Assembly: GCA_020723325.1 (NCBI GenBank)
Contig: DYJD01000019.1
Location: 1 to 64,000, forward strand
DNA from: Desulfosudis oleivorans
Lineage (GTDB): Bacteria > Desulfobacterota > Desulfobacteria > Desulfobacterales > SURF-7
Length of the DNA stretch: 64,000 nucleotides
Reading direction: 5' to 3'
The position numbers and the translations under genes are program-made. Positions 1 through 64,000 of this stretch are shown piece after piece (positions within the stretch are counted from its first letter, which is position 1; every line of letters begins with the position of its first letter). A model generated the notes under the pieces. It made no database searches and was not told the DNA's origin. It saw only the letters and a list, made by a program, of their open reading frames with translations.

Positions 1-120
1 TCACGAATCGCTTTATCTTGGCGAGCAATAGTATTCGCTATGTGAAATATTGGCAGTTAATGGTTGCACATTCCGCGCTAAGTTTACATGCGATTCCCCT
101 GCAGCAGCGAATAAAATTGA

Positions 121-149
121 TTGAAATCAAAAAAAGACCTTGATATAAT
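121..149 (+). promoter_or_regulatory. Sigma-70-type promoter for the 238 kinase
   Basis: TTGAAA at 121-126 and TATAAT at 144-149 are separated by exactly 17 bases, and TG at 141-142 gives an extended -10. This would start a transcript near 156, about 80 bases before the kinase start. Seen in sequence; activity is inferred. Confidence 0.65.
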
Positions 150-237
150 TCTCGAATAAATCAGCCTGCGTCCCACCATTGTCAACCTTTTATATAAAAC
201 ATATTGACTCGTCAGAGCCACCCAATGGGGGTGATCC

Positions 238-1842
238 ATGAAAAAGCCGAGCTATGGGGAATTGGAAAAAAGAATTGCCGAGCTGGAAACCATCCTGGCT
301 GAAAAAGAGCATTCAGAACAGGCCCTGGCGGAAAGCCGGGAGAAATACGCCAATATCCTCGAAGGCATCGAAGAAGGTTATTTTGAAGTGAATTTGCGGG
401 GCGATTTCACCCTTGTCAACAAAGCCATGTGTAAAATGGTCGACCGTCCCATGGAAGAACTGCTGGGTTTGAACAACCGGGTATACATGGATGCAAACAC
501 CGCAAAAAAAGTGTATTCGGTCTTTAATCAAGTCTTTCGTACCGGCAAGCCCGGCGCAATCCTGGAATATGAGATCACCACCAGCAAGGGAATCAAAAAA
601 AATATGGCCTTATCCGCCTACCTGATGCGGGACAATGACGGCAACCCCATCGGGTTCCGCGGGCTGGTGCGGGATCACACCGAACGTAGAAAGACCGAAG
701 AGAAATTGCAGCATTTGCAAAAGATGGAGGCCATCGGAACCCTGGCCGGCGGCATTGCCCACGATTTCAATAATATTCTTTATCCCATCATCGGCTATAC
801 TGAACTCACCATGGATGAAGTGCCGCCGGAGAGCCCGGCCCGGCAGTATTTGGAGAATATTCTGATTTCATCCAAACGCGCCGGCGATCTTGTGAAGCAA
901 ATTCTCGATTTCAGCAGACCTACCCAAAGCGATCGGAAACCCATTTTGCTGAAACCTCTGGTAAAGGAAGCAATCAAATTGCTGAAGGCCAGCATCCCCG
1001 CCACCATTGAAATAATAGTGCACACAGCCGATGACATCCCGCCGGTATATGCCGATCCCACCAAAATCCATCAAATCATCATGAATCTATGCACCAACGC
1101 CTACCATGCCATGGAAGAACAAGGCGGAAGACTTGAAATCCGTTTGGAAGAAGTGACTATCCTGCCCGGTGAGGATGTCGGCATCATGGAATCAAGCCCC
1201 GGCCGATTTGCCCGTTTGACCGTTCAAGACACCGGCAAGGGCATGGATCATAGGATTCTTCCCAACATCTTTGAACCCTTTTTTACGACAAAAGCAAGCG
1301 GCAAAGGAACAGGCTTGGGCTTATCCACGGTTTACGGCATTGTTCAGGAGTATAGCGGCAACATCACCGTTTCAAGCCTCCCCGGCCAAGGTACGACCTT
1401 TCAAATCCATTTGCCCATCATGGCGGAAACACCTTCGACAGGCGATTTGATCCTTGCTAAAAATCTGCCCAAGGGCAACGAACATGTCCTGATCGTTGAC
1501 GACGAGCATATCATCGTCGAATTGGAAAAGAAAATGCTTGAACAACTGGGTTATGAAGTGACGGCACGAACCAGCAGCATTGAGGCATTTGAAGCCTTTT
1601 GTGCTTCTCCGGAAAAATTTGATATGGTCATCACCGATATGACCATGCCGCAAATGACCGGCATACAATTGGCTAGGAAACTTATGGAAATCAAACCCAA
1701 CCTGCCCATTATCCTGATGACGGGATTCAGCAAGCAATTTGACCAATCCGCCGCGATGGCCATGGGGATAAAAGGATTTCTCATGAAACCCGTTGTCAAA
1801 AGGGTCCTGGCCGAAACCATCCGCAATGTTCTCCCCAAATAA
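238..1842 (+). CDS. PAS hybrid histidine kinase with C-terminal receiver
   Basis: Soluble two-component sensor kinase of 534 residues. A short N-terminal coiled coil (about 1-35) leads into a PAS domain (about 36-155). The phosphoacceptor helix carries GGIAHDFNNIL, with His about 175. A HATPase domain follows, with an N box near LCTNAYHAM, then DTGKGMD and the GTGLGLST box. The C-terminal receiver (about 415-534) has acidic residues at VDDE, the phosphorylatable Asp in VITDMTMP and the conserved Lys in LMKPV. No membrane segment or signal peptide is visible, so a cytoplasmic signal or partner is likely. The architecture matches the kinase at 9068. No separate response regulator is adjacent, so the output partner is unknown. 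It converges on the MoaD-like gene with a 25-base gap. ATG start, preceded by a good promoter. Confidence 0.93.
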   Translation: MKKPSYGELEKRIAELETILAEKEHSEQALAESREKYANILEGIEEGYFEVNLRGDFTLVNKAMCKMVDRPMEELLGLNNRVYMDANTAKKVYSVFNQVFRTGKPGAILEYEITTSKGIKKNMALSAYLMRDNDGNPIGFRGLVRDHTERRKTEEKLQHLQKMEAIGTLAGGIAHDFNNILYPIIGYTELTMDEVPPESPARQYLENILISSKRAGDLVKQILDFSRPTQSDRKPILLKPLVKEAIKLLKASIPATIEIIVHTADDIPPVYADPTKIHQIIMNLCTNAYHAMEEQGGRLEIRLEEVTILPGEDVGIMESSPGRFARLTVQDTGKGMDHRILPNIFEPFFTTKASGKGTGLGLSTVYGIVQEYSGNITVSSLPGQGTTFQIHLPIMAETPSTGDLILAKNLPKGNEHVLIVDDEHIIVELEKKMLEQLGYEVTARTSSIEAFEAFCASPEKFDMVITDMTMPQMTGIQLARKLMEIKPNLPIILMTGFSKQFDQSAAMAMGIKGFLMKPVVKRVLAETIRNVLPK

Positions 1843-1867
1843 CACCCAAGGCAGGAGGTCGGATTTA

Positions 1868-2461
1868 TCAAGTGCCTGTTCCCAAAACCCGCAACAGCAC
1901 CTCTGTTTTCTTGGAGAGCCTGGCAGATAATTCCAGAGCGGTCACCGGTTCGTCATTGAGATGGAATTCCAAATCCGGTGCAACCCGGGGGGACAGGGTC
2001 TGGACCCGTTCTAAAAGGGTTTGGGCCGGCAGATAAACACCTTTTTCCAGAATTGCCGGGCCGGCTTCCCCGGCAATGAGATTGAACAATTTAACGGTGA
2101 CCCGGCCCTGATCATCGGTCTTGGGCGGCAAACCTTCTTGAAAAGTAACATTGCTTCTGAAAAGCGAATAGGTTCCGGAGCGGCGAAAGCATGCCCCGAC
2201 AAGACCCGGCATGGCGGCCGACAGCGCCAAGGTGCTGCCGGCCGTCACCATTGCCTGCTCCAGATCATCCACGGCTCTGCCGTTCAAGAAAATAGTCTGG
2301 ATGCGATTTTCAATATAGACAAGCTCCAGGTTCAGTTGACGACACAGGAATTCCTTTACACTACAGTTTGCTGGAATCGGCATTTCAACACCGCTGTACA
2401 GCAGCGGATGAAAAACCGGAAACAACCGCCCCGGCAGCCGTATGGAAACCTGTGGCTGCAT
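1868..2461 (-). CDS. MoaD/ThiS-like (ubiquitin-fold) protein, two-part
   Basis: A 197-residue protein encoded 3 bases downstream of the aldehyde oxidoreductase gene and surely co-transcribed with it. Residues about 1-90 resemble MoaD/ThiS beta-grasp proteins: a hydrophobic first strand, then IFLNGRAVDD and a loop reading VTAGSTLALSAAMPGL. This corresponds to the NG-x-V and DGDEV segments of MoaD. The second half (about 95-197) is of unknown type. The usual C-terminal Gly-Gly sulfur-carrier tail is absent, so a simple sulfur-carrier role in molybdopterin synthesis is doubtful. MoaD-like genes next to aldehyde:ferredoxin oxidoreductases are common. A role in maturation or assembly of that enzyme is the natural inference, but it is not demonstrated here. 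Confidence 0.65.
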   Translation of the reverse strand: MQPQVSIRLPGRLFPVFHPLLYSGVEMPIPANCSVKEFLCRQLNLELVYIENRIQTIFLNGRAVDDLEQAMVTAGSTLALSAAMPGLVGACFRRSGTYSLFRSNVTFQEGLPPKTDDQGRVTVKLFNLIAGEAGPAILEKGVYLPAQTLLERVQTLSPRVAPDLEFHLNDEPVTALELSARLSKKTEVLLRVLGTGT

Positions 2462-2464
2462 CTT

Positions 2465-4201
2465 CTACCAATTGAAAACCTGGTCCAGATCCTGATCCGC
2501 CACCTTGAAAACCACATTATGGGGCGGCAGAGCTTCCTCTTTAAAATACCCGGGCAGGCGATCCTGCTTGGAGGTGAATCCGGCCCGGGCATTGAAATCC
2601 CGCTCAAAGGACAGAATCTTTTTGCCCAGCTCGGTCACACCGGCAGCGGTCAGTTCCTGGCCGATGAAGGCGCCGATAACATCCAGCATGTCCTGGAAGG
2701 TGTCCGGCTGATCCAGAATCGCAAAGGCGATGAACAAACAATAGCCGGTGGCATCAATCGCCGCCGTGGCGATCTGCAGGTTGCGGGACAGTTCGATCTG
2801 GCCCTCGGCCGACAGCGGATTCACCGACCCGCCCACGCCCAAAACATTGGCCGTAACCGCATATCCGGCAGTATGGTCCGCGCCCATGGGGCTGGTGGCA
2901 TAGGTGACCCCGATGCCCTGCACCGCCCTTGGATCATAAGCCGGCATGGCCTGGCCTTTCACAGTGGGCACCCGCACCACACCGAAAACCTTGCCGGTAA
3001 TCTCCGCACCGCTGCCCAGGATCCTTCCCAAGGGGGTGCCCTGCCCCACTTCCTTGACCAGACGAATGGCGGCCTCGCTGTCACCGAACTTGGCCAGACC
3101 CGCCTCCATGGCCACGCCGATGGTGGCGCCCATTTCAATGGTGTCCAGCCCAAGATCGTCTTCCAGCCGATCGATTTGCGCAATCACATCCGGATCATCA
3201 ATGCCGCAATTGCTGCCGTGGGCCCAAACGGTTTCATACTCGGGCTGCTTGGTGAGATAGTTGCCGTTTTTATCGTTGAAAATGCCGGAACACTGAATGA
3301 CGCAGCCGCGGTGGCAACCGTGGGTGGGATTTCCGCCCCGGCTTTTCTCCAACTCGGCATAGGTTTCGCCGCTGATCTTGGCTGCGCCGCTGAACCGGCC
3401 CGAGGTGAAATTGTTGGTGGGCAGAGCGCCGGCTTCATTGATGATATTGGTCAATACATTGGTACCGAAGGAAGGCAGACCCTGGCCGGTGACCGCATGC
3501 TTCTTCAGGCCCTGGGCGAACCGTTTATTGGCCTCCTTGAATTTTTCCGGATCCTTGGGCGGCCGCAATTTGCAGCCGGCATCATCCAGCACGATCACTT
3601 TGACACCTTTGGAACCCATGACAGCACCGGGTCCGCCGCGACCGGCATGCCGGGTGGGACGGAATTCCATGTCCGTGAAAGCCACGGAAGCGGCCGGCAT
3701 TTTCATTTCTCCGGCCGGGCCGATGGAAATGCAGGCGACCTTATCGCCATGATCAGCCTTGATCCGATCCATCAGCGCATAATTGCCCAGGCCTTTGAGA
3801 CTGTTGTCTGCAAGAACCTGAACCCCGGACTGGTTGATGATGATTTTATAAAGGTCATCCTTGGCCGGTTTTCCTTCCAAAATGATGGCGGCGTATCCCA
3901 GCCGGCCCAACACCTGGGAAGCCTGGCCCCCGGAGTTGGACTCCTTGATGCCGCCGGTAAGCGGGCTTTTACAGCCAACCGAAATCCGTCCGGACTGGGC
4001 CGCGGCCGATCCGCTCAGCAGTCCGGGAGCAATGACCAGCTTGTTTTCAGCACTCAAGGGGTGGCACAAGGGCGGCACTTCCTTGGAAATCACCGCCGAC
4101 GTCATACCGCGGCCGCCCATACCGGCATACCCGCCCAATGCTTCAACCTTCATCTGAGGACCGCCTGCGGCCCCCATATCAATTCTTAAAATTTTGTCCA
4201 T
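2465..4201 (-). CDS. Aldehyde:ferredoxin oxidoreductase family protein (W/Mo-pterin)
   Basis: A 578-residue member of the tungsten/molybdenum bis-pterin AOR family, which oxidises aldehydes to carboxylates with ferredoxin in anaerobes. It starts MDKILRIDMG and shows GGYAGMGGRG early, then RPTRHAGRGGPGAVMGSKG typical of the pterin-binding N-terminal domain. A cysteine cluster reads HGCHRGCVIQCS, and a later Cys lies in ATGYCLF. These likely bind the [4Fe-4S] cluster; the Cys spacing seen (C-x3-C-x3-C) differs from the Cx2Cx3C I recall for Pyrococcus AOR. I chose the ATG at 4201 because AAGGAGG lies five bases upstream; the open frame extends further to 4330 without support. The exact substrate cannot be told. 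A MoaD-like gene follows directly. Confidence 0.92.
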   Translation of the reverse strand: MDKILRIDMGAAGGPQMKVEALGGYAGMGGRGMTSAVISKEVPPLCHPLSAENKLVIAPGLLSGSAAAQSGRISVGCKSPLTGGIKESNSGGQASQVLGRLGYAAIILEGKPAKDDLYKIIINQSGVQVLADNSLKGLGNYALMDRIKADHGDKVACISIGPAGEMKMPAASVAFTDMEFRPTRHAGRGGPGAVMGSKGVKVIVLDDAGCKLRPPKDPEKFKEANKRFAQGLKKHAVTGQGLPSFGTNVLTNIINEAGALPTNNFTSGRFSGAAKISGETYAELEKSRGGNPTHGCHRGCVIQCSGIFNDKNGNYLTKQPEYETVWAHGSNCGIDDPDVIAQIDRLEDDLGLDTIEMGATIGVAMEAGLAKFGDSEAAIRLVKEVGQGTPLGRILGSGAEITGKVFGVVRVPTVKGQAMPAYDPRAVQGIGVTYATSPMGADHTAGYAVTANVLGVGGSVNPLSAEGQIELSRNLQIATAAIDATGYCLFIAFAILDQPDTFQDMLDVIGAFIGQELTAAGVTELGKKILSFERDFNARAGFTSKQDRLPGYFKEEALPPHNVVFKVADQDLDQVFNW

Positions 4202-4315
4202 TAATGCCTCCTTCTCCTTTTTCCATCGGAAATTCGACATAATCCGACAACGTGGTTGATTGTTTATTGATATTATTAGTGATAGACGTTCAACTGGAAG
4301 TATAATTTTTTTCAA

Positions 4316-4342
4316 ACTATAAAAAATCACTTACTTTGTCAA
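4316..4342 (-). promoter_or_regulatory. Possible promoter of the AOR operon
   Basis: On the minus strand TTGACA (4342-4337) is followed after 15 bases by TATAGT (4321-4316). The spacer is shorter than the usual 17, which lowers confidence. It would give a leader of about 110 bases before the AOR start at 4201. Confidence 0.4.
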
Positions 4343-4385
4343 ATCATATCCCTATCCGTGTCAGGGGGATTGCATAAAGTTTTTT

Positions 4386-4537
4386 TCGGGGTCGGTATCG
4401 GGATCGGAATCGGTATCGAAATCAATTCACTTTTTCAATGCACCGATAAAGCAAACGGTTCATGACCGCAAGAGCTTTGACTTGTTAGTTTGGTTGGCAT
4501 TTCCCGACCCCGATACCGATAGCGACCCCGACCCCGA
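4386..4537. repeat. Inverted pair of degenerate TCGGNN hexamer arrays
   Basis: In the 429-base gap between AOR and parC, 4386-4421 reads as six tandem hexamers (TCGGGG, TCGGTA, TCGGGA, TCGGAA, TCGGTA, TCGAAA). 4502-4537 holds six more on the other strand (read on minus: TCGGGG, TCGGGG, TCGCTA, TCGGTA, TCGGGG, TCGGGA). The two face each other around 80 bases and could form a long hairpin. A third array is at 52594. No coding frame is evident in the gap. Confidence 0.8.
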
Positions 4538-4594
4538 AAAACATACTCTTCCATGGGGTACAATCAGAGAACGCCCTCCCCTTCCCTGATCCAC

Positions 4595-4627
4595 AATTCA
4601 TAATTCCTAATTCGTAATTCGTAATTG
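4595..4627. repeat. AATTCNN heptad repeat, copy 1
   Basis: Tandem heptads AATTCAT, AATTCCT, AATTCGT, AATTCGT then AATTG, ending four bases before the parC stop codon. A related array sits between trpC and trpD at 34397. Such arrays are probably slippage-prone intergenic repeats; no function is visible. Confidence 0.75.
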
Positions 4628-4630
4628 TTT

Positions 4631-6907
4631 TTATTCCGGTAGTGACATCTGCACCGGCTCCACCGCTTCCAGGCGGTCCACTTTCTGGAAGCCCCGGGGC
4701 AGTCTGCGGCCGCGCTGGCCCCTTTCGCCGCGGTAGTCCACCAGATTGCCGGGGGTCAAGGTCAGTGAGCGCTTGCCGCTATGCACGATCAGGTCGCAAC
4801 TGTTGGACATGATAAAAAGCTGGGTCACCAGTTCTTCCCGTTCCTTGGCGCGTTTGGAGGGAATATGAATGATCTTGTTGCCCTTGCCCTTGGCCAGGGT
4901 GGGCAGGTCTTTTACTGGGAATATGAGCAGGCGGCCCTCGTTGGTCACGGCCGCCAGCAAGTCCCGGGCCGGATCGCCGACGCCGAGCACCGGCAGCGGT
5001 AAAGCGCCGGTGGTAAGGTTCAACAGGGTTTTGCCGCTGCGGTTTTTAGTGTACAGTTCGGACAGGGTGGCGATAAAACCATAGCCGGCATCACTGGCAA
5101 TGACCAGTTTGCGCTGGGCGGCGCCCATTAAAACCGATACGATGAAGGCCCCGGCCGGCAGGTTCAAGCGGCCGCTCAAGGGTTCACCGTACCCCCTGGC
5201 CGAGGGCAGGCTATGGGCCGGCAGGGAATAGCAGCGGCCGGTGGAATCCACAAACACCGCCAGCTCGTTGCTGCGGCCGTAGGCGGCCTCCTTGAATTCA
5301 TCGCCGGAGCGGTAGACCAGATTGGCGGCAGCCACATCATGGCCCTTGGCAGCCCGCACCCAGCCCTTGGCCGAGACCACCACCGTCACCAGTTCCAAAG
5401 GCGCAAGTTCCGTATCGGAAAAAGCCCGGGCCTCGCCCCTTGCAACAATGGGCGAGCGGCGGTCATCGCCGAACTTCAATGCATCCGCCGCCAGTTCCTT
5501 TTTGATCAGGTTGGTCATCCGCAGCGCTGATCCCAGGATCTTTTCCAGCTCATCCCGTTCCTTGTCCAGGGCCGCCTGCTCTTTGCGCAGGGCCATTTCC
5601 TCCAGTTTGGCGAGCTTGCGCAATTTGAGTTCCAGAATGGCTTCCACCTGAATATCGCTGAGGGAAAAACGTTGCATCAACACCGGCTTGGGTTCGTCCT
5701 CATTGCGAATGATGCGGATGACTTCGTCCAGATTCAGGTAGACAATCATCAGACCGGCCAGGATATGCAGCCGGGCCAATACGCTGTCCAAACGATATTG
5801 CAATCTGCGCCGGACAACTTCCCGGCGATAGGTCAGCCATTCGGTTAAAATAGCCGGCAGGTTTTTCACCTGGGGCCGGCCGTTGAGACCGATCATGTTG
5901 AGATTCACCCGGTAGGTCCTCTCCAGATCCGTGGTGGAAAACAAATGGGCCATGAGAGCTTCCACATCCACGCGGTTGGAACGGGGCACAATCACCAGCC
6001 GTACCGGTTCCTCATGATCCGACTCGTCCCGCAGATCCGCCACCATGGGCAGTTTTTTGGCCTGCATCTGGGCCGCGATCTGCTCCTGCACTTTTTCACC
6101 GGAAACCTGATAGGGCAAGGCGGTGATGACGATGTCGCCGTTTTCGCGGTAGTATACGGCACGCATGCGCAGGCTGCCCATACCGGTGCGATACAGCTCC
6201 AATATTTCCCTTTTGGGTGTGATGATTTCCGCGGCGGTGGGAAAATCCGGCCCTTGCACATGCTCACAGAGTTCTTCGATGCCGGCCTCCGGGTGCTCCA
6301 GGAGGTGCATGCAGGCTGCCGTTATTTCCCGCAAATTGTGGGGCGGAATGTCGGTGGCCATGCCCACGGCAATACCGCTGCCGCCGTTCAAAAGAATATT
6401 CGGCAGACGCGCGGGCAAAGTGGCCGGTTCTTCCAGGGTGCCGTCGAAATTGGGCACCCATGCCACTGTGCCCTGGCCCAATTCACTCAACAACGTCTCG
6501 GTGTAAAGGGCCAGGCGCGCCTCGGTGTAACGCATGGCGGCAAAGGATTTGGGGTTGTCCTGGGAACCCCAGTTCCCCTGCCCGTCCACCAAGGGATAGC
6601 GGTAGGAAAAGGGTTGGGCCATGAGCACCATGGCTTCATAACAGGCTGTATCCCCGTGGGGATGGAATTTACCCAGCACATCGCCCACAGTCCGGGCCGA
6701 TTTCTTGAATTTGGCCGTGGCTTTCAGACCCAGTTCAGACATGGCATAGACAATGCGGCGCTGCACCGGCTTCATACCGTCGCTGATATGCGGCAGAGCC
6801 CGGTCCAGGATCACATACATGGAATATTCCCGGTAGGCCCTTTCCGTGAATTCCTGTAAGGGTATCTGCTCAATCCCGCTCTGATTCAGTTGCGCCATGT
6901 TGCTCAT
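4631..6907 (-). CDS. parC: DNA topoisomerase IV subunit A
   Basis: A 758-residue type IIA topoisomerase breakage-reunion subunit, which decatenates daughter chromosomes with ParE. Nearly every motif of enterobacterial ParC as I recall it is present: [17 protein letters not shown], then [57 protein letters not shown] (active-site Tyr) and [20 protein letters not shown] coiled-coil tower and a C-terminal beta-pinwheel follow, with [19 protein letters not shown] and [12 protein letters not shown]. Length also matches (E. coli about 752). The ATG at 6907 has AAAGGA just upstream; a second ATG lies three codons in. It is downstream of parE by 36 bases on the same strand, so they form an operon. 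The gap holds a small CTCTTGCT direct repeat. The closeness to gammaproteobacterial ParC rather than a generic GyrA is notable. Confidence 0.96.
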
Positions 6908-6943
6908 TATTCCTTTAACCTCTTGCTCTTACTCTTGCTCTTG

Positions 6944-8881
6944 CTAATTTACATTATATTCCGCTGCTTCCGGCTCAGAAGCATCAGGGTCGGCATGTAA
7001 AACACGCGCGCCGTCATTCTCCAGCCAGCAACGACGATCCGAGGCTCTTTTTTTAGCAAGAAGCATATCCATCAAGCCCAGGGCGGCCGGTTCATCCGGA
7101 ACCGCCAATTGCAACAGCCGGCGGGTATCCGGGGCCATGGTGGTTTCGCGGAGCTGAATAGGATTCATCTCCCCCAGGCCCTTAAATCGTTGCACATTGA
7201 TTTTGCCTTTGGGAGCCTTGGTTTCCAAGCGTTTCAGCACCAGCTCCTTTTCCGCTTCATCCAGGGCATAAATCACTTCCTTGCCCTGGTCAATGCGGTA
7301 CAGGGGGGGCATGGCCACAAAAACATGCCCGGCCCTTACCAAAGCCGGGAAATGTTTGAGAAACAAAGCGCAAATCAAGGTGGCGATGTGCAGGCCGTCC
7401 GAATCCGCATCTGCCAAAATACAAATTTTACCATAGCGCAATCCGTTAAGATCATCGGAACCGGGATCAACGCCGATGGCTACGGAAATATCATGGATTT
7501 CCTTGGATGCGAGAATCGTTGCCGATTCCACTTCCCAGGTGTTCAGGATCTTGCCCCGCAAGGGCATGACCGCCTGAAACTGACGATCCCGGGCTTGCTT
7601 GGCTGATCCGCCGGCTGAATCCCCTTCCACCAGAAACAGCTCGCTTTGGTTCGTATCGGAAACCACGCAGTCGGCCAGTTTGCCGGGCAGGGCCGGACCG
7701 CTGACGATCTTTTTCCGATCCACTTTCTTGCTTTCCCGCAGGCGCTTCTGGGCATTGGCAATGGCCAGTTGGGCGATACGCTCGCCCATCTCGATATGCT
7801 GATTCAGCCACAGGCTGAAGGCATCCTTGATCATGCTGCTCACAAATGTGGCCGCCTGGCGGGAGGAAAGGCGCTCCTTGGTCTGGCCGGAAAACTGGGG
7901 GTCCTGCATCTTTACGGAAAGCACATAGCAACAATTGTCCCAGATATCTTCTGCCGAAAGCTTCATGCCCCTGGGCAGGAGTTTGCGGAATTCACAGAAT
8001 TCCCGGACCGAAGCCAGCAGTCCGCTACGGAATCCGCTCACATGGGTGCCCCCTTGGGTGGTGGGAATCAGGTTGACATAGCTCTCGCCCACCGGCTCGC
8101 CGCCTTCCGGCAACCAGGTCACGGCCCAGGCCACGGTCTCACTGGGCCCTTCCAGATCCCCAACAAAGGGTGGGTCCGGAACAAATTCAAATGCATGTAG
8201 ACTGTCTTTCAGATAATCCTTGAGGCCGTCCTCATAATACCAGTCCTCGGTTTCATTGGTCTGGGCATTGTGAAAATGAACTTTCAGGCCTGGGCACAAC
8301 ACAGCTTTGGCCCGCAGGATGTGTTTCAGGTGGCGAACTGAAAAACGATTAAATTCAAAATAGCGGGGGTCCGGCCAGAAACGCACGGTGGTGCCGGTGG
8401 TGCGTTTGCCGGTGGTCCCGACCACTTCCAATTCTTTGGTCTTGTAACCGTTTTCAAAAGCAATGGCATAGCGGTTGCCGTCCCGCTGGATCTCCACCGT
8501 CAACTGCCGGGACAAGGCATTGACCACGGAGACGCCCACCCCATGAAGCCCGCCTGAAAATTTATAATTCTTATCGGAAAACTTGGCGCCGGCATGCAAG
8601 CGGGTTAAAATCAGTTCCACTCCGGAAATGCCTTCTTCCGGATGGATATCCACCGGCATGCCCCGGCCGTTATCCCGGACCTCCAGGGATTCGTCGCTAT
8701 GCAGGATTACTTCAATGACATTTGCATGACCGGCAATGGCCTCGTCCACGCTGTTGTCGATCACTTCCTGCCCTAGATGATTGGGACGCACCGTATCCGT
8801 GTACATGCCGGGGCGCTGGCGGACCGGATCAAGCCCTTTCAATACTTCGATGGACTCTGCTGTATATGTATTTGCTTTCAT
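6944..8881 (-). CDS. parE: DNA topoisomerase IV subunit B
   Basis: A 645-residue ATPase subunit partnering ParC. A GHKL ATPase domain comes first (RPGMYTDTVRPNHLGQEVIDNSVDEA, then EVRDNGRGMPVDIHPEEG and GGLHGVGVSVVNALS). The transducer has YVNLIPTTQGGTHVSG, and the TOPRIM domain has ELFLVEGDSAGGSAKQARDR, then PLRGKILNTWEVE and ILADADSDG. The C-terminus has RFKGLGEMNP and LRETTM. I chose the ATG at 8881 (MKANTYTAESIEVLKG) because homologues begin there. The open frame to 9496 adds residues with no family resemblance, and it would overlap the divergent kinase at 9068. AGGA lies about 10 bases upstream of this start. The 186-base gap to the divergent kinase should hold both promoters. Confidence 0.96.
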   Translation of the reverse strand: MKANTYTAESIEVLKGLDPVRQRPGMYTDTVRPNHLGQEVIDNSVDEAIAGHANVIEVILHSDESLEVRDNGRGMPVDIHPEEGISGVELILTRLHAGAKFSDKNYKFSGGLHGVGVSVVNALSRQLTVEIQRDGNRYAIAFENGYKTKELEVVGTTGKRTTGTTVRFWPDPRYFEFNRFSVRHLKHILRAKAVLCPGLKVHFHNAQTNETEDWYYEDGLKDYLKDSLHAFEFVPDPPFVGDLEGPSETVAWAVTWLPEGGEPVGESYVNLIPTTQGGTHVSGFRSGLLASVREFCEFRKLLPRGMKLSAEDIWDNCCYVLSVKMQDPQFSGQTKERLSSRQAATFVSSMIKDAFSLWLNQHIEMGERIAQLAIANAQKRLRESKKVDRKKIVSGPALPGKLADCVVSDTNQSELFLVEGDSAGGSAKQARDRQFQAVMPLRGKILNTWEVESATILASKEIHDISVAIGVDPGSDDLNGLRYGKICILADADSDGLHIATLICALFLKHFPALVRAGHVFVAMPPLYRIDQGKEVIYALDEAEKELVLKRLETKAPKGKINVQRFKGLGEMNPIQLRETTMAPDTRRLLQLAVPDEPAALGLMDMLLAKKRASDRRCWLENDGARVLHADPDASEPEAAEYNVN

Positions 8882-9067
8882 GTCAGAAGTATCCTGAATT
8901 TTTTCTTGAGCTGCAGCTTTTATCCATGATATTCTATTCATGTTATCAAGCGGCGCATGACAGGTGTTTTTCGGTGCTCTTATATTCCCTAAAATCTGGC
9001 GTAGCGCAAGAGCAAAATTACCGCGTTCCAAAAATCGTTTCCACTGTAAACCAGGAAAATCATCTCT

Positions 9068-11020
9068 ATGAATTTGATCCGCTGGGTTGCCTTGGGGCTC
9101 ATCAGCGCCGGGGCTGTGGTCATGTTGGTCAATTTGTCCAAATTTCACAGGACCACCCGCCTCCTTTTGGAATTTTCCAAAGAGGAACATGGCAAGCTGA
9201 AACATTTTTTCAGCCTGCATCAGGCCTTGATTTTGTTTTTCACGGCCGGATATATGACCGTGATAATGGCCATGGTCATGGAAATCCATCTTATCGGAAA
9301 TCTGTTCGTGGGCCTGATTTTCTTCTTTGGCGCTATTTTTGTTCTCTTTGGCATTTTCCTGCAAAATGAAATGATTGCAACCATTAAAAAGGCCTATGAC
9401 CGCGCGCTTGACACCAGCGCCAAACTGGAAAAAAAACAGGATAAGTTGATTCAGGAAATCCGTGATCGCAAGGAAGCCCAGGCTGCTTTGCAGCATTCAC
9501 AATTCTTTTTACAACAAATCATCGATTCTTTTCCCGAGTCCCTGGTGGTCATCAATCTGGATTATACTGTGGCCCTGTCCAACCAGCATGCCAAACAACA
9601 AGCCCAATCCGCCTTGATTTCCGAACCGATCACCTGCCATCAACTGCTGCATCACAGTGCGCACCCCTGCGCGGAACATACGCATCCATGCCCGCTACGT
9701 TCGGTTATCCAGAATAAAACAACCGTAACCATGGAACATACCCACAGCAATGCCCATGGTAAACCGACAATAGTAGAGATCATTGCCGCCCCCATATTCG
9801 CCAATAATGGTGAAGTGGTTCAAATCATTGAATCCTGTCGGGACATCACCACCCGCAAACGTATGGAGGAACGAGTGGCCCAGATGCAGAAAATGGATGC
9901 CATCGGCACCCTGGCCGGGGGAATAGCCCATGATTTCAATAATATTCTGGCGGCCATGATGGGCTATACAGAGCTTTCCCTGTTTGAAGCCCAACCAGAT
10001 ACTTCTCTTTCTGTCAAATTGAACCGCATCCTGACCGCCGGGAAGCGCGCCAAGGATCTGATCAATCAAATCCTGACCTTCAGCCGCCGAAAGTCAGTGG
10101 AACTGAAGGCCGTGCGACTGCAGCCCATTATTCTGGAAACACTTAACCTGCTCAGGGCCTCCATACCCGCCTTCATTGAATTTCATCAGGAACTCCACGC
10201 CCATACCGGCGTCATCATGGCCGATCCCACCCAAATTCACCAGATATTGATGAATCTTTGTACCAATGCGGCCCATGCCATGCGCGATAATGGTGGAAGA
10301 CTGCTGGTTGCCTTGGAGCCTTGTGACTATTCCCCGGCTACAACCCTGGGAGACTTGAATTTGCCTGAAGGTCCCTATCTGCGGTTGAGTGTCAGTGACA
10401 CTGGTCATGGCATGGATGCCAAAACCCTTGAGCGCATATTTGAACCCTTTTTCACCACCAAGGCCGTTGGTGAGGGTACGGGTCTCGGCCTGGCCGCCGT
10501 GCACGGCATCGTCAAACAAATCGGCGGCGTCATCACGGTTGAAAGCAAACCAGGCATCGGTTCCACCTTTACCATCTATTTCCCACACATGGAAACCGAG
10601 GTCCTGGAGCAACCCTGTGAACACAAGCAAAGACGGAACGGCCATGAACACATTCTGCTGGTGGACGACGAGCCGTCCCTTGTTGAAATCATAGGTGAAA
10701 TGCTCACGGTCTTTGGATACAAAATCCTATCAGCCGGCAATGGCCCGGAGGCGCTGAAAATTTTTCAAGCCGATCCGGCCGGAATTGATCTCGTGCTCAC
10801 AGACCAGACCATGCCGCAAATGAGCGGCGAGAAACTGATCGATGAACTGCGTCGAATCCGGCCGGATATTCCGGTAATTCTATGCACGGGCATCGGCGAC
10901 CAATTTTTCAAACAGGACCCTGGAGAAAATTCTTTTAATGGACTGTTGTTGAAACCCGTCATGATGGATGATCTTACCGCCATGGTTCGCAAGGTTCTGG
11001 ATAACCGGAATCACCAATAA
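9068..11020 (+). CDS. Membrane PAS hybrid histidine kinase with receiver
   Basis: A 650-residue sensor kinase. The first 100 residues contain three hydrophobic segments (about 3-22, 50-70, 75-97), so the N-terminus is membrane-embedded. A charged coiled coil (about 105-140) leads to a PAS domain (about 145-265) rich in Cys and His (CHQLLHHSAHPCAEHTHPCP). That stretch could hold a metal or redox sensor and is unusual for a PAS insert. HisKA follows with GGIAHDFNNILAAMMGY, then HATPase (DTGHGMD, GTGLGLAAVHGIV) and a C-terminal receiver (LLVDDEPS, LTDQTMPQMSG, LLKPVM). It is divergent from parE and has no adjacent regulator. Sensor role is certain; the signal is unknown. Confidence 0.92.
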   Translation: MNLIRWVALGLISAGAVVMLVNLSKFHRTTRLLLEFSKEEHGKLKHFFSLHQALILFFTAGYMTVIMAMVMEIHLIGNLFVGLIFFFGAIFVLFGIFLQNEMIATIKKAYDRALDTSAKLEKKQDKLIQEIRDRKEAQAALQHSQFFLQQIIDSFPESLVVINLDYTVALSNQHAKQQAQSALISEPITCHQLLHHSAHPCAEHTHPCPLRSVIQNKTTVTMEHTHSNAHGKPTIVEIIAAPIFANNGEVVQIIESCRDITTRKRMEERVAQMQKMDAIGTLAGGIAHDFNNILAAMMGYTELSLFEAQPDTSLSVKLNRILTAGKRAKDLINQILTFSRRKSVELKAVRLQPIILETLNLLRASIPAFIEFHQELHAHTGVIMADPTQIHQILMNLCTNAAHAMRDNGGRLLVALEPCDYSPATTLGDLNLPEGPYLRLSVSDTGHGMDAKTLERIFEPFFTTKAVGEGTGLGLAAVHGIVKQIGGVITVESKPGIGSTFTIYFPHMETEVLEQPCEHKQRRNGHEHILLVDDEPSLVEIIGEMLTVFGYKILSAGNGPEALKIFQADPAGIDLVLTDQTMPQMSGEKLIDELRRIRPDIPVILCTGIGDQFFKQDPGENSFNGLLLKPVMMDDLTAMVRKVLDNRNHQ

Positions 11021-11321
11021 GCACGGCCCTGTTCCAGGCCCTTAACGCCCTCCTTGCTTTGAATTATCTTGACAATCATCATGGGTAGAGGTTAGATACC
11101 GCGCAGATTTGAAAAATCGTTGCGTTGAATAAGCCCGTCGAGATAATAATTATCGCGATGTTCTGATTATCGTTCCCTTCCGTTTTTTTCTCCCGATAGC
11201 CCTCGGAAGCACACCTTATTCAGCCCGATGATGCTTTTCAGGCTTGACCGTCGAAACGACTGCATTGACCGTAGATGGCTTTTGCGGTTTTTCGCATAAC
11301 TTGGAGGAGGAAAGAACATTA
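11021..11321 (+). other. Non-coding leader before the first cold-shock gene
   Basis: About 300 bases without a convincing gene. Cold-shock genes often carry long structured 5' leaders, and this stretch may serve as one. I could not identify a defined cold box or a strong promoter. Confidence 0.35.
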
Positions 11322-11528
11322 ATGAAAGAAGGCACAGTCAAATGGTATGATGAAAAAAAGGGCTACGGCTTCATTGAAACGCCCAATGACGGCGATGTGT
11401 TTATGCACAGCACCAGCATTAAGGACCATGGCTTTTTTACGCTGCAAAAATCCGATCGCGTTACCTTTGAATTAAAGGAAACCCGCCATGGCTTTCAGGC
11501 GGTGAACGTCAGGATTGTTAAACAATAA
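11322..11528 (+). CDS. Cold-shock domain protein
   Basis: A 68-residue single-stranded nucleic-acid-binding OB-fold protein of the CspA family. RNP1 is KGYGFIE and RNP2 is DVFMHST, with the usual GTVKWYDEKKGYGF start. The ATG at 11322 is preceded by GGAGGAGG at 11303-11310, so the longer open frame from 11244 is not needed. It likely acts as an RNA chaperone. A second, distinct cold-shock gene is 1.4 kb downstream. Confidence 0.95.
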   Translation: MKEGTVKWYDEKKGYGFIETPNDGDVFMHSTSIKDHGFFTLQKSDRVTFELKETRHGFQAVNVRIVKQ

Positions 11529-11558
11529 GATGGATCGACTTGAAACAAGGAACGGTTC

Positions 11559-11738
11559 ATGTCTAAAAAATATCACGAATGCCCTCTATATAATCACAAC
11601 AATTGCAAGGATATATACATGGAGCAAATTTGTGCCATCGTAAGGGAGGACAAAATTTGCCTAAAAAAAATAAAAAACAATCAAAAATTCACCATGGATG
11701 ATACGCCTGAGCCCATAAAAATCAGTGCAAAAATTTGA
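11559..11738 (+). CDS. Small Cys-containing hypothetical protein (59 aa)
   Basis: A 59-residue protein starting MSKKYHECPL, with an AAGGA ribosome-binding site (11547-11551) seven bases before its ATG. It holds four cysteines in a spaced pattern (Cys8, Cys16, Cys25, Cys34: ECPLYNHNNC, then EQICAIVREDKICLKK). That could bind zinc or an iron-sulfur cluster, or reflect a redox role. The second half is basic and then acidic. It sits 31 bases after the cold-shock gene and 63 bases before the foldase, so it may share the cold-shock transcript. I do not recognise a family. Coding status is inferred from the ribosome-binding site, Cys spacing and clean frame. Confidence 0.6.
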   Translation: MSKKYHECPLYNHNNCKDIYMEQICAIVREDKICLKKIKNNQKFTMDDTPEPIKISAKI

Positions 11739-11801
11739 GTTGGAGACCGTGTCATCGATTTGCAAAATGCCATCATATCAAACTGCAAGGAGATTTAATA
11801 A

Positions 11802-12803
11802 ATGATTTTCAGATCTAATAGAGCAATGATGCTGGTAATGGGATTGCTGTTCTTGAATTCGGCCGTTTGGACGGCGACAGCGGCAGACAGCCCCAAGACT
11901 GAGAAAAATAAAAAAGCTGATGATAAAATCGCCCTTGTCAATGACATCGCCATTCCCCGCATGGATTTTGAAAGCGAGCTGAAGCAGGTTCATAAACGGG
12001 CCTCCATGCAAGGCCAAACCCTGGATGAAACTCAGACCTCTGAATTAAATAAAAGTGTTCTCACACGATTGATCGACCAGGAATTGCTTTTTCAGGAAAC
12101 CCGCAAAAAAAATGTAAAAGTTGAATCCCAAAAATGCACCGAAGCCTTGGCGGATTTGAAGAAAGGCTTTCCAAGTGAAGATGATTTTAAAAAGGCCTTA
12201 TCTGAAACCAGCCTTACCGAAACTCAACTACTTGAAAAAATAGAGAAAGGCCTGGTAATTCGCAAACTGCTGGATGCGGAAGTCGGGCAAAAGATTAAAG
12301 TGGCTGAACCGGAAGCAAAGACCTTTTATGAATCCCATCCGGATTATTTCAAGATGGATGAGCAGGCCAAAGCCAGCCATATTCTGATCAAGGTCCCGGA
12401 TCAAAAGGATGAAGCCCAGAAAGCCAAAGCCAAAAAAGAAATCGAGGAGATTCAGGCCAAACTCAAGAAGGGAGAGTCTTTTGCCGAGCTGGCTAAAAAA
12501 AGCTCCCAGTGCCCCAGCAGCGCCCAAGGCGGCGATCTCGGGTTTTTCCGCAAAGGACAGATGGTCAAGCCCTTTGAAGAAGTTGCTTTCGCCCTCCAGC
12601 CCGGCCAAACCAGCAGCATTGTGGAAACCGAATTCGGCTTTCATTTGATCCAATTGGCTGAAAAAAAACCGGCCGGAGCCGTGCCCTTTGAAGAAGCCAA
12701 GGTGAAAATCACGGATTTTCTGAAGCAACAGCAGATGGAACAAGGCATCAAGCAATATATTGAAACCCTGCGAGCCGGAGCCAAAATTAAGGAATTCCTC
12801 TAA
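11802..12803 (+). CDS. Periplasmic parvulin-type peptidyl-prolyl isomerase (SurA/PrsA-like)
   Basis: A 333-residue exported foldase. A signal peptide (about 1-28, ending near ATAAD) is followed by a SurA/PpiC N-terminal helical domain (about 40-165). A parvulin rotamase domain follows (about 185-280) with ASHILIKV, then FAELAKKSSQCPSSAQGGDLGFF, GQMVKPFEEVAFAL and TEFGFHLIQL. These are the hallmark motifs of the family. It probably assists folding of secreted or outer-membrane proteins in the periplasm. Codon usage is Lys-rich and typical of the region. AGGAG lies upstream of the ATG. It stands between two cold-shock genes. Confidence 0.93.
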   Translation: MIFRSNRAMMLVMGLLFLNSAVWTATAADSPKTEKNKKADDKIALVNDIAIPRMDFESELKQVHKRASMQGQTLDETQTSELNKSVLTRLIDQELLFQETRKKNVKVESQKCTEALADLKKGFPSEDDFKKALSETSLTETQLLEKIEKGLVIRKLLDAEVGQKIKVAEPEAKTFYESHPDYFKMDEQAKASHILIKVPDQKDEAQKAKAKKEIEEIQAKLKKGESFAELAKKSSQCPSSAQGGDLGFFRKGQMVKPFEEVAFALQPGQTSSIVETEFGFHLIQLAEKKPAGAVPFEEAKVKITDFLKQQQMEQGIKQYIETLRAGAKIKEFL

Positions 12804-12965
12804 AAAAAATATTGATTTCCTCTCTGAAAACGATATGATGCTAAACATCGTTTTTGGGGTAATTATCAATAGGTTTGGTTACGTGATGATGAGGGGAAAA
12901 ACCATTTACCAAAGTGGGCGCCTCAAGTTCCGGACCAGAAGAAATCATGAAAGGAGGGTGCCACG

Positions 12966-13166
12966 ATGGCGGATGGTATCGTAAAATGGTTCAGTGACAA
13001 AAAAGGCTATGGATTTATTGAACAGGAAGGTGGGCCGGATGTTTTTGTGCATCATTCGGGCATAGTCGGTTCAGGATTCAAATCTCTGAATGAGGGTGAT
13101 CGCGTAACCTTTGAAATTGAAGATGGACGCAAAGGTCCGACAGCCGTGAACGTCACGGTTGTGTAA
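12966..13166 (+). CDS. Cold-shock domain protein
   Basis: A 66-residue CspA-family protein ([33 protein letters not shown]). Both RNP motifs are intact (KGYGFIE, VFVHHS). A strong AAAGGAGGG site lies just before the ATG, and a clear intrinsic terminator follows at 13191. It is closer to the standard CspA length and sequence than the one at 11322, so the two are probably not a recent duplication. Confidence 0.95.
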
Positions 13167-13190
13167 TCCCCCCAATACACAAGCATAAAC

Positions 13191-13227
13191 AAGGGCATGC
13201 ACCGTTGGGCATGCCCTTTTTGTTTTC
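13191..13227 (+). terminator. Intrinsic terminator after cold-shock gene
   Basis: A 10-bp stem (AAGGGCATGC at 13191-13200 with GCATGCCCTT at 13209-13218) and an 8-base loop are followed by a T-rich tract. Position and orientation fit the cold-shock gene ending at 13166. Confidence 0.88.
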
Positions 13228-13268
13228 CCAATACCTCTGTCAGCGAGCCATTTCCAATCATTTTCAGT

Positions 13269-13334
13269 CTTGATCATCGTTTCGACTATCCTCCATTCCA
13301 TTGTGGGAGCGGCTTCCAGCCGCGATTCGGCCGG
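13269..13334 (+). repeat. REP-like interspersed repeat, copy 1
   Basis: A stretch of about 65 bases matches 52759-52818: both start CTTGATCATC, pass a TCATC/CTATC segment, and share GGGAGCGG, TTCCAGCCGCGA and CGGCCGG. The core is a small palindrome, GCGGCT-TCC-AGCCGC (13309-13323). It lies in the 365-base gap 13228-13592, where the only other feature seen is the dyad at 13367. REP-type repeats are mobilised by RAYT transposases; one is encoded at 38093. Confidence 0.7.
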
Positions 13335-13366
13335 AATGATGATCAGGGTATCTTTTTTCGTTACAT

Positions 13367-13391
13367 TAATACCTATGATATATAGGTATTA
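13367..13391. promoter_or_regulatory. Perfect 10-bp inverted repeat (operator-like)
   Basis: TAATACCTAT and ATAGGTATTA (13367-13376, 13382-13391) flank GATAT. The dyad is A/T-rich, lies 200 bases before the secreted hydrolase at 13593 and is not followed by a T-run, so it looks like a regulator-binding site. Function is inferred. Confidence 0.4.
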
Positions 13392-13592
13392 TATGCGTAT
13401 TTTTACAGCATTGTTCAATAACATAATCCGGTATAAATAAATAATGAAGTCATTTGGACTCAACTACTTAATTCCAATTCCTATAGAAGTCCGGCATTGA
13501 ATCAGGGAAGGAGGTGCGCTGTCACAATTCACTTTGTTTCTTTCCATTCATGGCAACCACAATCAAAATAGCAAACAAAAAGGGGCGATATA

Positions 13593-14438
13593 ATGAAAAA
13601 AAGCATGACAATATCGGCAACAATCATTTTGGCAATCTGCTTTCTTATAATTGAAAACGCACATGCCAACTATTTTGATAAAAGCTTGTCCACCGGCAAG
13701 GTGCGTGTCTATTATTCTACTACCTGTCCAAGCACTTGTGAGGCCATTCTATTGGGCGTGGGTACGTCCATGCTTTCCAGCAGTTACGGCAACCTTGCAA
13801 ATGCATTGACCAACTACGGCTATATTGTGGTAATCCTGGACCACAATCCCGGCAACATGGTGAAAACCGATGCAACTAAATTCAAGAATCTGGCTTTGGA
13901 TGTGCGCACGAATCTAGTGACTTGGCTTTCCTCCACAAATTGCCGGGCCATTGCCCACTGGATCATGGGTGGGCATTCCGCCGGCGGCCAAGCCGCCCAA
14001 AATGCCGTGTCCAACAATCCGGGCTTGGCCAATGCGGTCTTCAGCATCGACCCGTACGATTGCAGCGAAGCCGGTATCGTCAATATTCCGGCCTTATATT
14101 GGGGCTTTGATCTCACCTCCTGTTTTGTGAATAAGAACAAGGCTGCCAAATCCGCTTATTACGGCAGCTCCGGTCGGCGGGCATTTCAGCGGGTGGCCTC
14201 CGTGTACACCTGGGGCCCCTGCGGGTACTCACCCAAATTTTTCCATTGCAGTTTTTGCGACGGCCACTGCCCGGCCTGCACCAACTGCATGACCACCCCC
14301 AGTTATTTTTTCACGGATGTGGCCAAAAGTGTGAACAAATTTATGAATGCGGCTTTTTACGGCACCTGGTCAAAAGCCAATTTGACCATCAGTGCCACCA
14401 CGCCGGTGACCTTATTTGTGGATACGGATCAGCCATAG
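13593..14438 (+). CDS. Secreted alpha/beta hydrolase
   Basis: A 281-residue exported hydrolase. It has a signal peptide (about 1-25, ending near AHA), then an alpha/beta-hydrolase core. The nucleophile elbow is GGHSAGG with Ser129, as in chlorophyllase or dienelactone-hydrolase-like esterases. The SIDPYD segment likely supplies the acid or structural turn. The mature part is Cys-rich (STTCPSTCE, then CSFCDGHCPACTNC), suggesting several disulfides or a metal site. These Cys clusters are unusual for the family. The substrate cannot be told; an ester or polymer outside the cell is plausible. It is monocistronic, with an operator-like dyad upstream and a hairpin downstream. Confidence 0.75.
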   Translation: MKKSMTISATIILAICFLIIENAHANYFDKSLSTGKVRVYYSTTCPSTCEAILLGVGTSMLSSSYGNLANALTNYGYIVVILDHNPGNMVKTDATKFKNLALDVRTNLVTWLSSTNCRAIAHWIMGGHSAGGQAAQNAVSNNPGLANAVFSIDPYDCSEAGIVNIPALYWGFDLTSCFVNKNKAAKSAYYGSSGRRAFQRVASVYTWGPCGYSPKFFHCSFCDGHCPACTNCMTTPSYFFTDVAKSVNKFMNAAFYGTWSKANLTISATTPVTLFVDTDQP

Positions 14439-14470
14439 CAGTTATCGTGTGATTTTTGCGTTGTGGTAAA

Positions 14471-14505
14471 ATACGGGATGCGGAAACGTATCTCGCATCC
14501 CGTAT
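14471..14505. terminator. Strong 12-bp hairpin after the hydrolase
   Basis: ATACGGGATGCG (14471-14482) pairs perfectly with CGCATCCCGTAT (14494-14505). No T-run follows on the plus strand; on the minus strand TTTT follows. It may end transcripts or protect the 3' end of the hydrolase mRNA. Confidence 0.5.
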
Positions 14506-14614
14506 CGCGAGTTCCCCCCAAAAAAAACTTGACCCCCAATCCGGCCTTCCATAAAAATGACATACGCCTACAGTTTCATTTGAAGATTTGATTTTTACGT
14601 TTGTTGGAAAAGCC

Positions 14615-15928
14615 ATGGCCAGAAAATCAATTCAGCGTATTCCCAGGATGTCATTGGAAAAAGCATCCACCCCCAAAAGACGGGCAAAGCAGTATAATAA
14701 TAATCAGGAGAGTTCCCGTAGATTGGCCCAGATCACCGACAATATGCTGGACATGATCTGTATGACCGATCGATATGGCGTCATCAACTACATGAGTCCC
14801 TCCTGCCTGACCATTTCCGGTTATCATCCCAATGATCTGATGGGAAGAAACATCAGCGATTATATCCATCCGGCAGATGCAGCCTTCGTGACCGATAAAG
14901 TTCAGAGCAGTTTCCGTAAAAAATCCCGGGTCAATATTGAATTCCGTCATTTGTGCGCCGACGGCAAGTACAAATGGGTGGAAATGGTGGGCAACCTGGT
15001 CTATGATGCAACAGGAAATGTTGAAGGAGTTGTTTATGGGACCCGGGACATCACGGATCGGAAAATAGCCGAAGACGCCTTTAAAAGCTCAGAGGAGCGG
15101 CTTAAAATCCTGTTCGAGCTGGCCCCAGATGCCTATTATCTGACAGACCTGGACGGCACCATTTTGGACGGTAATCGCGCTGCGGAAAAAATCATCGGCT
15201 ACCGCAAAAAAGAATTGATCGGAAAAAACTATTTTGACTTGAATATCCTACCACGGGATCAGATTAAAAATGCCTTGGAGGCCTTGAAAAAGCTGCGGGA
15301 AGGTCGGCCTTCCCAGCCCACGGAATTCATCTTAAACCATAAAAACGGCAAACGGATTTTTGTTGAAATTCGCTCCTATCCAGTAACTATAAACGGTCAG
15401 TCCATTGCCCTGGGCATTGCCCGGGATATTACCGACCGGAAATATGCCGAAGCTGAACTGCGCCGCGCCCATTCTGAATTGGAAAAAAAAGTCCGGGAGC
15501 GCACCGCCAATCTGGAGGAAGCCAATACCGCCCTGCGGGTGCTGCTGCGCAGCCGGGAAGAAGACCGCAGCACCATGGAAGACAATATGCTGACCAATGT
15601 AAAGGAGCTGGTTCTGCCCTATGTCGACAAAATCAAGAACAGCCGCCTGGATGACCGCCAACGGGCCTATATAGATGTCATTGCATCCAACCTGAACGAT
15701 ATTCTCTCCACCTTTGCCAGACAGCTCTCCAGCCGGCACCTGAAGCTGACCCCCACGGAGATCAAGGTGGCCAATCTCATCAAACTGGGCAAGACCACCA
15801 AGGAAATCGCTGAAATCGACAGTTCTTCCATGCGGACCGTGGAAGGCCATCGCAACAGCATCCGAAAAAAAATGGGCCTCAACAACCGCAAAATCAATCT
15901 GCGGACCTATTTGCTCGCCATTCGGTAA
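14615..15928 (+). CDS. PAS-PAS-LuxR transcriptional regulator
   Basis: A 437-residue cytoplasmic regulator. It has two PAS domains (about 40-155 and 165-285) with PAC-type endings (GTRDITDRKIAED and ARDITDRKYAEAEL). A long coiled coil (about 285-330) follows, then a C-terminal LuxR/GerE helix-turn-helix (LTPTEIKVANLIKLGKTTKEIAE, then SSMRTVEGHRNSIRKKMGL). There is no kinase or receiver domain, so PAS ligand sensing is coupled directly to DNA binding. I prefer the ATG at 14615 to the TTG at 14588. The gene converges with the hydrolase at 15938, leaving 9 bases between stops. Target genes are not evident. Confidence 0.88.
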   Translation: MARKSIQRIPRMSLEKASTPKRRAKQYNNNQESSRRLAQITDNMLDMICMTDRYGVINYMSPSCLTISGYHPNDLMGRNISDYIHPADAAFVTDKVQSSFRKKSRVNIEFRHLCADGKYKWVEMVGNLVYDATGNVEGVVYGTRDITDRKIAEDAFKSSEERLKILFELAPDAYYLTDLDGTILDGNRAAEKIIGYRKKELIGKNYFDLNILPRDQIKNALEALKKLREGRPSQPTEFILNHKNGKRIFVEIRSYPVTINGQSIALGIARDITDRKYAEAELRRAHSELEKKVRERTANLEEANTALRVLLRSREEDRSTMEDNMLTNVKELVLPYVDKIKNSRLDDRQRAYIDVIASNLNDILSTFARQLSSRHLKLTPTEIKVANLIKLGKTTKEIAEIDSSSMRTVEGHRNSIRKKMGLNNRKINLRTYLLAIR

Positions 15929-15937
15929 ACAACTTGC

Positions 15938-16987
15938 TTAAGGAAGTCTCTTCCGCATCCAGCGCAACACATGAGGCCAGACATGTACAGGAGCATGTTT
16001 ACCGAGAATCAGATCAATATGGCCGAAATGGGTACCGGTGGATTCCAGGCCGAACACTTTTAATTGCTTGTCCTGGGAGCCGGCTTTCTCATAGGCTTCC
16101 TGAATGGCCTCAAGGGGTACAGCAACATCTTTATCCCCTACCACAAACAGGACCGGGGCCTTCAACTTGGTAATATTGTCTTCATAATCCACGTCGCCGG
16201 AAAGACTGCGCAATCGCCCCTCGGAACCCCATTTGAACATGAAGCGGACCACATTGAACCCGGTGCGGTCAAATCCTAGTTGAATTCTTTCTTCCAGAAT
16301 ATTACGTTCCATGCTGCCGGGATACCAGACCTGCAGTGGCAGCTTGTAATAGCGATTATCCATGATAAACAGGCCGGAACGGGCAATGGCGCCGATATAA
16401 TCAATATAGAAGGCCTTGGGATACGGCGGCCGGAAGGGCAGTATTTTTTCAAACAGGACACCTGTGCGGGCAATGGTTTTCAGCAGCAGATTACCCTTAC
16501 CCATGTTGAAGGGACCGCCGATGGAAATCAAACCCAGGAGCTGGTCCCGGCATTCGGCATCCAGGCAATAACCCAGGGTGGCTCCCAGGCTGTGGCCGAT
16601 AAAAAACATTTTGTGATGCCCTGATATTTCCCTGACGGCATCCATAAAGGCGGGAATATCTTCCGTAAAATATGTACGAAAACGTTTAGGATAATCACAC
16701 GCATTGGCACGACTCATACCGTGGCCGCGCAGTTCCACATTAAAGGTCTCAAACCCCTGGGATACTAGGTAGTTCTCAAAACTGCGCTTGGATAAATTCC
16801 AGGTGTAGCGGTTTTGGCCCAGACCATGAACCAGCATGACCGGCGCAACGGATCGGCCCCCCAACGGGATCTTATGGGTCATGATCAAATGCAGACCATC
16901 CCGGGTGGTTACTTCATGAATATGGCGATGGCAGCCCATCGTTTGTTTTCCATTGATGATTTCCCTGGATTCTTTTAATCCTTTCAT
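15938..16987 (-). CDS. Alpha/beta-fold hydrolase (lipase/PhaC-like)
   Basis: A 349-residue cytoplasmic serine hydrolase. It has an oxyanion HG motif in VMLVHGLGQNRYTW, a nucleophile elbow GHSLG (Ser133), an Asp in VVGDKDVAVP and a His in THFGHIDLILG. So the triad is complete. The spacing resembles the lysosomal-lipase or polyhydroxyalkanoate-synthase-like branch. No signal peptide is seen. Substrate unknown. ATG at 16987. Confidence 0.82.
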   Translation of the reverse strand: MKGLKESREIINGKQTMGCHRHIHEVTTRDGLHLIMTHKIPLGGRSVAPVMLVHGLGQNRYTWNLSKRSFENYLVSQGFETFNVELRGHGMSRANACDYPKRFRTYFTEDIPAFMDAVREISGHHKMFFIGHSLGATLGYCLDAECRDQLLGLISIGGPFNMGKGNLLLKTIARTGVLFEKILPFRPPYPKAFYIDYIGAIARSGLFIMDNRYYKLPLQVWYPGSMERNILEERIQLGFDRTGFNVVRFMFKWGSEGRLRSLSGDVDYEDNITKLKAPVLFVVGDKDVAVPLEAIQEAYEKAGSQDKQLKVFGLESTGTHFGHIDLILGKHAPVHVWPHVLRWMRKRLP

Positions 16988-17183
16988 GTTTGAGCTCTTG
17001 TCCTTTTCGATAAAAATAAGTCAAATGCTGGGATGGCAGAACCCCAAATAGGTATTATCTTGTGTCCATCACGGGAAAAGCTGCCGGTCTTTCGGCAGAT
17101 GCATATACCAATGACCTGGTCCCATTGCAATATCAATCGATCATACCGATTGAAAACCTGTGTTATGAAAAGGAGACTGAAAA

Positions 17184-17330
17184 ATGATCGATAACAATAG
17201 CACAAAAGATATAAGGGAATCTTCTGATTCCCAAGAATCAGTAGAATGTCGGGAAGATGAATCCGATGTTTGTTATATGGAATCCGAAAGAGGGGTTGGC
17301 GAAGACTGCTGCTGCTGTTGCTGTTGCTGA
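17184..17330 (+). CDS. 48-residue peptide with C-terminal Cys7 tail
   Basis: An ATG at 17184 has an AAAAGGAG site eight bases upstream and opens a 48-codon frame: MIDNNSTKDIRESSDSQESV, then ECREDESDVCYMESERGVGE and D plus seven consecutive cysteines before TGA. The body is strongly acidic and Ser/Glu/Asp-rich, with lone Cys at 22 and 30. The tail uses both TGC and TGT codons. An intrinsic terminator follows 27 bases later and the next gene is on the other strand. It therefore looks like a stand-alone gene, not a leader peptide for a cysteine operon. Possible roles are metal or thiol binding, a ribosomally made peptide precursor, or a Cys-tRNA sensor. I recognise no family. The alternative is a chance TGC/TGT trinucleotide repeat in an untranslated RNA. 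Confidence 0.65.
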   Translation: MIDNNSTKDIRESSDSQESVECREDESDVCYMESERGVGEDCCCCCCC

Positions 17331-17357
17331 CAAGTCAGCGCTAACCACAACAGAAAC

Positions 17358-17390
17358 AAGGGCCGGATAAAAATCCGGCCCTTTATTTTT
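17358..17390 (+). terminator. Intrinsic terminator after the Cys-tail peptide
   Basis: AAGGGCCGGAT (17358-17368) pairs with ATCCGGCCCTT (17373-17383) around a 4-base loop, followed by TATTTTTTTT. The T-run favours the plus strand, so it terminates the small peptide transcript. Confidence 0.92.
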
Positions 17391-17438
17391 TTTGAATATG
17401 TATGTCCGGACTTATCCTTTAAATCTTGTAAATCTTGC

Positions 17439-17855
17439 TTATTTTAATACGGCCAGGGTGATGCGCGATACACAGATCAGTTCGCTTTCCTTATTGCGGA
17501 TGGAGATATCCCATACATGGGTGGATTTTCCGATATGTACAGGGCTGACGGTTCCGGTGACATAATCTCCGGAAACGCTCTTGATGTGATTGGCATTGAT
17601 TTCCATACCTACACAATAATGCGGGTCGGCAACCGCCAAATTGGCAGCAATGCTGCCCAGGGATTCGGCCAATACCACCGACGCGCCGCCGTGCAGAATC
17701 CCCATGGGTTGATGGGTGCGCTTGTCCACCGGCATGGTTGCTTTTAAATAATCATCCCCCATCTCCACAACACGTATGCCGATGTGTTCCACCATGGTGT
17801 TGTGACCCCATTGATTGATCTTATCCAAATCATATTTCTTTTTCCAGATTCCCAC
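17439..17855 (-). CDS. Hotdog-fold acyl-CoA thioesterase (PaaI/YdiI-like)
   Basis: A 138-residue hotdog thioesterase hydrolysing an acyl-CoA. HTMVEHIGIRV, ATMPVDKRTHQPMGILHGGASVVLAESLGS and GMEINANHIKS closely match E. coli YdiI/MenI as I recall it, including the catalytic Glu after the HGG segment. I chose the GTG start at 17855 because AAGGAGG lies five bases upstream and homologues begin with a similar IWK segment; the frame extends to a TTG at 17870. The natural substrate (dihydroxynaphthoyl-CoA for menaquinone, or another aryl/acyl-CoA) cannot be decided without neighbours. Confidence 0.9.
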   Translation of the reverse strand: MGIWKKKYDLDKINQWGHNTMVEHIGIRVVEMGDDYLKATMPVDKRTHQPMGILHGGASVVLAESLGSIAANLAVADPHYCVGMEINANHIKSVSGDYVTGTVSPVHIGKSTHVWDISIRNKESELICVSRITLAVLK

Positions 17856-18018
17856 ACCTGCCTCCTTCAATCGATCCTGTCGGCTCCGGTCCGAAATAGT
17901 CGTAATCGGCGTTACGTAATCATGAATAGCGATTTTATGTCAAGGGTAAACACATTGATTCGTTCCCATGCCTCCTTGCGTGACATATCAGCCGGCTTCC
18001 AATATTCTGCATACATAA

Positions 18019-18820
18019 ATGAAACCAAAAAATAATAACATGATATGGATGGTATTGTCAGCCTGCCTGTTTCTCCATGCTTGCTCCGACACGCCACAAG
18101 GATCCAAATCAAAATCCACATCTGAAAAGCCTGTTATTGGTTTTTCGTTGGGCACTTTGCGGGAAGAAAGGTGGATACGGGATCGGGATGAATTTGTCAA
18201 AAACGCCGAAGCATTGGGTGCCGCTGTCAATGTCTTGTTTGCCAACAATGATGCGGATTTGCAGATTTCCCAGACAGAAAATCTAATTCTGCAAGGCGTG
18301 GCGGTTTTGGTGGTAGTGCCCCATGACGGCAAGGCGGCAGCGGCAATTGTAACCAGAGCCCATGCAGCCGGGATTAAGGTGCTTGCCTATGACCGGATCA
18401 TTAGTGACAGTGATCTGGACTTTTATGTTTCTTTTGACAGTGAAAAAGTAGGGGCATTGCAGGCTCAGGGGATTTTGGAAAAGGTCAACACCGGATGTAT
18501 CGCCTATATCGGCGGCAGTGAAAAGGATTACAATGCTTTTCTGCTTAAAAAGGGTAGCATCCAGGTGCTCGCGCCCCTGATTCAGCAAGGCACCATCCGC
18601 CTTTGCTTGGATGTTTTTTCGCCGGATTGGAAACCCGAAGCAGCTTATGAAAATCTCAAGGGATATTTGCTAAAGGGCAATACCATAGATGCGGTAGTGT
18701 GCGCCAATGACGGCACGGCTTTTGGAGCCATTCTGGCCTTGAAGGAATTCGGTCGGGCCGGCAAGGTGCCGGTATCCGGTCAGGATGCTGAACTTTCAGC
18801 CTGCCGAAGAATCATTGCAT
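18019..18820 (+). pseudogene. Xylose-binding-protein-like lipoprotein, truncated
   Basis: A lipoprotein signal (LFLHAC, Cys about 22) precedes a periplasmic sugar-binding domain of the XylF/RbsB type: KPVIGFSLGTLREERW, then DLQISQTENLILQGVAVLVVVPHDG, GIKVLAYDRII, VCANDGTAFGAI and VPVSGQDAELSACRRI. The resemblance to XylF stops abruptly near 18818. After this the same frame runs on to 19086 as unrelated Arg/Ser/Gln-rich sequence that is the wrong frame of a kinase. About 70 C-terminal residues of the binding protein are missing. No ABC transporter is adjacent. It may once have served as the sensor partner of the kinase downstream. Confidence 0.75.
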
Positions 18821-19465
18821 CGCGGCGTGAAAAAAATCGTTCAACATATCATCGGGCTTTGCGATTCAGGATTGGAAGCGGTTGCAAAAGGAAACTATGT
18901 CGATACCTCTTCCAAAACCGCTTCCCTACTGTCGACCAATCTCAAAAGAGTCGCAGACATCGTGTACAATTTCAAACAGGTCGCCGTGGATCAATCCAGT
19001 CAAACGCGCCGACACTTCAACGTAAAAGACTATATCGAAAAAGTATTGTTCAGCCTGCAGCCGGAATTGAAACGCATGCAACATAAAATCATTTTAAATT
19101 GCCCGGCTGATCTTGAAATCAACAGTTATCCTGGGGTGTTTTATCAAATTCTAGCCCACCTGATCAGGAATTCCCTCCTGCACGGCTTTGAAAACACAGC
19201 CCAAGGTGAGATGGAAATCTCCATTTGGCGTTCACGCGATACCCTGGTAATTGCATATTCGGACAACGGCAAGGGGATGACCTCCGATATTCTGGCCAAA
19301 AGCCTGGATCCGTTTTTCACCACCAAGCGCAACCAGGGCGGTACCGGCTTGGGACTTCATATCGTTTACAACCTGGTAGTCCATTCCCTGCGGGGAGAAA
19401 TGGACTTTACCAGCACGCCCGGCCAAGGCGTCATTTTTCTCATCCGCATTCCCTTAGACCGCTAA
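18785..19465 (+). pseudogene. Histidine kinase remnant (HATPase domain, no H-box)
   Basis: The C-terminal part of a sensor kinase in a frame shifted from the XylF-like gene it overlaps. LSTNLKRVADIVYNFKQVAVDQSS, then an N box in ILAHLIRNSLLHGFEN, SDNGKGM and the GTGLGLHIVYNLVV box are all clear. The preceding helix with the phosphorylatable His (usually H-E-L-N-T-P-I-G in this kinase group) is absent. The kinase sequence begins directly at the point where the binding protein breaks off. The simplest reading is a deletion that removed the 3' end of one gene and the 5' end of the next. Confidence 0.72.
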
Positions 19466-19590
19466 ATGCATTTATTGTAGATCCGACTTGAACTTCAGAA
19501 ATCGGCCTGGTATATAGGCACATTTCCATAGCGGTGCAGATAGCTGTATCTGCTGAAAAAAAATTCAAGACCGACAGATAGACAATATTT

Positions 19591-20919
19591 ATGATACTTC
19601 AAGGTATATATCGTGAAATCCCCTCCGCTGTGTCCCTGGGATTCAACGGCTTCAAGCGAATCCGCCAAACAGCGGGTGCTCTTCTGAAAACCGGCCTGGA
19701 CTATCTCCTGCAAGGCCGGCCGCCCACACCAGTACTGATGCGCAAGGCCTTTGAACGCCTAGGAGCGACCTATATCAAGCTGGGGCAGTTTATCGCCAGT
19801 TCCCCTTCCCTTTTTCCCCATGCCTATGTCAAGGAATTCCAGCGCTGTCTGGACCGGACCGAGCCGGTATCCTTTGACCAAATGGAAAAAATTCTGAAAA
19901 AGGAACTGGGCCGAAGGTACAAAAAAACCATTTTAACCTATATTGACACCAAACCCCTGGCCTCCGCATCCATCGCCCAGGTTTACGCCGCCCGCCTAAA
20001 GACCGGTGAAGAAGTAGTGATCAAGATTCAGCGCCCAGGTGTCCGGGACATCCTTACTACGGATATCAATTTTCTGTTTTTCACCGCCAATCTCCTTGAA
20101 TTCCTGGTGCCGGGCCTGAAGCATGCCTCCCTGGCCGGCATGCTTGGAGAAATCCGCAAGACGGTTTTCGAGGAATGCGATTTCATCAAAGAAGCGGAAA
20201 ACCTCCGCACATTTTCGGAATATCTGAAAGATACCGGCAATACCGCCGTGATGGTCCCCCGGGTGTTTTCCCATGCTTCCACCAAGCGCGTGTTGACCAT
20301 GGAGCGTTTATTCGGCATCCCCGTAACCGACCGTAAAACCTTGCTGGAATCTACCGACCGACCCCACACCATCCTGAACGCGGCCTTCGGCACATGGATG
20401 GACAGCATCACCGGCTGCCCCCTTTTCCATGCCGACCTGCATGCCGGCAATCTGTTGGTTCTCAAAGACGGCCGGGTGGGCTTTATTGATTTCGGCATCG
20501 TGGGCCGCATTTCCCAGCGGGCCCAGGAAGGTGTCAAAAACCTGTTGCGGTCCATGATTCTAGGGGATACCGCGCTCATGGCCGAGGCCCTGGCCGCCAT
20601 CGGCATGACCAAGAAAAAGGTCAATACTACCCGCCTGGCCCAGGACCTGGAAGCTCTTTATCACGCCATGGAGCCCGAGGCCATTGGGGAAACCATGTCC
20701 ATGCCCATGACTTTTCTAGAGCCGGAAGAATTTTTGTTGGAAATCGTGAGGATCGGAGAAGAACACGGGATCTGCTTCCCCCGGGAATTCACCCTGTTGA
20801 TCAAGCAATTTTTATATTTCGACGGCTATCGGGACATTTTGTTCGACATGGACATCTTTGCCGAAAAAATGTCGGCAAAAATGGAAAAGCTGAACGCGGA
20901 GATAGAGGGCCAGGAATAA
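19591..20919 (+). CDS. ABC1/UbiB (AarF) family atypical kinase
   Basis: A 442-residue UbiB-family protein, an atypical kinase-like fold linked to isoprenoid-quinone or lipid homeostasis. The family KxGQ motif appears as KLGQFIASSPSLFP. The A-rich loop is ASASIAQVYAARL, followed by the VVIKIQRPGV Lys, ECDF.KEAEN, HADLHAGNLLV (catalytic loop) and FIDFGIVGRI (metal-binding Asp). Unlike classical UbiB no obvious C-terminal membrane hairpin is seen. Given the menaquinone-type respiration expected here, a quinone-linked role is inferred. ATG at 19591. Confidence 0.92.
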   Translation: MILQGIYREIPSAVSLGFNGFKRIRQTAGALLKTGLDYLLQGRPPTPVLMRKAFERLGATYIKLGQFIASSPSLFPHAYVKEFQRCLDRTEPVSFDQMEKILKKELGRRYKKTILTYIDTKPLASASIAQVYAARLKTGEEVVIKIQRPGVRDILTTDINFLFFTANLLEFLVPGLKHASLAGMLGEIRKTVFEECDFIKEAENLRTFSEYLKDTGNTAVMVPRVFSHASTKRVLTMERLFGIPVTDRKTLLESTDRPHTILNAAFGTWMDSITGCPLFHADLHAGNLLVLKDGRVGFIDFGIVGRISQRAQEGVKNLLRSMILGDTALMAEALAAIGMTKKKVNTTRLAQDLEALYHAMEPEAIGETMSMPMTFLEPEEFLLEIVRIGEEHGICFPREFTLLIKQFLYFDGYRDILFDMDIFAEKMSAKMEKLNAEIEGQE

Positions 20920-20946
20920 AAAGGTCCGCACCAGATCAGGCTTTCC

Positions 20947-21190
20947 TCAGAGGTCTTCCGTTTCTTTCACCAGTGGCTTTTCCGTTCTCAACGGTTCTTT
21001 CAGCAACAGATGGGATATCTGCATGGGAATTTCGGCCTCTTTGGCGATGGTGACAGCTTCTTCCAACGCCTCGAGAATGCCCTTATTTCCGCTTCGGATG
21101 AACCCGCCGGTCAGATCACGGACATGGGTTGTGTATATCCCGCCATGGGTACAAGCAAACATAAAATCATAGAATTCCGCTTTTGAATTA
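20947..21190 (-). pseudogene. Fragment of an N-acyl-D-amino-acid deacylase-type amidohydrolase
   Basis: About 80 residues on the minus strand (GGIYTTHVRDLTGGFIRSG, then ILEALEEAVTIAKEAEIPMQISHLL) match the central part of D-aminoacylase/dihydroorotase-like amidohydrolases. In the family this segment carries the metal-binding His pair (ATHxRDE and QISHLK). Both the N-terminal half and the C-terminal catalytic remainder are missing. The 5' side is cut off by the divergent rtcB-like gene. It is a relic. Confidence 0.6.
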
Positions 21191-21213
21191 CTACTTTTAG
21201 GAAATGAAAAAAT

Positions 21214-22344
21214 ATGATCGAATTGTTGAATCAACCGGTTGTCAGACTTCTGGCTTCCGACAGCACTAAGTTTGAAGGAGAAGCCATCCGGCAATTGCAG
21301 CAAACCGCCAGGCTGGATGGTATGGAGATAACAGTAGGCATGCCGGATCTTCATCCGGGGAAAGGGCATCCAGTCGGCTTGGCCTGCTTAAGCAAAAAAG
21401 GATTCTATCCCCATCTCATCGGCAATGATGTCGGCTGCGGAATGGGGCTTTATCGGACCAGCGCAAAGGTCGCTAAAATAAAAAGAGATAAATGGGTAAA
21501 AAAACTGGGCGACATGGAAAACCCATGGGATGGAGAAATTGCGGAATGGTTATCGGATCATAATTTGGAGTCCACCGACTATGATGCTGCCATGGGAACC
21601 ATCGGCGGCGGCAATCATTTCGCCGAACTCCAAAGTATGGAAGAATTATTTTTCCATCCAGCCCTTGAGCAGATTGGGCTGGATAAAAACTATCTTGTCC
21701 TGCTGGTTCACAGTGGCTCCAGAGGAATCGGGGAAGCATTATTGCGAAAACATGCTGCGGTTCATGGTGCCGGCAGCCTTATGGAAAATTCAGTAGAGGC
21801 GCAAGAATATCTGGCCCGGCATAACTTCGCCCTTAAGTGGGCCCGGTCAAATCGGGATTTAATTGCGCAGCGTTTTTGCAGCCAGATCGGTGAGAAGTGT
21901 GAACCTGTATTGGATTGCTTTCATAATTTCCTCACGCCCGTGGACCTGGAAAATTCAAGGTTCTGGCTGCACCATAAAGGTGCAGTGCCCTCCAATCAGG
22001 GGCCGGTTATCGTTGCGGGAACAAGGGGTTCATTGAGCTATATCATCGAACCCTTGGGTGAACAAAACGCAAATCTTTGGTCACTGGCCCATGGCGCCGG
22101 CCGGAAATGGAACCGGAGCAGTTGCAAGGAGCGCCTGCGCTCAAAATGCACTGCGAAATCATTGACTCATACCTCCCTCGGTAGCCGTGTGATTTGTGAA
22201 AACCGTGAACTGCTTTATGAAGAAGCGCCCCAAGCTTATAAAAACGTTGATGTGGTGGTGGCGGAGATGGAAAAGGCCGGATTTATCCGGAAAATAGCAT
22301 CTCTGCGGCCTCTTATCACTTACAAGACAAGAGAATCTACATGA
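21214..22344 (+). CDS. rtcB2: RtcB-like RNA ligase, PrfH-associated type
   Basis: A 376-residue member of the RtcB RNA-ligase superfamily, which joins 2',3'-cyclic phosphate or 3'-phosphate ends to 5'-OH using GTP and Mn. Motifs: PDLHPGKGHPVG (44-55), NDVGCGM (71-77, metal Cys75), GTIGGGNHFAE (128-138), VHSGSRG (165-171), GTRGSLSYII and AHGAGR carrying the guanylylated His. It is shorter than tRNA-ligase RtcB (about 400-480), as in the release-factor-H-coupled group. The stop codon overlaps the ATG of a prfH-type gene, the signature of the RtcB2-PrfH ribosome-repair pair. All catalytic motifs are intact although prfH is broken. Confidence 0.88.
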   Translation: MIELLNQPVVRLLASDSTKFEGEAIRQLQQTARLDGMEITVGMPDLHPGKGHPVGLACLSKKGFYPHLIGNDVGCGMGLYRTSAKVAKIKRDKWVKKLGDMENPWDGEIAEWLSDHNLESTDYDAAMGTIGGGNHFAELQSMEELFFHPALEQIGLDKNYLVLLVHSGSRGIGEALLRKHAAVHGAGSLMENSVEAQEYLARHNFALKWARSNRDLIAQRFCSQIGEKCEPVLDCFHNFLTPVDLENSRFWLHHKGAVPSNQGPVIVAGTRGSLSYIIEPLGEQNANLWSLAHGAGRKWNRSSCKERLRSKCTAKSLTHTSLGSRVICENRELLYEEAPQAYKNVDVVVAEMEKAGFIRKIASLRPLITYKTREST

Positions 22345-22526
22345 AACGCTGGATTCAAATAACTTCTGGGCGAGGTCCGGCAGAATGCGAATGGGTCGTT
22401 CATCAGGTGTGGCAAAAGATCATGGCTGAGGCATCCCAAAACAATTTTAAAGCGGATCTGCTAACCATAATCAGCGGGGATCTGCCGAGAACCATCCGGA
22501 GATTTTCACCCCACCATTTTTTTTAG
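22341..22526 (+). pseudogene. prfH: Peptide chain release factor H, truncated
   Basis: The ATG at 22341 overlaps the rtcB2 stop by four bases. The first 47 residues (MKRWIQITSGRGPAECEWVV, then HQVWQKIMAEASQNNFKADL) resemble the N-terminal domain of PrfH (QLSSAQGPEEC in E. coli). The frame then turns into LPRTIRRFSPHHFF and stops at 61 residues. PrfH is normally about 200 residues, and the GGQ peptidyl-hydrolysis domain is wholly missing; I could not find it in another frame before the next gene. It is therefore a truncated relic or an N-terminal stub. Confidence 0.72.
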
Positions 22527-22631
22527 GTTTTTCGAGCATTGAAATCAGGGTTTCCCTGATTGACGTATATTGATCAACCATCTATGTTATTGAACAGTGT
22601 TTTGTATAGAAACCTATTAATTTTCATAAAT

Positions 22632-23609
22632 ATGTCTGAAACCCCTGTGGTATTTATGAAGCAGACACCTATTAAAAGAAATTTCTTTTTTGGATTATTC
22701 ATGGTTCCAGTCATAATCATGGCTGGGGGATTGCTGACCAGTGATGCTATAAGACCATGTTTTTTAACCACTAATAAAACGACAAACCTCCCTAATGATG
22801 ATCTTGTAACAGCCCAAGGTATCAAGATTTCTTCTGAAACAACAAAAGATAATGATGTTAAAATGTTATCTTTAAAATCAAAAAGGCAAAACCACGAAAA
22901 TCCATATCCGCTAAATGCAAAAACAGTGGAAGACGAGCTTAATTTGGCCCTTGTCGGTACAGTTACCGGCAAAGGGGTAAAACCTGCGGCCATTTTTGTG
23001 AATAATAAAGAGAGTAAACAAATACTTAGTCATTGCGGCGATATCATTAACGGTGCAAAAGTAAAGGATATTCTGAAAAAAAAAGTCATTTTGGAATATC
23101 ATGGAGGTGAAATTTCTTTAAGTTTAAGTGGGTTGTCAATAGATGACCAGGATACCTCCAGACAAGCGCCTTTAGCTCTCCAACAAGAAGAATTCACATC
23201 AGAAAATCCACCTGCTGCCGACGCAGAGAACATTGAAAGAAAAAAGGATGATAGAGAGATTGAATATGAACAAGAGGATAGCGTAACAGTTGCCACCCTG
23301 ACCCTAAATAGAACCGAATTTGAAGACCTGACCATCAATGCCGACAATTTTCTGAATTACACTTCCCTAAGCCCATACAGCGAAGATGGACAACCTGTAG
23401 GTGTCATGTTCAGCCATATAAAACCAAACAGTTTTTTTGATGTGATTGGACTTCAAGATGAGGATGTCTTGGTTAAAGTGAACGAGCAAGATATCAGAGA
23501 ATTGGAAAGTGCCACGGTGATGGGATTACATCTAAGAGACGCAAGGAGTATGCTCATTAAAGTTATACGGGGAGACAAACTTGAAACCATAAAATTTAAT
23601 ATCCAATAG
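22632..23609 (+). CDS. Orphan GspC/PulC-like inner-membrane protein (HR + PDZ)
   Basis: A bitopic protein like type II secretion GspC. One membrane segment (FFFGLFMVPVIIMAGGLL) is followed by a linker and a homology-region domain: LNLALVGTVTGKGVKPAAIF, then NNKESKQILSHCGDIINGAKVKDI. An acidic linker and a C-terminal PDZ domain follow (VGVMFSHIKPNSFFDVIGLQ, DEDVLVKVNEQDI). In type II systems GspC links the secretin to the inner membrane and its PDZ domain helps choose substrates. No other gsp genes are nearby; a secreted lipase gene follows immediately. The open frame begins at a TTG at 22560; I use the ATG at 22632. No ribosome-binding site decides the start. Confidence 0.78.
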   Translation: MSETPVVFMKQTPIKRNFFFGLFMVPVIIMAGGLLTSDAIRPCFLTTNKTTNLPNDDLVTAQGIKISSETTKDNDVKMLSLKSKRQNHENPYPLNAKTVEDELNLALVGTVTGKGVKPAAIFVNNKESKQILSHCGDIINGAKVKDILKKKVILEYHGGEISLSLSGLSIDDQDTSRQAPLALQQEEFTSENPPAADAENIERKKDDREIEYEQEDSVTVATLTLNRTEFEDLTINADNFLNYTSLSPYSEDGQPVGVMFSHIKPNSFFDVIGLQDEDVLVKVNEQDIRELESATVMGLHLRDARSMLIKVIRGDKLETIKFNIQ

Positions 23610-23713
23610 CTTGAATATGTAAGACGAACGTACCAATTTCCGTTGAATATTTTTTTCTGTCGATAAACCTTATTGCGGTAATAACCTTTAACAGCTTAAT
23701 AAGGAGGGCGTTT

Positions 23714-25507
23714 ATGAAAGTGAGAAAGATTTTCAATGTATTGGCGCTGAGTATGGTTTTATTAGCAACCTCTGTCGGGATGGCCGCCGCATGTGTTGTC
23801 TGCTTGAAAAAGACAGAGGCTGACTACAATGATTACAACACTTATAAAAAGAATCAGCGCTATTACGTTCCTTATTTAAGCTCCACCAATACATTCTATG
23901 TTTATAAAAATGATCAAATAAAATTAGATCTGACCGACCATGATCTTTGCTACCATAGATGGAAGTATGACGGCACACAATATTCAAGCGGAACTGGAAA
24001 TTGTACGGCACCATACAGATTTACAACGGTCGGATCGCATGTGATAACCTCTATCCAGGATGCTGGAGGCTTATGCTCCTCCGGCACGGAATCCGTCAAT
24101 GTCAAGGTAGTGGACAAAAACAACGATTATCCGGTTGTCTTGGTCCACGGTTTTCTCGGCTGGGGACGCGATGAAATGGCTTTAAACCTCTATGGTGATT
24201 CCAACCCTGATATTGGTTTTCTTTATTGGGGCGGCCAGGCCTGGGGATCGGCCATTCTTGACATTGAAAAAGAATTGAACAACCGCGGCTATAAAGTCTA
24301 TACTGCCTCGGTGGGACCGGTCACAAGTGTTTATGATCGCGCTTGCGATCTTTGGGCGCAGTTAAAGGGCGGGGACAACAATCAAGCACTTTATGGAGCC
24401 AACCATGCCGCCCAATCCGGCACGACTCAATATCCCCATGCAGCCAACAGCGGGACAAGAAGGTACAACAACTTAAGACGCACTTGGAATGGCGGCACAA
24501 CCGCTCTAGGCGCAGTGAATACGTCTAATCCCATCCACCTTATCGGTCACAGCATGGGCGGGCAAACCGTTCGTATGCTTGCCGGGCTTTTACAAGCGGG
24601 CAGCCCCTGGGGGGATACGAGTATATGGCCGGGCGGGCAAACCGGCTATATCAGGAGCATTACAACCGCGGCAACGCCGCATAACGGCACCACCCTTACC
24701 CACATGGCCGGTAATATTACAAACGTATTGAATCAATTCGGTATAGACTGGATGAAAGCGTTGACCGGCCAAAATGTCACCAATGTTTTAGGGGTAATTT
24801 ACCGCTTGGATATCGAACAGTGGACCAATGGCATTTCAGGAGCCCCCTGCAACCTCACCCGTTCAGACCTTACCCTTGGCAATTGCATGAATAATAAACC
24901 AGCCATTGCCGATCTTTCCTTATGGGATTTATCGCCCTGCGGCGCCATGTATGAATTGAACACCAGGCCGCAAATGCAGGCCCGCCCTGATATTTATTAT
25001 TTCTCATATTCTTGCGTACAAAGCGATGCAAACGGCAATCCGGATGCGAGTAATGTAATGGGACCGTTTACGGCACCATCCTGGAATACAAATGCAAACC
25101 TTGAAAATTGGGGCTTGAATGGCGACTGGCATTATCAAGACGGCGTGGTCAATACCATTTCACAAGCCAAGCCAAGCTGCGACCAGTTCACCAATACCAC
25201 CGAAGCTTCAGATGCGGTTTATTCCATGTATGGACCTAAAGGGAAATGGTATCACATCGATATGATGCATGAAGACCATTTTGATATCATCGGCGGTTAC
25301 CTGGGTGTGGGAACGGAAACCCTGACCATGCACGATCCATGGGATGTGCCGGGCCATGACCATCAAATGACCGACACGAATTTAAATAAAAGCAGTTGGG
25401 GGTCAACCGGAAAAATTCATGGTGAGCATATGTCCCGCAATGAACCGACAGTTTATGACTTCTGGCAGATGCATATCGACCGTTTGCAGCGTTTGCCTAG
25501 ATTCTAG
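23714..25507 (+). CDS. Secreted triacylglycerol lipase/esterase
   Basis: A 597-residue exported lipase. It has a signal peptide (about 1-25) and an N-terminal Cys-containing beta domain (about 30-135). A catalytic domain like the staphylococcal/Geobacillus family I lipases follows. YPVVLVHGFLGWGRDEM carries the oxyanion segment, then YTASVGPVTSVYDRACDLWAQLKGG, IHLIGHSMGGQT (Ser280), TTAATPHNGT and a C-terminal His region HEDHFDIIGGY. Length, signal and motif order all fit. The PDZ-bearing GspC-like protein encoded just upstream makes type II secretion of this enzyme a reasonable inference. The ribosome-binding site is AAGGAGGG and a strong terminator follows. Confidence 0.9.
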   Translation: MKVRKIFNVLALSMVLLATSVGMAAACVVCLKKTEADYNDYNTYKKNQRYYVPYLSSTNTFYVYKNDQIKLDLTDHDLCYHRWKYDGTQYSSGTGNCTAPYRFTTVGSHVITSIQDAGGLCSSGTESVNVKVVDKNNDYPVVLVHGFLGWGRDEMALNLYGDSNPDIGFLYWGGQAWGSAILDIEKELNNRGYKVYTASVGPVTSVYDRACDLWAQLKGGDNNQALYGANHAAQSGTTQYPHAANSGTRRYNNLRRTWNGGTTALGAVNTSNPIHLIGHSMGGQTVRMLAGLLQAGSPWGDTSIWPGGQTGYIRSITTAATPHNGTTLTHMAGNITNVLNQFGIDWMKALTGQNVTNVLGVIYRLDIEQWTNGISGAPCNLTRSDLTLGNCMNNKPAIADLSLWDLSPCGAMYELNTRPQMQARPDIYYFSYSCVQSDANGNPDASNVMGPFTAPSWNTNANLENWGLNGDWHYQDGVVNTISQAKPSCDQFTNTTEASDAVYSMYGPKGKWYHIDMMHEDHFDIIGGYLGVGTETLTMHDPWDVPGHDHQMTDTNLNKSSWGSTGKIHGEHMSRNEPTVYDFWQMHIDRLQRLPRF

Positions 25508-25539
25508 TCATGTCATCGCTTGACTTGTAGCTAACCTTT

Positions 25540-25569
25540 GGGAAGATCTTTTAGATCTTCCCTTTTTTT
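25540..25569 (+). terminator. Intrinsic terminator after the lipase
   Basis: GGGAAGATCT (25540-25549) pairs perfectly with AGATCTTCCC (25553-25562), followed by seven T. It lies 33 bases before the next gene, which must have its own promoter or use readthrough. Confidence 0.92.
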
Positions 25570-25601
25570 GTTTATCACAAATCTTTTTCAAGGAGTGGTA
25601 G

Positions 25602-27749
25602 ATGTTTTTTGTAAGTAAATTTTTTTTAAAATTAAGGCTGAAGCGCTATTTGCTAGTATTGTTGACTTTGTCAGGGTTGATGCTTCCCGCAACTGTTTTT
25701 TCCGTAAATACCGATAATAACTTGCAACCCAATTTATTTCCATCTGTGGGTTTCCAGGAAGGGCATTTCCAAAAAATTTTGACCATCGCCCCCGACCAGG
25801 ATGGGAAGTCTTTTACCACCGGCAGTTTAGACAATACCCTTGTCGTCTGGGATTTTGCCTCAGGACGGGAGCTTGGCGTGCTAAAAAGCCATCGGCAAGG
25901 TATTGTGGCCGCCTCCATGAATAAAGATCATATAATTTCTGGTGCTTATGATGGATCTGTCAGGGTCTGGCGTAAAAATGGAATGGAGATCGCCAAACTG
26001 GCAAATGACACCAACAGCATTCACAGCATGGATGTCAGCAAGGATGGCCGGTATGCGCTCACCGGTTATTTGAATGGCAGTTTACGGTTATGGGATTTGA
26101 AAAAAAAGAAGTTGATCAAAGACGTAAAGCCTCATTCCGGAAGGGTTCACTGGGTGTGCTTCAGCCCTGACGGCAAGCTTGCGCTATCGTGCAGTTATGA
26201 TGAAACGTTTATTGTCTGGAAAACCCAAGGTCTGGTTCCTGTAGCAAAATTAAGCGGCCGCATCCGCTGTGCGGCTTTCTGTAATGAAAGCAAAAACATT
26301 CTGTGCGGAGATGCCGATAATCAAATCCGGCTGCTGAATTTTAAAGAAGCTATGGTACGCAAAACCTTTAAGGGCCATCAAGAAAAAATACTCGAACTTG
26401 CCTTCAGCCATGATGGAAATAACATCATGTCCGTGAGTATTGATGGAGAAATCAAGGTTTGGGACATTCAAGGTGAAAGGGAAATCATATGCTTTTCCGA
26501 TAAAACCGCTCCCCTAACCGCGGCAAAGTTTTTACCTGAAAAAAATTTGGTGTTTCTTGCAACAGGTGATTCTGATCCTAAAATCACCGCCTGGGATCTT
26601 CGGACCCAAAAACAAATCAGAACATTTGAGCGGGCTATTTTACCTTCTTCAAACATTTCCGTAAGCATCGATGGTAAATTGGCTCTTTCAGGCGGCTTGA
26701 CCGACGGCTCTTTAAATCTCTGGGATATTCAGCATGGGAAATTGTCGGAATCCGTCAAGGCTCATGAAAACGGCACGTTTGTCGTAAGTATGACGACTGA
26801 CGGCACAAAAGCGCTTTCCGGTGGAAATGATCGAAGACCTAAATTATGGGCGCTAAATCCCCTTAAAATAGAAAACACCTTGGATGAAGGTCGTTCATCC
26901 GTTACCAGCGTTTGTTCTGGATCAGACGGCCGATATGTGGCGGCAGGGTTTGCCGACGGATCAATGTATATATGGGATACGCATTCCGATAAATTGATTT
27001 TAAACAGTAACGCTCATACCAAAATGGTTTCCAAGCTCTTTTCCCATCCTGTGAAGAACATGTTTTATTCCTCATCCATAGATGGATTCATAAAACGTTG
27101 GAGCGCTGAAAACGACAAAGAAATGTCAGACATCATCAAACTTGAGACTCCCATATTAGCCATGTCACTTACTGAAAATGGGGAAAATCTCATTTATTGC
27201 ACTACAGATCCAATCATCAGATCATATCAGCCCAATAATGGTAGTTATAATTTGATCAGTGGACATAGAAAAGGTGTTACCGCTTTTGCGATTGACGCAA
27301 AGGAAACACGACTTATAAGCGCGGACAAGCTTGGCACCATAAGATGCTTTGATATGAAGAGCAATAAGGTTTTACATGAGTTCCAAAAAACCGGCAAAAT
27401 TATACGTTCCATAGCCTTTTATCCGGATGATAAACGCGCGGTATCTGTAAATAGCGATGGACTTATGACCATCTGGGATGTAGATAAAGGAGTTAAAATC
27501 GGAACATTTGCGTCATTTAATGACGGCGAATGGGTGTTTTTGACCCCCCAAGGGTTTTTCTCGGCTTCAACCCAGGGGGCGATGCATCTAAACCTGAATT
27601 ACAATCATTGTTTTACGGATATAAAAGATTACGAGAAATTACTGAAAAGACCGGATCTGGTTGCGGCGCACTTGAATGGTCTTAAAGGCGAGGAAATTGA
27701 GCTGGAACATCAAAATACGATGAAAAAGATCATGGCGACGTTTAGGTGA
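25602..27749 (+). CDS. Exported/membrane-anchored WD40-repeat protein
   Basis: A 715-residue protein. A hydrophobic N-terminal segment (about 14-35) could be a signal peptide or anchor, followed by an almost continuous series of WD40 repeats from about 55 to 640. Examples are ITGSLDN-TLVVWDFASGRELG, SGAYDGSVRVW, TGYLNGSLRLWDLKKKK and MTIWDVDKG. Such repeats form one or two beta-propellers used as protein-interaction platforms. The last 75 residues (WVFLTPQGFFSASTQGAMHL) follow the GEWV-x-TPxGxF pattern often found at the end of caspase-associated WD40 proteins, but no peptidase domain is present. The partner may be the MORN protein 40 bases downstream. Confidence 0.9.
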   Translation: MFFVSKFFLKLRLKRYLLVLLTLSGLMLPATVFSVNTDNNLQPNLFPSVGFQEGHFQKILTIAPDQDGKSFTTGSLDNTLVVWDFASGRELGVLKSHRQGIVAASMNKDHIISGAYDGSVRVWRKNGMEIAKLANDTNSIHSMDVSKDGRYALTGYLNGSLRLWDLKKKKLIKDVKPHSGRVHWVCFSPDGKLALSCSYDETFIVWKTQGLVPVAKLSGRIRCAAFCNESKNILCGDADNQIRLLNFKEAMVRKTFKGHQEKILELAFSHDGNNIMSVSIDGEIKVWDIQGEREIICFSDKTAPLTAAKFLPEKNLVFLATGDSDPKITAWDLRTQKQIRTFERAILPSSNISVSIDGKLALSGGLTDGSLNLWDIQHGKLSESVKAHENGTFVVSMTTDGTKALSGGNDRRPKLWALNPLKIENTLDEGRSSVTSVCSGSDGRYVAAGFADGSMYIWDTHSDKLILNSNAHTKMVSKLFSHPVKNMFYSSSIDGFIKRWSAENDKEMSDIIKLETPILAMSLTENGENLIYCTTDPIIRSYQPNNGSYNLISGHRKGVTAFAIDAKETRLISADKLGTIRCFDMKSNKVLHEFQKTGKIIRSIAFYPDDKRAVSVNSDGLMTIWDVDKGVKIGTFASFNDGEWVFLTPQGFFSASTQGAMHLNLNYNHCFTDIKDYEKLLKRPDLVAAHLNGLKGEEIELEHQNTMKKIMATFR

Positions 27750-27789
27750 TTTTCGATAACCAATCAAAAGCAAATTCATCCGGATCTCA

Positions 27790-28590
27790 ATGAGAAAAAA
27801 AATATTTTTATTACTGGCTGCCACTTTAATATTAATAATCGCATTTTGCGTTTATCTCATTTTGGCAAACGAAAATGAAAAGCTGAAAGCAAAGCAGGAT
27901 TACAGCAACGGCCGCTGTATCAAAGGTGATTGTGAGAACGGCTATGGGGTTTTTGTCCTTCCAAGTGGCGATAAATATCTAGGCACCTTTAGAAAGCATA
28001 AATTTGAAGGTCTTGGCGAGTTTTATCATGTTGATGGACGCATTTTCAAAGGAGAATTTGTTGACGGCATGAAAAACGGCAAGGGTTTGCTCGTGCTTCA
28101 AGAAGGAATCAGCTATGCCGGGGAATTTTTAAACGATGAGCTTAACGGTGAAGGTGTATATACGGATGCCGACGGTGTGGTTTACAAAGGAAAATTCAAG
28201 GATGGACAATGGGGCGATCATGCTGAGATCACTTTCCCTGACGGTCGCTACTATATAGGTGATTTAAAAGACGGCCGGCGCAACGGGAAAGGCGTTTTTA
28301 AATGGAAAGATGGCCGCGTATATAAAGGCATGTTCGTGGACGATCGGATGGAAGGCCAAGGCATTCTGTCTTTTCCGGATGGGGCCCAGTATGTCGGTTC
28401 TTTTTTAAATGATAGATATGAAGGTGAAGGAACCTTTATATACCCTGACGGGCGGCGCCATGTGGGCAGTTTTAAAGAAGGCTATCCCCATGGCAAAGGG
28501 ATCATATCCCATAAAGACGGGCGCAAGGAAGAAATTAAATTTGATAAAGACAAGTTCAAATCAGATTTTGAGAGTAAGCGCAACCAATGA
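27790..28590 (+). CDS. Exported MORN-repeat protein
   Basis: A 266-residue protein with an N-terminal membrane segment (about 4-27). About eight MORN repeats of the form YxGxFxxGxxxGxG follow (for example FKGEFVDGMKNGKGLLVLQE, YKGMFVDDRMEGQGILSFPD). They fill residues 45-245. MORN repeats form an extended beta sheet that binds lipids or proteins. It lies 40 bases after the WD40 gene on the same strand, so the two are probably co-expressed. The C-terminus is basic. Function unknown. Confidence 0.9.
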   Translation: MRKKIFLLLAATLILIIAFCVYLILANENEKLKAKQDYSNGRCIKGDCENGYGVFVLPSGDKYLGTFRKHKFEGLGEFYHVDGRIFKGEFVDGMKNGKGLLVLQEGISYAGEFLNDELNGEGVYTDADGVVYKGKFKDGQWGDHAEITFPDGRYYIGDLKDGRRNGKGVFKWKDGRVYKGMFVDDRMEGQGILSFPDGAQYVGSFLNDRYEGEGTFIYPDGRRHVGSFKEGYPHGKGIISHKDGRKEEIKFDKDKFKSDFESKRNQ

Positions 28591-28679
28591 TGACAAAGGA
28601 ACAAGAACTATCAATGGGATGAATTTGACAGAATAGCCGGACCTCTTACCCCCCTTCCTCTCTCCTTTCTATTTTTTAT

Positions 28680-28719
28680 TTGACACATTGGATTTGATCG
28701 TTTATCGTCGATTAACGAT
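28680..28719 (+). promoter_or_regulatory. Promoter and overlapping ArsR-type operator of the hgc operon
   Basis: TTGACA (28680-28685) and TATCGT (28703-28708) are 17 bases apart. Over the -10 lies a 23-bp near-perfect palindrome at 28697-28719, half-site ATCGTTNATCG, with 10 of 11 base pairs matching. A repressor bound there would block the promoter. The next gene encodes an ArsR-family repressor, so autoregulation of arsR-hgcA-hgcB is inferred. Confidence 0.72.
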
Positions 28720-28744
28720 TAGATAATATGTCACGGAGAGAATC

Positions 28745-29077
28745 TTGAAAACCTGTTGTAAGCCACGGCCAACCAACGCTGCCCCCATGGATGCCGACCG
28801 GTTTGCCGGCATATGCAAGGCCTTGGCCCACCCGGCCCGCGTTAAGATTGTCAACCATCTCAAAGAATTGAACCAATGCATTTGCGGACAGATCGTGGAT
28901 GTTCTGCCCCTGGCCCAATCCACGGTCAGCCAGCATCTAAAAATTTTAAAAGAATCAGGACTAGTAAAAGGAACCATCGAGGGGCCGCGGACCTGTTACT
29001 GCATCGATCGGCAAGTGCTGGCTGAATTCAAAACTATGGCCATGCAACTTGGCGAAAAGGACCGTATAGATGAATAA
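28745..29077 (+). CDS. ArsR/SmtB-family transcriptional repressor
   Basis: A 110-residue winged-helix regulator. The core reads ICKALAHPARVKIVNHLKEL, then CICGQIVDVLPLAQSTVSQH and LKILKESGLVKG, the usual ArsR recognition-helix region. Cysteines at CCKP (4-5), CIC (about 40-42) and TCYC near the wing could bind a thiophilic metal(loid), though the canonical CVC-box differs slightly. The TTG at 28745 has GGAGAG upstream; an ATG at 28787 is an alternative but would remove the CC pair. The stop overlaps the hgcA start by eight bases, so translation is coupled. It probably controls the hgc operon through the palindrome at 28697; the inducer is not shown. Confidence 0.9.
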   Translation: MKTCCKPRPTNAAPMDADRFAGICKALAHPARVKIVNHLKELNQCICGQIVDVLPLAQSTVSQHLKILKESGLVKGTIEGPRTCYCIDRQVLAEFKTMAMQLGEKDRIDE

Positions 29078-30281
29078 ACCTGTAAAACAAAATTGCGGCT
29101 GCGGTTTAGAAAATACGCAACCATCCCACAACCTTCTCCGTGAAATGCTGCCCATGGACCGGCCGCCGGTTAAGGATGAGCCATGTTGCGGGCCGCCGCC
29201 CGGCCCGCCCAGCGATCCGAATGAGCGACCCGGATATCGGCTGTGCTCCTTTGTGCAAGGATTTATGCCTACTCCGGTGGGACCAGTGCCCCGGATTAAA
29301 ACCTTACTGGACACACGGGACAAACTCGGTACATGGAATGTTCGTATGGGTTTCGGCCGCAATGATTACAAGGTTGCGCCGGGACTCTATGCCGTGGGTG
29401 ATCCCGCTGCCGAGGCCCCGGTTTTGGTAACGGCCAATTACAAACTCAGTTTTGATCACGTCCGTGAATCCCTCGCCGGCATGGATGCTTGGCTTCTGGT
29501 GTTGGATACCCATGGTATCAACGTGTGGTGCGCTGCCGGCAAAGGTACCTTTGGAACCGCGGAGCTGGTGCAACGAGTTCTTAAGACCGGTCTGGCCCAG
29601 GTGGTGCGGCATCGGCGCTTGATCCTGCCCCAATTGGGGGCCACCGGCGTGGCCGGACACAGGGTAAAAAAAGAATGCGGCTTTGAAGTGATTTGGGGAC
29701 CTGTAAAGGCTGCGGATATCAGAGCCTTCCTATCGTCCGACCACCGATCCGAGGTTGCCATGCGGCGCGTTACCTTTACTTTTTCCGAACGGTTGGTCCT
29801 GGTACCGGTGGAGATCACTCTCTTGCGCAAGCATTTGGTCTATACCCTGGCCGTCCTTTTGTTTCTCTCCGGCATCGGTCCCCACATCTTTTCATGGCCG
29901 GCAGTATGGCAGCGTGGAGTTCTGGCTGTCGCAGCCGTGGCCATGGGAATTGCAGCCGGTTGCATCGTCGTACCGGTCCTGCTGCCCTGGATCCCGGGCC
30001 GGGCCTTTGCGCTAAAAGGAATTTTCGCCGGCCTGTTTTTGGGAACATTTCCGGCAGCCGTTCACTGGAATGATTCTTCGATATCTTATTGGTCGGGACC
30101 GGCCTTGCTGCTTTTAACAACTGCTTTGAGTTCGTACTTGGCCATGAATTTTACCGGCTCCACACCCTTCACATCGCCTTCAGGAGTGGAAAAAGAGATG
30201 CGTCGCTATATGCCGGTGCAGGCCGGGATGGCCGTAATGGCATTGTTCTTATGGATCGGAAGCGCCTTTCTGATGAAATAG
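29070..30281 (+). CDS. hgcA: Mercury methylation corrinoid protein HgcA
   Basis: A 403-residue membrane corrinoid protein that transfers a methyl group to Hg(II). The diagnostic cap-helix motif is present as NVWCAAGKG (151-159, with Cys154 as the cobalt ligand), inside a CdhD-like corrinoid domain (about 55-235). Five hydrophobic segments follow (about 257-275, 283-305, 313-330, 342-360, 384-401), matching the HgcA membrane domain. The segment FTGSTPFTSPSGVEKEM between the last two is also typical. The N-terminus is longer than in the HgcA I recall (about 340) and Cys/Pro-rich (CGCG, then CCGPPPGPP). hgcB lies 39 bases downstream. Confidence 0.95.
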   Translation: MNKPVKQNCGCGLENTQPSHNLLREMLPMDRPPVKDEPCCGPPPGPPSDPNERPGYRLCSFVQGFMPTPVGPVPRIKTLLDTRDKLGTWNVRMGFGRNDYKVAPGLYAVGDPAAEAPVLVTANYKLSFDHVRESLAGMDAWLLVLDTHGINVWCAAGKGTFGTAELVQRVLKTGLAQVVRHRRLILPQLGATGVAGHRVKKECGFEVIWGPVKAADIRAFLSSDHRSEVAMRRVTFTFSERLVLVPVEITLLRKHLVYTLAVLLFLSGIGPHIFSWPAVWQRGVLAVAAVAMGIAAGCIVVPVLLPWIPGRAFALKGIFAGLFLGTFPAAVHWNDSSISYWSGPALLLLTTALSSYLAMNFTGSTPFTSPSGVEKEMRRYMPVQAGMAVMALFLWIGSAFLMK

Positions 30282-30320
30282 CGCTGCAAATCATAAAACC
30301 TTCATTTTGGTGATTGAAGA

Positions 30321-30611
30321 ATGAAATCCTTACGCTATCTGGAAAACGTGGTCACCTTGGCCCTTGATGAAGACAAATGTGTGGGTTGCGGGATATGCAC
30401 CCAAGTGTGCCCCCACGGTGTTTTGGTCTTGAGGAACCGCAAGGCACAAATTGTGGATTTGCACGGCTGTATGGAATGCGGCGCCTGCGCAAACAACTGT
30501 CCCACCAGCGCCCTGGCGGTGACCCCAGGGGTGGGCTGCGCCAGTTATATCATCCAATCCTGGATCAAGGGCAAGGAGAATAGTTCCTGCGGATCACAAG
30601 GTTGCTGTTAA
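30321..30611 (+). CDS. hgcB: Mercury methylation ferredoxin HgcB
   Basis: A 96-residue 2[4Fe-4S] ferredoxin that reduces the HgcA corrinoid. Two CxxCxxCxxxCP motifs (Cys20/23/26/30 and Cys50/53/56/60) are perfect. A further Cys73 (GVGCASY) and a C-terminal cysteine group (SSCGSQGCC, Cys90, 95, 96) are also present. The lone Cys and the terminal Cys pair are hallmarks of HgcB and absent from ordinary ferredoxins. With hgcA directly upstream this predicts methylmercury-forming capacity. Confidence 0.95.
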   Translation: MKSLRYLENVVTLALDEDKCVGCGICTQVCPHGVLVLRNRKAQIVDLHGCMECGACANNCPTSALAVTPGVGCASYIIQSWIKGKENSSCGSQGCC

Positions 30612-30642
30612 CCGATGAATAGAAGAAGGGATTAGAAAAAAT

Positions 30643-31164
30643 ATGCTACTCGAAAATTATACTCTTGAAATATTCAACTCCAAATGCCAACCGGGTGTTA
30701 TGGCTGTGCACTGTTTCGCCCACCTTGACCAGGATATCAGCCAAGTCCTGCCTTATTTAAATACCACTTTGGGCGGATTCGAATATCTTGTCGATCCGCC
30801 GGCCCTCACACTTCGATCCCAGGGCAAGCTGATGACGTTGCATGGGCGTAAAATTGCCATCAATGCTTTAAAGGATGAACAGGAAGCCCAAAAAATCGTT
30901 GAATGGCTTAAAAATGAGATTAACGAAGCCTGGGAATGCAGAGACCGCATCGTTCCATGTTTTCACGGCAAACCAAAGCCTATATTAATCGAAATTTTAA
31001 AGCTGCTGCCCAAAACCAACTGCAGGAAATGCGGTCAGCCCACTTGCATGGTGTTTGCCGCCCAGGCAATGGAAGGAGGATACGGCGCGGAGAACTGCCC
31101 GGAACTGACTGATCCGAACCGGGAGAAACTGACCACCTACCTCTCTGGGTTTGATTTTGATTAA
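30643..31164 (+). CDS. FeS4-domain protein of the hgc operon
   Basis: A 173-residue soluble protein. Residues 1-100 form a domain I do not recognise (IFNSKCQPGVMAVHCFAHLD, then LNTTLGGFEYLVDPPALTLR). The C-terminal part has the four-cysteine FeS motif found in CO dehydrogenase/acetyl-CoA synthase corrinoid proteins and RnfB: TNCRKCGQPTCMVFAAQAM...NCPE (Cys127, 130, 135, 152). It starts 31 bases after hgcB on the same strand, so it is probably translated from the hgc transcript. In corrinoid systems such domains deliver electrons for reductive activation. A similar role for HgcA is an inference only. It may instead be an unrelated passenger. Confidence 0.75.
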   Translation: MLLENYTLEIFNSKCQPGVMAVHCFAHLDQDISQVLPYLNTTLGGFEYLVDPPALTLRSQGKLMTLHGRKIAINALKDEQEAQKIVEWLKNEINEAWECRDRIVPCFHGKPKPILIEILKLLPKTNCRKCGQPTCMVFAAQAMEGGYGAENCPELTDPNREKLTTYLSGFDFD

Positions 31165-31181
31165 ATGCTCAAATTAAGGCT

Positions 31182-31580
31182 TCACGCAAAATAATCATGA
31201 TATTCAGGCGGAATCACCGCTTTGTTCACCTGGAATAATTCAATGAGCACATTGTCCGGTGCCGGCACCATGATGTATTTCATATACAGCAGATCGACAA
31301 CGCTTTTGGTGAAACTGATCCCCGCTTCTTTCAGGCGCTGATAGTCCCGCCCCACATCATCGGTCTGGATGCCGAAATGGTGGATGCTTCCCGGCCCAGG
31401 GGTTTTGGGCGGTTGATCATAAAAATGTATGCGACCGGTGCCCACCCTCATGAAGACATTGCGGGCGCCGGCCACCTCCAGATCCAGTATAATCTCGCCG
31501 CCGAAAAAATCTTGATAAAATTGCAGGCTTTTTTGAATGTCGGATGCAAAAAGATGTACATGATGAACATGATGAAACAT
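31182..31580 (-). CDS. Glyoxalase/VOC superfamily protein
   Basis: A 132-residue vicinal-oxygen-chelate fold protein (FHHVHHVHLFASDIQKSLQFYQDFFGG, then HHFGIQTDDVGRDYQRLKEA and VLIELFQV). Metal-ligand positions are visible: His in HHVHLF, His in IHHFGIQ and Glu in IELF. Substrate unknown; relatives include methylmalonyl-CoA epimerase and glyoxalase I. The ATG at 31580 has AGGAGG five bases upstream. It follows the HxlR regulator gene by 10 bases, so the two form an operon. Confidence 0.9.
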   Translation of the reverse strand: MFHHVHHVHLFASDIQKSLQFYQDFFGGEIILDLEVAGARNVFMRVGTGRIHFYDQPPKTPGPGSIHHFGIQTDDVGRDYQRLKEAGISFTKSVVDLLYMKYIMVPAPDNVLIELFQVNKAVIPPEYHDYFA

Positions 31581-31590
31581 GCTTTCCTCC

Positions 31591-31986
31591 TTATTCTTGT
31601 TTATTTTTAGCGGCTGATGCCTTATCCGGCTTTTTCCGTTCACGGGACCTGACCGGCTTCATTCTTACGGCCCATTCTTCGGCCCAGATATCGAGTTGCT
31701 CAATAATCCGCCCCAGGGAGATGCCGTCTTCCGTGATGACATACCCTTCCCGCTCCCGGAGTTCTATGATCCCGGCCTCGCGCAGGTTCGACAGGCGCGC
31801 ATTGAGCACCGTAGGGGAAATGTCGCCGCAAAATTTCTGCAGAGCCCTGAAGCTGCTGGGACCGTTCTGGTGCAGTTCCCATAAAATCCGCAAAGACCAG
31901 CGCCGGCCCAATAAATCGAGCACAGCCATTATAGGCCGTCCGGTTTGAGAGCCCCTGACTTTCATGCCTGGTTTGGGTGTTGCCAT
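31591..31986 (-). CDS. HxlR-family transcriptional regulator
   Basis: A 131-residue winged-helix protein of the HxlR/YodB type: AVLDLLGRRWSLRILWELHQ, then FRALQKFCGDISPTVLNARL and SNLREAGIIELRE. A single Cys in FCGDIS is near the position that senses aldehydes or quinones in some members (which carry it near the N-terminus), so sensing by it is speculative. AAGGAGGG precedes the ATG at 31986. An inverted repeat at 32004-32037 lies immediately upstream and may be its operator, giving autoregulation together with the VOC gene. Confidence 0.9.
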   Translation of the reverse strand: MATPKPGMKVRGSQTGRPIMAVLDLLGRRWSLRILWELHQNGPSSFRALQKFCGDISPTVLNARLSNLREAGIIELREREGYVITEDGISLGRIIEQLDIWAEEWAVRMKPVRSRERKKPDKASAAKNKQE

Positions 31987-32003
31987 GTATTCCCTCCTTG
32001 ACT

Positions 32004-32037
32004 GCTACTAATTCCGTATCGCTACTTAATTAGTAGC
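32004..32037. promoter_or_regulatory. Inverted repeat upstream of the HxlR gene
   Basis: GCTACTAATT (32004-32013) and AATTAGTAGC (32028-32037) are perfect 10-bp arms. A second half-site, GCTACTTAAT, abuts the right arm, making an overlapping dyad at 32021-32037. Position just before the regulator start suggests an HxlR operator. Confidence 0.6.
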
Positions 32038-32219
32038 GTTATGTTATCCAAAAGTCAAGCACTATTTATCGCATAGCAGGCCGATGTCTCAGGCATCCCA
32101 TCCTTGCTTTGATTTGACGGCTTTTTTTTATTCTGATAAGGTTTTTTGGAGGATGACCGTAACAATAATCAAGGCTGATGAACCTAATAAAATAGCAGAA
32201 TTTTTTTTGGAGTTATATC

Positions 32220-32882
32220 ATGCAAACCATGAAAGTTTGTTTGGGGATTTTCGGATCGATTGCCGCTTTAATCATCAGCCTGGTTCTGGTCACTCTGTCA
32301 TGTGAAAAAGCCCTCGCTGCCACTGTGGATGTTTATGGTGAAGGTGTGTACACAGAAGCCAATCTCACCCTGGATGTTTATGCTGACATCAATTCCGAGA
32401 ACCTGATCAGCTATGGGGTTAAAGTGAACTACAATCCGGATGAGCTCAGCGTTGCCAAAGCGGAAAAAAATGAAAGTGTCTGGTATTTCGGCAATGAATC
32501 CAGCAAGCATCCCTATGTTGATCCGGACACCTCAATCCCGGGGGAGGTTGTTATCATTGGCGGGAAACTCAATATCGATACCCCTACTGATGGCGTTTCC
32601 GGTAAAAAGGTTTTACTGGGCAAGGTCAATTTCAACCGCAAGACCGGTACCCTGCCAACCTTTGCTTTGTCGCTTGGAAAGTCGAATAATTATAAGAATT
32701 TCGTTACCACTACCAATTCCATTCTGGATGATCTTTCCGGTGCCGTAAATTTTGGAGCTGTAACGCTTTCCGCAGGCCAGGCCAATCCGCCCACCACCCC
32801 GCCGAGTCCGGTGACCAATACTGAAGGTGCAAAAAGTTCCGACAGCAATCTTTGCTTTATATCAACTGCGTTTGGTAAATAA
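32220..32882 (+). CDS. Secreted cohesin-like protein with truncated CFI motif
   Basis: A 220-residue exported protein with a signal peptide (about 1-34, ending ALAA). A cohesin-type beta-sandwich follows (about 36-185: TLDVYADINSENLISYGVKV, then NYNPDELSVAKAEKN, GEVVIIGGKLN, LLGKVNFNRKTG). A Pro/Thr linker leads to a C-terminal SNLCFISTAFGK. The last segment resembles the start of the CFIATAAYGS motif that ends many Desulfobacterota surface proteins. Here the protein stops at once instead of continuing into the usual helical tail. A dockerin-like sequence occurs in the protein at 46358. TTTGGAG precedes the ATG. Confidence 0.72.
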   Translation: MQTMKVCLGIFGSIAALIISLVLVTLSCEKALAATVDVYGEGVYTEANLTLDVYADINSENLISYGVKVNYNPDELSVAKAEKNESVWYFGNESSKHPYVDPDTSIPGEVVIIGGKLNIDTPTDGVSGKKVLLGKVNFNRKTGTLPTFALSLGKSNNYKNFVTTTNSILDDLSGAVNFGAVTLSAGQANPPTTPPSPVTNTEGAKSSDSNLCFISTAFGK

Positions 32883-32885
32883 CTT

Positions 32886-33590
32886 CTACCAGTTGATCTC
32901 TTTTTTGAAAATCGGTCGACAGATTCGGCCGATTGTGGACCGGGAAACGGCGGAGATGAAATCAGCCACTTTGACAAGATCCTTTTTTCCAGGAGCAGCT
33001 TCCACTCCGGAACTGACATCCACGGCGTCAGGCTCGGCGTCGGCTATGGCCTGCCGGACATTATCCGGGGAAAGGCCGCCGGCCAGGACAAGGGGGTGGG
33101 ACTTGCCGAAAGCCCGGGCCGCCTTCCAGTCCCAGGTCAAGGCGTTGCCGCCGGGCAGCTTGCCGCCGCTGCATTCCACTAAAAAGGCCGAGGCGCTATA
33201 AGTATCCACGGTCTCCATGGATGGATTGCCGCCGATGAACAGCGCTTTGATCACCGTGATCTTTTCAGCAGCCAGGCACGCCGTAAGTTCAGGACTTTCC
33301 CGGCCATGCAACTGAACCGCACCCAGGCCGCATTGGGATACCACGGTCATGACCGCCTCATGGGAAGGATTCACGAACACGCCCACGGTGACAACTTCCC
33401 GCGGCACGGCGGCCGTAATTGCTCTGGCCTGTTCCAGACTCACATTACGGGGGCTCTTTGGGAAAAAAACCAGTCCCACGGCATCTGCTCCCAGTTCGGC
33501 ACAGGCCCGCGCCTGCTCTATATCCGTCAGGCCGCAGATCTTGATTTGCGGCCGCCGGCTGGTTCCCGTCAATTCATTTTCGTTTTGCAT
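32886..33590 (-). CDS. trpF: Phosphoribosylanthranilate isomerase
   Basis: A 234-residue TIM-barrel enzyme converting PRA to CdRP in tryptophan synthesis. IKICGLTDIEQARACAELGADAVGLVFFPKSPRNV carries the catalytic Cys. GAVQLHGRES, LVECSGGKLPGG (Glu-Cys where Asp is usual), LAGGLSPDNV and AVDVSSGVEAAPGKKD (phosphate loop) follow. The start overlaps the end of trpC by 17 bases. It is the last gene of the operon; trpB and trpA do not follow. The C-terminal tail after ISAV is slightly longer and basic. Confidence 0.96.
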   Translation of the reverse strand: MQNENELTGTSRRPQIKICGLTDIEQARACAELGADAVGLVFFPKSPRNVSLEQARAITAAVPREVVTVGVFVNPSHEAVMTVVSQCGLGAVQLHGRESPELTACLAAEKITVIKALFIGGNPSMETVDTYSASAFLVECSGGKLPGGNALTWDWKAARAFGKSHPLVLAGGLSPDNVRQAIADAEPDAVDVSSGVEAAPGKKDLVKVADFISAVSRSTIGRICRPIFKKEINW

Positions 33591-34380
33591 TCTCGATGTT
33601 CTCTCCCAGCAAAGATTGCAAAAATCGCCTTGGATCATCGGCCCGCACCAGGCTCTCTCCGATCAGGAAATTATGAATCCCGCATTTCAGGTTGACCTCG
33701 ATGTCCTTGCGGTCCGAAATACCGCTGGCAGCCACCGCAGTTTGATGGGGTCGCATTCCGGCCACCATGCGCGTAGCGGTGTTGATATCCGTATCAAAAG
33801 AGCTCAGGTTGCGATTGTTGATACCGATCAAACGCGCGCCGGCCTGATGGGCGTTTTCCAGGTCCTTTTCCGAATGGACTTCCACCAGGCAGTCCAGGTC
33901 CAGCTCCTGACCAAGGGCGAGATAATCCCGCAACTGATCAGTGGTTAAGATGCGCACGATGAGCAGGACCGCGTCGGCCCCCAACGCAGCGGATTCATAC
34001 ATCTGATAGCTGGAAATGGTGAAATCCTTGCGCAGGACCGGCAGGGAAACGGCGGCCCGGGCCTGTTTCAAATCGTCGACACTGCCCTTGAAATAGGCGG
34101 TTTCGGTTAGCACGGAAAGGGCCGCGGCCCCGCCTTCCTCATATTGCCGGGCCAAGGATGCCGGATCCAGCTCCGGACAAATGTCGCCCTTGGAGGGCGA
34201 GGCCCGCTTGATTTCGGCAATGATATGAATCCCTGGTTTTTCCAGGGTGGCGGCAAAAGGTCGTTTATCACGCTTGACCATGGCCGCCTCCCATAAGCGG
34301 GCTTCCGGCATCCGCTGTTTGGCTTCGGCGATTTCCCGCCGTTTATGCTCCACGATTATTTTTAGAAAATCTTTGGCCAT
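33574..34380 (-). CDS. trpC: Indole-3-glycerol phosphate synthase
   Basis: A 268-residue TIM barrel. AEIKRASPSKGDI carries the first catalytic Lys. ALSVLTETAYFKGS, LPVLRKDFTISSYQMYES, LIGINNRNLSSFDTD and AASGISDRKDI are all standard TrpC motifs, and the length is typical. It is separated from trpD by 57 bases that contain a heptad repeat array, unlike the overlapping junctions elsewhere in the operon. It overlaps trpF. Confidence 0.97.
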   Translation of the reverse strand: MAKDFLKIIVEHKRREIAEAKQRMPEARLWEAAMVKRDKRPFAATLEKPGIHIIAEIKRASPSKGDICPELDPASLARQYEEGGAAALSVLTETAYFKGSVDDLKQARAAVSLPVLRKDFTISSYQMYESAALGADAVLLIVRILTTDQLRDYLALGQELDLDCLVEVHSEKDLENAHQAGARLIGINNRNLSSFDTDINTATRMVAGMRPHQTAVAASGISDRKDIEVNLKCGIHNFLIGESLVRADDPRRFLQSLLGENIENAKRK

Positions 34381-34396
34381 AAAACACCATAAAAAG

Positions 34397-34437
34397 CAAT
34401 TAGGAATTAGGAATTACGAATTAGGAATTGTGGAATT
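34397..34437. repeat. AATTCNN heptad repeat, copy 2 (inside the trp operon)
   Basis: Read on the minus strand it is a series of AATTCCT/AATTCGT heptads, the same family as 4595-4627. It occupies the trpD-trpC junction, immediately after the trpD stop codon, and so is transcribed with the operon. Confidence 0.75.
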
Positions 34438-35457
34438 CTATCCATTTTTTTGGGTGTATTCCGCCAGGGCGGAAAGTTTGGCGGCGGCGGCGCCGGAGTC
34501 CACGGATTCTGCGGCCTTTTTCAGCCCTTCTGCCAAATTGCCGGCTTGGTCGGCGGCCATCAGGGCCGCGGCGGCATTGAGCAGCACCACATCCCTTCGG
34601 GCACTTTTCTTGCCGGCGAGGATGTCGCGGGTAATGGCGGCGTTTTCAGCCGGCGTGCCGCCGGCCAGTTCAGCCGGTTCGGCCGGTTTTTCAAAAAACT
34701 GTTCCGGGTTGATATCATAGGTCTTAATCAAACCGTCTTTCAATTCCGCTACACGGGTGGGGGCGCATACGGAGATTTCATCCAGCCCGTCATGGCCGTG
34801 CACCACCAAGGCCCTTTTGGCGCCCAGCAGGCGCAGGGCCTGGGCGAACATTTCGGTCAGTTCCGGCGCAAACACGCCCAGCAGTTGACAGTTGGCCGCC
34901 GCCGGATTGGTGAGGGGGCCGAGCATGTTGAAAATGGAGCGCAGCCCGATTTCCTTGCGGGCCTTGGCAGCGTATTTCATGGCGCCATGATAAAGGGGGG
35001 CGAACAAAAAGCCGATGCCGATCTCGGCAATGGCTTCCTCGGTGATCTCCGGCTCAGTGGTGATTTTGACCCCCAGGGCCTCCAACAGATCGGCGCTGCC
35101 GCAGCGGCTGGAAATGGAACGGTTGCCGTGCTTGGCCACGGTCACGCCGCAGCCGGCCACCACAAAAGCGGTAGTGGTGGAAATATTAAAGGTGTTGGCG
35201 CCGTCGCCGCCTGTGCCGCAGGTGTCGATCACGGTGCCGGCCGAGGTCTGAACCCGCAAGGCTTTTTTGCGCATGGCCTGGGCAGCCCCGGCCAGTTCCT
35301 CAAAGGTTTCGCCCTTGGTGGACAGGGCGCCCATGAAGGCGCCGATCTGGGCGTCGGTGATTTCGCCGGAGAAGATATCGGTGATCATCTGGGACATCTC
35401 CGCATCCGACAGGTTTTTCCCCTTGATGATTTTACTGAGATTTTCCTTAAACGTCAT
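34438..35457 (-). CDS. trpD: Anthranilate phosphoribosyltransferase
   Basis: A 339-residue enzyme joining PRPP to anthranilate. TCGTGGDGANTFNISTTTAFV carries the PRPP-binding GTGGD loop. KHGNRSISSRCGSADLLEALG and IGIGFLFAPLYHGAMKYAA are typical. GLRSIFNMLGPLTNPA and VHGHDGLDEIS complete the family set. The ATG overlaps the trpG stop by four bases, so trpG-trpD translation is coupled; they are not fused as in some bacteria. Confidence 0.97.
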   Translation of the reverse strand: MTFKENLSKIIKGKNLSDAEMSQMITDIFSGEITDAQIGAFMGALSTKGETFEELAGAAQAMRKKALRVQTSAGTVIDTCGTGGDGANTFNISTTTAFVVAGCGVTVAKHGNRSISSRCGSADLLEALGVKITTEPEITEEAIAEIGIGFLFAPLYHGAMKYAAKARKEIGLRSIFNMLGPLTNPAAANCQLLGVFAPELTEMFAQALRLLGAKRALVVHGHDGLDEISVCAPTRVAELKDGLIKTYDINPEQFFEKPAEPAELAGGTPAENAAITRDILAGKKSARRDVVLLNAAAALMAADQAGNLAEGLKKAAESVDSGAAAAKLSALAEYTQKNG

Positions 35458-36050
35458 GGTTTGGTCTCCTTTGCATTGTAGTCTTCGGCGATCTGCAGGA
35501 AATTGCGCAGCAGGCGTTTTCCCACCGGGGTCATGATGGACTCCGGATGGAACTGAATCCCTTCCGTGGGATGGCTTTTGTGCCGGATGCCCATGATCTC
35601 GCCGTCATCTGCCTGGGAAGTGATTGTAAGGCAATCCGGCAGGCTCTCCTTCCGCACTGCCAAGGAATGGTAGCGCATGGCCTGGAAGGGCTTGGTGATG
35701 CCCTGGTAGATCTTTTGGCCGTCCGCGGTGACCATGGAGGTCTTGCCGTGCATCAGGTATTGGGCGGAAACCACTTCGCCGCCAAAGGCCTCGGCAATGG
35801 TCTGATGGCCGAGACAGACCCCCAGGATCGGCAGTTTCCCGGAAAAACGCTTGACCGTGGCAAGGGAAATGCCCGCCCCGGCCGGCCGGCCGGGGCCGGG
35901 TGAAATCACGATGCCGGTGGGCTTCCAAGCCGCCAGAGTTTCGACGTCCACGGCATCGTTGCGCACCACCTGCATGTCCGCGCCCAATTGCCCCAAATAT
36001 TGCACCAGATTATAAGTAAAGGAATCATAATTGTCGATCATCACGATCAT
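35454..36050 (-). CDS. trpG: Anthranilate synthase, glutamine amidotransferase component
   Basis: A 198-residue class I glutaminase. IDNYDSFTYNLVQYLGQLG, ISPGPGRPAGAG, ILGVCLGHQTIAEAFGG (nucleophile Cys in VCLGHQ) and GIQFHPESIMT (catalytic His and Glu) are complete. It supplies ammonia to TrpE; the same protein family can also serve PabA. The ATG at 36050 has AAGGAGA upstream; the frame extends to 36167 inside trpE without support. Confidence 0.97.
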   Translation of the reverse strand: MIVMIDNYDSFTYNLVQYLGQLGADMQVVRNDAVDVETLAAWKPTGIVISPGPGRPAGAGISLATVKRFSGKLPILGVCLGHQTIAEAFGGEVVSAQYLMHGKTSMVTADGQKIYQGITKPFQAMRYHSLAVRKESLPDCLTITSQADDGEIMGIRHKSHPTEGIQFHPESIMTPVGKRLLRNFLQIAEDYNAKETKP

Positions 36051-36066
36051 GATGGTTCTCCTTCCA

Positions 36067-37560
36067 CTAGGGTTCAACGCCGCAAACGAGCTCCAGGGCC
36101 CGCTGAATGGCTTTAGCCTTGTTGACCGTTTCCAGGCGCTCCCGTTCCGGATCCGAATCCGCCACAATGCCGGCCCCGGCCCGCACGATCAGGCGGCCTT
36201 TTTCAATACAGGCGGTGCGGATGGTGATGGCCAGATCCATGTTGCCGTTATAGGAAATGTAGCCCACGGCACCGCCGTAGGGTCCGCGGGGCTCCTTCTC
36301 CAGTTCGGCGATGACCTCCATGGCCCGGATCTTGGGGGCCCCGGACAGGGTGCCGGCCGGAAAGGTGGCGCTCAAGAGATCCCAGGCATCCTTGCCGGGC
36401 TGCATGTCGCAGCAGATGTTGGAGACCAGATGCATCACATGGGAATAGCGTTCCACAATCATCAGGTCCGTCACCTGCACTGTGCCGATTTCCGCCACCC
36501 GGCCGAGATCATTGCGCCCCAGATCCACCAGCATCAAATGCTCGGCCCGCTCCTTCTCGTCCTTCAACAACTCATCGGCCAGAGCCCGGTCTTCCTGTTC
36601 GGTCCGGCCCCGGGGCCGGGTGCCGGCAATGGGCCGCAGGGTGGCTACCCCGTTCTCAAGGCGCACCATGGTTTCCGGCGATGAGCCCACCAGGGCGATT
36701 TCATCCAATTGCATGAAATACAGATAGGGAGAAGGGTTGACATAACGCTGGGCCCGGTACAGGCTCAGAAGATCCGGCGGCGTATCGCACACAAAGGGCT
36801 GGGAAATCACGGCCTGAATGATGTCGCCGGCCTTGATGTAGGTCTTGGTCACTTGCACATGGGAGCGATAGTCTTCCTCTTCATGGAGGGGCGCAAGGGA
36901 GCAGACGGCCTGATTGCGTGGGCATTCATCCACGGCCATGGATTGTTCCATTTTTTTCAGCATGGCAGCCAAGCGCGCCTGGGCCGTGACATAGGCCTTG
37001 TCCGGGTCGCTGGCGTCCTTCTCCCCTTCCCCCAGAAACGTCACGGCCACACATAAAAGCGTGTTGCGGATGTTGTCAAAAATCAACAATTCATCCGGCA
37101 GAATGAAATGCGCCAGGGGTTTTTCCGGACTGAGCAGATTGGGAATCCGTTCAAAAAACGAGACCATCTCATAGGTGAGATAGCCCACCATCCCGCCCCA
37201 GAACCGGGGCAACCCCGGAATATCCGCCGGCTGATAGCGGCTCATCAGCTCCCGCAACACCGCAAGTGGTTTGCCGTCATGGGCGATTTTCGATACGGTC
37301 CCGTTTTTGGCCACCTCAACCTGGTCGCGAAAAACGCGGATATGACTGGCCGCGTTGGTTCCCAGAAAACTGTAGCGTCCCCATCTTTCGCCGCCCTCCA
37401 CGCTCTCCAGCAGAAAAATAGGGCCTTTGTGATAGAACTTCTTCAACAATGAAACCGGTGTTTCCATGTCCGCCAGGATCTCGACGCATACCGGGATGAC
37501 ATTGTGCTTTTGTGCCAGCCGCTGGAATTCGGCCTTTTCCGGAAATTGCTTCAGCAACAT
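36067..37560 (-). CDS. trpE: Anthranilate synthase component I
   Basis: A 497-residue chorismate-using enzyme. The N-terminal domain has the LLES...RWGRYSFLG segment used for tryptophan feedback. The C-terminal domain has GDIIQAVISQPF, ALVGSSPETMVR, RPIAGTRPRGRTEQED, LMLVDLGRNDLGRV, SHVMHLVSNI, TFPAGTLSGAPKIRAMEVI, GPYGGAVGYISYNGNMDLAI and VRAGAGIVADSDPERE. These identify anthranilate (not aminodeoxychorismate) synthase with good confidence. The ATG at 37560 is preceded by AAGGCGG. It is the first structural gene after the trpL attenuator. Confidence 0.96.
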   Translation of the reverse strand: MLLKQFPEKAEFQRLAQKHNVIPVCVEILADMETPVSLLKKFYHKGPIFLLESVEGGERWGRYSFLGTNAASHIRVFRDQVEVAKNGTVSKIAHDGKPLAVLRELMSRYQPADIPGLPRFWGGMVGYLTYEMVSFFERIPNLLSPEKPLAHFILPDELLIFDNIRNTLLCVAVTFLGEGEKDASDPDKAYVTAQARLAAMLKKMEQSMAVDECPRNQAVCSLAPLHEEEDYRSHVQVTKTYIKAGDIIQAVISQPFVCDTPPDLLSLYRAQRYVNPSPYLYFMQLDEIALVGSSPETMVRLENGVATLRPIAGTRPRGRTEQEDRALADELLKDEKERAEHLMLVDLGRNDLGRVAEIGTVQVTDLMIVERYSHVMHLVSNICCDMQPGKDAWDLLSATFPAGTLSGAPKIRAMEVIAELEKEPRGPYGGAVGYISYNGNMDLAITIRTACIEKGRLIVRAGAGIVADSDPERERLETVNKAKAIQRALELVCGVEP

Positions 37561-37599
37561 CGGTCCGCCTTTCTCTTTAAAAAAAGGTTCATGCCAATG

Positions 37600-37630
37600 A
37601 AAAAGGGCCGTGGGTTTTTCCACGGCCCTT
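37600..37630 (-). terminator. Second hairpin of the trp leader
   Basis: An 11-bp perfect stem (37603-37613 with 37620-37630, core GGGCCGTGG/CCACGGCCC) is followed on the minus strand by TTTTTC. It lies eight bases beyond the T10 run of the first terminator, 40 bases before trpE. Its 5' arm is complementary by six bases (CCACGG/CCGTGG) to the 3' arm of the first hairpin, so the two can interfere. Confidence 0.8.
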
Positions 37631-37726
37631 AAAAAAAAAACCGTGGGCTTGGAGCTGCCCACGGTTTGTCTGCTCTTTATGTTACCTTTGTCAGGTAGTC
37701 ATCCTGAAGGTTCCGCCGGCAAGCCC
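37631..37726 (-). promoter_or_regulatory. trp attenuator: terminator and competing antiterminator
   Basis: The first terminator is a 10-bp stem (37639-37648 with 37657-37666; AACCGTGGGC/GCCCACGGTT) with an 8-base loop, followed on the minus strand by ten T. Within the leader-peptide coding region, GGGCTTG (37726-37720), 16 bases after the Trp codons, is perfectly complementary to CAAGCCC (37651-37645). The latter spans the loop and 3' arm of the terminator. A ribosome stalled at the Trp codons would leave GGGCTTG free to open the terminator; one reaching the stop codon would mask it. This is a transcription-attenuation switch read directly from the sequence; the pairing was not energy-modelled. 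Confidence 0.8.
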
Positions 37727-37798
37727 CTCGATCTCGACCTGCCACCACCACCAGCGAAACTGCCTGGATATATTTGTAACTTGAAAATCGTTGTTCAT
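37691..37798 (-). CDS. trpL: trp operon leader peptide (four Trp codons in a row)
   Basis: A 35-residue open frame on the minus strand, MNNDFQVTNISRQFR, then WWWWQVEIEGLAGG and TFRMTT. It has four consecutive Trp codons (37753-37742), an AGGTGAT ribosome-binding site just upstream, and a position about 130 bases before trpE. Trp is rare, so four in a row in a short frame before trpE is strong evidence of a tryptophan-sensing leader. The peptide itself has no expected function. Confidence 0.92.
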   Translation of the reverse strand: MNNDFQVTNISRQFRWWWWQVEIEGLAGGTFRMTT

Positions 37799-37818
37799 TC
37801 TCATCACCTATTTCTTGC

Positions 37819-37847
37819 TGACTACTTCAATTCTGCCGGGTTGTCAA
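37819..37847 (-). promoter_or_regulatory. Putative trp operon promoter
   Basis: A perfect TTGACA (37847-37842, minus) lies 17 bases before TAGTCA (37824-37819), a poor -10. It would start RNA about 14 bases before trpL. Upstream on the plus strand, 37877-37899 holds TTAAC/TTAAT direct repeats with 7-base spacing (GTTAACAATTAACCGTTAAT). That could be a regulator site. Confidence 0.4.
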
Positions 37848-38092
37848 GGGGGGATAACCAGCTTCAACCGGCCCGATCGTTAACAATTAACCGTTAATTA
37901 TTGATTATTAACCATTCTTAATCCTTGTCGGACCGAATCAAAAACAATGGGGACAGGTCCAATGCAACATTTATTGATTGACACCCAATCCTTCTTGATT
38001 TATGTATCGTGCTACAAAATTTGTTCATTAGATTGAAAATATGAAATAAATTTTACTGCAACCCGTTGATATACCAAAAGGGAGACAAGGCC

Positions 38093-39034
38093 ATGCCAAG
38101 AACCGCGCGTCTTTTGATTCCGAATGAACCAGCGGTGTATCATGTGATATCCCGGACAGCTCTTGAGGGATATCCTTTGGGAGATGTGGAAAAGGATTTT
38201 CTGGTGGATCTGATCCGGCGCTTGAGCAAAAGATATTTTATCGAAGTATTTGGCTTCTGTATCATGGGAAACCATTTTCATGCCCTGCTGCGTATGTTTC
38301 CGGAAACCTCCGTAGCGGATGAGGATGTCAAAAAGCGCTATGCACTGCTGCATGGTAAAGACAAGCTCTGCCTGGACGGTCAGATTCCCTTTCTGAAACA
38401 GAAATGGACCAGCCTTTCCGAATTCGGCAAAGAACTGAAGCAGACTTTTTCGCGCTATTACAATAAACGCCATGGCCGCCGTGGCTTTTTCTGGGGCGAC
38501 CGTTTTAAAAGCATGATTGTGGAGAAAGGCGAGACCCTGATCAACTGCCTGGCCTATATCGACCTCAACCCGGTGCGGGCCGGGCTGGTGGCCAAACCCG
38601 AGGATTACCGCTGGAATTCCATCGGTTACCATGCCCAGCAGAAAAACAAGGGTGACTTTCTGTCCCTGGATTTTGGCCTAAGGGAATTCGGTGTATTGGA
38701 CGCCAAGGAACGTTTGCGCCTTTATCGAAAATTCTTGTACGAAGCCGGAGCCATTAAGAAAGATGAAGGGAGAAGTGTGAAGGGTGAAAAAGGAAAAGGT
38801 ATCGAACAGGAAACCGTAGACAAGGAGCGAAAAAAAGACTACCGAATCACCCGCACCGATCGGTTCCTGTATCGCACGCGCTATTTCACCGATTCCGGCA
38901 TCATCGGCTCTAAGGACTTTGTGCGACAACAATACTTGCGCGTCAAGGATCTTTTTCAATCCACCAAGGAGAAGAAACCCAAACCCATCTCTGGTTTGAA
39001 AGGCCTTTATTCATTGAAGCGTCTTACAGAATGA
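38093..39034 (+). CDS. REP-associated tyrosine transposase (RAYT, Y1/IS200-like)
   Basis: A 313-residue HUH-type transposase of the TnpA_REP group. ARLLIPNEPAVYHVISRT is the usual start. FCIMGNHFHALLRM carries the His-hydrophobic-His metal motif, and FSRYYNKRHGRRGFFWGDRF supplies the catalytic Tyr region. LINCLAYIDLNPVRAGLVAKPEDYRWNSIGYH is the highly conserved RAYT block. A C-terminal extension with Lys/Glu-rich sequence is typical. Such single-copy transposases move or maintain REP palindromes. Two REP-like repeats are in this window (13269, 52759). I use the ATG at 38093; the frame opens at a TTG at 38066. No inverted repeats clearly bound the gene. Confidence 0.92.
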   Translation: MPRTARLLIPNEPAVYHVISRTALEGYPLGDVEKDFLVDLIRRLSKRYFIEVFGFCIMGNHFHALLRMFPETSVADEDVKKRYALLHGKDKLCLDGQIPFLKQKWTSLSEFGKELKQTFSRYYNKRHGRRGFFWGDRFKSMIVEKGETLINCLAYIDLNPVRAGLVAKPEDYRWNSIGYHAQQKNKGDFLSLDFGLREFGVLDAKERLRLYRKFLYEAGAIKKDEGRSVKGEKGKGIEQETVDKERKKDYRITRTDRFLYRTRYFTDSGIIGSKDFVRQQYLRVKDLFQSTKEKKPKPISGLKGLYSLKRLTE

Positions 39035-39095
39035 TTTTTTCAATTGGCCGTGATGAAATAATATCGTATAAAAAAAGTTCCGAATTCAGAACCAG

Positions 39096-39965
39096 ATGAA
39101 TATGATCGTCTATAAAATCTGTATGCGAGCCTATATACGATACAATAAATTGCTAGCACGAGTCGCTGCAATATCGTTGTCCATCATGGCGTTTGCAGGT
39201 TGTGCATCGATTTTCAATTTACAGGTGCTTTACGAAGCGCCACAGCCTGGTGCCATTGACAACCGATATGTCATGCGGCTCGAGAAAGAGCAGAATCCGG
39301 TCACGGGAGCGAAAGAGGAATTCCCCGCGCGTCGGTATGCCATTTCCGAAACGAGGGTGCGAAAGATGATGGCGGCGATGTATCGCCGCTTCTTCAAGTA
39401 TCCCGCCACTTTCGTACCTCCGAACGAGACATTCGGAGAAGACCTAGTGGATGCGGTGGTGGATTCCTCGGTCGATGGTCTATTCGGCAAAACCAAGAAG
39501 CCCAAGAACAATTCCGGTTCCTACCGACCTAAACTGCGTGAGGACGGTCACCCGGCGGCGATGTCGGATCCCAGGCCTGTATTTCTGCCGGAGGAGATCG
39601 ATGCCATTGCGCCGGAGCTTGTCAAGGCATTTGCGGAGCTACGCGAGGGAGAGCATCTGACATTACGAACCCGGGCCTTTGACAGCCAGGGATGCGGCGG
39701 AGCGAAATGGAACGAGAGTCCGGAAGTCACAAGTGTGGCTATTCGCTTCCAGCCCGCGGGGAACTTCTTGGGTGTCGCACACGATGCGGCAATTTCCTGG
39801 GACTTTTACGAGGTCCACGGCCTTAAGTTTCAAGGCAAGGGTGGTGAGGTTTGCACTTACTCCACCCACGAAAATATGGTCCGCGACGAATACGAGTTCC
39901 TCGTCGTCTTTCCGCGAGAAGAGGGAAATACGGATTTTTGGAGGGTGGAATTCCCGGTCGAGTGA
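39096..39965 (+). CDS. Putative lipoprotein, unknown function
   Basis: A 289-residue exported protein. A basic and hydrophobic N-terminus (about 1-35) ends in a lipobox, AFAGC (Cys36). After this come LQVLYEAPQPGAIDNRYVMR, a region with RVRKMMAAMYRRFFKYPATF, and a disordered Lys/Asn/Ser stretch. A beta-rich C-terminal part follows (AFDSQGCGGAKW, then VAIRFQPAGNFLGVAHDAAI). I recognise no family. Base composition is richer in CG dinucleotides (GCG, CGA codons) than its neighbours. It lies directly after a transposase gene, so acquisition is possible. Confidence 0.7.
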   Translation: MNMIVYKICMRAYIRYNKLLARVAAISLSIMAFAGCASIFNLQVLYEAPQPGAIDNRYVMRLEKEQNPVTGAKEEFPARRYAISETRVRKMMAAMYRRFFKYPATFVPPNETFGEDLVDAVVDSSVDGLFGKTKKPKNNSGSYRPKLREDGHPAAMSDPRPVFLPEEIDAIAPELVKAFAELREGEHLTLRTRAFDSQGCGGAKWNESPEVTSVAIRFQPAGNFLGVAHDAAISWDFYEVHGLKFQGKGGEVCTYSTHENMVRDEYEFLVVFPREEGNTDFWRVEFPVE

Positions 39966-40238
39966 CATTTCATGACAGCGAGGCATTCGTCTCCTTTAAT
40001 TAAGAAGCTCTCCACACCGCAATCACAAGGCAAATCCGCTCTTTTCTATTCTTAAGGCGAGAATATTGGAACCATTGTGGGCAATAATCGTATTCAATTT
40101 TCAAGGCCTGCCCACCTCCCCTACCAGTGATCACTGCATATGGACGCCCCCTTGGCACTTGACGCGAAAATATGGTATATAATTTAATATGGTATCAAAC
40201 TCAGATCTCCATTCATTAATAATATCCTCGCGCATTCA

Positions 40239-42431
40239 ATGATAAACAAGGATAAAAACATACCGAATGAAAAAGCCGGAAATTCCGGAGTCGACCCTTT
40301 GGTTCGCTTCAACTACATGCCGCGGTTCATTGGTTTTGCAATGCATGGAATATTGTTAAGCACCCTCTTTTACGGCAGCCGGAACATTGGCCTGTGGTCC
40401 GCCATATTTCTTCAAACCGTTGTCTGGCCTCACGTTGCTTTCCTTATCGGCAAATACAGCCCGAATGGGAGAAAAGCCGAATATCGGAACCTGCTTTTTG
40501 AAGCGTTTTTGTGCGGGATATGGATGAATTTGGCCTCTTTTCAGCTTTGGCCGTCAACCGTATTTTTCCTTGGGGCGGCCATCAATCTGCTGGCAACCCG
40601 TGGGATTCACCCTTTCAGGAATGCCATGGCTTTTTTAGGGGCCGGAGTTCTTGTTACCGGATTTTTCAACGGGTTTACGTTTGTTCCTGAATCAACCTTT
40701 GCAACGGCCTATGCGTGTATTGGTTTTATCGTCATCTATACTTCCATCGTAGCCTTTTTAAGTTTCCAAACTTCAAAAAAACTAAGCGTGAGCAGGCAGC
40801 GCACCGCAGCGATTTTAAACTCCATCCAAAACGGAGTGCTTCTTATTGATGCCAAATCCCATCAGATTATTGAAATGAATCCGGCGGCTGAAAAAATGTT
40901 CGGCATTGGCCGGAACGAGGCAATCGGTCAAATTTGCCATCGATTCATCTGTCCGGCGGAAATGGGACGGTGCCCGATTACCGATTTGAAGCAGCCGGCG
41001 GATAACTCTGAACGTGTATTGCTGAACAAGGACAGGACTGAAATCCCCATCTTCAAAACCGCCATCCCCGTCATTATTGAGGGACGGGAATGCTTGCTGG
41101 AAAGTTTTTTTGATATCAGTGAACGAAAACAGATGGAGGAAAAAATCAGAACCACACTTGAAAAAGTCGAAGCCATCAACGTCCATCTGGAAGAGCAGAC
41201 TGCCCTGGCAAAGAAAATGGCTGTGCAAGCCGAAGCGGCAAACATTGCCAAAAGCCAGTTTCTGGCCAATATGAGCCATGAAATCCGGACCCCGATGAAT
41301 GCAGTGATTGGTATGACCCATCTTATGATGGATACCGAATTAACGGTTGTTCAGCAGCATTATGCAAATACAATCCTGCAAAGCGCGGATTCCTTGCTGA
41401 CGATTATCAATGATATACTGGACTTTTCAAAAATTGAAGCCGGCAAACTGAATCTGGAAGTGATTGATTTCGACCTGATTGAGTTGCTTGATGAAATGAA
41501 CGACATGCTGTCAATCAATGCTCATGATAAAGGCTTGAAATATTGCTGCCAAGTAGACCCGGCTGTTCCTCAGTTTGTTTCAGGGGACCCAGGGCGTATC
41601 CGGCAGATCTTGGTGAATCTAATCGGAAATGCCATTAAGTTCACGCCTAAAGGAGAAATTCTGATTCAGGTGCGCCCGGCACAAAATGCGACCCCGGAGG
41701 ATGAACAGAACATCGCGCTGATGTTCAGCATTGTTGATACCGGAATCGGCATTCCTTCTGAGAAAATTGAAACCCTATTTGAGGCGTTTACCCAAGTGGA
41801 TGCTTCCACAACACGGAAGTTCGGCGGAACCGGTCTTGGCTTGTCTATTGTTAAGAACATTGTTGAAATGATGAACGGCCGGATTACTGTTTCAAGTCAA
41901 CCGGGTAAGGGCAGCGACTTTACCTTTACCTTGGTTTTAAAAAAGGCCGCGCCGGTGGAAATACAAAATGACAATGCGGAATCATCCGGTCCGGCTGATT
42001 CTTTGAATGCAAGCTCCAAAGACAGTCCATATCGAGCGCAAATTCTTGTTGTTGAGGATATGCCGATAAACCGGGAGGTTATTTCAGAATTGCTTGAAAT
42101 ATTAGGCTTTACGGCCCATATTGTTGAAAACGGCAGACAGGCGATCCAGGCCCTTGAGAGGAATCGATATGATCTTGTTTTAATGGATGTTCAGATGCCT
42201 GAAATGGACGGCCTTGAAGCGACTCGGATCATTCGTGATCCCCAATCAAAGGTGTTGGATCATGATATCGGGCTTGTGGCCTTGACTGGTAATGCCATGA
42301 AAGGGGATCGGCAACGGTATCTTGACGCCGGAATGAATGATTATCTTGCAAAACCGATCAAGCCGGATGCGCTGTATCATGTGGTCATGAAAAATTTGCC
42401 GAAAAAAAAATTTGATGGAATGGAGCCGTAA
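40239..42431 (+). CDS. MASE2-type membrane hybrid histidine kinase
   Basis: A 730-residue sensor kinase. An N-terminal multi-helix membrane domain (about 25-185: RFNYMPRFIGFAMHGILLST, WPHVAFLIGKYSPNGRKAEY, LLFEAFLCGIWMNLASF) matches the MASE2 sensor more often seen on diguanylate cyclases. A PAS domain (about 190-300), a coiled coil and HisKA follow (FLANMSHEIRTPMNAVIGM, His in SHEIRTP), then HATPase (VDTGIGIPSEKIETLFEAF, GGTGLGLSIVKNIVEMM). A C-terminal receiver has VVEDMPINRE, VLMDVQMPEMDG and LAKPIKP. No partner regulator is adjacent. Confidence 0.93.
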   Translation: MINKDKNIPNEKAGNSGVDPLVRFNYMPRFIGFAMHGILLSTLFYGSRNIGLWSAIFLQTVVWPHVAFLIGKYSPNGRKAEYRNLLFEAFLCGIWMNLASFQLWPSTVFFLGAAINLLATRGIHPFRNAMAFLGAGVLVTGFFNGFTFVPESTFATAYACIGFIVIYTSIVAFLSFQTSKKLSVSRQRTAAILNSIQNGVLLIDAKSHQIIEMNPAAEKMFGIGRNEAIGQICHRFICPAEMGRCPITDLKQPADNSERVLLNKDRTEIPIFKTAIPVIIEGRECLLESFFDISERKQMEEKIRTTLEKVEAINVHLEEQTALAKKMAVQAEAANIAKSQFLANMSHEIRTPMNAVIGMTHLMMDTELTVVQQHYANTILQSADSLLTIINDILDFSKIEAGKLNLEVIDFDLIELLDEMNDMLSINAHDKGLKYCCQVDPAVPQFVSGDPGRIRQILVNLIGNAIKFTPKGEILIQVRPAQNATPEDEQNIALMFSIVDTGIGIPSEKIETLFEAFTQVDASTTRKFGGTGLGLSIVKNIVEMMNGRITVSSQPGKGSDFTFTLVLKKAAPVEIQNDNAESSGPADSLNASSKDSPYRAQILVVEDMPINREVISELLEILGFTAHIVENGRQAIQALERNRYDLVLMDVQMPEMDGLEATRIIRDPQSKVLDHDIGLVALTGNAMKGDRQRYLDAGMNDYLAKPIKPDALYHVVMKNLPKKKFDGMEP

Positions 42432-42657
42432 ACCAGAACATCGGCAGCGCACATACAGTCGGCATTGGAGGTTTTTTTATTCCTTGATGAGGAAGGCGTC
42501 ATAGAGTATAGAATGGCGGAAATCAATTCTATGTCCCTTGACTATTCAGGGCTCAAACATTTTTAACGAATCAACATGATAATGAATATAAATAACCGGG
42601 CCAGGGTCTTCCGGTAGTATTTTCAATTATAGCGAATTCATCAAAGGAGGACAACCA

Positions 42658-44568
42658 ATGACGGATGTATCAACGACGAAAAGAAGTCTTGATCCAGCGG
42701 TAAACGCCATGCTTGATCTGGCAAAAGAAAAACAGATCGACACGGTCTGGGATCGTTACGACGCCATGCTTCCCCAGTGCGGTTTTGGTGACACAGGGCT
42801 TTGCTGCCGGCATTGCTTGCAGGGGCCCTGCCGGATTGATCCGTTGGGAAACGGGCCAAAAACCGGGATATGCGGTGCCACGGCCGATGTGATGGTGGCC
42901 CGCGGCCTTGACCGGGCCATTGCGGCCGGAACCGCAGCCCATTCGGGACATGCCCGTCATCTGGCCCACACCCTCTTGAAGATGGCGGAAGGAAAGGCAA
43001 ACGACTACCGGATCACGGACGAGGCCAAACTGAAATCCGTGGCAATCCGCATGGGAATCGCCGTTGACGGACGCGCGGCAATGGATGTGGCGGCTGATCT
43101 GGCTAGGGCGGCATTGGCCGATTTCCATGAAAAAGACACTCCGGTGATGTGGGCGGCCACCGTGGTCACCAAAAAACGTGTGGCGTTGCTGAGCCGCCTT
43201 GGTCTCGTTCCCAAAGGGATCGACCACGAAGTGTCCGAGATCATGCACCGGACCCTGTATGGCGTGGACGCGGATCCGGTGAATCTTCTTCTCGCGGGTT
43301 TGCGCTGCGGCGTGGCGGATCTAGCCGGATGCTACATGGGAACAGACTTGGCGGACATCCTTTTCGGCACACCCAAGCCGGTTCAAAGCGCGGCCAATCT
43401 GGGTACACTGAAAAAAGACTGGGTGAACATCGCCCTTCACGGACATAATCCGGTGCTTTCCGACCTTCTGGTGACAACGGCCATGAAACGCCAGGATCTC
43501 GCGAAAACCAAAGGCGCGCAAGGGTTCAACCTTGTGGGGATCTGCTGCACCGGCAACGAGGTCATGTCCCGTCACGGGATTCCGGCCTGCACCCATTCGG
43601 TCAGCCAGGAAACCGCCATACTCACTGGAGCCGTGGACATGATGGTGGTGGATTACCAGTGCATCATGCCGTCGATTGCTACTGTGGCCCAATGCACGGG
43701 AACGCCGGTTCTGACCACCATGGATATCTGCAAGATCAGCGGAACGGATCACATGGCTTTTACAGAGGAACAGGCTCTGGCCCATGCGGAAGAGATTCTG
43801 AAACGAGCCGCGGACCGCTTTGAGAAACGCAAAGGAAAATCCGTGACCATACCAGCGGTGAAAACACCGGTGATGGCCGGATTTTCAACCGAGGCCATTG
43901 TGGGCGCACTGCTTAAAGTCGACGCCCGTGATCCGCTCAAACCCGTTGTGGACAACATCAAGGCCGGAAACATCCGGGGGATCTGCCTCTACGCCGGATG
44001 CAACAACGTCAAAGTCCAGCAGGACAAAAATTTCGTGGCCATGGCGAAAAAAATGCTCAAGGAAAATGTGCTGATTCTGGCCACGGGCTGTGGCGCTGGG
44101 GCGCTCATGCGCCACGGATTCATGGACCCGGCCAAGGTGGATGAACTCTGCGGCGACGGGCTCAAGGCGGTGTTGACGGCCATCGGGCAGGCCAACGGAT
44201 TGAACGGCCCCTTGCCGCCGGTTCTCCACATGGGCTCTTGTGTGGATAACTCCCGGGCCGTGGCCCTTGCCGTGGCTGTGGCGGATTATCTCGGGGTGGA
44301 CACGGATGCCCTGCCGGTAGTGGCATCAGCCGCGGAAGCGGTTTCGGAAAAAGCCGTGTCCATCGGCGCCTATGCCGTGGCTGCCGGACTGCCCACCCAC
44401 GTGGGGGTCATGCTGCCTGTTCTCGGAGGACCGCTGGTGGCATCGGTTCTGACTGACAAGGTCAAGGATCTGACCGGCGGGTATTTCATCGTGGACCTCG
44501 ACCCGGAATCCGCTGCCGACAAACTCATTGCCGCCATTGACCAGCGCAGGAAAGGACTCGGACTCTAA
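42658..44568 (+). CDS. cooS: Anaerobic Ni-Fe carbon monoxide dehydrogenase
   Basis: A 636-residue catalytic subunit oxidising CO to CO2. Cys41 and Cys49 would bind the intersubunit D cluster and Cys50, 53, 58 and 72 the B cluster (CGFGDTGLCCRHCLQGPCRI...GICG). C-cluster ligands are all visible in order: His in ALHGHNPVLSD, then Cys in GICCTGNE, DYQCIMPS, LYAGCNNVK, LATGCGAGAL and HMGSCVDNSR. So the enzyme should be active. It is mono-functional, without an acetyl-CoA synthase neighbour. AAGGAGG precedes the ATG. The operon continues with a CooF-type ferredoxin and a flavin oxidoreductase, the arrangement of CODHs that pass electrons to NAD(P) rather than to a hydrogenase. No cooC or cooJ nickel-insertion gene is seen here. 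Confidence 0.97.
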   Translation: MTDVSTTKRSLDPAVNAMLDLAKEKQIDTVWDRYDAMLPQCGFGDTGLCCRHCLQGPCRIDPLGNGPKTGICGATADVMVARGLDRAIAAGTAAHSGHARHLAHTLLKMAEGKANDYRITDEAKLKSVAIRMGIAVDGRAAMDVAADLARAALADFHEKDTPVMWAATVVTKKRVALLSRLGLVPKGIDHEVSEIMHRTLYGVDADPVNLLLAGLRCGVADLAGCYMGTDLADILFGTPKPVQSAANLGTLKKDWVNIALHGHNPVLSDLLVTTAMKRQDLAKTKGAQGFNLVGICCTGNEVMSRHGIPACTHSVSQETAILTGAVDMMVVDYQCIMPSIATVAQCTGTPVLTTMDICKISGTDHMAFTEEQALAHAEEILKRAADRFEKRKGKSVTIPAVKTPVMAGFSTEAIVGALLKVDARDPLKPVVDNIKAGNIRGICLYAGCNNVKVQQDKNFVAMAKKMLKENVLILATGCGAGALMRHGFMDPAKVDELCGDGLKAVLTAIGQANGLNGPLPPVLHMGSCVDNSRAVALAVAVADYLGVDTDALPVVASAAEAVSEKAVSIGAYAVAAGLPTHVGVMLPVLGGPLVASVLTDKVKDLTGGYFIVDLDPESAADKLIAAIDQRRKGLGL

Positions 44569-44587
44569 CATCATGCAGGAGAAGATC

Positions 44588-45094
44588 ATGAACCAGGTAA
44601 AAGAAATCTTTATTATACAAGACCGGTGCATGGGCTGTCATACCTGTGAATTGTCCTGTGCCGTGGTCCATTCCCGATCAGGCAATCTATACGAGGCTAT
44701 GGCCGAGCATCCCCGGCCGGTCCCCCGGATTTATGTGGAGGCCCTGTCCTCCGGCAAACCGGTTCCCCTGGTCTGCCGTCACTGCGCGGATGCGCCCTGC
44801 ATGCACGCGTGCATTGCCGGCGCCATCCGGAAAACCCCGGAACAAACCATCGTGACCGATCCGGACAAATGCATCGGGTGCTGGACATGTGTGATGGTCT
44901 GTCCCTACGGCATGGTGGGACGGCACCCGGAAGAGCAAAAAGCCTATCGTTGCGACCGGTGTCCTGCAATCGGCGAACCGGCCTGTGTGTCGTCCTGTCC
45001 GACCCGCGCCCTGGTATACCGGAGTGTGGACGATTATTCAAAAAACCGGCGCCAGACCGCCGCCCGGGAACTATCATCCGGTGAAGGGGGCTGA
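44588..45094 (+). CDS. cooF: CooF-type four-cluster ferredoxin
   Basis: A 168-residue polyferredoxin accepting electrons from CooS. Four Cys groups suit four [4Fe-4S] clusters: DRCMGCHTCELSC, CRHCADAPCMHAC, DKCIGCWTCVMVCP and CDRCPAIGEPACVSSCP. Sequence and position 19 bases after cooS match CooF. The ATG at 44588 has CAGGAGA upstream. It ends one base before the ATG of the next gene, so translation is coupled. Confidence 0.93.
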   Translation: MNQVKEIFIIQDRCMGCHTCELSCAVVHSRSGNLYEAMAEHPRPVPRIYVEALSSGKPVPLVCRHCADAPCMHACIAGAIRKTPEQTIVTDPDKCIGCWTCVMVCPYGMVGRHPEEQKAYRCDRCPAIGEPACVSSCPTRALVYRSVDDYSKNRRQTAARELSSGEGG

Positions 45095-45095
45095 T

Positions 45096-46352
45096 ATGGG
45101 TAATTCCTTGAGCCATTTGATTATCGGGGCCGGGGCCGCCGGTATGGCCGCCGCCACGGCCATCCGGGAAGGCGACCCGGATGCGGCGGTTCGTATGCTG
45201 TCTGAGGAAGATGTCCGGCCGTATTTCCGCCCCATGATTCCCTTTATCATCAGTGGAAAGAAAACACCGTCACAGGTGAGCCTTGCCGGAGTGGGGCCCT
45301 ATGCAGACGCCGGAATTGACATCCGGATCAACACCCGTGCGGTCAAGACCGATCCTGCTGAAAAGACCGTGACCACGTCCAATGGCGAGGTGCTGGTCTA
45401 TGACCGGCTGCTTGTGGCCACCGGAAGTTCACCTTACATTCCGCCTGACATCGGTGGAACGGACATGGAAGGGGTTTACGCCCTCAGAACCCTGGCCCAG
45501 GCTCAGCATGCCGCGGAACGGGCTTCTTGGGCCAAAAGTGCGGTGATGCTCGGAGGCGGTCTGTTGAACCTGAAAGCGGCCTTCGCCCTTCTGGAAAAAA
45601 AGATCGCCGTAACCCTGGTGGTCAAATCGCCGGAGATCCTTTCCCAACTCATGGAACCCCGGGATGCGGCGATGATCCGGACCGCGCTCATGGAATCCGG
45701 CCTGCGGATCATCACGGGCAGGGGCGCGAGCAAGATCGTGGGTGGAAACCGGGGTGTGTGTGCGGTGTTCCTGGATGACGGAACAGAACTCGCCGGCGAC
45801 ATGGTATTCATCGGAAAAGGTGTGAGGCCGAACACAGCCTTTCTTTCTTCAACGGGCCTGGATGTGAAAAAAGGCGTCCCTGTAAATGTCCATACGGAAA
45901 CGGCCATCCCGGGCATTTTCGCAGCTGGCGACACAGCCGTGACTTTTGATCCTGTGACCGGTGAAAGCATCGTCACCGGCCTTTGGACCAACGCCGTTGA
46001 AATGGGACGGTGCGCCGGGAAAAACATGGCCGGAATCAAAAGCGCCTATACCGGAACCTTCGGCGTCATGAATGCCACCCAAGTGGCCGGGCTTCCCTTT
46101 GTGTCCATGGGGATCGTTCATCCGGATAAGAACGCCTGCGAGGTTCACACCGCCTCATCATCTGACTCGTATCTCAAGCTGGTATTTTCACAAGAAGGCG
46201 ACCGGCTTCTGGGTCTTGTCATGATCGGCCGAATCGAAAAAGCCGGTCTTTACCGGTACATCATCCGCGAAAGACGCGATATTTCACCACTGAAGGACAA
46301 AATCATCCGGCAGCGTCTTCATGCCGGGGATCTGGCTTTTGGGAGGCATTAA
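45096..46352 (+). CDS. CODH-associated FAD/NAD(P) oxidoreductase
   Basis: A 418-residue pyridine-nucleotide-disulfide-oxidoreductase-fold flavoprotein. The FAD motif is IIGAGAAGMAAATAIRE; the second dinucleotide site is SAVMLGGGLLNLKAAFALLEK, with the ATGSSPYIPP and GIFAAGDTA segments. Encoded directly after cooS-cooF, it fits the FNOR seen with many CODHs, which would move CO-derived electrons from the ferredoxin to NAD(P)+. Relatives include NADH:rubredoxin oxidoreductases. ATG at 45096. Confidence 0.9.
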   Translation: MGNSLSHLIIGAGAAGMAAATAIREGDPDAAVRMLSEEDVRPYFRPMIPFIISGKKTPSQVSLAGVGPYADAGIDIRINTRAVKTDPAEKTVTTSNGEVLVYDRLLVATGSSPYIPPDIGGTDMEGVYALRTLAQAQHAAERASWAKSAVMLGGGLLNLKAAFALLEKKIAVTLVVKSPEILSQLMEPRDAAMIRTALMESGLRIITGRGASKIVGGNRGVCAVFLDDGTELAGDMVFIGKGVRPNTAFLSSTGLDVKKGVPVNVHTETAIPGIFAAGDTAVTFDPVTGESIVTGLWTNAVEMGRCAGKNMAGIKSAYTGTFGVMNATQVAGLPFVSMGIVHPDKNACEVHTASSSDSYLKLVFSQEGDRLLGLVMIGRIEKAGLYRYIIRERRDISPLKDKIIRQRLHAGDLAFGRH

Positions 46353-46357
46353 CCAGA

Positions 46358-48079
46358 ATGAAAAAGATCAAAGCCCCGCCAGCCTACGAAAGTCAAGTTC
46401 TATCCTACCAGGCGTTTGAATTTCGCTCGACAGATCAACCGGAATCAGAACGTAAAATTGCGCGTCGTCAGAATGTATGTGCTGCTCTTAGAAAAATAAC
46501 AGTGGTCTTTTTATTTTTAATGACGCTGATGGTACACCTGCACTTGGCATTGGCGGCGTCGGTGGACCAGGATTTGGATGGAGATGTGGACGGAGCGGAC
46601 CTTGCGGCCATGGCAGCGACATATAACGGCGACACATCCGCACTAAAGGCATTGGCGAATCTCTTCGGAACCACTACTCCTGTTACTACTGCATCCTGTG
46701 AATCGCCGGTCAGCCTTTACGATGTATCAGCCCCCACAAGTGTCGTGGGCACCGGCACGGCCGCAAGCTGCACCCAAGCCAGGCTCCAGGATGCGGCCGA
46801 CATGGGCGGCACCATCGTCTTTAACTGCGGCGTTTCATCTGTCACCATCACTGTGACATCTCCCATCATCTTCAAGAAGGATACGGTTCTTGACGGCGGA
46901 GGGCTGGTGACTTTGAGTGGCGGTGGAACTTCCCGGATCATCTACCTTGACTCAGGCTACGACCAGACCACACCACGGCTTGTGGCTCAGCGACTCACTT
47001 TCTATGGGGGCAGCAGTCCCAGGGCCGGTGCCGACACGGCCATGGGCGGCGGCGCGATATACCGGGACGGCGGCAGCCTGACGGTCATTGACTGCGTTTT
47101 CCTCGACAATCAAGCCCCGTCGCCGGGCCAAGATATTGCCGGCGGAGCGATATACGCCTTTGGCGGCGGGGATACCACCGTGGCTGGAAGCACGTTTTTG
47201 CGGAACTCGGCCAGCAACGGCGGCGCCATCGGCAGCCTCAACGGCGACCTCGTCATCGTCAACAGCACCTTTATGCAAAATGGGGCCACCGGCACTGACG
47301 GCAACCCAGGCAACGGCGGCTGTGGCGGCGCGATTTACATGGACGGAGCGGATGAACGGACTGTGTTGTGCGGCGTGAAGATTGCGAACAACAGGGCCGG
47401 AGCCATCGGCGGCGGTTTCTTCAGGGTCTCCAACGACCATACAGGTACTTTTACCATGGACCGGACCACGGTGGACTCGAATCAGGTCACTGCAACCGGC
47501 AAAGGGAATGCGGGCGGTCTCTATCTCCAGGGGCTTGACATGAATCTGACGGCCAGCACCATCTCACGCAACCGGGCCTGGTACAACGGCGGCATCTGGA
47601 TCCACACCAGCCGGGTTCAAATGACCAACGTGACAATCGCGGAAAATGTGGCCACCGGGAGCAATGGCGGCGGGATTTGGCTGAGCAACAATCCAACCGG
47701 CCTGCTTCTGAATTGCACCATCGCCAACAACCACGCCGACGCCAACGGCATGGGCGCGGGGGCGGTCTTTGGCGGTGGAACCGGGCTTGTTCTCAAAAAC
47801 ACCCTTATCTCGGGCAACACCGGCTGGTGGGGACCGAGCTGCCAAAAACTGCTTGGGGAGGGACAGGGCAACCTCCAGTGGACCGGCACTTCCCCATGCA
47901 CCTCTAATATCACAATTGCCGATCCACTCCTTGGGCCCCTCGGCAACAACGGCGGACCAACGGAGACAATGCTCCCCGCATCCAACAGCCCTGCTCGAAA
48001 TGCCGGCAGCAACTGCCCTGTCATTGATCAGCGTGGACAATCACGGAATACCAATTGCACCATCGGTGCGGCCGAATAG
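46358..48079 (+). CDS. Secreted right-handed beta-helix protein with dockerin-like repeat
   Basis: A 573-residue exported protein. A long N-terminal leader (about 1-65, hydrophobic core VVFLFLMTLMVHLHLALAAS) is followed by one dockerin-like calcium loop, DLDGDVDGADLAAMAATYNG (about 72-92). From about 135 to 535 the chain is a parallel beta-helix of polymorphic-outer-membrane or pectate-lyase type, with many GGAIY, NSTF and N-x-A repeats (SASNGGAIGSLNGDLVIVNS, for example). The C-terminus (GNNGGPTETMLPASNSPARN, then DQRGQSR) is the standard ending of choice-of-anchor beta-helix proteins. It starts six bases after the flavoprotein gene. An extracellular adhesive or carbohydrate-related role is plausible but unproven. 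Confidence 0.85.
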   Translation: MKKIKAPPAYESQVLSYQAFEFRSTDQPESERKIARRQNVCAALRKITVVFLFLMTLMVHLHLALAASVDQDLDGDVDGADLAAMAATYNGDTSALKALANLFGTTTPVTTASCESPVSLYDVSAPTSVVGTGTAASCTQARLQDAADMGGTIVFNCGVSSVTITVTSPIIFKKDTVLDGGGLVTLSGGGTSRIIYLDSGYDQTTPRLVAQRLTFYGGSSPRAGADTAMGGGAIYRDGGSLTVIDCVFLDNQAPSPGQDIAGGAIYAFGGGDTTVAGSTFLRNSASNGGAIGSLNGDLVIVNSTFMQNGATGTDGNPGNGGCGGAIYMDGADERTVLCGVKIANNRAGAIGGGFFRVSNDHTGTFTMDRTTVDSNQVTATGKGNAGGLYLQGLDMNLTASTISRNRAWYNGGIWIHTSRVQMTNVTIAENVATGSNGGGIWLSNNPTGLLLNCTIANNHADANGMGAGAVFGGGTGLVLKNTLISGNTGWWGPSCQKLLGEGQGNLQWTGTSPCTSNITIADPLLGPLGNNGGPTETMLPASNSPARNAGSNCPVIDQRGQSRNTNCTIGAAE

Positions 48080-48111
48080 TAAAATAGAACTGATATCAAG
48101 GTGAAAAATTC

Positions 48112-50391
48112 ATGGAAGACTTTCTTAGGGAAATTACGTTCGATTGTAAAACTCTTTTCAGGCGATCGCCCGTGGGTATGGTTATAGCCGGGGCCGATGA
48201 ACGCATTATCCACTTTAATGATGCTTTCTGCCGATTCCTTGGGTATTCCGCAGAAGAACTGATGGGTAAAACTATCACTGAGATCACACATCCAAAGGAC
48301 TTTAACCGTGGCATGCAGGAATTAAAGTCGATTATCGATGGCGCGATAGAAACCGCGACGATTCAAAATCGCTATCTCAGGAAGGACGGTACCATCGCAT
48401 GGGGCGAGATGACCATCTGCCTTTTTCCCAATGAGCGTAGTAAACCCTTGTACCTTTTAATAATGATTCAAGATATATCCGAATGTAAGGATGCCGAAGA
48501 AAAACGAAAAATGGAAGGCGAACGATTCCGAGCCATGATCGATAATGCGCCATTGGGCGCGCATCTTTATGAATTAACGCCGGATAACAGACTGATATTC
48601 ATTGGAGCGAACCGATCGGCAGATATCATCCTCGCGGTGAAAAACGATCAGTTTATCGGAAAAACCATCGAGGAGGCGTTTCCCAAATTGGTGACTACTA
48701 CCATTCCCGATGCATACCGGGATGTCGCACGAAGCGGCATACCTTTCAACATGGAACAGATACTCTATTCAGATGACCAGGGTATTTCCGGAGTCTTTGA
48801 AATTTCTGCTTTTCAGACCGAAACCAACAAAATGGCAGTGCTTTTCAGGGATATAACCGAAAAGAAGAAAGCAGAGGAGGCCTTGCAGGCAAGCGAGCGA
48901 CGCTTTAAGGAGTTGATCAAAAATTCAACCGATTCCATCACAATCCTGGACAAAAACGGACAGCAAATCCATGTGAGCGAGGTCGTCGAAAAAATGCTTG
49001 GGTATAACACGATTGAATTATTGAATATTCCGGTTGTGGAGCAAATGATTCACCCCGAAGATCAGGCGCATGTTCAGGAGGCTTTTTCCAAGATCATCCG
49101 CGAAGGGCAAGGCGGCGCGCAATACCGGCATAGACATAAGAACGGCACATGGGTCCATCTGGAAGCATGGGGCACGAACCAGTTGGAAAACCCCGATATT
49201 CGCGGAGTAGTTGTAAATGTCAGGGATATTACAGACCGGAAACGCGCTGAAGCTGAAAACGAGCAGCTCATGCAGCGCCTGAACCAGATTCAAAAGCTGG
49301 AATCCCTCGGCGTTCTTGCAGGCGGCATCGCGCACGATTTCAACAATCTGCTTGGCGGAATTTTCGGCTATATTGATCTGGCGCATGCAGAAACCACCGA
49401 GAAAAAAATTTGCGGCTACCTCTCCAAATCACTGAATGCTTTGGACCGGGCGCGCGCGCTCACCCAGCAACTTCTAACATTTGCAAAAGGCGGCACACCC
49501 ATAAGGCAGGTCGATCACTTTTTCCCGTTTCTTCATGATACCATACAGTTTGCTCTCAGTGGCTCGTCTGTTTCCTGCGTTTTTAATATTCAGGAAAACT
49601 TGTGGCCCGCGAATTTTGATAAAAACCAGGTCGGCCAAGTTTTTCAAAATATCGTGATAAACGCGCAACAGGCCATGCCCAATGGCGGGATCATAGAAAT
49701 TACTGCACGAAACATCACATTGAACGGCAAGGAAACCACAGTCCTGCCGGCGGGCAATTACGTAAAAATATCGGTCAAGGATTGCGGAATCGGGATACCT
49801 GAGGAATTCCTCCCTCGTATTTTCGATCCCTTTTATACCACAAAACCCAAAGGACATGGCCTCGGTCTTGCTACCTGTTATTCAATTGTAAAGCGCCACG
49901 GGGGTGGCATCGATGTTGAATCTGAGTCGGGAAAGGGGAGTATTTTTCATGTCTACCTGCCTGCATTGATAGCAGCCGTGCCCGTTAAAGACCGGCAACC
50001 AAATGATATTCATACTGGCAGCGGAATATTTGTGGTAATGGATGACGAGGAATTGATCCGGGAGACCATCCAAAAAATGCTGGAGTCTTTTGGCTATACC
50101 GTTGTGTTAAAAGAGAATGGAAAAGACGCGGTCGACTTTTTTACGGCGGAAACCAAAGCAAATCGTGCCATAAGCGGAATGATTTTTGACCTCACCATTC
50201 CCGGCGCCATGGGCGGCAAGGAGGCCGTGAGGGAGGTAAGGAAGATAGATGTGAAAATACCTGTTTTTGTAGCCAGCGGATATGCTGATGATCCAGTGAT
50301 GGCCCATCCGGAGAAATTCGGATTTTCCATGAGTATTTGTAAACCATTCAGAACAGCGGAGCTTGCAAAAATGTTGAACCGATTCTTGTAA
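48112..50391 (+). CDS. Three-PAS hybrid histidine kinase with receiver
   Basis: A 759-residue soluble sensor kinase. It has PAS domains at about 12-128, 140-265 and 268-385 (the third with YRHRHKNGTWVHLEAWG). HisKA follows (VLAGGIAHDFNNLLGGIFGY), then HATPase (NIVINAQQAMPNGG, KDCGIGIP, GHGLGLATCYSIV) and a receiver (VVMDDEELIRE, FDLTIPGAMGG with the Asp, ICKPF). In the G2 box GHGLGL replaces GTGLGL, a mild change. It lies 32 bases after the beta-helix gene and may be read from the same transcript. No regulator is adjacent. Confidence 0.92.
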   Translation: MEDFLREITFDCKTLFRRSPVGMVIAGADERIIHFNDAFCRFLGYSAEELMGKTITEITHPKDFNRGMQELKSIIDGAIETATIQNRYLRKDGTIAWGEMTICLFPNERSKPLYLLIMIQDISECKDAEEKRKMEGERFRAMIDNAPLGAHLYELTPDNRLIFIGANRSADIILAVKNDQFIGKTIEEAFPKLVTTTIPDAYRDVARSGIPFNMEQILYSDDQGISGVFEISAFQTETNKMAVLFRDITEKKKAEEALQASERRFKELIKNSTDSITILDKNGQQIHVSEVVEKMLGYNTIELLNIPVVEQMIHPEDQAHVQEAFSKIIREGQGGAQYRHRHKNGTWVHLEAWGTNQLENPDIRGVVVNVRDITDRKRAEAENEQLMQRLNQIQKLESLGVLAGGIAHDFNNLLGGIFGYIDLAHAETTEKKICGYLSKSLNALDRARALTQQLLTFAKGGTPIRQVDHFFPFLHDTIQFALSGSSVSCVFNIQENLWPANFDKNQVGQVFQNIVINAQQAMPNGGIIEITARNITLNGKETTVLPAGNYVKISVKDCGIGIPEEFLPRIFDPFYTTKPKGHGLGLATCYSIVKRHGGGIDVESESGKGSIFHVYLPALIAAVPVKDRQPNDIHTGSGIFVVMDDEELIRETIQKMLESFGYTVVLKENGKDAVDFFTAETKANRAISGMIFDLTIPGAMGGKEAVREVRKIDVKIPVFVASGYADDPVMAHPEKFGFSMSICKPFRTAELAKMLNRFL

Positions 50392-50419
50392 GCAACGTAT
50401 TTAAGATGAGGAAAGTAAA

Positions 50420-50444
50420 GATACGGTTCTTGACGGCGAAGGGC
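50420..50444 (+). repeat. Short duplicated fragment of the beta-helix gene
   Basis: 25 bases here match 46880-46904, inside the beta-helix gene (the part encoding DTVLDGGG), with one difference. The copy is in the 84-base gap between the kinase and the DUF362 gene, in a frame that soon stops. It looks like a relic of a deleted paralogue or a micro-duplication. Confidence 0.6.
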
Positions 50445-50475
50445 CGAGAGGCCTATACTGATCGGAGAAACCACC

Positions 50476-51711
50476 ATGGGAATGACAAAAGTCAAAAAAA
50501 ATAAAAATGATCGAAATCAATCCCAGGAGGTGTATTCAACCACAACCGTGGCCTTGCTAAAATGCAAATCCTATCAACTTCAAAATCTGAAAAAACAGAT
50601 CGCAGCAGGTCTGAACCTCACCGGCATTGATCCGAAAATTTTCAAACAGCAACGCGTCCTCCTCAAGCCCAATCTGCTCATGGCAGCATCGGCTGAAAAA
50701 GCCATCACCACTCACCCCGAATTTTTCCGGGCCGTGGCTCAGATAGTGAAATCCCACGGCGGCCGGCCGATTGTGGCCGAAAATCCGGCCATCACCCGCC
50801 TCGATCAGATTCTCCCCAAGGTCGGGTATGACAGGATCATTGAAGAAGAAGGCATCGAAATCGGCCGGATGCAAGAGACCCGGATTTTACATTATAAAAA
50901 GGCCCGAAAATTTAAACGATTTGAAATATCTCAAGCTTTTTTCCATGCGGATATCATCATCAATCTGCCCAAATTCAAGACCCATGGTATCACCTACGTC
51001 ACCGGTGCCGTGAAAAACCTGTTCGGCGTCATCCCCGGCCTTTTGAAATCCCAGTGGCACACCAAGGCGCCCAATGCCGAAGAATTTTCCGAAATGATCC
51101 TTGATTTGAATGAAGCGCTGCTGAAAGGCTTCCAGCCGCCCAAACGGTTTCTCCATATCATGGATGCCATAGTCGGAATGGAAGGCGAAGGGCCTGGTCC
51201 CACCGGCAGGCCAAGGGAGATCGGGGCCATCATCATCGGTGAAAATCCCATTGCCGTGGATTATGCGGCTGTCAAGGTTGTCGGTCTGGAGGCGAATAAA
51301 GTCCGTACCATTACTTCGGGCCTGACCCGAGGTCTGGGCATTTCAAATCTAGATGAGATTCGGATGGTCGGTGAGCCCATGGAAAACATGAAAATCGACC
51401 ATTTTCAGCCCACCCGGCATTCGATATTCGGCAATCTCGTTTCCCGCTGGCCGTTCACCTCCAACACCGTCAGGAACTGGATTACGGAAAAACCGGTCCC
51501 CCAACCGGAAAATTGCACATTGTGTTTGAAATGCATGGAAATCTGTCCGGCAAAGGCCATCACCAGGCCCGGCAAAAAGGGAAAACGTCCGGCATTTGAT
51601 TACGATAAATGCATCCGGTGCTATTGCTGTATGGAAATCTGCCCCCAAGCGGCCATTGGGTTAAAAAAAGGCCGTCTCCAATGGATGATTGAAAAGACAT
51701 CACTTTCATAA
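50476..51711 (+). CDS. DUF362 protein with 2[4Fe-4S] ferredoxin domain
   Basis: A 411-residue protein. The DUF362 domain (about 20-315) shows QQRVLLKPNLL, NLPKFKTHGITYVTGAVKNLFG, HIMDAIVGMEGEGPGPTG and NPIAVDYAAVKVVG. The C-terminus (about 345-400) has two ferredoxin motifs, CTLCLKCMEICPAKAI and CIRCYCCMEICPQAAI. Family members are common in anaerobes and are thought to be iron-sulfur redox proteins; no reaction is established. The stop overlaps that of the convergent plsC by six bases. Confidence 0.92.
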   Translation: MGMTKVKKNKNDRNQSQEVYSTTTVALLKCKSYQLQNLKKQIAAGLNLTGIDPKIFKQQRVLLKPNLLMAASAEKAITTHPEFFRAVAQIVKSHGGRPIVAENPAITRLDQILPKVGYDRIIEEEGIEIGRMQETRILHYKKARKFKRFEISQAFFHADIIINLPKFKTHGITYVTGAVKNLFGVIPGLLKSQWHTKAPNAEEFSEMILDLNEALLKGFQPPKRFLHIMDAIVGMEGEGPGPTGRPREIGAIIIGENPIAVDYAAVKVVGLEANKVRTITSGLTRGLGISNLDEIRMVGEPMENMKIDHFQPTRHSIFGNLVSRWPFTSNTVRNWITEKPVPQPENCTLCLKCMEICPAKAITRPGKKGKRPAFDYDKCIRCYCCMEICPQAAIGLKKGRLQWMIEKTSLS

Positions 51712-52467
51712 GGCCGATTCAATCACCCCGCGTACCTTGTCCATCAGTTCTTCCAGATTTTCAGTGTTGTATCCCTCGATGCTCACCGGTGGATGAATGA
51801 TCATGCAGGCCATTCCCGGAAACAGGTCCAGGGTCTTTTTGGGCAGAATCTCGCGGGTGCCGATGATGGTGACCGGCAGCACCGGCAGATTGAGATCCAC
51901 CGCAAAATGAAAAGCGCCTTTTTTAAAGGGCCCCATCTTTTCCGTGTCGCTGCGGGTGCCTTCCGGGAAAAAAACCACCGAGGTTCCGTTTACCATCCGG
52001 GTCTTGGCCTGGTTGATGGAGGCAATGGCGGCGTAGGTATTGGATCGATCGATGTAAATGTGCTCCAGCTTTTCACAGGCAATTCCCAAAAAGGGGATTT
52101 TACGCAAAGCCGCTTTCATGACCCATTTGAAATCAATCCCCAACCAGCCGTACATCACAAAAATGTCATAATGGCTTTGATGATTGGAAACCACCACATA
52201 GGATTGCCGCGGATCCACATTCTCGCGGCCGGATACCCGGACAAACATGGGTGTAAAAAAAGAATTGAGCCTGGCCCAGTTGACCCCGCAAAGCTGGCTT
52301 CCGAGTTTCGGAAGGCCCAGGAAGCCGAAACACACGGCGATGGAGCCGAGCACGGCCGTGGTTACTGCCAAAACAGGAATATAGATCAACCATTTATACG
52401 GCTGATACAAGGCATGCAATATCTTGAATCGAAGGTCCTCTTTTCTCACGGGAATTTTCTTTTCCAT
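51706..52467 (-). CDS. plsC: 1-acyl-sn-glycerol-3-phosphate acyltransferase
   Basis: A 253-residue membrane acyltransferase making phosphatidic acid. It has an N-terminal hydrophobic anchor (about 25-52), then the catalytic VVVSNHQSHYDIF (HX4D), the LEHIYIDRSN segment and VVFFPEGTRSD, with PVLPVTIIGT near the end. All four acyltransferase blocks are present. ATG at 52467. It is convergent with the DUF362 gene. Confidence 0.94.
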   Translation of the reverse strand: MEKKIPVRKEDLRFKILHALYQPYKWLIYIPVLAVTTAVLGSIAVCFGFLGLPKLGSQLCGVNWARLNSFFTPMFVRVSGRENVDPRQSYVVVSNHQSHYDIFVMYGWLGIDFKWVMKAALRKIPFLGIACEKLEHIYIDRSNTYAAIASINQAKTRMVNGTSVVFFPEGTRSDTEKMGPFKKGAFHFAVDLNLPVLPVTIIGTREILPKKTLDLFPGMACMIIHPPVSIEGYNTENLEELMDKVRGVIESAL

Positions 52468-52593
52468 TATTCGGATTTTTCATCATAATCATTCCAGCCA
52501 CTAATGCCCGTAATATGGGAGGTATTCCTAACCGAATCATGACACTGTGTCAATGTGTAAGTGCGGCACACAAAGGGCAATCGCATTTGATTT

Positions 52594-52629
52594 TCGGGGT
52601 CGGGGTCGCTATCGGTATCGGGGTCGAAT
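52594..52629 (+). repeat. TCGGGG-type hexamer array, copy 3
   Basis: TCGGGG, TCGGGG, TCGCTA, TCGGTA, TCGGGG, TCGAAT in tandem. The first five hexamers are identical in order to those of the 4502-4537 array read on the minus strand. It lies in the 421-base plsC-activase gap (52468-52888), which otherwise holds only the REP-like repeat. Confidence 0.8.
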
Positions 52630-52758
52630 CTTTATGCCATTCCCCTGCCTGACAGTGCTTATCCGATTGTATCTATCCCGATGATAGGGTATAGAAAATA
52701 CAGAGACTCGACTGCGGCAATTAATTGCCTTCTCGCTGAAGCGGAAATTGTTTCCCGG

Positions 52759-52818
52759 CTTGATCATCTTTTCGGTCATCCCCCATCATGGGAGCGGTTT
52801 CCAGCCGCGACACGGCCG
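52759..52818 (+). repeat. REP-like interspersed repeat, copy 2
   Basis: Matches 13269-13334 across about 60 bases, with palindrome core GCGGTT-TCC-AGCCGC (52794-52808, one G-T wobble). It ends about 70 bases before the activase start. Confidence 0.7.
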
Positions 52819-52888
52819 GTACGGCGACCAAGGCCGGTTTTCTCCTTCCCGTACAACGGAAAATGGACAGTGAATGAGGATAAAAGAC

Positions 52889-55800
52889 ATGGCAACTTCC
52901 CATTGCATTCTCGGCATCGACATCGGCTCCGTCACCATTGCGGCGGCCCTGGTCTCTTTGGATAAAACCATTCTGAAAAGCGCCTACCGCTTTCACCAGG
53001 GTGATCCCAACGGCGTTTTAAAACAAATCCTGACTGAATTCGGGGATATTCCCATTTTGGCCGCAGCCGCCACCGCCTCCACACCCAGATCCATTCAAGT
53101 CGAGCTGCGCAGCGATAATCGTATCGCCTTGATCGAAGCAGCCCGGCATTTTCATCAAAATATCGGTTCCATCCTAATGGTGGGCGGTGAAAAATTCGGC
53201 CTGATCTCTTTCGACAACGAGGGACATTATACCGACTATAAATCCAATACCTCCTGCGCCGCCGGCACCGGCAGTTTCCTGGACCAGCAGGCTGAACGTC
53301 TCAATCTCGGCGGCATTGAAGAACTCAGCCGTATCGCCTTTGAAAACAAAGGTCAGCTCCCCAGAATCGCATCCCGCTGCGCGGTTTTTGCCAAAACCGA
53401 TCTGATTCATGCCCAGCAGGAAGGTTATGGTTTTGCGGAAATCAGCGACGGTCTCTGTTTCGGTCTTGCCAAGAATATTGTGGACACCCTTTTTACCGGT
53501 GCCAAACCCTTGGGACCCATGCTTTTCTGCGGCGGAGTGTCCAAAAACAAGGCGGTTGTCCGTCACATCCAGGCTCTAACCCAAATGGAATTGGTAGTGG
53601 ACCTTCGCGCTCATTTATTTGAAGCCCTGGGTGCCGCCTTTCAGTTGATCGACCAAAGGAAAATTGATTCCTATTCCGGTCATACTCTAGCTTTTACCGA
53701 TCTGTTTGTCCAGAGACAAAATGCCGCCGATAAATACTATTATCCGCCCCTTTCCCTGGAATTCTCCGTTTATCCGGATTTCAACGATCATCAGGGCTAT
53801 GAATATCGCCCCTGTCATCGAGCCGTGGACAGCCTGGTGGAAGTGGATCTTTACGAGACCATGGATGGGCCCGGGGAATACCCGGTCCATCTGGGTCTTG
53901 ACATCGGCTCCACCAGCACCAAGGCCGTCCTGCTGGATCAGCGGAAAAAAGTCCTGGCCGGGTTCTATACCCGTACTGCCGGGCGACCGGTGGAGGCCGT
54001 TTGCGCCTTGTTCGAAAGCATCCATGATCTTGAGCAACAAAAAAAGGTCCGCTTCAAGGTGATAGGCGCGGCCACCACCGGCTCCGGCCGCAAATTTGTG
54101 GGCCGCCTGATCAATGCCGACACCGTCATCGATGAAATCAGCGCCCATGCCCGGGCCGCGGTGGAACTCAATCCGGCTGTGGACACCATCATCGAGATCG
54201 GCGGCCAGGACGCCAAATTTACAACCCTGCAAAACGGCGCGGTCACCTTCTCCATCATGAATACGGTCTGCGCTGCCGGAACCGGCAGTTTCATTGAGGA
54301 ACAGGCCCAAAAACTGGGCTGTCCCCTCAGTCAGTATTCCGCCCGCACGGAAAACCGGCGCGCACCGCTTTCCAGCGACCGCTGCACGGTTTTCATGGAA
54401 CGGGACATCAACCATTACCTGAGCGAAGGTTATTCCGTGGAGGAAGTGCTGGCCTCGGTGCTGCATTCGGTGCGGGAGAACTATCTTTTAAAAGTGGCGG
54501 TGGAAGGCAATATCGGCAGGACCATCTTTTTCCAGGGCGCCACAGCCAAAAACAAGGCTCTGGTGGCGGCTTTTGAACAGCGCCTGGGCAGACCCATCCT
54601 GGTGAGCCGCTATTGCCATTTGACCGGGGCCCTGGGGGCGGCCCTGATGCAGGCCGATACAGCTTCCCAGGGCTGCGCTTTTAGGGGCTTTGAACTTTAT
54701 CAACAGCAAATTCCCATCCAATCCGAAGTCTGCGAGCTTTGCACCAATCACTGCAAATTGACCCTGGCCCATTTGGCCGGCGAAACCGTGGCCTATGGAT
54801 TTTTGTGCGGCCGGGATTACCAGACCAGGCACAGGGTTGAAAACAACACCTCCGGCTTTGAGCTTTTAAAAGCCCGCAAGTCGCTTTACCGTTCCATCCC
54901 GTCCGGAAAGCCCTTGCACAAATCGGCTGAAACCATCACCATCGGTTTGCCGGCCGGTTTGTATCTTTTTGAAGCCCTGCCCTTCTGGCGCCATTTTTTC
55001 CAGCAACTGGGTTTTCGCACCCGCACCAGCGGAAAATTCCCCCAGGCCCTCAAACAGGGCAAACAGATCACCGGGGCTGAATTCTGTGCGCCGATCACGG
55101 CCATGCACGGCCATGTCCGTTATTTGCTGAACAAAACCGATTATGTCTTTGTGCCTGCCTACCTGGAATTGCGCCAGAAGACTAAAAATCTGCGGCGGCA
55201 ATTCTGCTACTACTCCCAATTCATGCCGGCCCTTTCGAATCTGGTGGCCGGCGAGGATCGCAAACGTCTGCTGACGCCGGTCATTCATTACTTATACACC
55301 AGTTTTCATGCCAAGATTCAACTGTTCGAAATGCTGCGGGCCATCACCCCAGATATTTCCTTTTTTGATGTTGCCGCCGCCTATGAACAGGCCCTTGGTT
55401 TTACGGAACAAGCCGAACAGGCTTTGAAAGCCCGTTATCAGATGGAAACAGCCGGCGCCCAAGACATCCATGTGGTTTTGCTGGGGCGGCCCTATTCCGT
55501 GCTCTCGCCCCTGATGAACAAGAATATTCCGGATATTTTCGGCGCCCTGGGAATCAAGACTTTTTTTCAGGACATGCTTCCATATACAGAGGAAGCAGTT
55601 TCGGCCATTGAACCCCTGCTGCGGGAAATTCGCTGGCAATACGGCGCTAAAATCCTGGAATCCACGGAAGTTGTTGCCCGCACCCCAGAAGCTTACCCGG
55701 TTTTGGTCACTTCCTTCAAGTGTGCGCCGGACTCGTTTGTCAAAGAGTATTTTCAAAAGCTCATGACCGATCACGATAAACCCTATCTGATTCTGGAATT

Positions 55801-57151
55801 GGACGAGCACGGCTCCAGCGTGGGCTATGAAACCCGCATCGAGGCTGCCGTGCGCTCGTTTCGCAACCATGCGGCCCTGAAGCGCAAGAAACCGGTAGTG
55901 GACTACTTCCGCATAAATCCCCAGATCGCGCCGAGCCTCAAAGCGAAAAACATCGTGCTGCCCAATTGGGATGCCCTGACCTGCCGCTTGCTGGCGGCCA
56001 ATTTGCAGCGCGAAGGCCTGAACACCTTTGTGATGGAGGAAAGCGAGGCATCCATCCGGAAAAGCCTGCGATTAAACACCGGCCAATGCATCCCCATCAA
56101 TGCCATCACCCAGGGCTTTGTGGAATGCATGGAAAAGCACGGACTGGATCCGGCGGAAACCATATTGTGGATGACCATCTCCAATACCTGCAGTCTCAGC
56201 CTCTACCCTCATCATATCAAGACCCTGCTCAATTCCTACGGCAACGGCATGGAAAAGGCCGGCGTGTTCGCCGGCGAGCTGTCCTTTCGCGAGGTTTCCA
56301 TGCGGGCGGCGGTCAATGCTTATTTTGCCTATATGTTCGGCGGCATGCTCCGTAAAATGGGCTGCAAGGTACGGCCTTACGAGGTGCAAAAAGGCCGCAC
56401 GGACCAAGCGATACAATACAGCCTGGACCTCATGTCCCAGGCCTTTCTGGGCAACATGGACAAGGAAACGGCCGTGGCCCAGGCTGTGGCCGAATTTGAA
56501 AAAATTGAAACTATTGTGCTTGAAAGGCCGCGGGTGGCCATTTTCGGCGATTTGTATGTGCGGGACAATGATGTCATGAACCAGAACCTGATCCGCTTCA
56601 TCGAGGAGCATGGCGGCGAAGTGATCACCACGCCCTATCTGAGCTATGCCAAAATGGTGGCCCGGCCTTATTTCCGCAAATGGTTCCGGGAAGGTCTTTA
56701 CCTGAGCCTGCTTTCCTACAAGGCCTTGCTCACCACCCTCAGCCTGCGGGAGAAGATCTACTATCGGCATTTTGAACGCATCCTGAAGGAACCGGCTTTT
56801 GATTACGACACCCCGCCTGAATCCATTCTGGAACCCTACAACATCAAAATCGAAAACACCGGTGAGTCCCTGGACAACATTCTGAAGGTTTTCTATATCC
56901 AGAAGCACTATCCGGATGTGTCCCTGTTTGTGCAGGCCAGCCCTTCCTTCTGCTGCGCCTCTCTGATCACCGAGGCCATGACCGCGGCCATCCAGCGCAA
57001 CACCGGCGTGCCCATAGTCTCCATCACCTACGACGGCACCGGCGGCGAAAAAAACGAGGCCATCATTCCCTATCTCAAATACCGGCGCAGGGTTACGGCA
57101 GGATCACCCCGGACGGAAAATTTGCGGTGGCCTTCTCTTTTCAGGCCATAG
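52889..57151 (+). CDS. Giant acyl-CoA dehydratase activase (BcrAD/HgdC-type fusion)
   Basis: A 1420-residue fused protein. It has two ASKHA ATPase domains of the HgdC/BadFG type: about 1-260 (LGIDIGSVTIAAALVSLDK, SCAAGTGSFLDQQA, CGGVSKNKAVV) and about 330-600 (HLGLDIGSTSTKAVLLDQRK, EIGGQDAKFT, CAAGTGSFIEEQA, FQGATAKNKALVAAFE). DUF2229-like and 2-hydroxyacyl-CoA-dehydratase-D-like parts follow (KQITGAEFCAPITAMHGHVR, then TGQCIPINAITQGFVECMEK, SNTCSLSLYPHHIKTLL and YDGTGGEKNEAI). Activases use ATP to fire a single low-potential electron into an Fe-S dehydratase; the substrate of these fused versions is unknown. I start at the ATG 52889 (GAGG nine bases upstream) rather than 52874. The last 20 residues after KYRRR look unlike the family end, so a late frameshift is possible. 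Confidence 0.9.
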   Translation: MATSHCILGIDIGSVTIAAALVSLDKTILKSAYRFHQGDPNGVLKQILTEFGDIPILAAAATASTPRSIQVELRSDNRIALIEAARHFHQNIGSILMVGGEKFGLISFDNEGHYTDYKSNTSCAAGTGSFLDQQAERLNLGGIEELSRIAFENKGQLPRIASRCAVFAKTDLIHAQQEGYGFAEISDGLCFGLAKNIVDTLFTGAKPLGPMLFCGGVSKNKAVVRHIQALTQMELVVDLRAHLFEALGAAFQLIDQRKIDSYSGHTLAFTDLFVQRQNAADKYYYPPLSLEFSVYPDFNDHQGYEYRPCHRAVDSLVEVDLYETMDGPGEYPVHLGLDIGSTSTKAVLLDQRKKVLAGFYTRTAGRPVEAVCALFESIHDLEQQKKVRFKVIGAATTGSGRKFVGRLINADTVIDEISAHARAAVELNPAVDTIIEIGGQDAKFTTLQNGAVTFSIMNTVCAAGTGSFIEEQAQKLGCPLSQYSARTENRRAPLSSDRCTVFMERDINHYLSEGYSVEEVLASVLHSVRENYLLKVAVEGNIGRTIFFQGATAKNKALVAAFEQRLGRPILVSRYCHLTGALGAALMQADTASQGCAFRGFELYQQQIPIQSEVCELCTNHCKLTLAHLAGETVAYGFLCGRDYQTRHRVENNTSGFELLKARKSLYRSIPSGKPLHKSAETITIGLPAGLYLFEALPFWRHFFQQLGFRTRTSGKFPQALKQGKQITGAEFCAPITAMHGHVRYLLNKTDYVFVPAYLELRQKTKNLRRQFCYYSQFMPALSNLVAGEDRKRLLTPVIHYLYTSFHAKIQLFEMLRAITPDISFFDVAAAYEQALGFTEQAEQALKARYQMETAGAQDIHVVLLGRPYSVLSPLMNKNIPDIFGALGIKTFFQDMLPYTEEAVSAIEPLLREIRWQYGAKILESTEVVARTPEAYPVLVTSFKCAPDSFVKEYFQKLMTDHDKPYLILELDEHGSSVGYETRIEAAVRSFRNHAALKRKKPVVDYFRINPQIAPSLKAKNIVLPNWDALTCRLLAANLQREGLNTFVMEESEASIRKSLRLNTGQCIPINAITQGFVECMEKHGLDPAETILWMTISNTCSLSLYPHHIKTLLNSYGNGMEKAGVFAGELSFREVSMRAAVNAYFAYMFGGMLRKMGCKVRPYEVQKGRTDQAIQYSLDLMSQAFLGNMDKETAVAQAVAEFEKIETIVLERPRVAIFGDLYVRDNDVMNQNLIRFIEEHGGEVITTPYLSYAKMVARPYFRKWFREGLYLSLLSYKALLTTLSLREKIYYRHFERILKEPAFDYDTPPESILEPYNIKIENTGESLDNILKVFYIQKHYPDVSLFVQASPSFCCASLITEAMTAAIQRNTGVPIVSITYDGTGGEKNEAIIPYLKYRRRVTAGSPRTENLRWPSLFRP

Positions 57152-57238
57152 GCAAGTATAAAGTCAATATGTTTTGAAAACAAAAGCCGTTGTAAATGGG
57201 ACGGTCGGGATGTTCAACACATTGTTTCCACATATTGA

Positions 57239-57267
57239 TTGACAGGCCTGGGCCCCTTGCTTATAGT
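57239..57267 (+). promoter_or_regulatory. Sigma-70-type promoter before the 121-aa gene
   Basis: TTGACA (57239-57244), a 17-base spacer and TATAGT (57262-57267). It would start RNA near 57274, about 60 bases before the start of the small zinc-ribbon-like gene. Confidence 0.7.
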
Positions 57268-57329
57268 AAATTCATTCCTCACCCATTCTCAAAAGGCTTT
57301 GAGAATGCTTTCAAAAAGAAATCCCTTGA

Positions 57330-57695
57330 ATGCGGGGAATAATGACCGATATATGGCCGGAACTAAACCGGGACTACCAGGGGCTCATCGGGCAGGCCTG
57401 CACCCAATGCAAATGGCATAAAGAGGATCTTCATCGCGAGCTGGAATGTTGCCCGGATTGCAACAATAGACTGGAAGGCAATATCGACTTGCGTTTCGGC
57501 GGCCTCATTATCGAATACAAGGCCATCTCCAATAAATTTATCGTCAGTGTTCCATACAGTAGTCATTCAACTGTGGTTTTGGACAATGCCGACATGCCCG
57601 AGGTCATTTTGTTCCTCTTGCGTCACTGGAAACCGTGGGATTCGCAATCAAAAAACCTCTATAAAAAATTGGGCCTGCCTGTTTCCGAAAAATAA
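57330..57695 (+). CDS. Small zinc-ribbon-like hypothetical protein
   Basis: A 121-residue protein. Two Cys pairs (ACTQCKWHKEDLHRELECCPDC) could form a zinc ribbon in the first third. A beta-rich stretch (LRFGGLIIEYKAISNKFIVS) and a C-terminal helix (MPEVILFLLRHWKPWDSQ) follow. A second in-frame ATG at 57342 has GGGGA very close by and could be the true start. A consensus promoter lies 60 bases upstream, which supports a real gene. I do not recognise the family. Confidence 0.65.
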   Translation: MRGIMTDIWPELNRDYQGLIGQACTQCKWHKEDLHRELECCPDCNNRLEGNIDLRFGGLIIEYKAISNKFIVSVPYSSHSTVVLDNADMPEVILFLLRHWKPWDSQSKNLYKKLGLPVSEK

Positions 57696-57767
57696 CCCCA
57701 TTCCAAATGACTCAAAGGAAAAAGCCATTATCATGGCAAAAATGGCCCTGGATAATCCGCCTGCCGG

Positions 57768-59216
57768 CTAAATATTCTCATCAATTCCACACAATTTCTT
57801 GGCCAGGCGCTGTTTCTCCTTCATGTTGACCTGGCGGGCGATCATGATGCGCTGGGCCTGGGGTGAACCGGCCCCGTGCATGGATTCGGTCAGATAGCCG
57901 ACAGCGGCGGTGCCCAGGGTCAGATTTTCAATCAATCGCAATATACGGAAACGTTTTTCCGTGGAAACTCCTGCCCGGCCCTTAAAATATTTTTCCACCC
58001 ACCTGCCGATTTCCGGTGATTTGAGATCAGAAGCCGAAGGCAGGGTGACCATCAAACCTCCGGCAATGTCCTGGGCCAATCGCGCGATCTCGTAAGGGAA
58101 GCGGGTGACATTCTGTTTGGCCACATTGGCCAAAAGAGTGTTCACGCAATAAGTGCCGCTGGGTTCCTGATGTCCCTCAGAGGCGCAGGACAGGGAACCG
58201 CAGTACAAGGTCTCGTTCAGGTGATTCATCTCAATGAGTTTATCCTTGATATGGGAGGCATTCTGAGCGCCGTTGTACTCGGCAATGGTCTGGGCCGCGC
58301 CGATAAGCACATCGCCCACCCCCACCTTGCAGGCATAGCTCTGGCGATGATAGGCGGCGAATTTTTCCACCAGGGCACCGGCGAATTCATATTCCTTGTA
58401 CATGAAAACCCGCTCCCAGGGAACGAGCACATCATCGAACACGATCAGGGCCTCATGGCCGCCGAATGCGGCATTGCCCGTATCCAAAGCATGGGCTTCC
58501 ATCTTGCGGGTATCACAGGACTGACGGCCCATGATGTAGGTGATCCCTTGGGCATCACTGGGCAAGGCAAAGGCCACGGCATATTCCTCATCCGCCTTGC
58601 GCATGGCAATGGTGGGCATGACGATGACTTCATGGGAATTGACCGCGCCGGTCTGATGGGCCTTGGCTCCCCGCACCACAATGCCCTCTTCCCGTTCCGT
58701 CACCACATGCAAGTACATATCCGGATCCGGTTGTTGGTGGGGCGGCAGGGAGCGATCTCCTTTGGGATCGGTCATGGCGCCGTCGCAGGTCAGATCATGC
58801 TCTTGAACAAAAGCGAGATATTTTAAAAAACGTTGGTAATATGAACTGCCATGGCGCTGATCCATATCATAGGTGACGATGGACAGGGCATTCAGGGCAT
58901 CCATGCCCACACAGCGCTGAAAGCAGCAGCCGGTATGGGCCCCCATGAGCCGGCCCATTTTGGTCTTTTTGATGAGATCATCCCTGCTCTGATGAATATG
59001 GGTGAAGCGATTGATCCTGCGGCCGCTGATATGGGATACAGCCGTCATGATGTCGGCACATTCAGGATGCTGGGCCATGGCATAGGTTTTGGCCACCGCA
59101 TTCATGGACGGCCGGATGATGGGATGATCCACGGGATCATCGATCCTTTTCCCGAACATGTACACAACCAGATTCAATTTGCGCAAACTTTCTTCATATT
59201 GACTTGCCGTCATCAT
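57768..59216 (-). CDS. 4-hydroxybutyryl-CoA dehydratase / 4-HPA hydroxylase-family flavoprotein
   Basis: A 482-residue acyl-CoA-dehydrogenase-fold protein. It resembles 4-hydroxybutyryl-CoA dehydratase/vinylacetyl-CoA isomerase (AbfD), an FAD and [4Fe-4S] enzyme using a radical mechanism. GAHTGCCFQRCVGMDA supplies Cys98 and Cys102, and HRQSYACKVGVGD supplies His290 and Cys296 as likely cluster ligands. In the Clostridium enzyme I recall Cys99, Cys103, His292 and Cys299, so the His-Cys spacing here is one residue shorter. GAVNSHEVIVMPT, DTRKMEAHALDTGNAAFGG and GVSTEKRFRILRLIENLTLG are family blocks. I start at ATG 59216, with GGAGGT six bases upstream. A thioesterase gene lies 16 bases upstream on the same strand. 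The substrate may be a hydroxyacyl-CoA other than 4-hydroxybutyryl-CoA. Confidence 0.85.
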   Translation of the reverse strand: MMTASQYEESLRKLNLVVYMFGKRIDDPVDHPIIRPSMNAVAKTYAMAQHPECADIMTAVSHISGRRINRFTHIHQSRDDLIKKTKMGRLMGAHTGCCFQRCVGMDALNALSIVTYDMDQRHGSSYYQRFLKYLAFVQEHDLTCDGAMTDPKGDRSLPPHQQPDPDMYLHVVTEREEGIVVRGAKAHQTGAVNSHEVIVMPTIAMRKADEEYAVAFALPSDAQGITYIMGRQSCDTRKMEAHALDTGNAAFGGHEALIVFDDVLVPWERVFMYKEYEFAGALVEKFAAYHRQSYACKVGVGDVLIGAAQTIAEYNGAQNASHIKDKLIEMNHLNETLYCGSLSCASEGHQEPSGTYCVNTLLANVAKQNVTRFPYEIARLAQDIAGGLMVTLPSASDLKSPEIGRWVEKYFKGRAGVSTEKRFRILRLIENLTLGTAAVGYLTESMHGAGSPQAQRIMIARQVNMKEKQRLAKKLCGIDENI

Positions 59217-59232
59217 GTCAGCACCTCCGGCA

Positions 59233-59961
59233 TCATGAAAAATGACTACACTCCCCCAGGGCATGCACGCATCCAGGAGAAGCTAAAATAAAGCGGATGA
59301 GCTCACCTTCTTGCTTCAGCCCGGCTTCCACCATGGAAACCGTGTTGGGAATCTCCTTGTTGAATTGCATCAATATGGATTGGAACTTGCCGGTGTTACG
59401 CAACCCCTGCTCCAGCAGTGTTTCCAGATAATCGAAATAGATCGCGTTGTTCACATGCCCCAGGGGATCATAGTCCGAAGGCCGAGTCTGAATTTGAATG
59501 ATCTTTTCCAGTTGCAGGCCCGAGTCCGGCTCCCAGGAACTCAAATCCGTATCACAGGCTGGTTCCGGCTCCAGGCCGAATCGATCCGCCACATCTTTTG
59601 GTATTTTTAAAATTTTCTTGCGCGGCAGATCAATAAAAAACCACATGGTGGTCGCTGATATGATTTTCTGCCTACCGCAAAAAATTTCAAAATCTCGATA
59701 GGCCCGGAAACCTTGGGCGCCTTTATGCCAGGTCACGATGCGCAGTTCATCCCCCAACGCCGGAAGGCGGTGAAATTTTAGGCCGATGCGGTACAGCATC
59801 CAGGCCTTGCCTTGCTCCATTAGAACCCCGGCGCCATGACCGGCCTGCTGGGAATGCAGCCCGGCCGCCTCCTGCAGACAATTCAGCAGTCCCCTGAGGC
59901 GCAGTTCAAAGCGCGGATTCAGTTCAAAAAAAGAAATTCTTTTTAAAAGTTCAAATTTCAT
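59233..59961 (-). CDS. Acyl-ACP thioesterase-like (double hotdog) protein
   Basis: A 242-residue protein with the FatA/FatB-like acyl-ACP thioesterase pattern. An N-terminal hotdog (EAAGLHSQQAGHGAGVLMEQGKAWML, then RIVTWHKGAQGFRAYRDFEI) is joined to a second hotdog with PSDYDPLGHVNNAIYFDYLE. In that block Asp, His and Asn are the usual catalytic set. It releases fatty or short-chain acyl groups from ACP or CoA. AGGAGAT precedes the ATG. It is co-transcribed with the hydroxybutyryl-CoA-dehydratase-like gene, hinting at a shared acyl-CoA pathway. Confidence 0.88.
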   Translation of the reverse strand: MKFELLKRISFFELNPRFELRLRGLLNCLQEAAGLHSQQAGHGAGVLMEQGKAWMLYRIGLKFHRLPALGDELRIVTWHKGAQGFRAYRDFEIFCGRQKIISATTMWFFIDLPRKKILKIPKDVADRFGLEPEPACDTDLSSWEPDSGLQLEKIIQIQTRPSDYDPLGHVNNAIYFDYLETLLEQGLRNTGKFQSILMQFNKEIPNTVSMVEAGLKQEGELIRFILASPGCVHALGECSHFS

Positions 59962-60173
59962 GACATCTCCTGGGCCGAACAGCTTCCTTTCAAAGGGAAA
60001 TCAAAATCCATGCCGTTGCTGATACTGGGGAAAAAATCAGATTATCAGTATAATATAAATTGGTTAAAAAATGATTTCTGCTTTGAAGAAAAATGCAATA
60101 GAGCGGAATGTGTGCACTGAAACACAAGTGTTGCGCAACACATCTGTAACCAGTTACAGTCATGTTGCGGATG

Positions 60174-60770
60174 TCATACAGCATGCTCCCGGCCGCCTGC
60201 TGTCGAACGGTTGATAACAATTTTATGGGTCTTTCCAAAATCGGCGATTTCCTCTGGTTTGAATTCACCGGCAAGATATACCGAAGCAAACCTGGGGGTT
60301 TCCAGCATGTATAAAATATAAGAAATATGGCCGGAATAGCCGTTATCGTCCAGTCGTTGCAAGGTGGCAATGGACTGCCCGGCCCGGTCCATGACCTGCC
60401 TGTGGATGATGGGCGGATTTTCTTTGCTGCAGGCTTGCAGGGAATAGATTCGTCGGCAGGCAAAGGGGCGAACGTCATAGATCATGCAAGCCTTGTTTTT
60501 CATCAGAAAAGGACAGGCCGAGATCCGGCCTTGTTCTCGTTTTTTCATATCCTTTTGCAATTCCTTGGCCACTGGTTTGCTTTGGGATTTTGGCAGGGCC
60601 GCCATTCTGTTTTGAATCACCAAGCCCTCCAGGGTGGTGATATCGATAACACCGGCATCCGTACAACAATAAGCGCACCCTTTTTTGCATGCAGCATCCG
60701 CCTTGTAACCCTTCACGGCATTCTCAAAATCCATATATATTTTTAAAAGTTGGCTTTGTCTGTTTTCCAT
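60174..60770 (-). CDS. YkgJ-family cysteine-cluster protein
   Basis: A 198-residue protein of the YkgJ/zinc-or-iron-chelatase family: CKKGCAYCC (about 28-36) plus CPFLMKNKACMIYDVRPFACRRIYS (about 86-110). These are the characteristic Cys positions that bind an iron-sulfur cluster or metal. The exact role of the family is unsettled; members have been linked to metal handling and flagellin methylation. The ATG at 60770 has GAGGAGG upstream, but spaced 13 bases. Confidence 0.88.
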   Translation of the reverse strand: MENRQSQLLKIYMDFENAVKGYKADAACKKGCAYCCTDAGVIDITTLEGLVIQNRMAALPKSQSKPVAKELQKDMKKREQGRISACPFLMKNKACMIYDVRPFACRRIYSLQACSKENPPIIHRQVMDRAGQSIATLQRLDDNGYSGHISYILYMLETPRFASVYLAGEFKPEEIADFGKTHKIVINRSTAGGREHAV

Positions 60771-61299
60771 TGAACAATGATTGCCTCCTCACCAGTCTTC
60801 AGAATCAGTCAATTAAAATCAGCGTTTCATTAATCCCTTGTTTTTTAAATCAGGTCAAGAGGAAGTCACGTGACATAATGGGGGCGTCTATGTTTTCATG
60901 CTTTACAATGTGGATGGGATGATAATGGATAATAATGCCACGGAAAGCTAGAATAGACGCGACTTGAGCGCTGTATCAGGTGATTATAAGGGGGATCGAA
61001 CGGCGGAAAACATTGAAGGACTTGTTCTGGTAAATTTGTGGGTCTGGGTGAGTCCAACCAGAATCTTATCAGTTGTGTTAGGGCCTTTGCTCTTAGTCAC
61101 ACCATTTCCGGGTTGTGCGCCAGGTTGCCTCATTGCATGGTTTTGTGTTATGGCTCTATTTGTGATTCCTCCGACTGGTGGCGGGTGGATGCAAGTATCG
61201 CATTGTTGGGATAACAGATGCGGGACGGGTTGAGAAGCAATGCAATTGCCAAGGCATCCCTGATATCGTTCTATAAAAAAACAAATCAAGGGCTGAAAT
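60771..61299 (+). other. 529-base gap with no supported gene
   Basis: An open frame at 60964-61233 has no ribosome-binding site, an odd Trp/Pro/Gly composition and no family match, so I do not call it. No repeat, terminator or clear promoter was recognised. A small RNA or decayed gene cannot be excluded. Confidence 0.4.
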
Positions 61300-62268
61300 G
61301 TGATCTTTTCTTCTCCCCAGGAACTCATTCAACGTATCTTGGCCGTTTCCAATCGGCCCCTGCGAGGTATACCCGAGATATTCGAAGATACCTCGGCCTT
61401 TATGTCCATCAACGAAGGCAGCGTTTTACGGCTGGGAGGCAATGACTACCTGGTGCTCGGCACTGCCCGGGAAGGACGTTTCGGCATCGACGAGCAACCC
61501 AAATTCTGGGTCAAATCCGCCATAGATCTCTTCACCGGCCGCCGCAAAATCATCAAACTCGTTTTTCAGGAAACTTTCAACAGCCGCATCGGCCCGGATT
61601 CCTTTCGTTGTGCGCGCAACCCGGAAAAGGAAGCTGCTGTTCTCCGCCAAATGAAAGGTCATCCGAATTTCGTCCAGGGCGTTGCGGTTCATGACACGGC
61701 CGGTAATATGGTGCGCATCATCGATTACGTGACCGGGCCGTCCCTTTACAATTATTTACGCCGCCTGGACCTGCCGCATGCGCTTTACTACCGGGAAATG
61801 CTCGGACGGATAATGGAAGCGGTGATCGGATGCATTGAGGGTATCGCCGAATTGCATGGCCACGGCTTGCACCACGGCGATATCCGCGCGGATCATATTT
61901 TATTGAACAGTGAAACCGACACCTATCAATGGTTTGATTTCGACTATGACGCGGGCCATGCCGACTATGATCTTTTCTGCCTGGGCAATGTGCTGTTTCA
62001 GGTGGTGGGGAAAAGCCGCCACTCCCTGTACGATATATCCGAGCGGCCCCAGGACTTTCCGGACTATGCAGGCGATCTCACGCCCGAGGACATGTCCTTC
62101 ATGTTCCGGCACCGGGTGGCCAATCTGCGCAAATTGTTTCCCCACATCTCCCCGGCCCTGAATGAAATCCTGATGCGCTTCTCCGCCGGCAGCAACGACC
62201 ACTACAAAGACATTGCCGACCTGCTGCAAGACCTGCGTGATTTGTTCCCTCCCTGCCAATCCAAGTGA
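61300..62268 (+). CDS. Ser/Thr protein kinase-like protein
   Basis: A 322-residue protein with a eukaryotic-type kinase domain. The ATP loop is LGTAREGRFG, and a Lys in RKIIKLVFQ follows. The αC-region Glu may be in RNPEKEAAVLRQMKGHPNFVQ. A catalytic loop, LHHGDIRADHILL (Asp194), and a metal-binding DFDYD (Asp213) in place of DFG are visible. Both catalytic Asp residues are kept, so it may be active. The C-terminal lobe is short. GTG start with AAGGG upstream; a later in-frame ATG at 61402 is less likely because it would cut the N-terminus. Partner and signal unknown. The gene downstream also concerns phosphoryl transfer. Confidence 0.78.
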   Translation: MIFSSPQELIQRILAVSNRPLRGIPEIFEDTSAFMSINEGSVLRLGGNDYLVLGTAREGRFGIDEQPKFWVKSAIDLFTGRRKIIKLVFQETFNSRIGPDSFRCARNPEKEAAVLRQMKGHPNFVQGVAVHDTAGNMVRIIDYVTGPSLYNYLRRLDLPHALYYREMLGRIMEAVIGCIEGIAELHGHGLHHGDIRADHILLNSETDTYQWFDFDYDAGHADYDLFCLGNVLFQVVGKSRHSLYDISERPQDFPDYAGDLTPEDMSFMFRHRVANLRKLFPHISPALNEILMRFSAGSNDHYKDIADLLQDLRDLFPPCQSK

Positions 62269-62322
62269 CTTTCACAACTTTTTTGGTCATAGCAAATCAG
62301 TTCAGATCCGATCCTTTTCCAT

Positions 62323-62351
62323 TTGACAGCCAACTACCGCCCTCTTATACT
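62323..62351 (+). promoter_or_regulatory. Sigma-70-type promoter of the PEP-synthase-like gene
   Basis: TTGACA (62323-62328) and TATACT (62346-62351) are exactly 17 bases apart, 28 bases before the ATG at 62379. Near-consensus; a strong candidate. Confidence 0.75.
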
Positions 62352-62378
62352 GGCAAGGGACCCTGAATAGTTAGGGTT

Positions 62379-64000
62379 ATGCTTGTTTCTCCATACGAGA
62401 TCGTAATAATGACATACCTCTCTCATGTAAGCACCGGCTGGGATAGCCTGGATATGATTATTGATCACCTGCGCAGGGGTGACAATGTCGTTTGGCAGGT
62501 GGACAGCATCGATGATTATCAGCGTTTGGTTACCCTTTTTGTAAACAACGCCGTTTCCCAAAATGAGCGGGTGGTGTATATGCGCTTTGCCCGCCACACC
62601 CCTCTCCTGGAGGAGCGCAACCATGTCTCGATCTACAACTTAAAAGTCGATCACGGCTTTGAGTCCTTCTCATCTCAAGTACATGGCATTATTACAAAAG
62701 AAGGAAAAAACGTCCATTATGTCTTTGATTCACTCTCCGATCTACTGCACGTGTGGGCCACGGATTTGATGATCGGTGATTTTTTTTACATCACCTGCCC
62801 ATATCTTTTTGAACTCAATACCATCGCCTATTTCGCCATAGTAAGAAATCGTCATTCATTCAAAGCCATTGCCCGAATCCGGGAAACAACCCAGGTGTTG
62901 ATCGATGTATATAACTACAGAAGGCAAATCTGCATTCACCCGCTGAAGGTGCAGCATCGCTATTCCCCTACTATGTTTTTTCCGCATCTGCGCAAAAAAA
63001 ATAACCTAATTCCGGTCATCAACAGCGTGGAAGCCACTCAGTTATTCTCCCATCTTTCCCGCCATCATACTGCCGACGCCCAAAGGCATCTCGATTACTG
63101 GGACCGACTTTTCATCCAAACCAAGAAACTGCTCAGATCGGAAGCCCCATCGAATGAGAAGCTCGATATGGTGGAACAATTGAGTCGTCTTTTGTTAAGC
63201 CGCAGCAAACGCGTTCTTGCATTGATTAGACAATATTTTTCACTCGAAGACATACTCCGGATCAAGGAGCGGTTAATCGGCACAGGTTTTATCGGCGGCA
63301 AAGCACTGGGTATGCTCCTGGCCCGGAGAATTCTAATACAGGATACCACCTTCCCCTGGCGCAATATCCTGGAGCATCATGACTCGTTTTATATCGGCTC
63401 GGATGTGTATTACTCCTATATCGTCCAGAGCGGCTGGTGGAAACTTTTCATGGCCCATAAAACCAAAGAGGGTTATTTTGAAAAAGCGCTTGAACTGAAA
63501 AACAAAATGCTTAAGGGCAATTTTCCGGAAGAAATAAAAGAACAATTTCAACGCATGTTGGAATATTTCGGCCAGTCGCCGATTATCGTCCGTTCCAGCA
63601 GCCTCCTGGAAGATGCATTCGGGAGTGCTTTTTCCGGAAAATACGAAAGTTTTTTTTGCGTCAATCAGGGCTCCCCGGAAAAACGCTATGAACATTTCGA
63701 AGAAGCGGTCAAACGGATATTTGCCAGCACGATGAATGAGGATGCCCTCGCCTATCGCCTGCAACGCGGGCTTGATCAACGAGATGAACAGATGGCCTTG
63801 CTGGTGCAACGGGTATCCGGAGCCTACCGGAAACAATATTTTTTCCCTGAAATCGCCGGAGTCGGCCTGTCTCGCAATCCCTTTGTGTGGAAAACGGGCA
63901 TGAATCCAACGGCTGGCATGTTGAGGCTGGTTTTCGGCCTGGGAACCCGCGCGGTGAATCGGGTGGATATGGATTATCCACGAATTGTGGCTGTCGACGA
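62379..64000 (+). CDS. PEP/pyruvate-binding (PEP synthase-like) protein with degenerate KaiC-like N-terminus, partial
   Basis: The first 540 residues of a protein cut by the window end. The N-terminus (about 10-225) looks like a RecA/KaiC ATPase fold: TYLSHVSTGWDSLDMIIDHL parallels KaiC STG-x-x-LD. The expected Walker A loop reads VDSIDDYQ instead of GxxxxGKT, so nucleotide binding there is unlikely. From about 300 on it is a PPDK-type ATP-grasp domain (FIGGKALGMLLARR at 303-316, IIVRSSSLLEDAFGSAFSGK at 402-421, then GLGTRAVNRVD). PEP synthases and PPDKs bind ATP here to phosphorylate pyruvate. The His-phosphate and PEP-binding domains would lie beyond the window. An ATG at 62409 is an alternative start. 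A consensus promoter is just upstream. Confidence 0.8.
   Translation, partial: MLVSPYEIVIMTYLSHVSTGWDSLDMIIDHLRRGDNVVWQVDSIDDYQRLVTLFVNNAVSQNERVVYMRFARHTPLLEERNHVSIYNLKVDHGFESFSSQVHGIITKEGKNVHYVFDSLSDLLHVWATDLMIGDFFYITCPYLFELNTIAYFAIVRNRHSFKAIARIRETTQVLIDVYNYRRQICIHPLKVQHRYSPTMFFPHLRKKNNLIPVINSVEATQLFSHLSRHHTADAQRHLDYWDRLFIQTKKLLRSEAPSNEKLDMVEQLSRLLLSRSKRVLALIRQYFSLEDILRIKERLIGTGFIGGKALGMLLARRILIQDTTFPWRNILEHHDSFYIGSDVYYSYIVQSGWWKLFMAHKTKEGYFEKALELKNKMLKGNFPEEIKEQFQRMLEYFGQSPIIVRSSSLLEDAFGSAFSGKYESFFCVNQGSPEKRYEHFEEAVKRIFASTMNEDALAYRLQRGLDQRDEQMALLVQRVSGAYRKQYFFPEIAGVGLSRNPFVWKTGMNPTAGMLRLVFGLGTRAVNRVDMDYPRIVAVD

Follow-up and report, generated by a model that had tools for sequence, protein, structure and literature searches.

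The hgc locus

The window, by which we mean the whole 64-kb stretch of DNA that was analysed, contains four co-directional genes in positions 28680-31164: arsR, hgcA, hgcB and a gene encoding an Fe-S protein with a PF04060 domain. An earlier reading of the same DNA from the sequence only had titled this interval arsR-hgcA-hgcB; the three genes that it named were found on the + strand as described, and the fourth gene, which lies within the same interval, had been left unnamed. The genes and other features of the locus are the following.

28680-28708, + strand: sigma-70-type promoter, with TTGACA at 28680-28685, a 17-nt spacer and TATCGT at 28703-28708 (consensus scan 10/12)
28697-28719, + strand: ArsR operator-like dyad ATCGTTTATCGTCGATTAACGAT, 23 bp, with complementarity in 10 of its 11 pairs and an overlap with the -10 box
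28745-29077, + strand: arsR, encoding an ArsR/SmtB repressor of 110 aa; the start codon TTG is preceded by a good Shine-Dalgarno sequence, GGAGAG (28735-28740)
29070-30281, + strand: hgcA, encoding a corrinoid protein of 403 aa with a predicted C-terminal transmembrane part (NF040863, PF03599, tree)
29184-29189, + strand: Cys39-Cys40 of the HgcA tail (DEPCCGPP), codons TGT TGC, 112 residues before the cap motif
29520-29546, + strand: cap-helix motif NVWCAAGKG, HgcA residues 151-159 with Cys154, as read from the sequence
30321-30611, + strand: hgcB, encoding a ferredoxin with two 4Fe-4S motifs, a GVGC cysteine and a C-terminal CC (NF040864)
30643-31164, + strand: fourth gene, probably in the operon, encoding 173 aa with a C-terminal PF04060 Fe-S domain (42.6 bits)

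The ATG of hgcA (position 29070) is preceded at about 8 nt by AAAGGA and lies before the stop codon of arsR (TAA, 29075-29077), giving an overlap of 8 nt between the two genes, which the sequence-only reading had described as translationally coupled. The start of hgcB follows the stop of hgcA after 39 nt, and the fourth gene follows hgcB on the same strand after 31 nt, with no terminator-like site found between these two. The overlap of arsR and hgcA, the close spacing of hgcB and the Fe-S protein gene and the lack of a terminator-like site after hgcB support an operon, in which the four genes would be co-transcribed. A convergent gene (31182-31643) follows the fourth gene. Still farther downstream, an ordinary set of trp genes (trpF, trpC, trpD, trpG and trpE, named from their sequence) was found on the minus strand at 32886-37662.

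Identity of HgcA and HgcB

HgcA scored 450.5 bits (E 3e-135) against the NCBI equivalog model NF040863, for which the cut-off is 275 bits, with residues 73-400 matched to positions 1-324 of the 325 in the model. The match extends to the end of the model and includes the hydrophobic part, and it is on this profile match that the C-terminal membrane domain, which in HgcA is expected to have five helices, is predicted. HgcB scored 128 bits (E 9e-38) against NF040864 (cut-off 99 bits) and contains two 4Fe-4S motifs of the CxxCxxCxxxCP type (CVGCGICTQVCP and CMECGACANNCP), as well as a conserved cysteine in GVGC and a Cys-Cys at the C-terminus. Both proteins thus carry the motifs from which the sequence-only reading had recognized them, NVWCAAGKG in HgcA and the two 4Fe-4S motifs plus the terminal Cys pair in HgcB. 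By analogy, Cys154 of HgcA would be the lower cobalt ligand and the counterpart of Cys93 in the HgcA of Pseudodesulfovibrio mercurii ND132.

Fusion proteins that resemble HgcAB (NF043039, cut-off 285 bits) are composed of related corrinoid and ferredoxin modules, but they differ from the window HgcA in being fused, in scoring below the HgcA cut-off and in forming a separate group in the tree. We considered whether the window protein could belong to such a divergent, non-methylating HgcA-like family, in which case the organism would be no methylator. HgcA-like proteins that score below the HgcA cut-off do occur in this genome (C101:103367-104488 and C98:105543-106424) and, as fusions, elsewhere in the phylum. 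However, the window protein scored 450 bits as HgcA and only 206 bits against the HgcAB_like model, below the cut-off of the latter, and all functional cysteines are present. In a tree of 119 proteins it was placed inside the canonical HgcA group of 104 rows (support 93), apart from the HgcAB-like fusions (support 100), its closest relative being L049 (68% identity). We regard a non-methylating family as scarcely credible on this evidence. The profile search and the phylogenetic placement, both proposed with the sequence-only reading, therefore bear out its assignment, and with the conserved operator upstream of arsR (see below) they identify the locus as one that carries the methylation genes. 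Neither of the two outcomes named with that reading as contrary to it, an HgcA score under the cut-off or a missing cap-helix cysteine, was found. Formation of methylmercury by the organism is a prediction from these genes, since possession of hgcAB predicts methylation but falls short of proof.

The hgcAB pair as such is ordinary and fairly common: HgcA scored above the cut-off in 114 of the 395 sampled genomes of the phylum, and the present genome is one more in a well-described group. In ND132, control of hgcAB by ArsR is published: an upstream arsR is reported to be co-transcribed with these genes, with experimental confirmation (cited in PMC10349881 and PMC7438021), so the link between arsR and hgcA was already known from that strain and is not new here. 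It was also reported that hgcAB transcription in ND132 changes under arsenic (cited in PMC10349881), and the corrinoid mechanism by which HgcAB methylates Hg(II) was studied in the same strain (PMC7305189, PMC11588087). According to the work cited in these four papers, the ND132 system resembles that in the window in the two-gene corrinoid/ferredoxin pair, the cap-helix cysteine, the 4Fe-4S motifs and the pair of terminal cysteines, and in having an arsR-type gene upstream in the same direction. The comparison covered these features; besides them, the window has the Cys-Cys N-terminal tail and the fourth Fe-S gene.

The HgcA-like locus C101:103367-104488, which lies outside the window, forms together with the next gene a second, divergent pair, hgcA2-hgcB2 (L005 and L070; 178 and 84 bits, respectively). 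Its HgcA2 has an added N-terminal hydrophobic region, its HgcB2 ends in a CxCG tail, and the HgcA2 group forms a separate long branch in the tree. Among the sampled genomes, relatives of this pair were found only in G474 (75%) and G516 (52%), where a gene for a MarR-type regulator (named from its sequence) follows the pair. The third HgcA-like gene, C98:105543-106424 (L004, L071), also lies outside the window and is 50% identical to the second; it is apparently the product of an internal deletion that joined the membrane part of HgcA to an HgcB-like tail (GVGCLFIIIKEDILKL). Both paralogous loci score below the HgcA or HgcB cut-offs and are to be left out of any count of methylation genes.

The N-terminal tail of HgcA

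The long, Cys/Pro-rich N-terminus of HgcA had been noted from the sequence as unusual. Its length and its richness in cysteine were confirmed, but the feature is not peculiar to this protein, as it corresponds to a widespread Cys-Cys or Cys-Sec tail with a published motif. In three relatives (L047, L052 and L128) the distance from a Cys-TGA pair to the cap motif downstream is exactly 112 residues, as it is from Cys39-Cys40 in the window HgcA; for instance, DAPCUGPKPDPEAGVHERPGY of L047 aligns with DEPCCGPPPGPPSDPNERPGY of the window. The window gene is thus the all-cysteine variant, and no in-frame TGA, as a selenoprotein form would have, was found in its tail.

Among 104 distinct HgcAs surveyed, 37 have a frame whose opening lies 95-115 residues ahead of the cap motif and follows a stop codon that can be seen in the DNA; this upstream stop is TGA in 30 of the 37. 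When TGA is read as selenocysteine, the tail region contains Cys-Sec in 21 of 102 HgcAs and Cys-Cys in 39. Because the relatives have a Cys-TGA tail, many short forms of HgcA would open after the UGA; the shorter forms with which the sequence-only reading had contrasted this HgcA are probably, for a large part, gene models that start there. Such gene models would be truncated and lack the conserved thiol/selenol tail.

Selenoprotein forms of HgcA (CU) and HgcB (GVGU) were described by Haft and Gwadz 2023 (cited in PMC11588087), and both are tabulated in PMC13188914. The selenoproteins correspond to the window proteins in the position of the tail in HgcA and in the GVGx position of HgcB; the window proteins differ in having cysteine at both sites, although the genome encodes selA. 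The presence of selA did not discriminate between the two tail types, as it was found in all of the 42 genomes tested, which makes it of no use for testing the Cys-Sec reading. The tail probably handles metal, whether Hg(II) or a different thiophilic ion, by binding it or handing it on.

The fourth gene

Residues 116-164 of the fourth protein match the N-terminal Fe-S domain (residues 6-54) of the large subunit of the corrinoid/Fe-S protein CFeSP (CdhE/AcsC, PDB 2h9a), and residues 100-222 of HgcA match the C-terminal corrinoid domain (residues 318-440) of the same subunit. HgcA and the fourth protein taken together thus resemble the CFeSP large subunit in having a corrinoid and an Fe-S domain, but here each half is a polypeptide of its own and HgcA has in addition a predicted membrane part. 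The AlphaFold model of the fourth protein had a mean pLDDT of 85.8, and a fold search among solved structures returned no significant full-length match, the best hit (E 0.019) being the CFeSP Fe-S domain.

Close relatives of the fourth protein (about 50-68% identity) are widespread in the phylum and are usually encoded away from hgcA. Homologues of ACR3, ArsC or ArsM were found within 1.5 kb at 18 of 29 loci of these relatives, versus 2 of 30 hgcA loci. Since the relatives mostly lie in arsenic islands, we take the fourth protein for an arsenic-island protein that here follows hgcB. Its gene was found beside hgcA in one other sampled genome only, the MAG G077 (8% contamination), where it is placed divergently. 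Its position in the present locus may therefore be accidental. For both reasons, the location of the relatives and the rarity beside hgcA, it was rejected as a regular partner of hgc.

The gene could then be a neighbour without relation to hgcAB, a remnant of an arsenic island since lost, and be co-transcribed with them by position only. The occurrence of the family in many genomes that lack hgcA and the near-absence of other cases of adjacency are in line with this, as is the absence of ACR3, ArsC and ArsM from the 64-kb window; on the other hand, the gene is on the same strand at a short distance from hgcB with no terminator-like site in between, and its Fe-S domain is the one used by CFeSP and is absent from HgcA. 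We consider the chances of such an accidental neighbour to be about even.

The family in itself (L086-L114) is a conserved family of 173-aa proteins in the arsenic-resistance islands of the phylum, with PF04060 at the C-terminus and an uncharacterised N-terminal domain.

ArsR, promoter and operator

ArsR matched PF01022 (49.6 bits) and NF033788 (69 bits, above the cut-off of 55), and its cysteine pairs, CICG and TCYC, are kept in most of the arsR-hgcA loci that were compared. Matches of the protein to Csa3, obtained with PADLOC, look like generic winged-helix similarity and were set aside.

The best -10 candidate upstream of arsR, TATCGT, falls within the dyad. No second site like this dyad occurs in the genome (7.2 Mb) when up to 3 mismatches are allowed. 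Among 103 other hgcA loci, 18 match it at 19-22 of its 23 bases, and 16 of these 18 have ArsR; most of the 18 sites also have a TTGAC box ahead of the embedded TATCGT, with much the same spacing. A match of at least 19 of 23 bases was found at 16 of 25 hgcA loci that bear arsR versus 2 of 78 without it (Fisher p 1e-10, uncorrected for relatedness). Shuffle tests of the dyads at single sites, which covered part of the loci, were mostly non-significant locus by locus; the operator signal lies in the conservation across loci. A literature search, which took in neither Haft and Gwadz 2023 nor Gionfriddo 2023, returned nothing relevant on this operator. The metal-responsive control of hgcA that the sequence-only reading had proposed from the coupling to arsR gains support from this conserved predicted operator.

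An order-wide scan with the consensus yielded 35 sites in 33 of 242 genomes (32 besides the source genome), and a control with the reversed pattern over the same 242 genomes yielded none. Upstream of hgcA lie 28 of the 35 sites, and a 29th (in G537) precedes arsR-hgcA-hgcB with a broken hgcA. Two others are directly upstream of arsM-arsR operons (L213:1935-1957 in G616 and L214:2926-2948 in G555), and the remaining sites precede an arsR-permease pair (G550), a lone arsR (G575) and an arsR at a contig end (G501), with one unassigned site in G411. The scan is partly circular because the consensus came from hgcA loci, some of them in the same genomes; this circularity does not account for the arsM sites, for the empty result of the control or for the almost complete lack of further sites in the genomes. 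The distribution fits one ArsR clade with one predicted operator that would serve mainly hgcAB and occasionally arsenic operons.

Three individual loci deserve mention. In G537 (L212:2047-3385), hgcA lacks most of the corrinoid domain including the cap helix, and arsR and hgcB look intact. In G566 and G471 (L147 and L154), the operator lies immediately before hgcA with no arsR in between, and the repressor may be encoded elsewhere.

The operator before arsM-arsR in G616 and G555 links the regulation of hgcAB to that of arsenic methylation and raises the question whether the operon, as a member of an arsenic regulon marked by ArsR, the operator and the Fe-S protein, serves primarily in arsenic handling, with an arsenic species as the native substrate and mercury methylation as a side activity. 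The arsenic-resistance genes that adjoin the relatives of the fourth gene and the arsenic-induced changes in hgcAB transcription in ND132 (as cited in PMC10349881) point in the same direction. Regulation by arsenic is, however, no proof of an arsenic substrate, as the inducer may stand for sulfidic, metal-rich conditions; moreover, most sampled hgcA loci had no ArsR in the stretch examined, and the locus has the HgcB and the cap cysteine that mercury requires. A primary role in arsenic handling thus appears unlikely to us.

A model for the operon

As a whole, the locus is in all probability best explained as a canonical mercury-methylation operon, arsR-hgcA-hgcB with an added Fe-S protein gene, under control of ArsR. 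In this operon, ArsR would sit on its own promoter, at the dyad across the -10 box, and thereby repress transcription. Binding of a thiophilic metal or metalloid to its cysteine pairs, with As(III) as the most probable ligand, would release ArsR and open transcription of the whole operon. HgcA would be held in the membrane and carry the corrinoid, with the cobalt ligated by the cap-helix cysteine; HgcB would reduce the corrinoid and use its two terminal cysteines to present Hg(II), which would then receive the methyl group. The Cys-Cys tail of HgcA probably takes part as well, in binding or handing over Hg(II) or some other thiophilic ion.

A further-reaching proposal is that hgcAB is wired into the arsenic regulon in the order, with one ArsR clade and operator for arsM and hgcAB, that the fourth protein is the reductive activator of the HgcA corrinoid and together with HgcA rebuilds the CFeSP large subunit from its two halves, and that the native role of the system lies in arsenic or general thiophilic-metal stress, beyond mercury alone. 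We hold this combination to be quite improbable.

The more restricted conclusion, that the canonical operon described above is controlled through a conserved arsenic-type DNA switch that also occurs at arsenic-detoxification genes, is probably correct. The operator bears on the native function and the inducers of hgcAB, and in that respect it matters more than the identification of one more methylator: an operator common to hgcAB and arsM may allow prediction, from sequence, of those methylators that would be switched on by arsenic-type stress.
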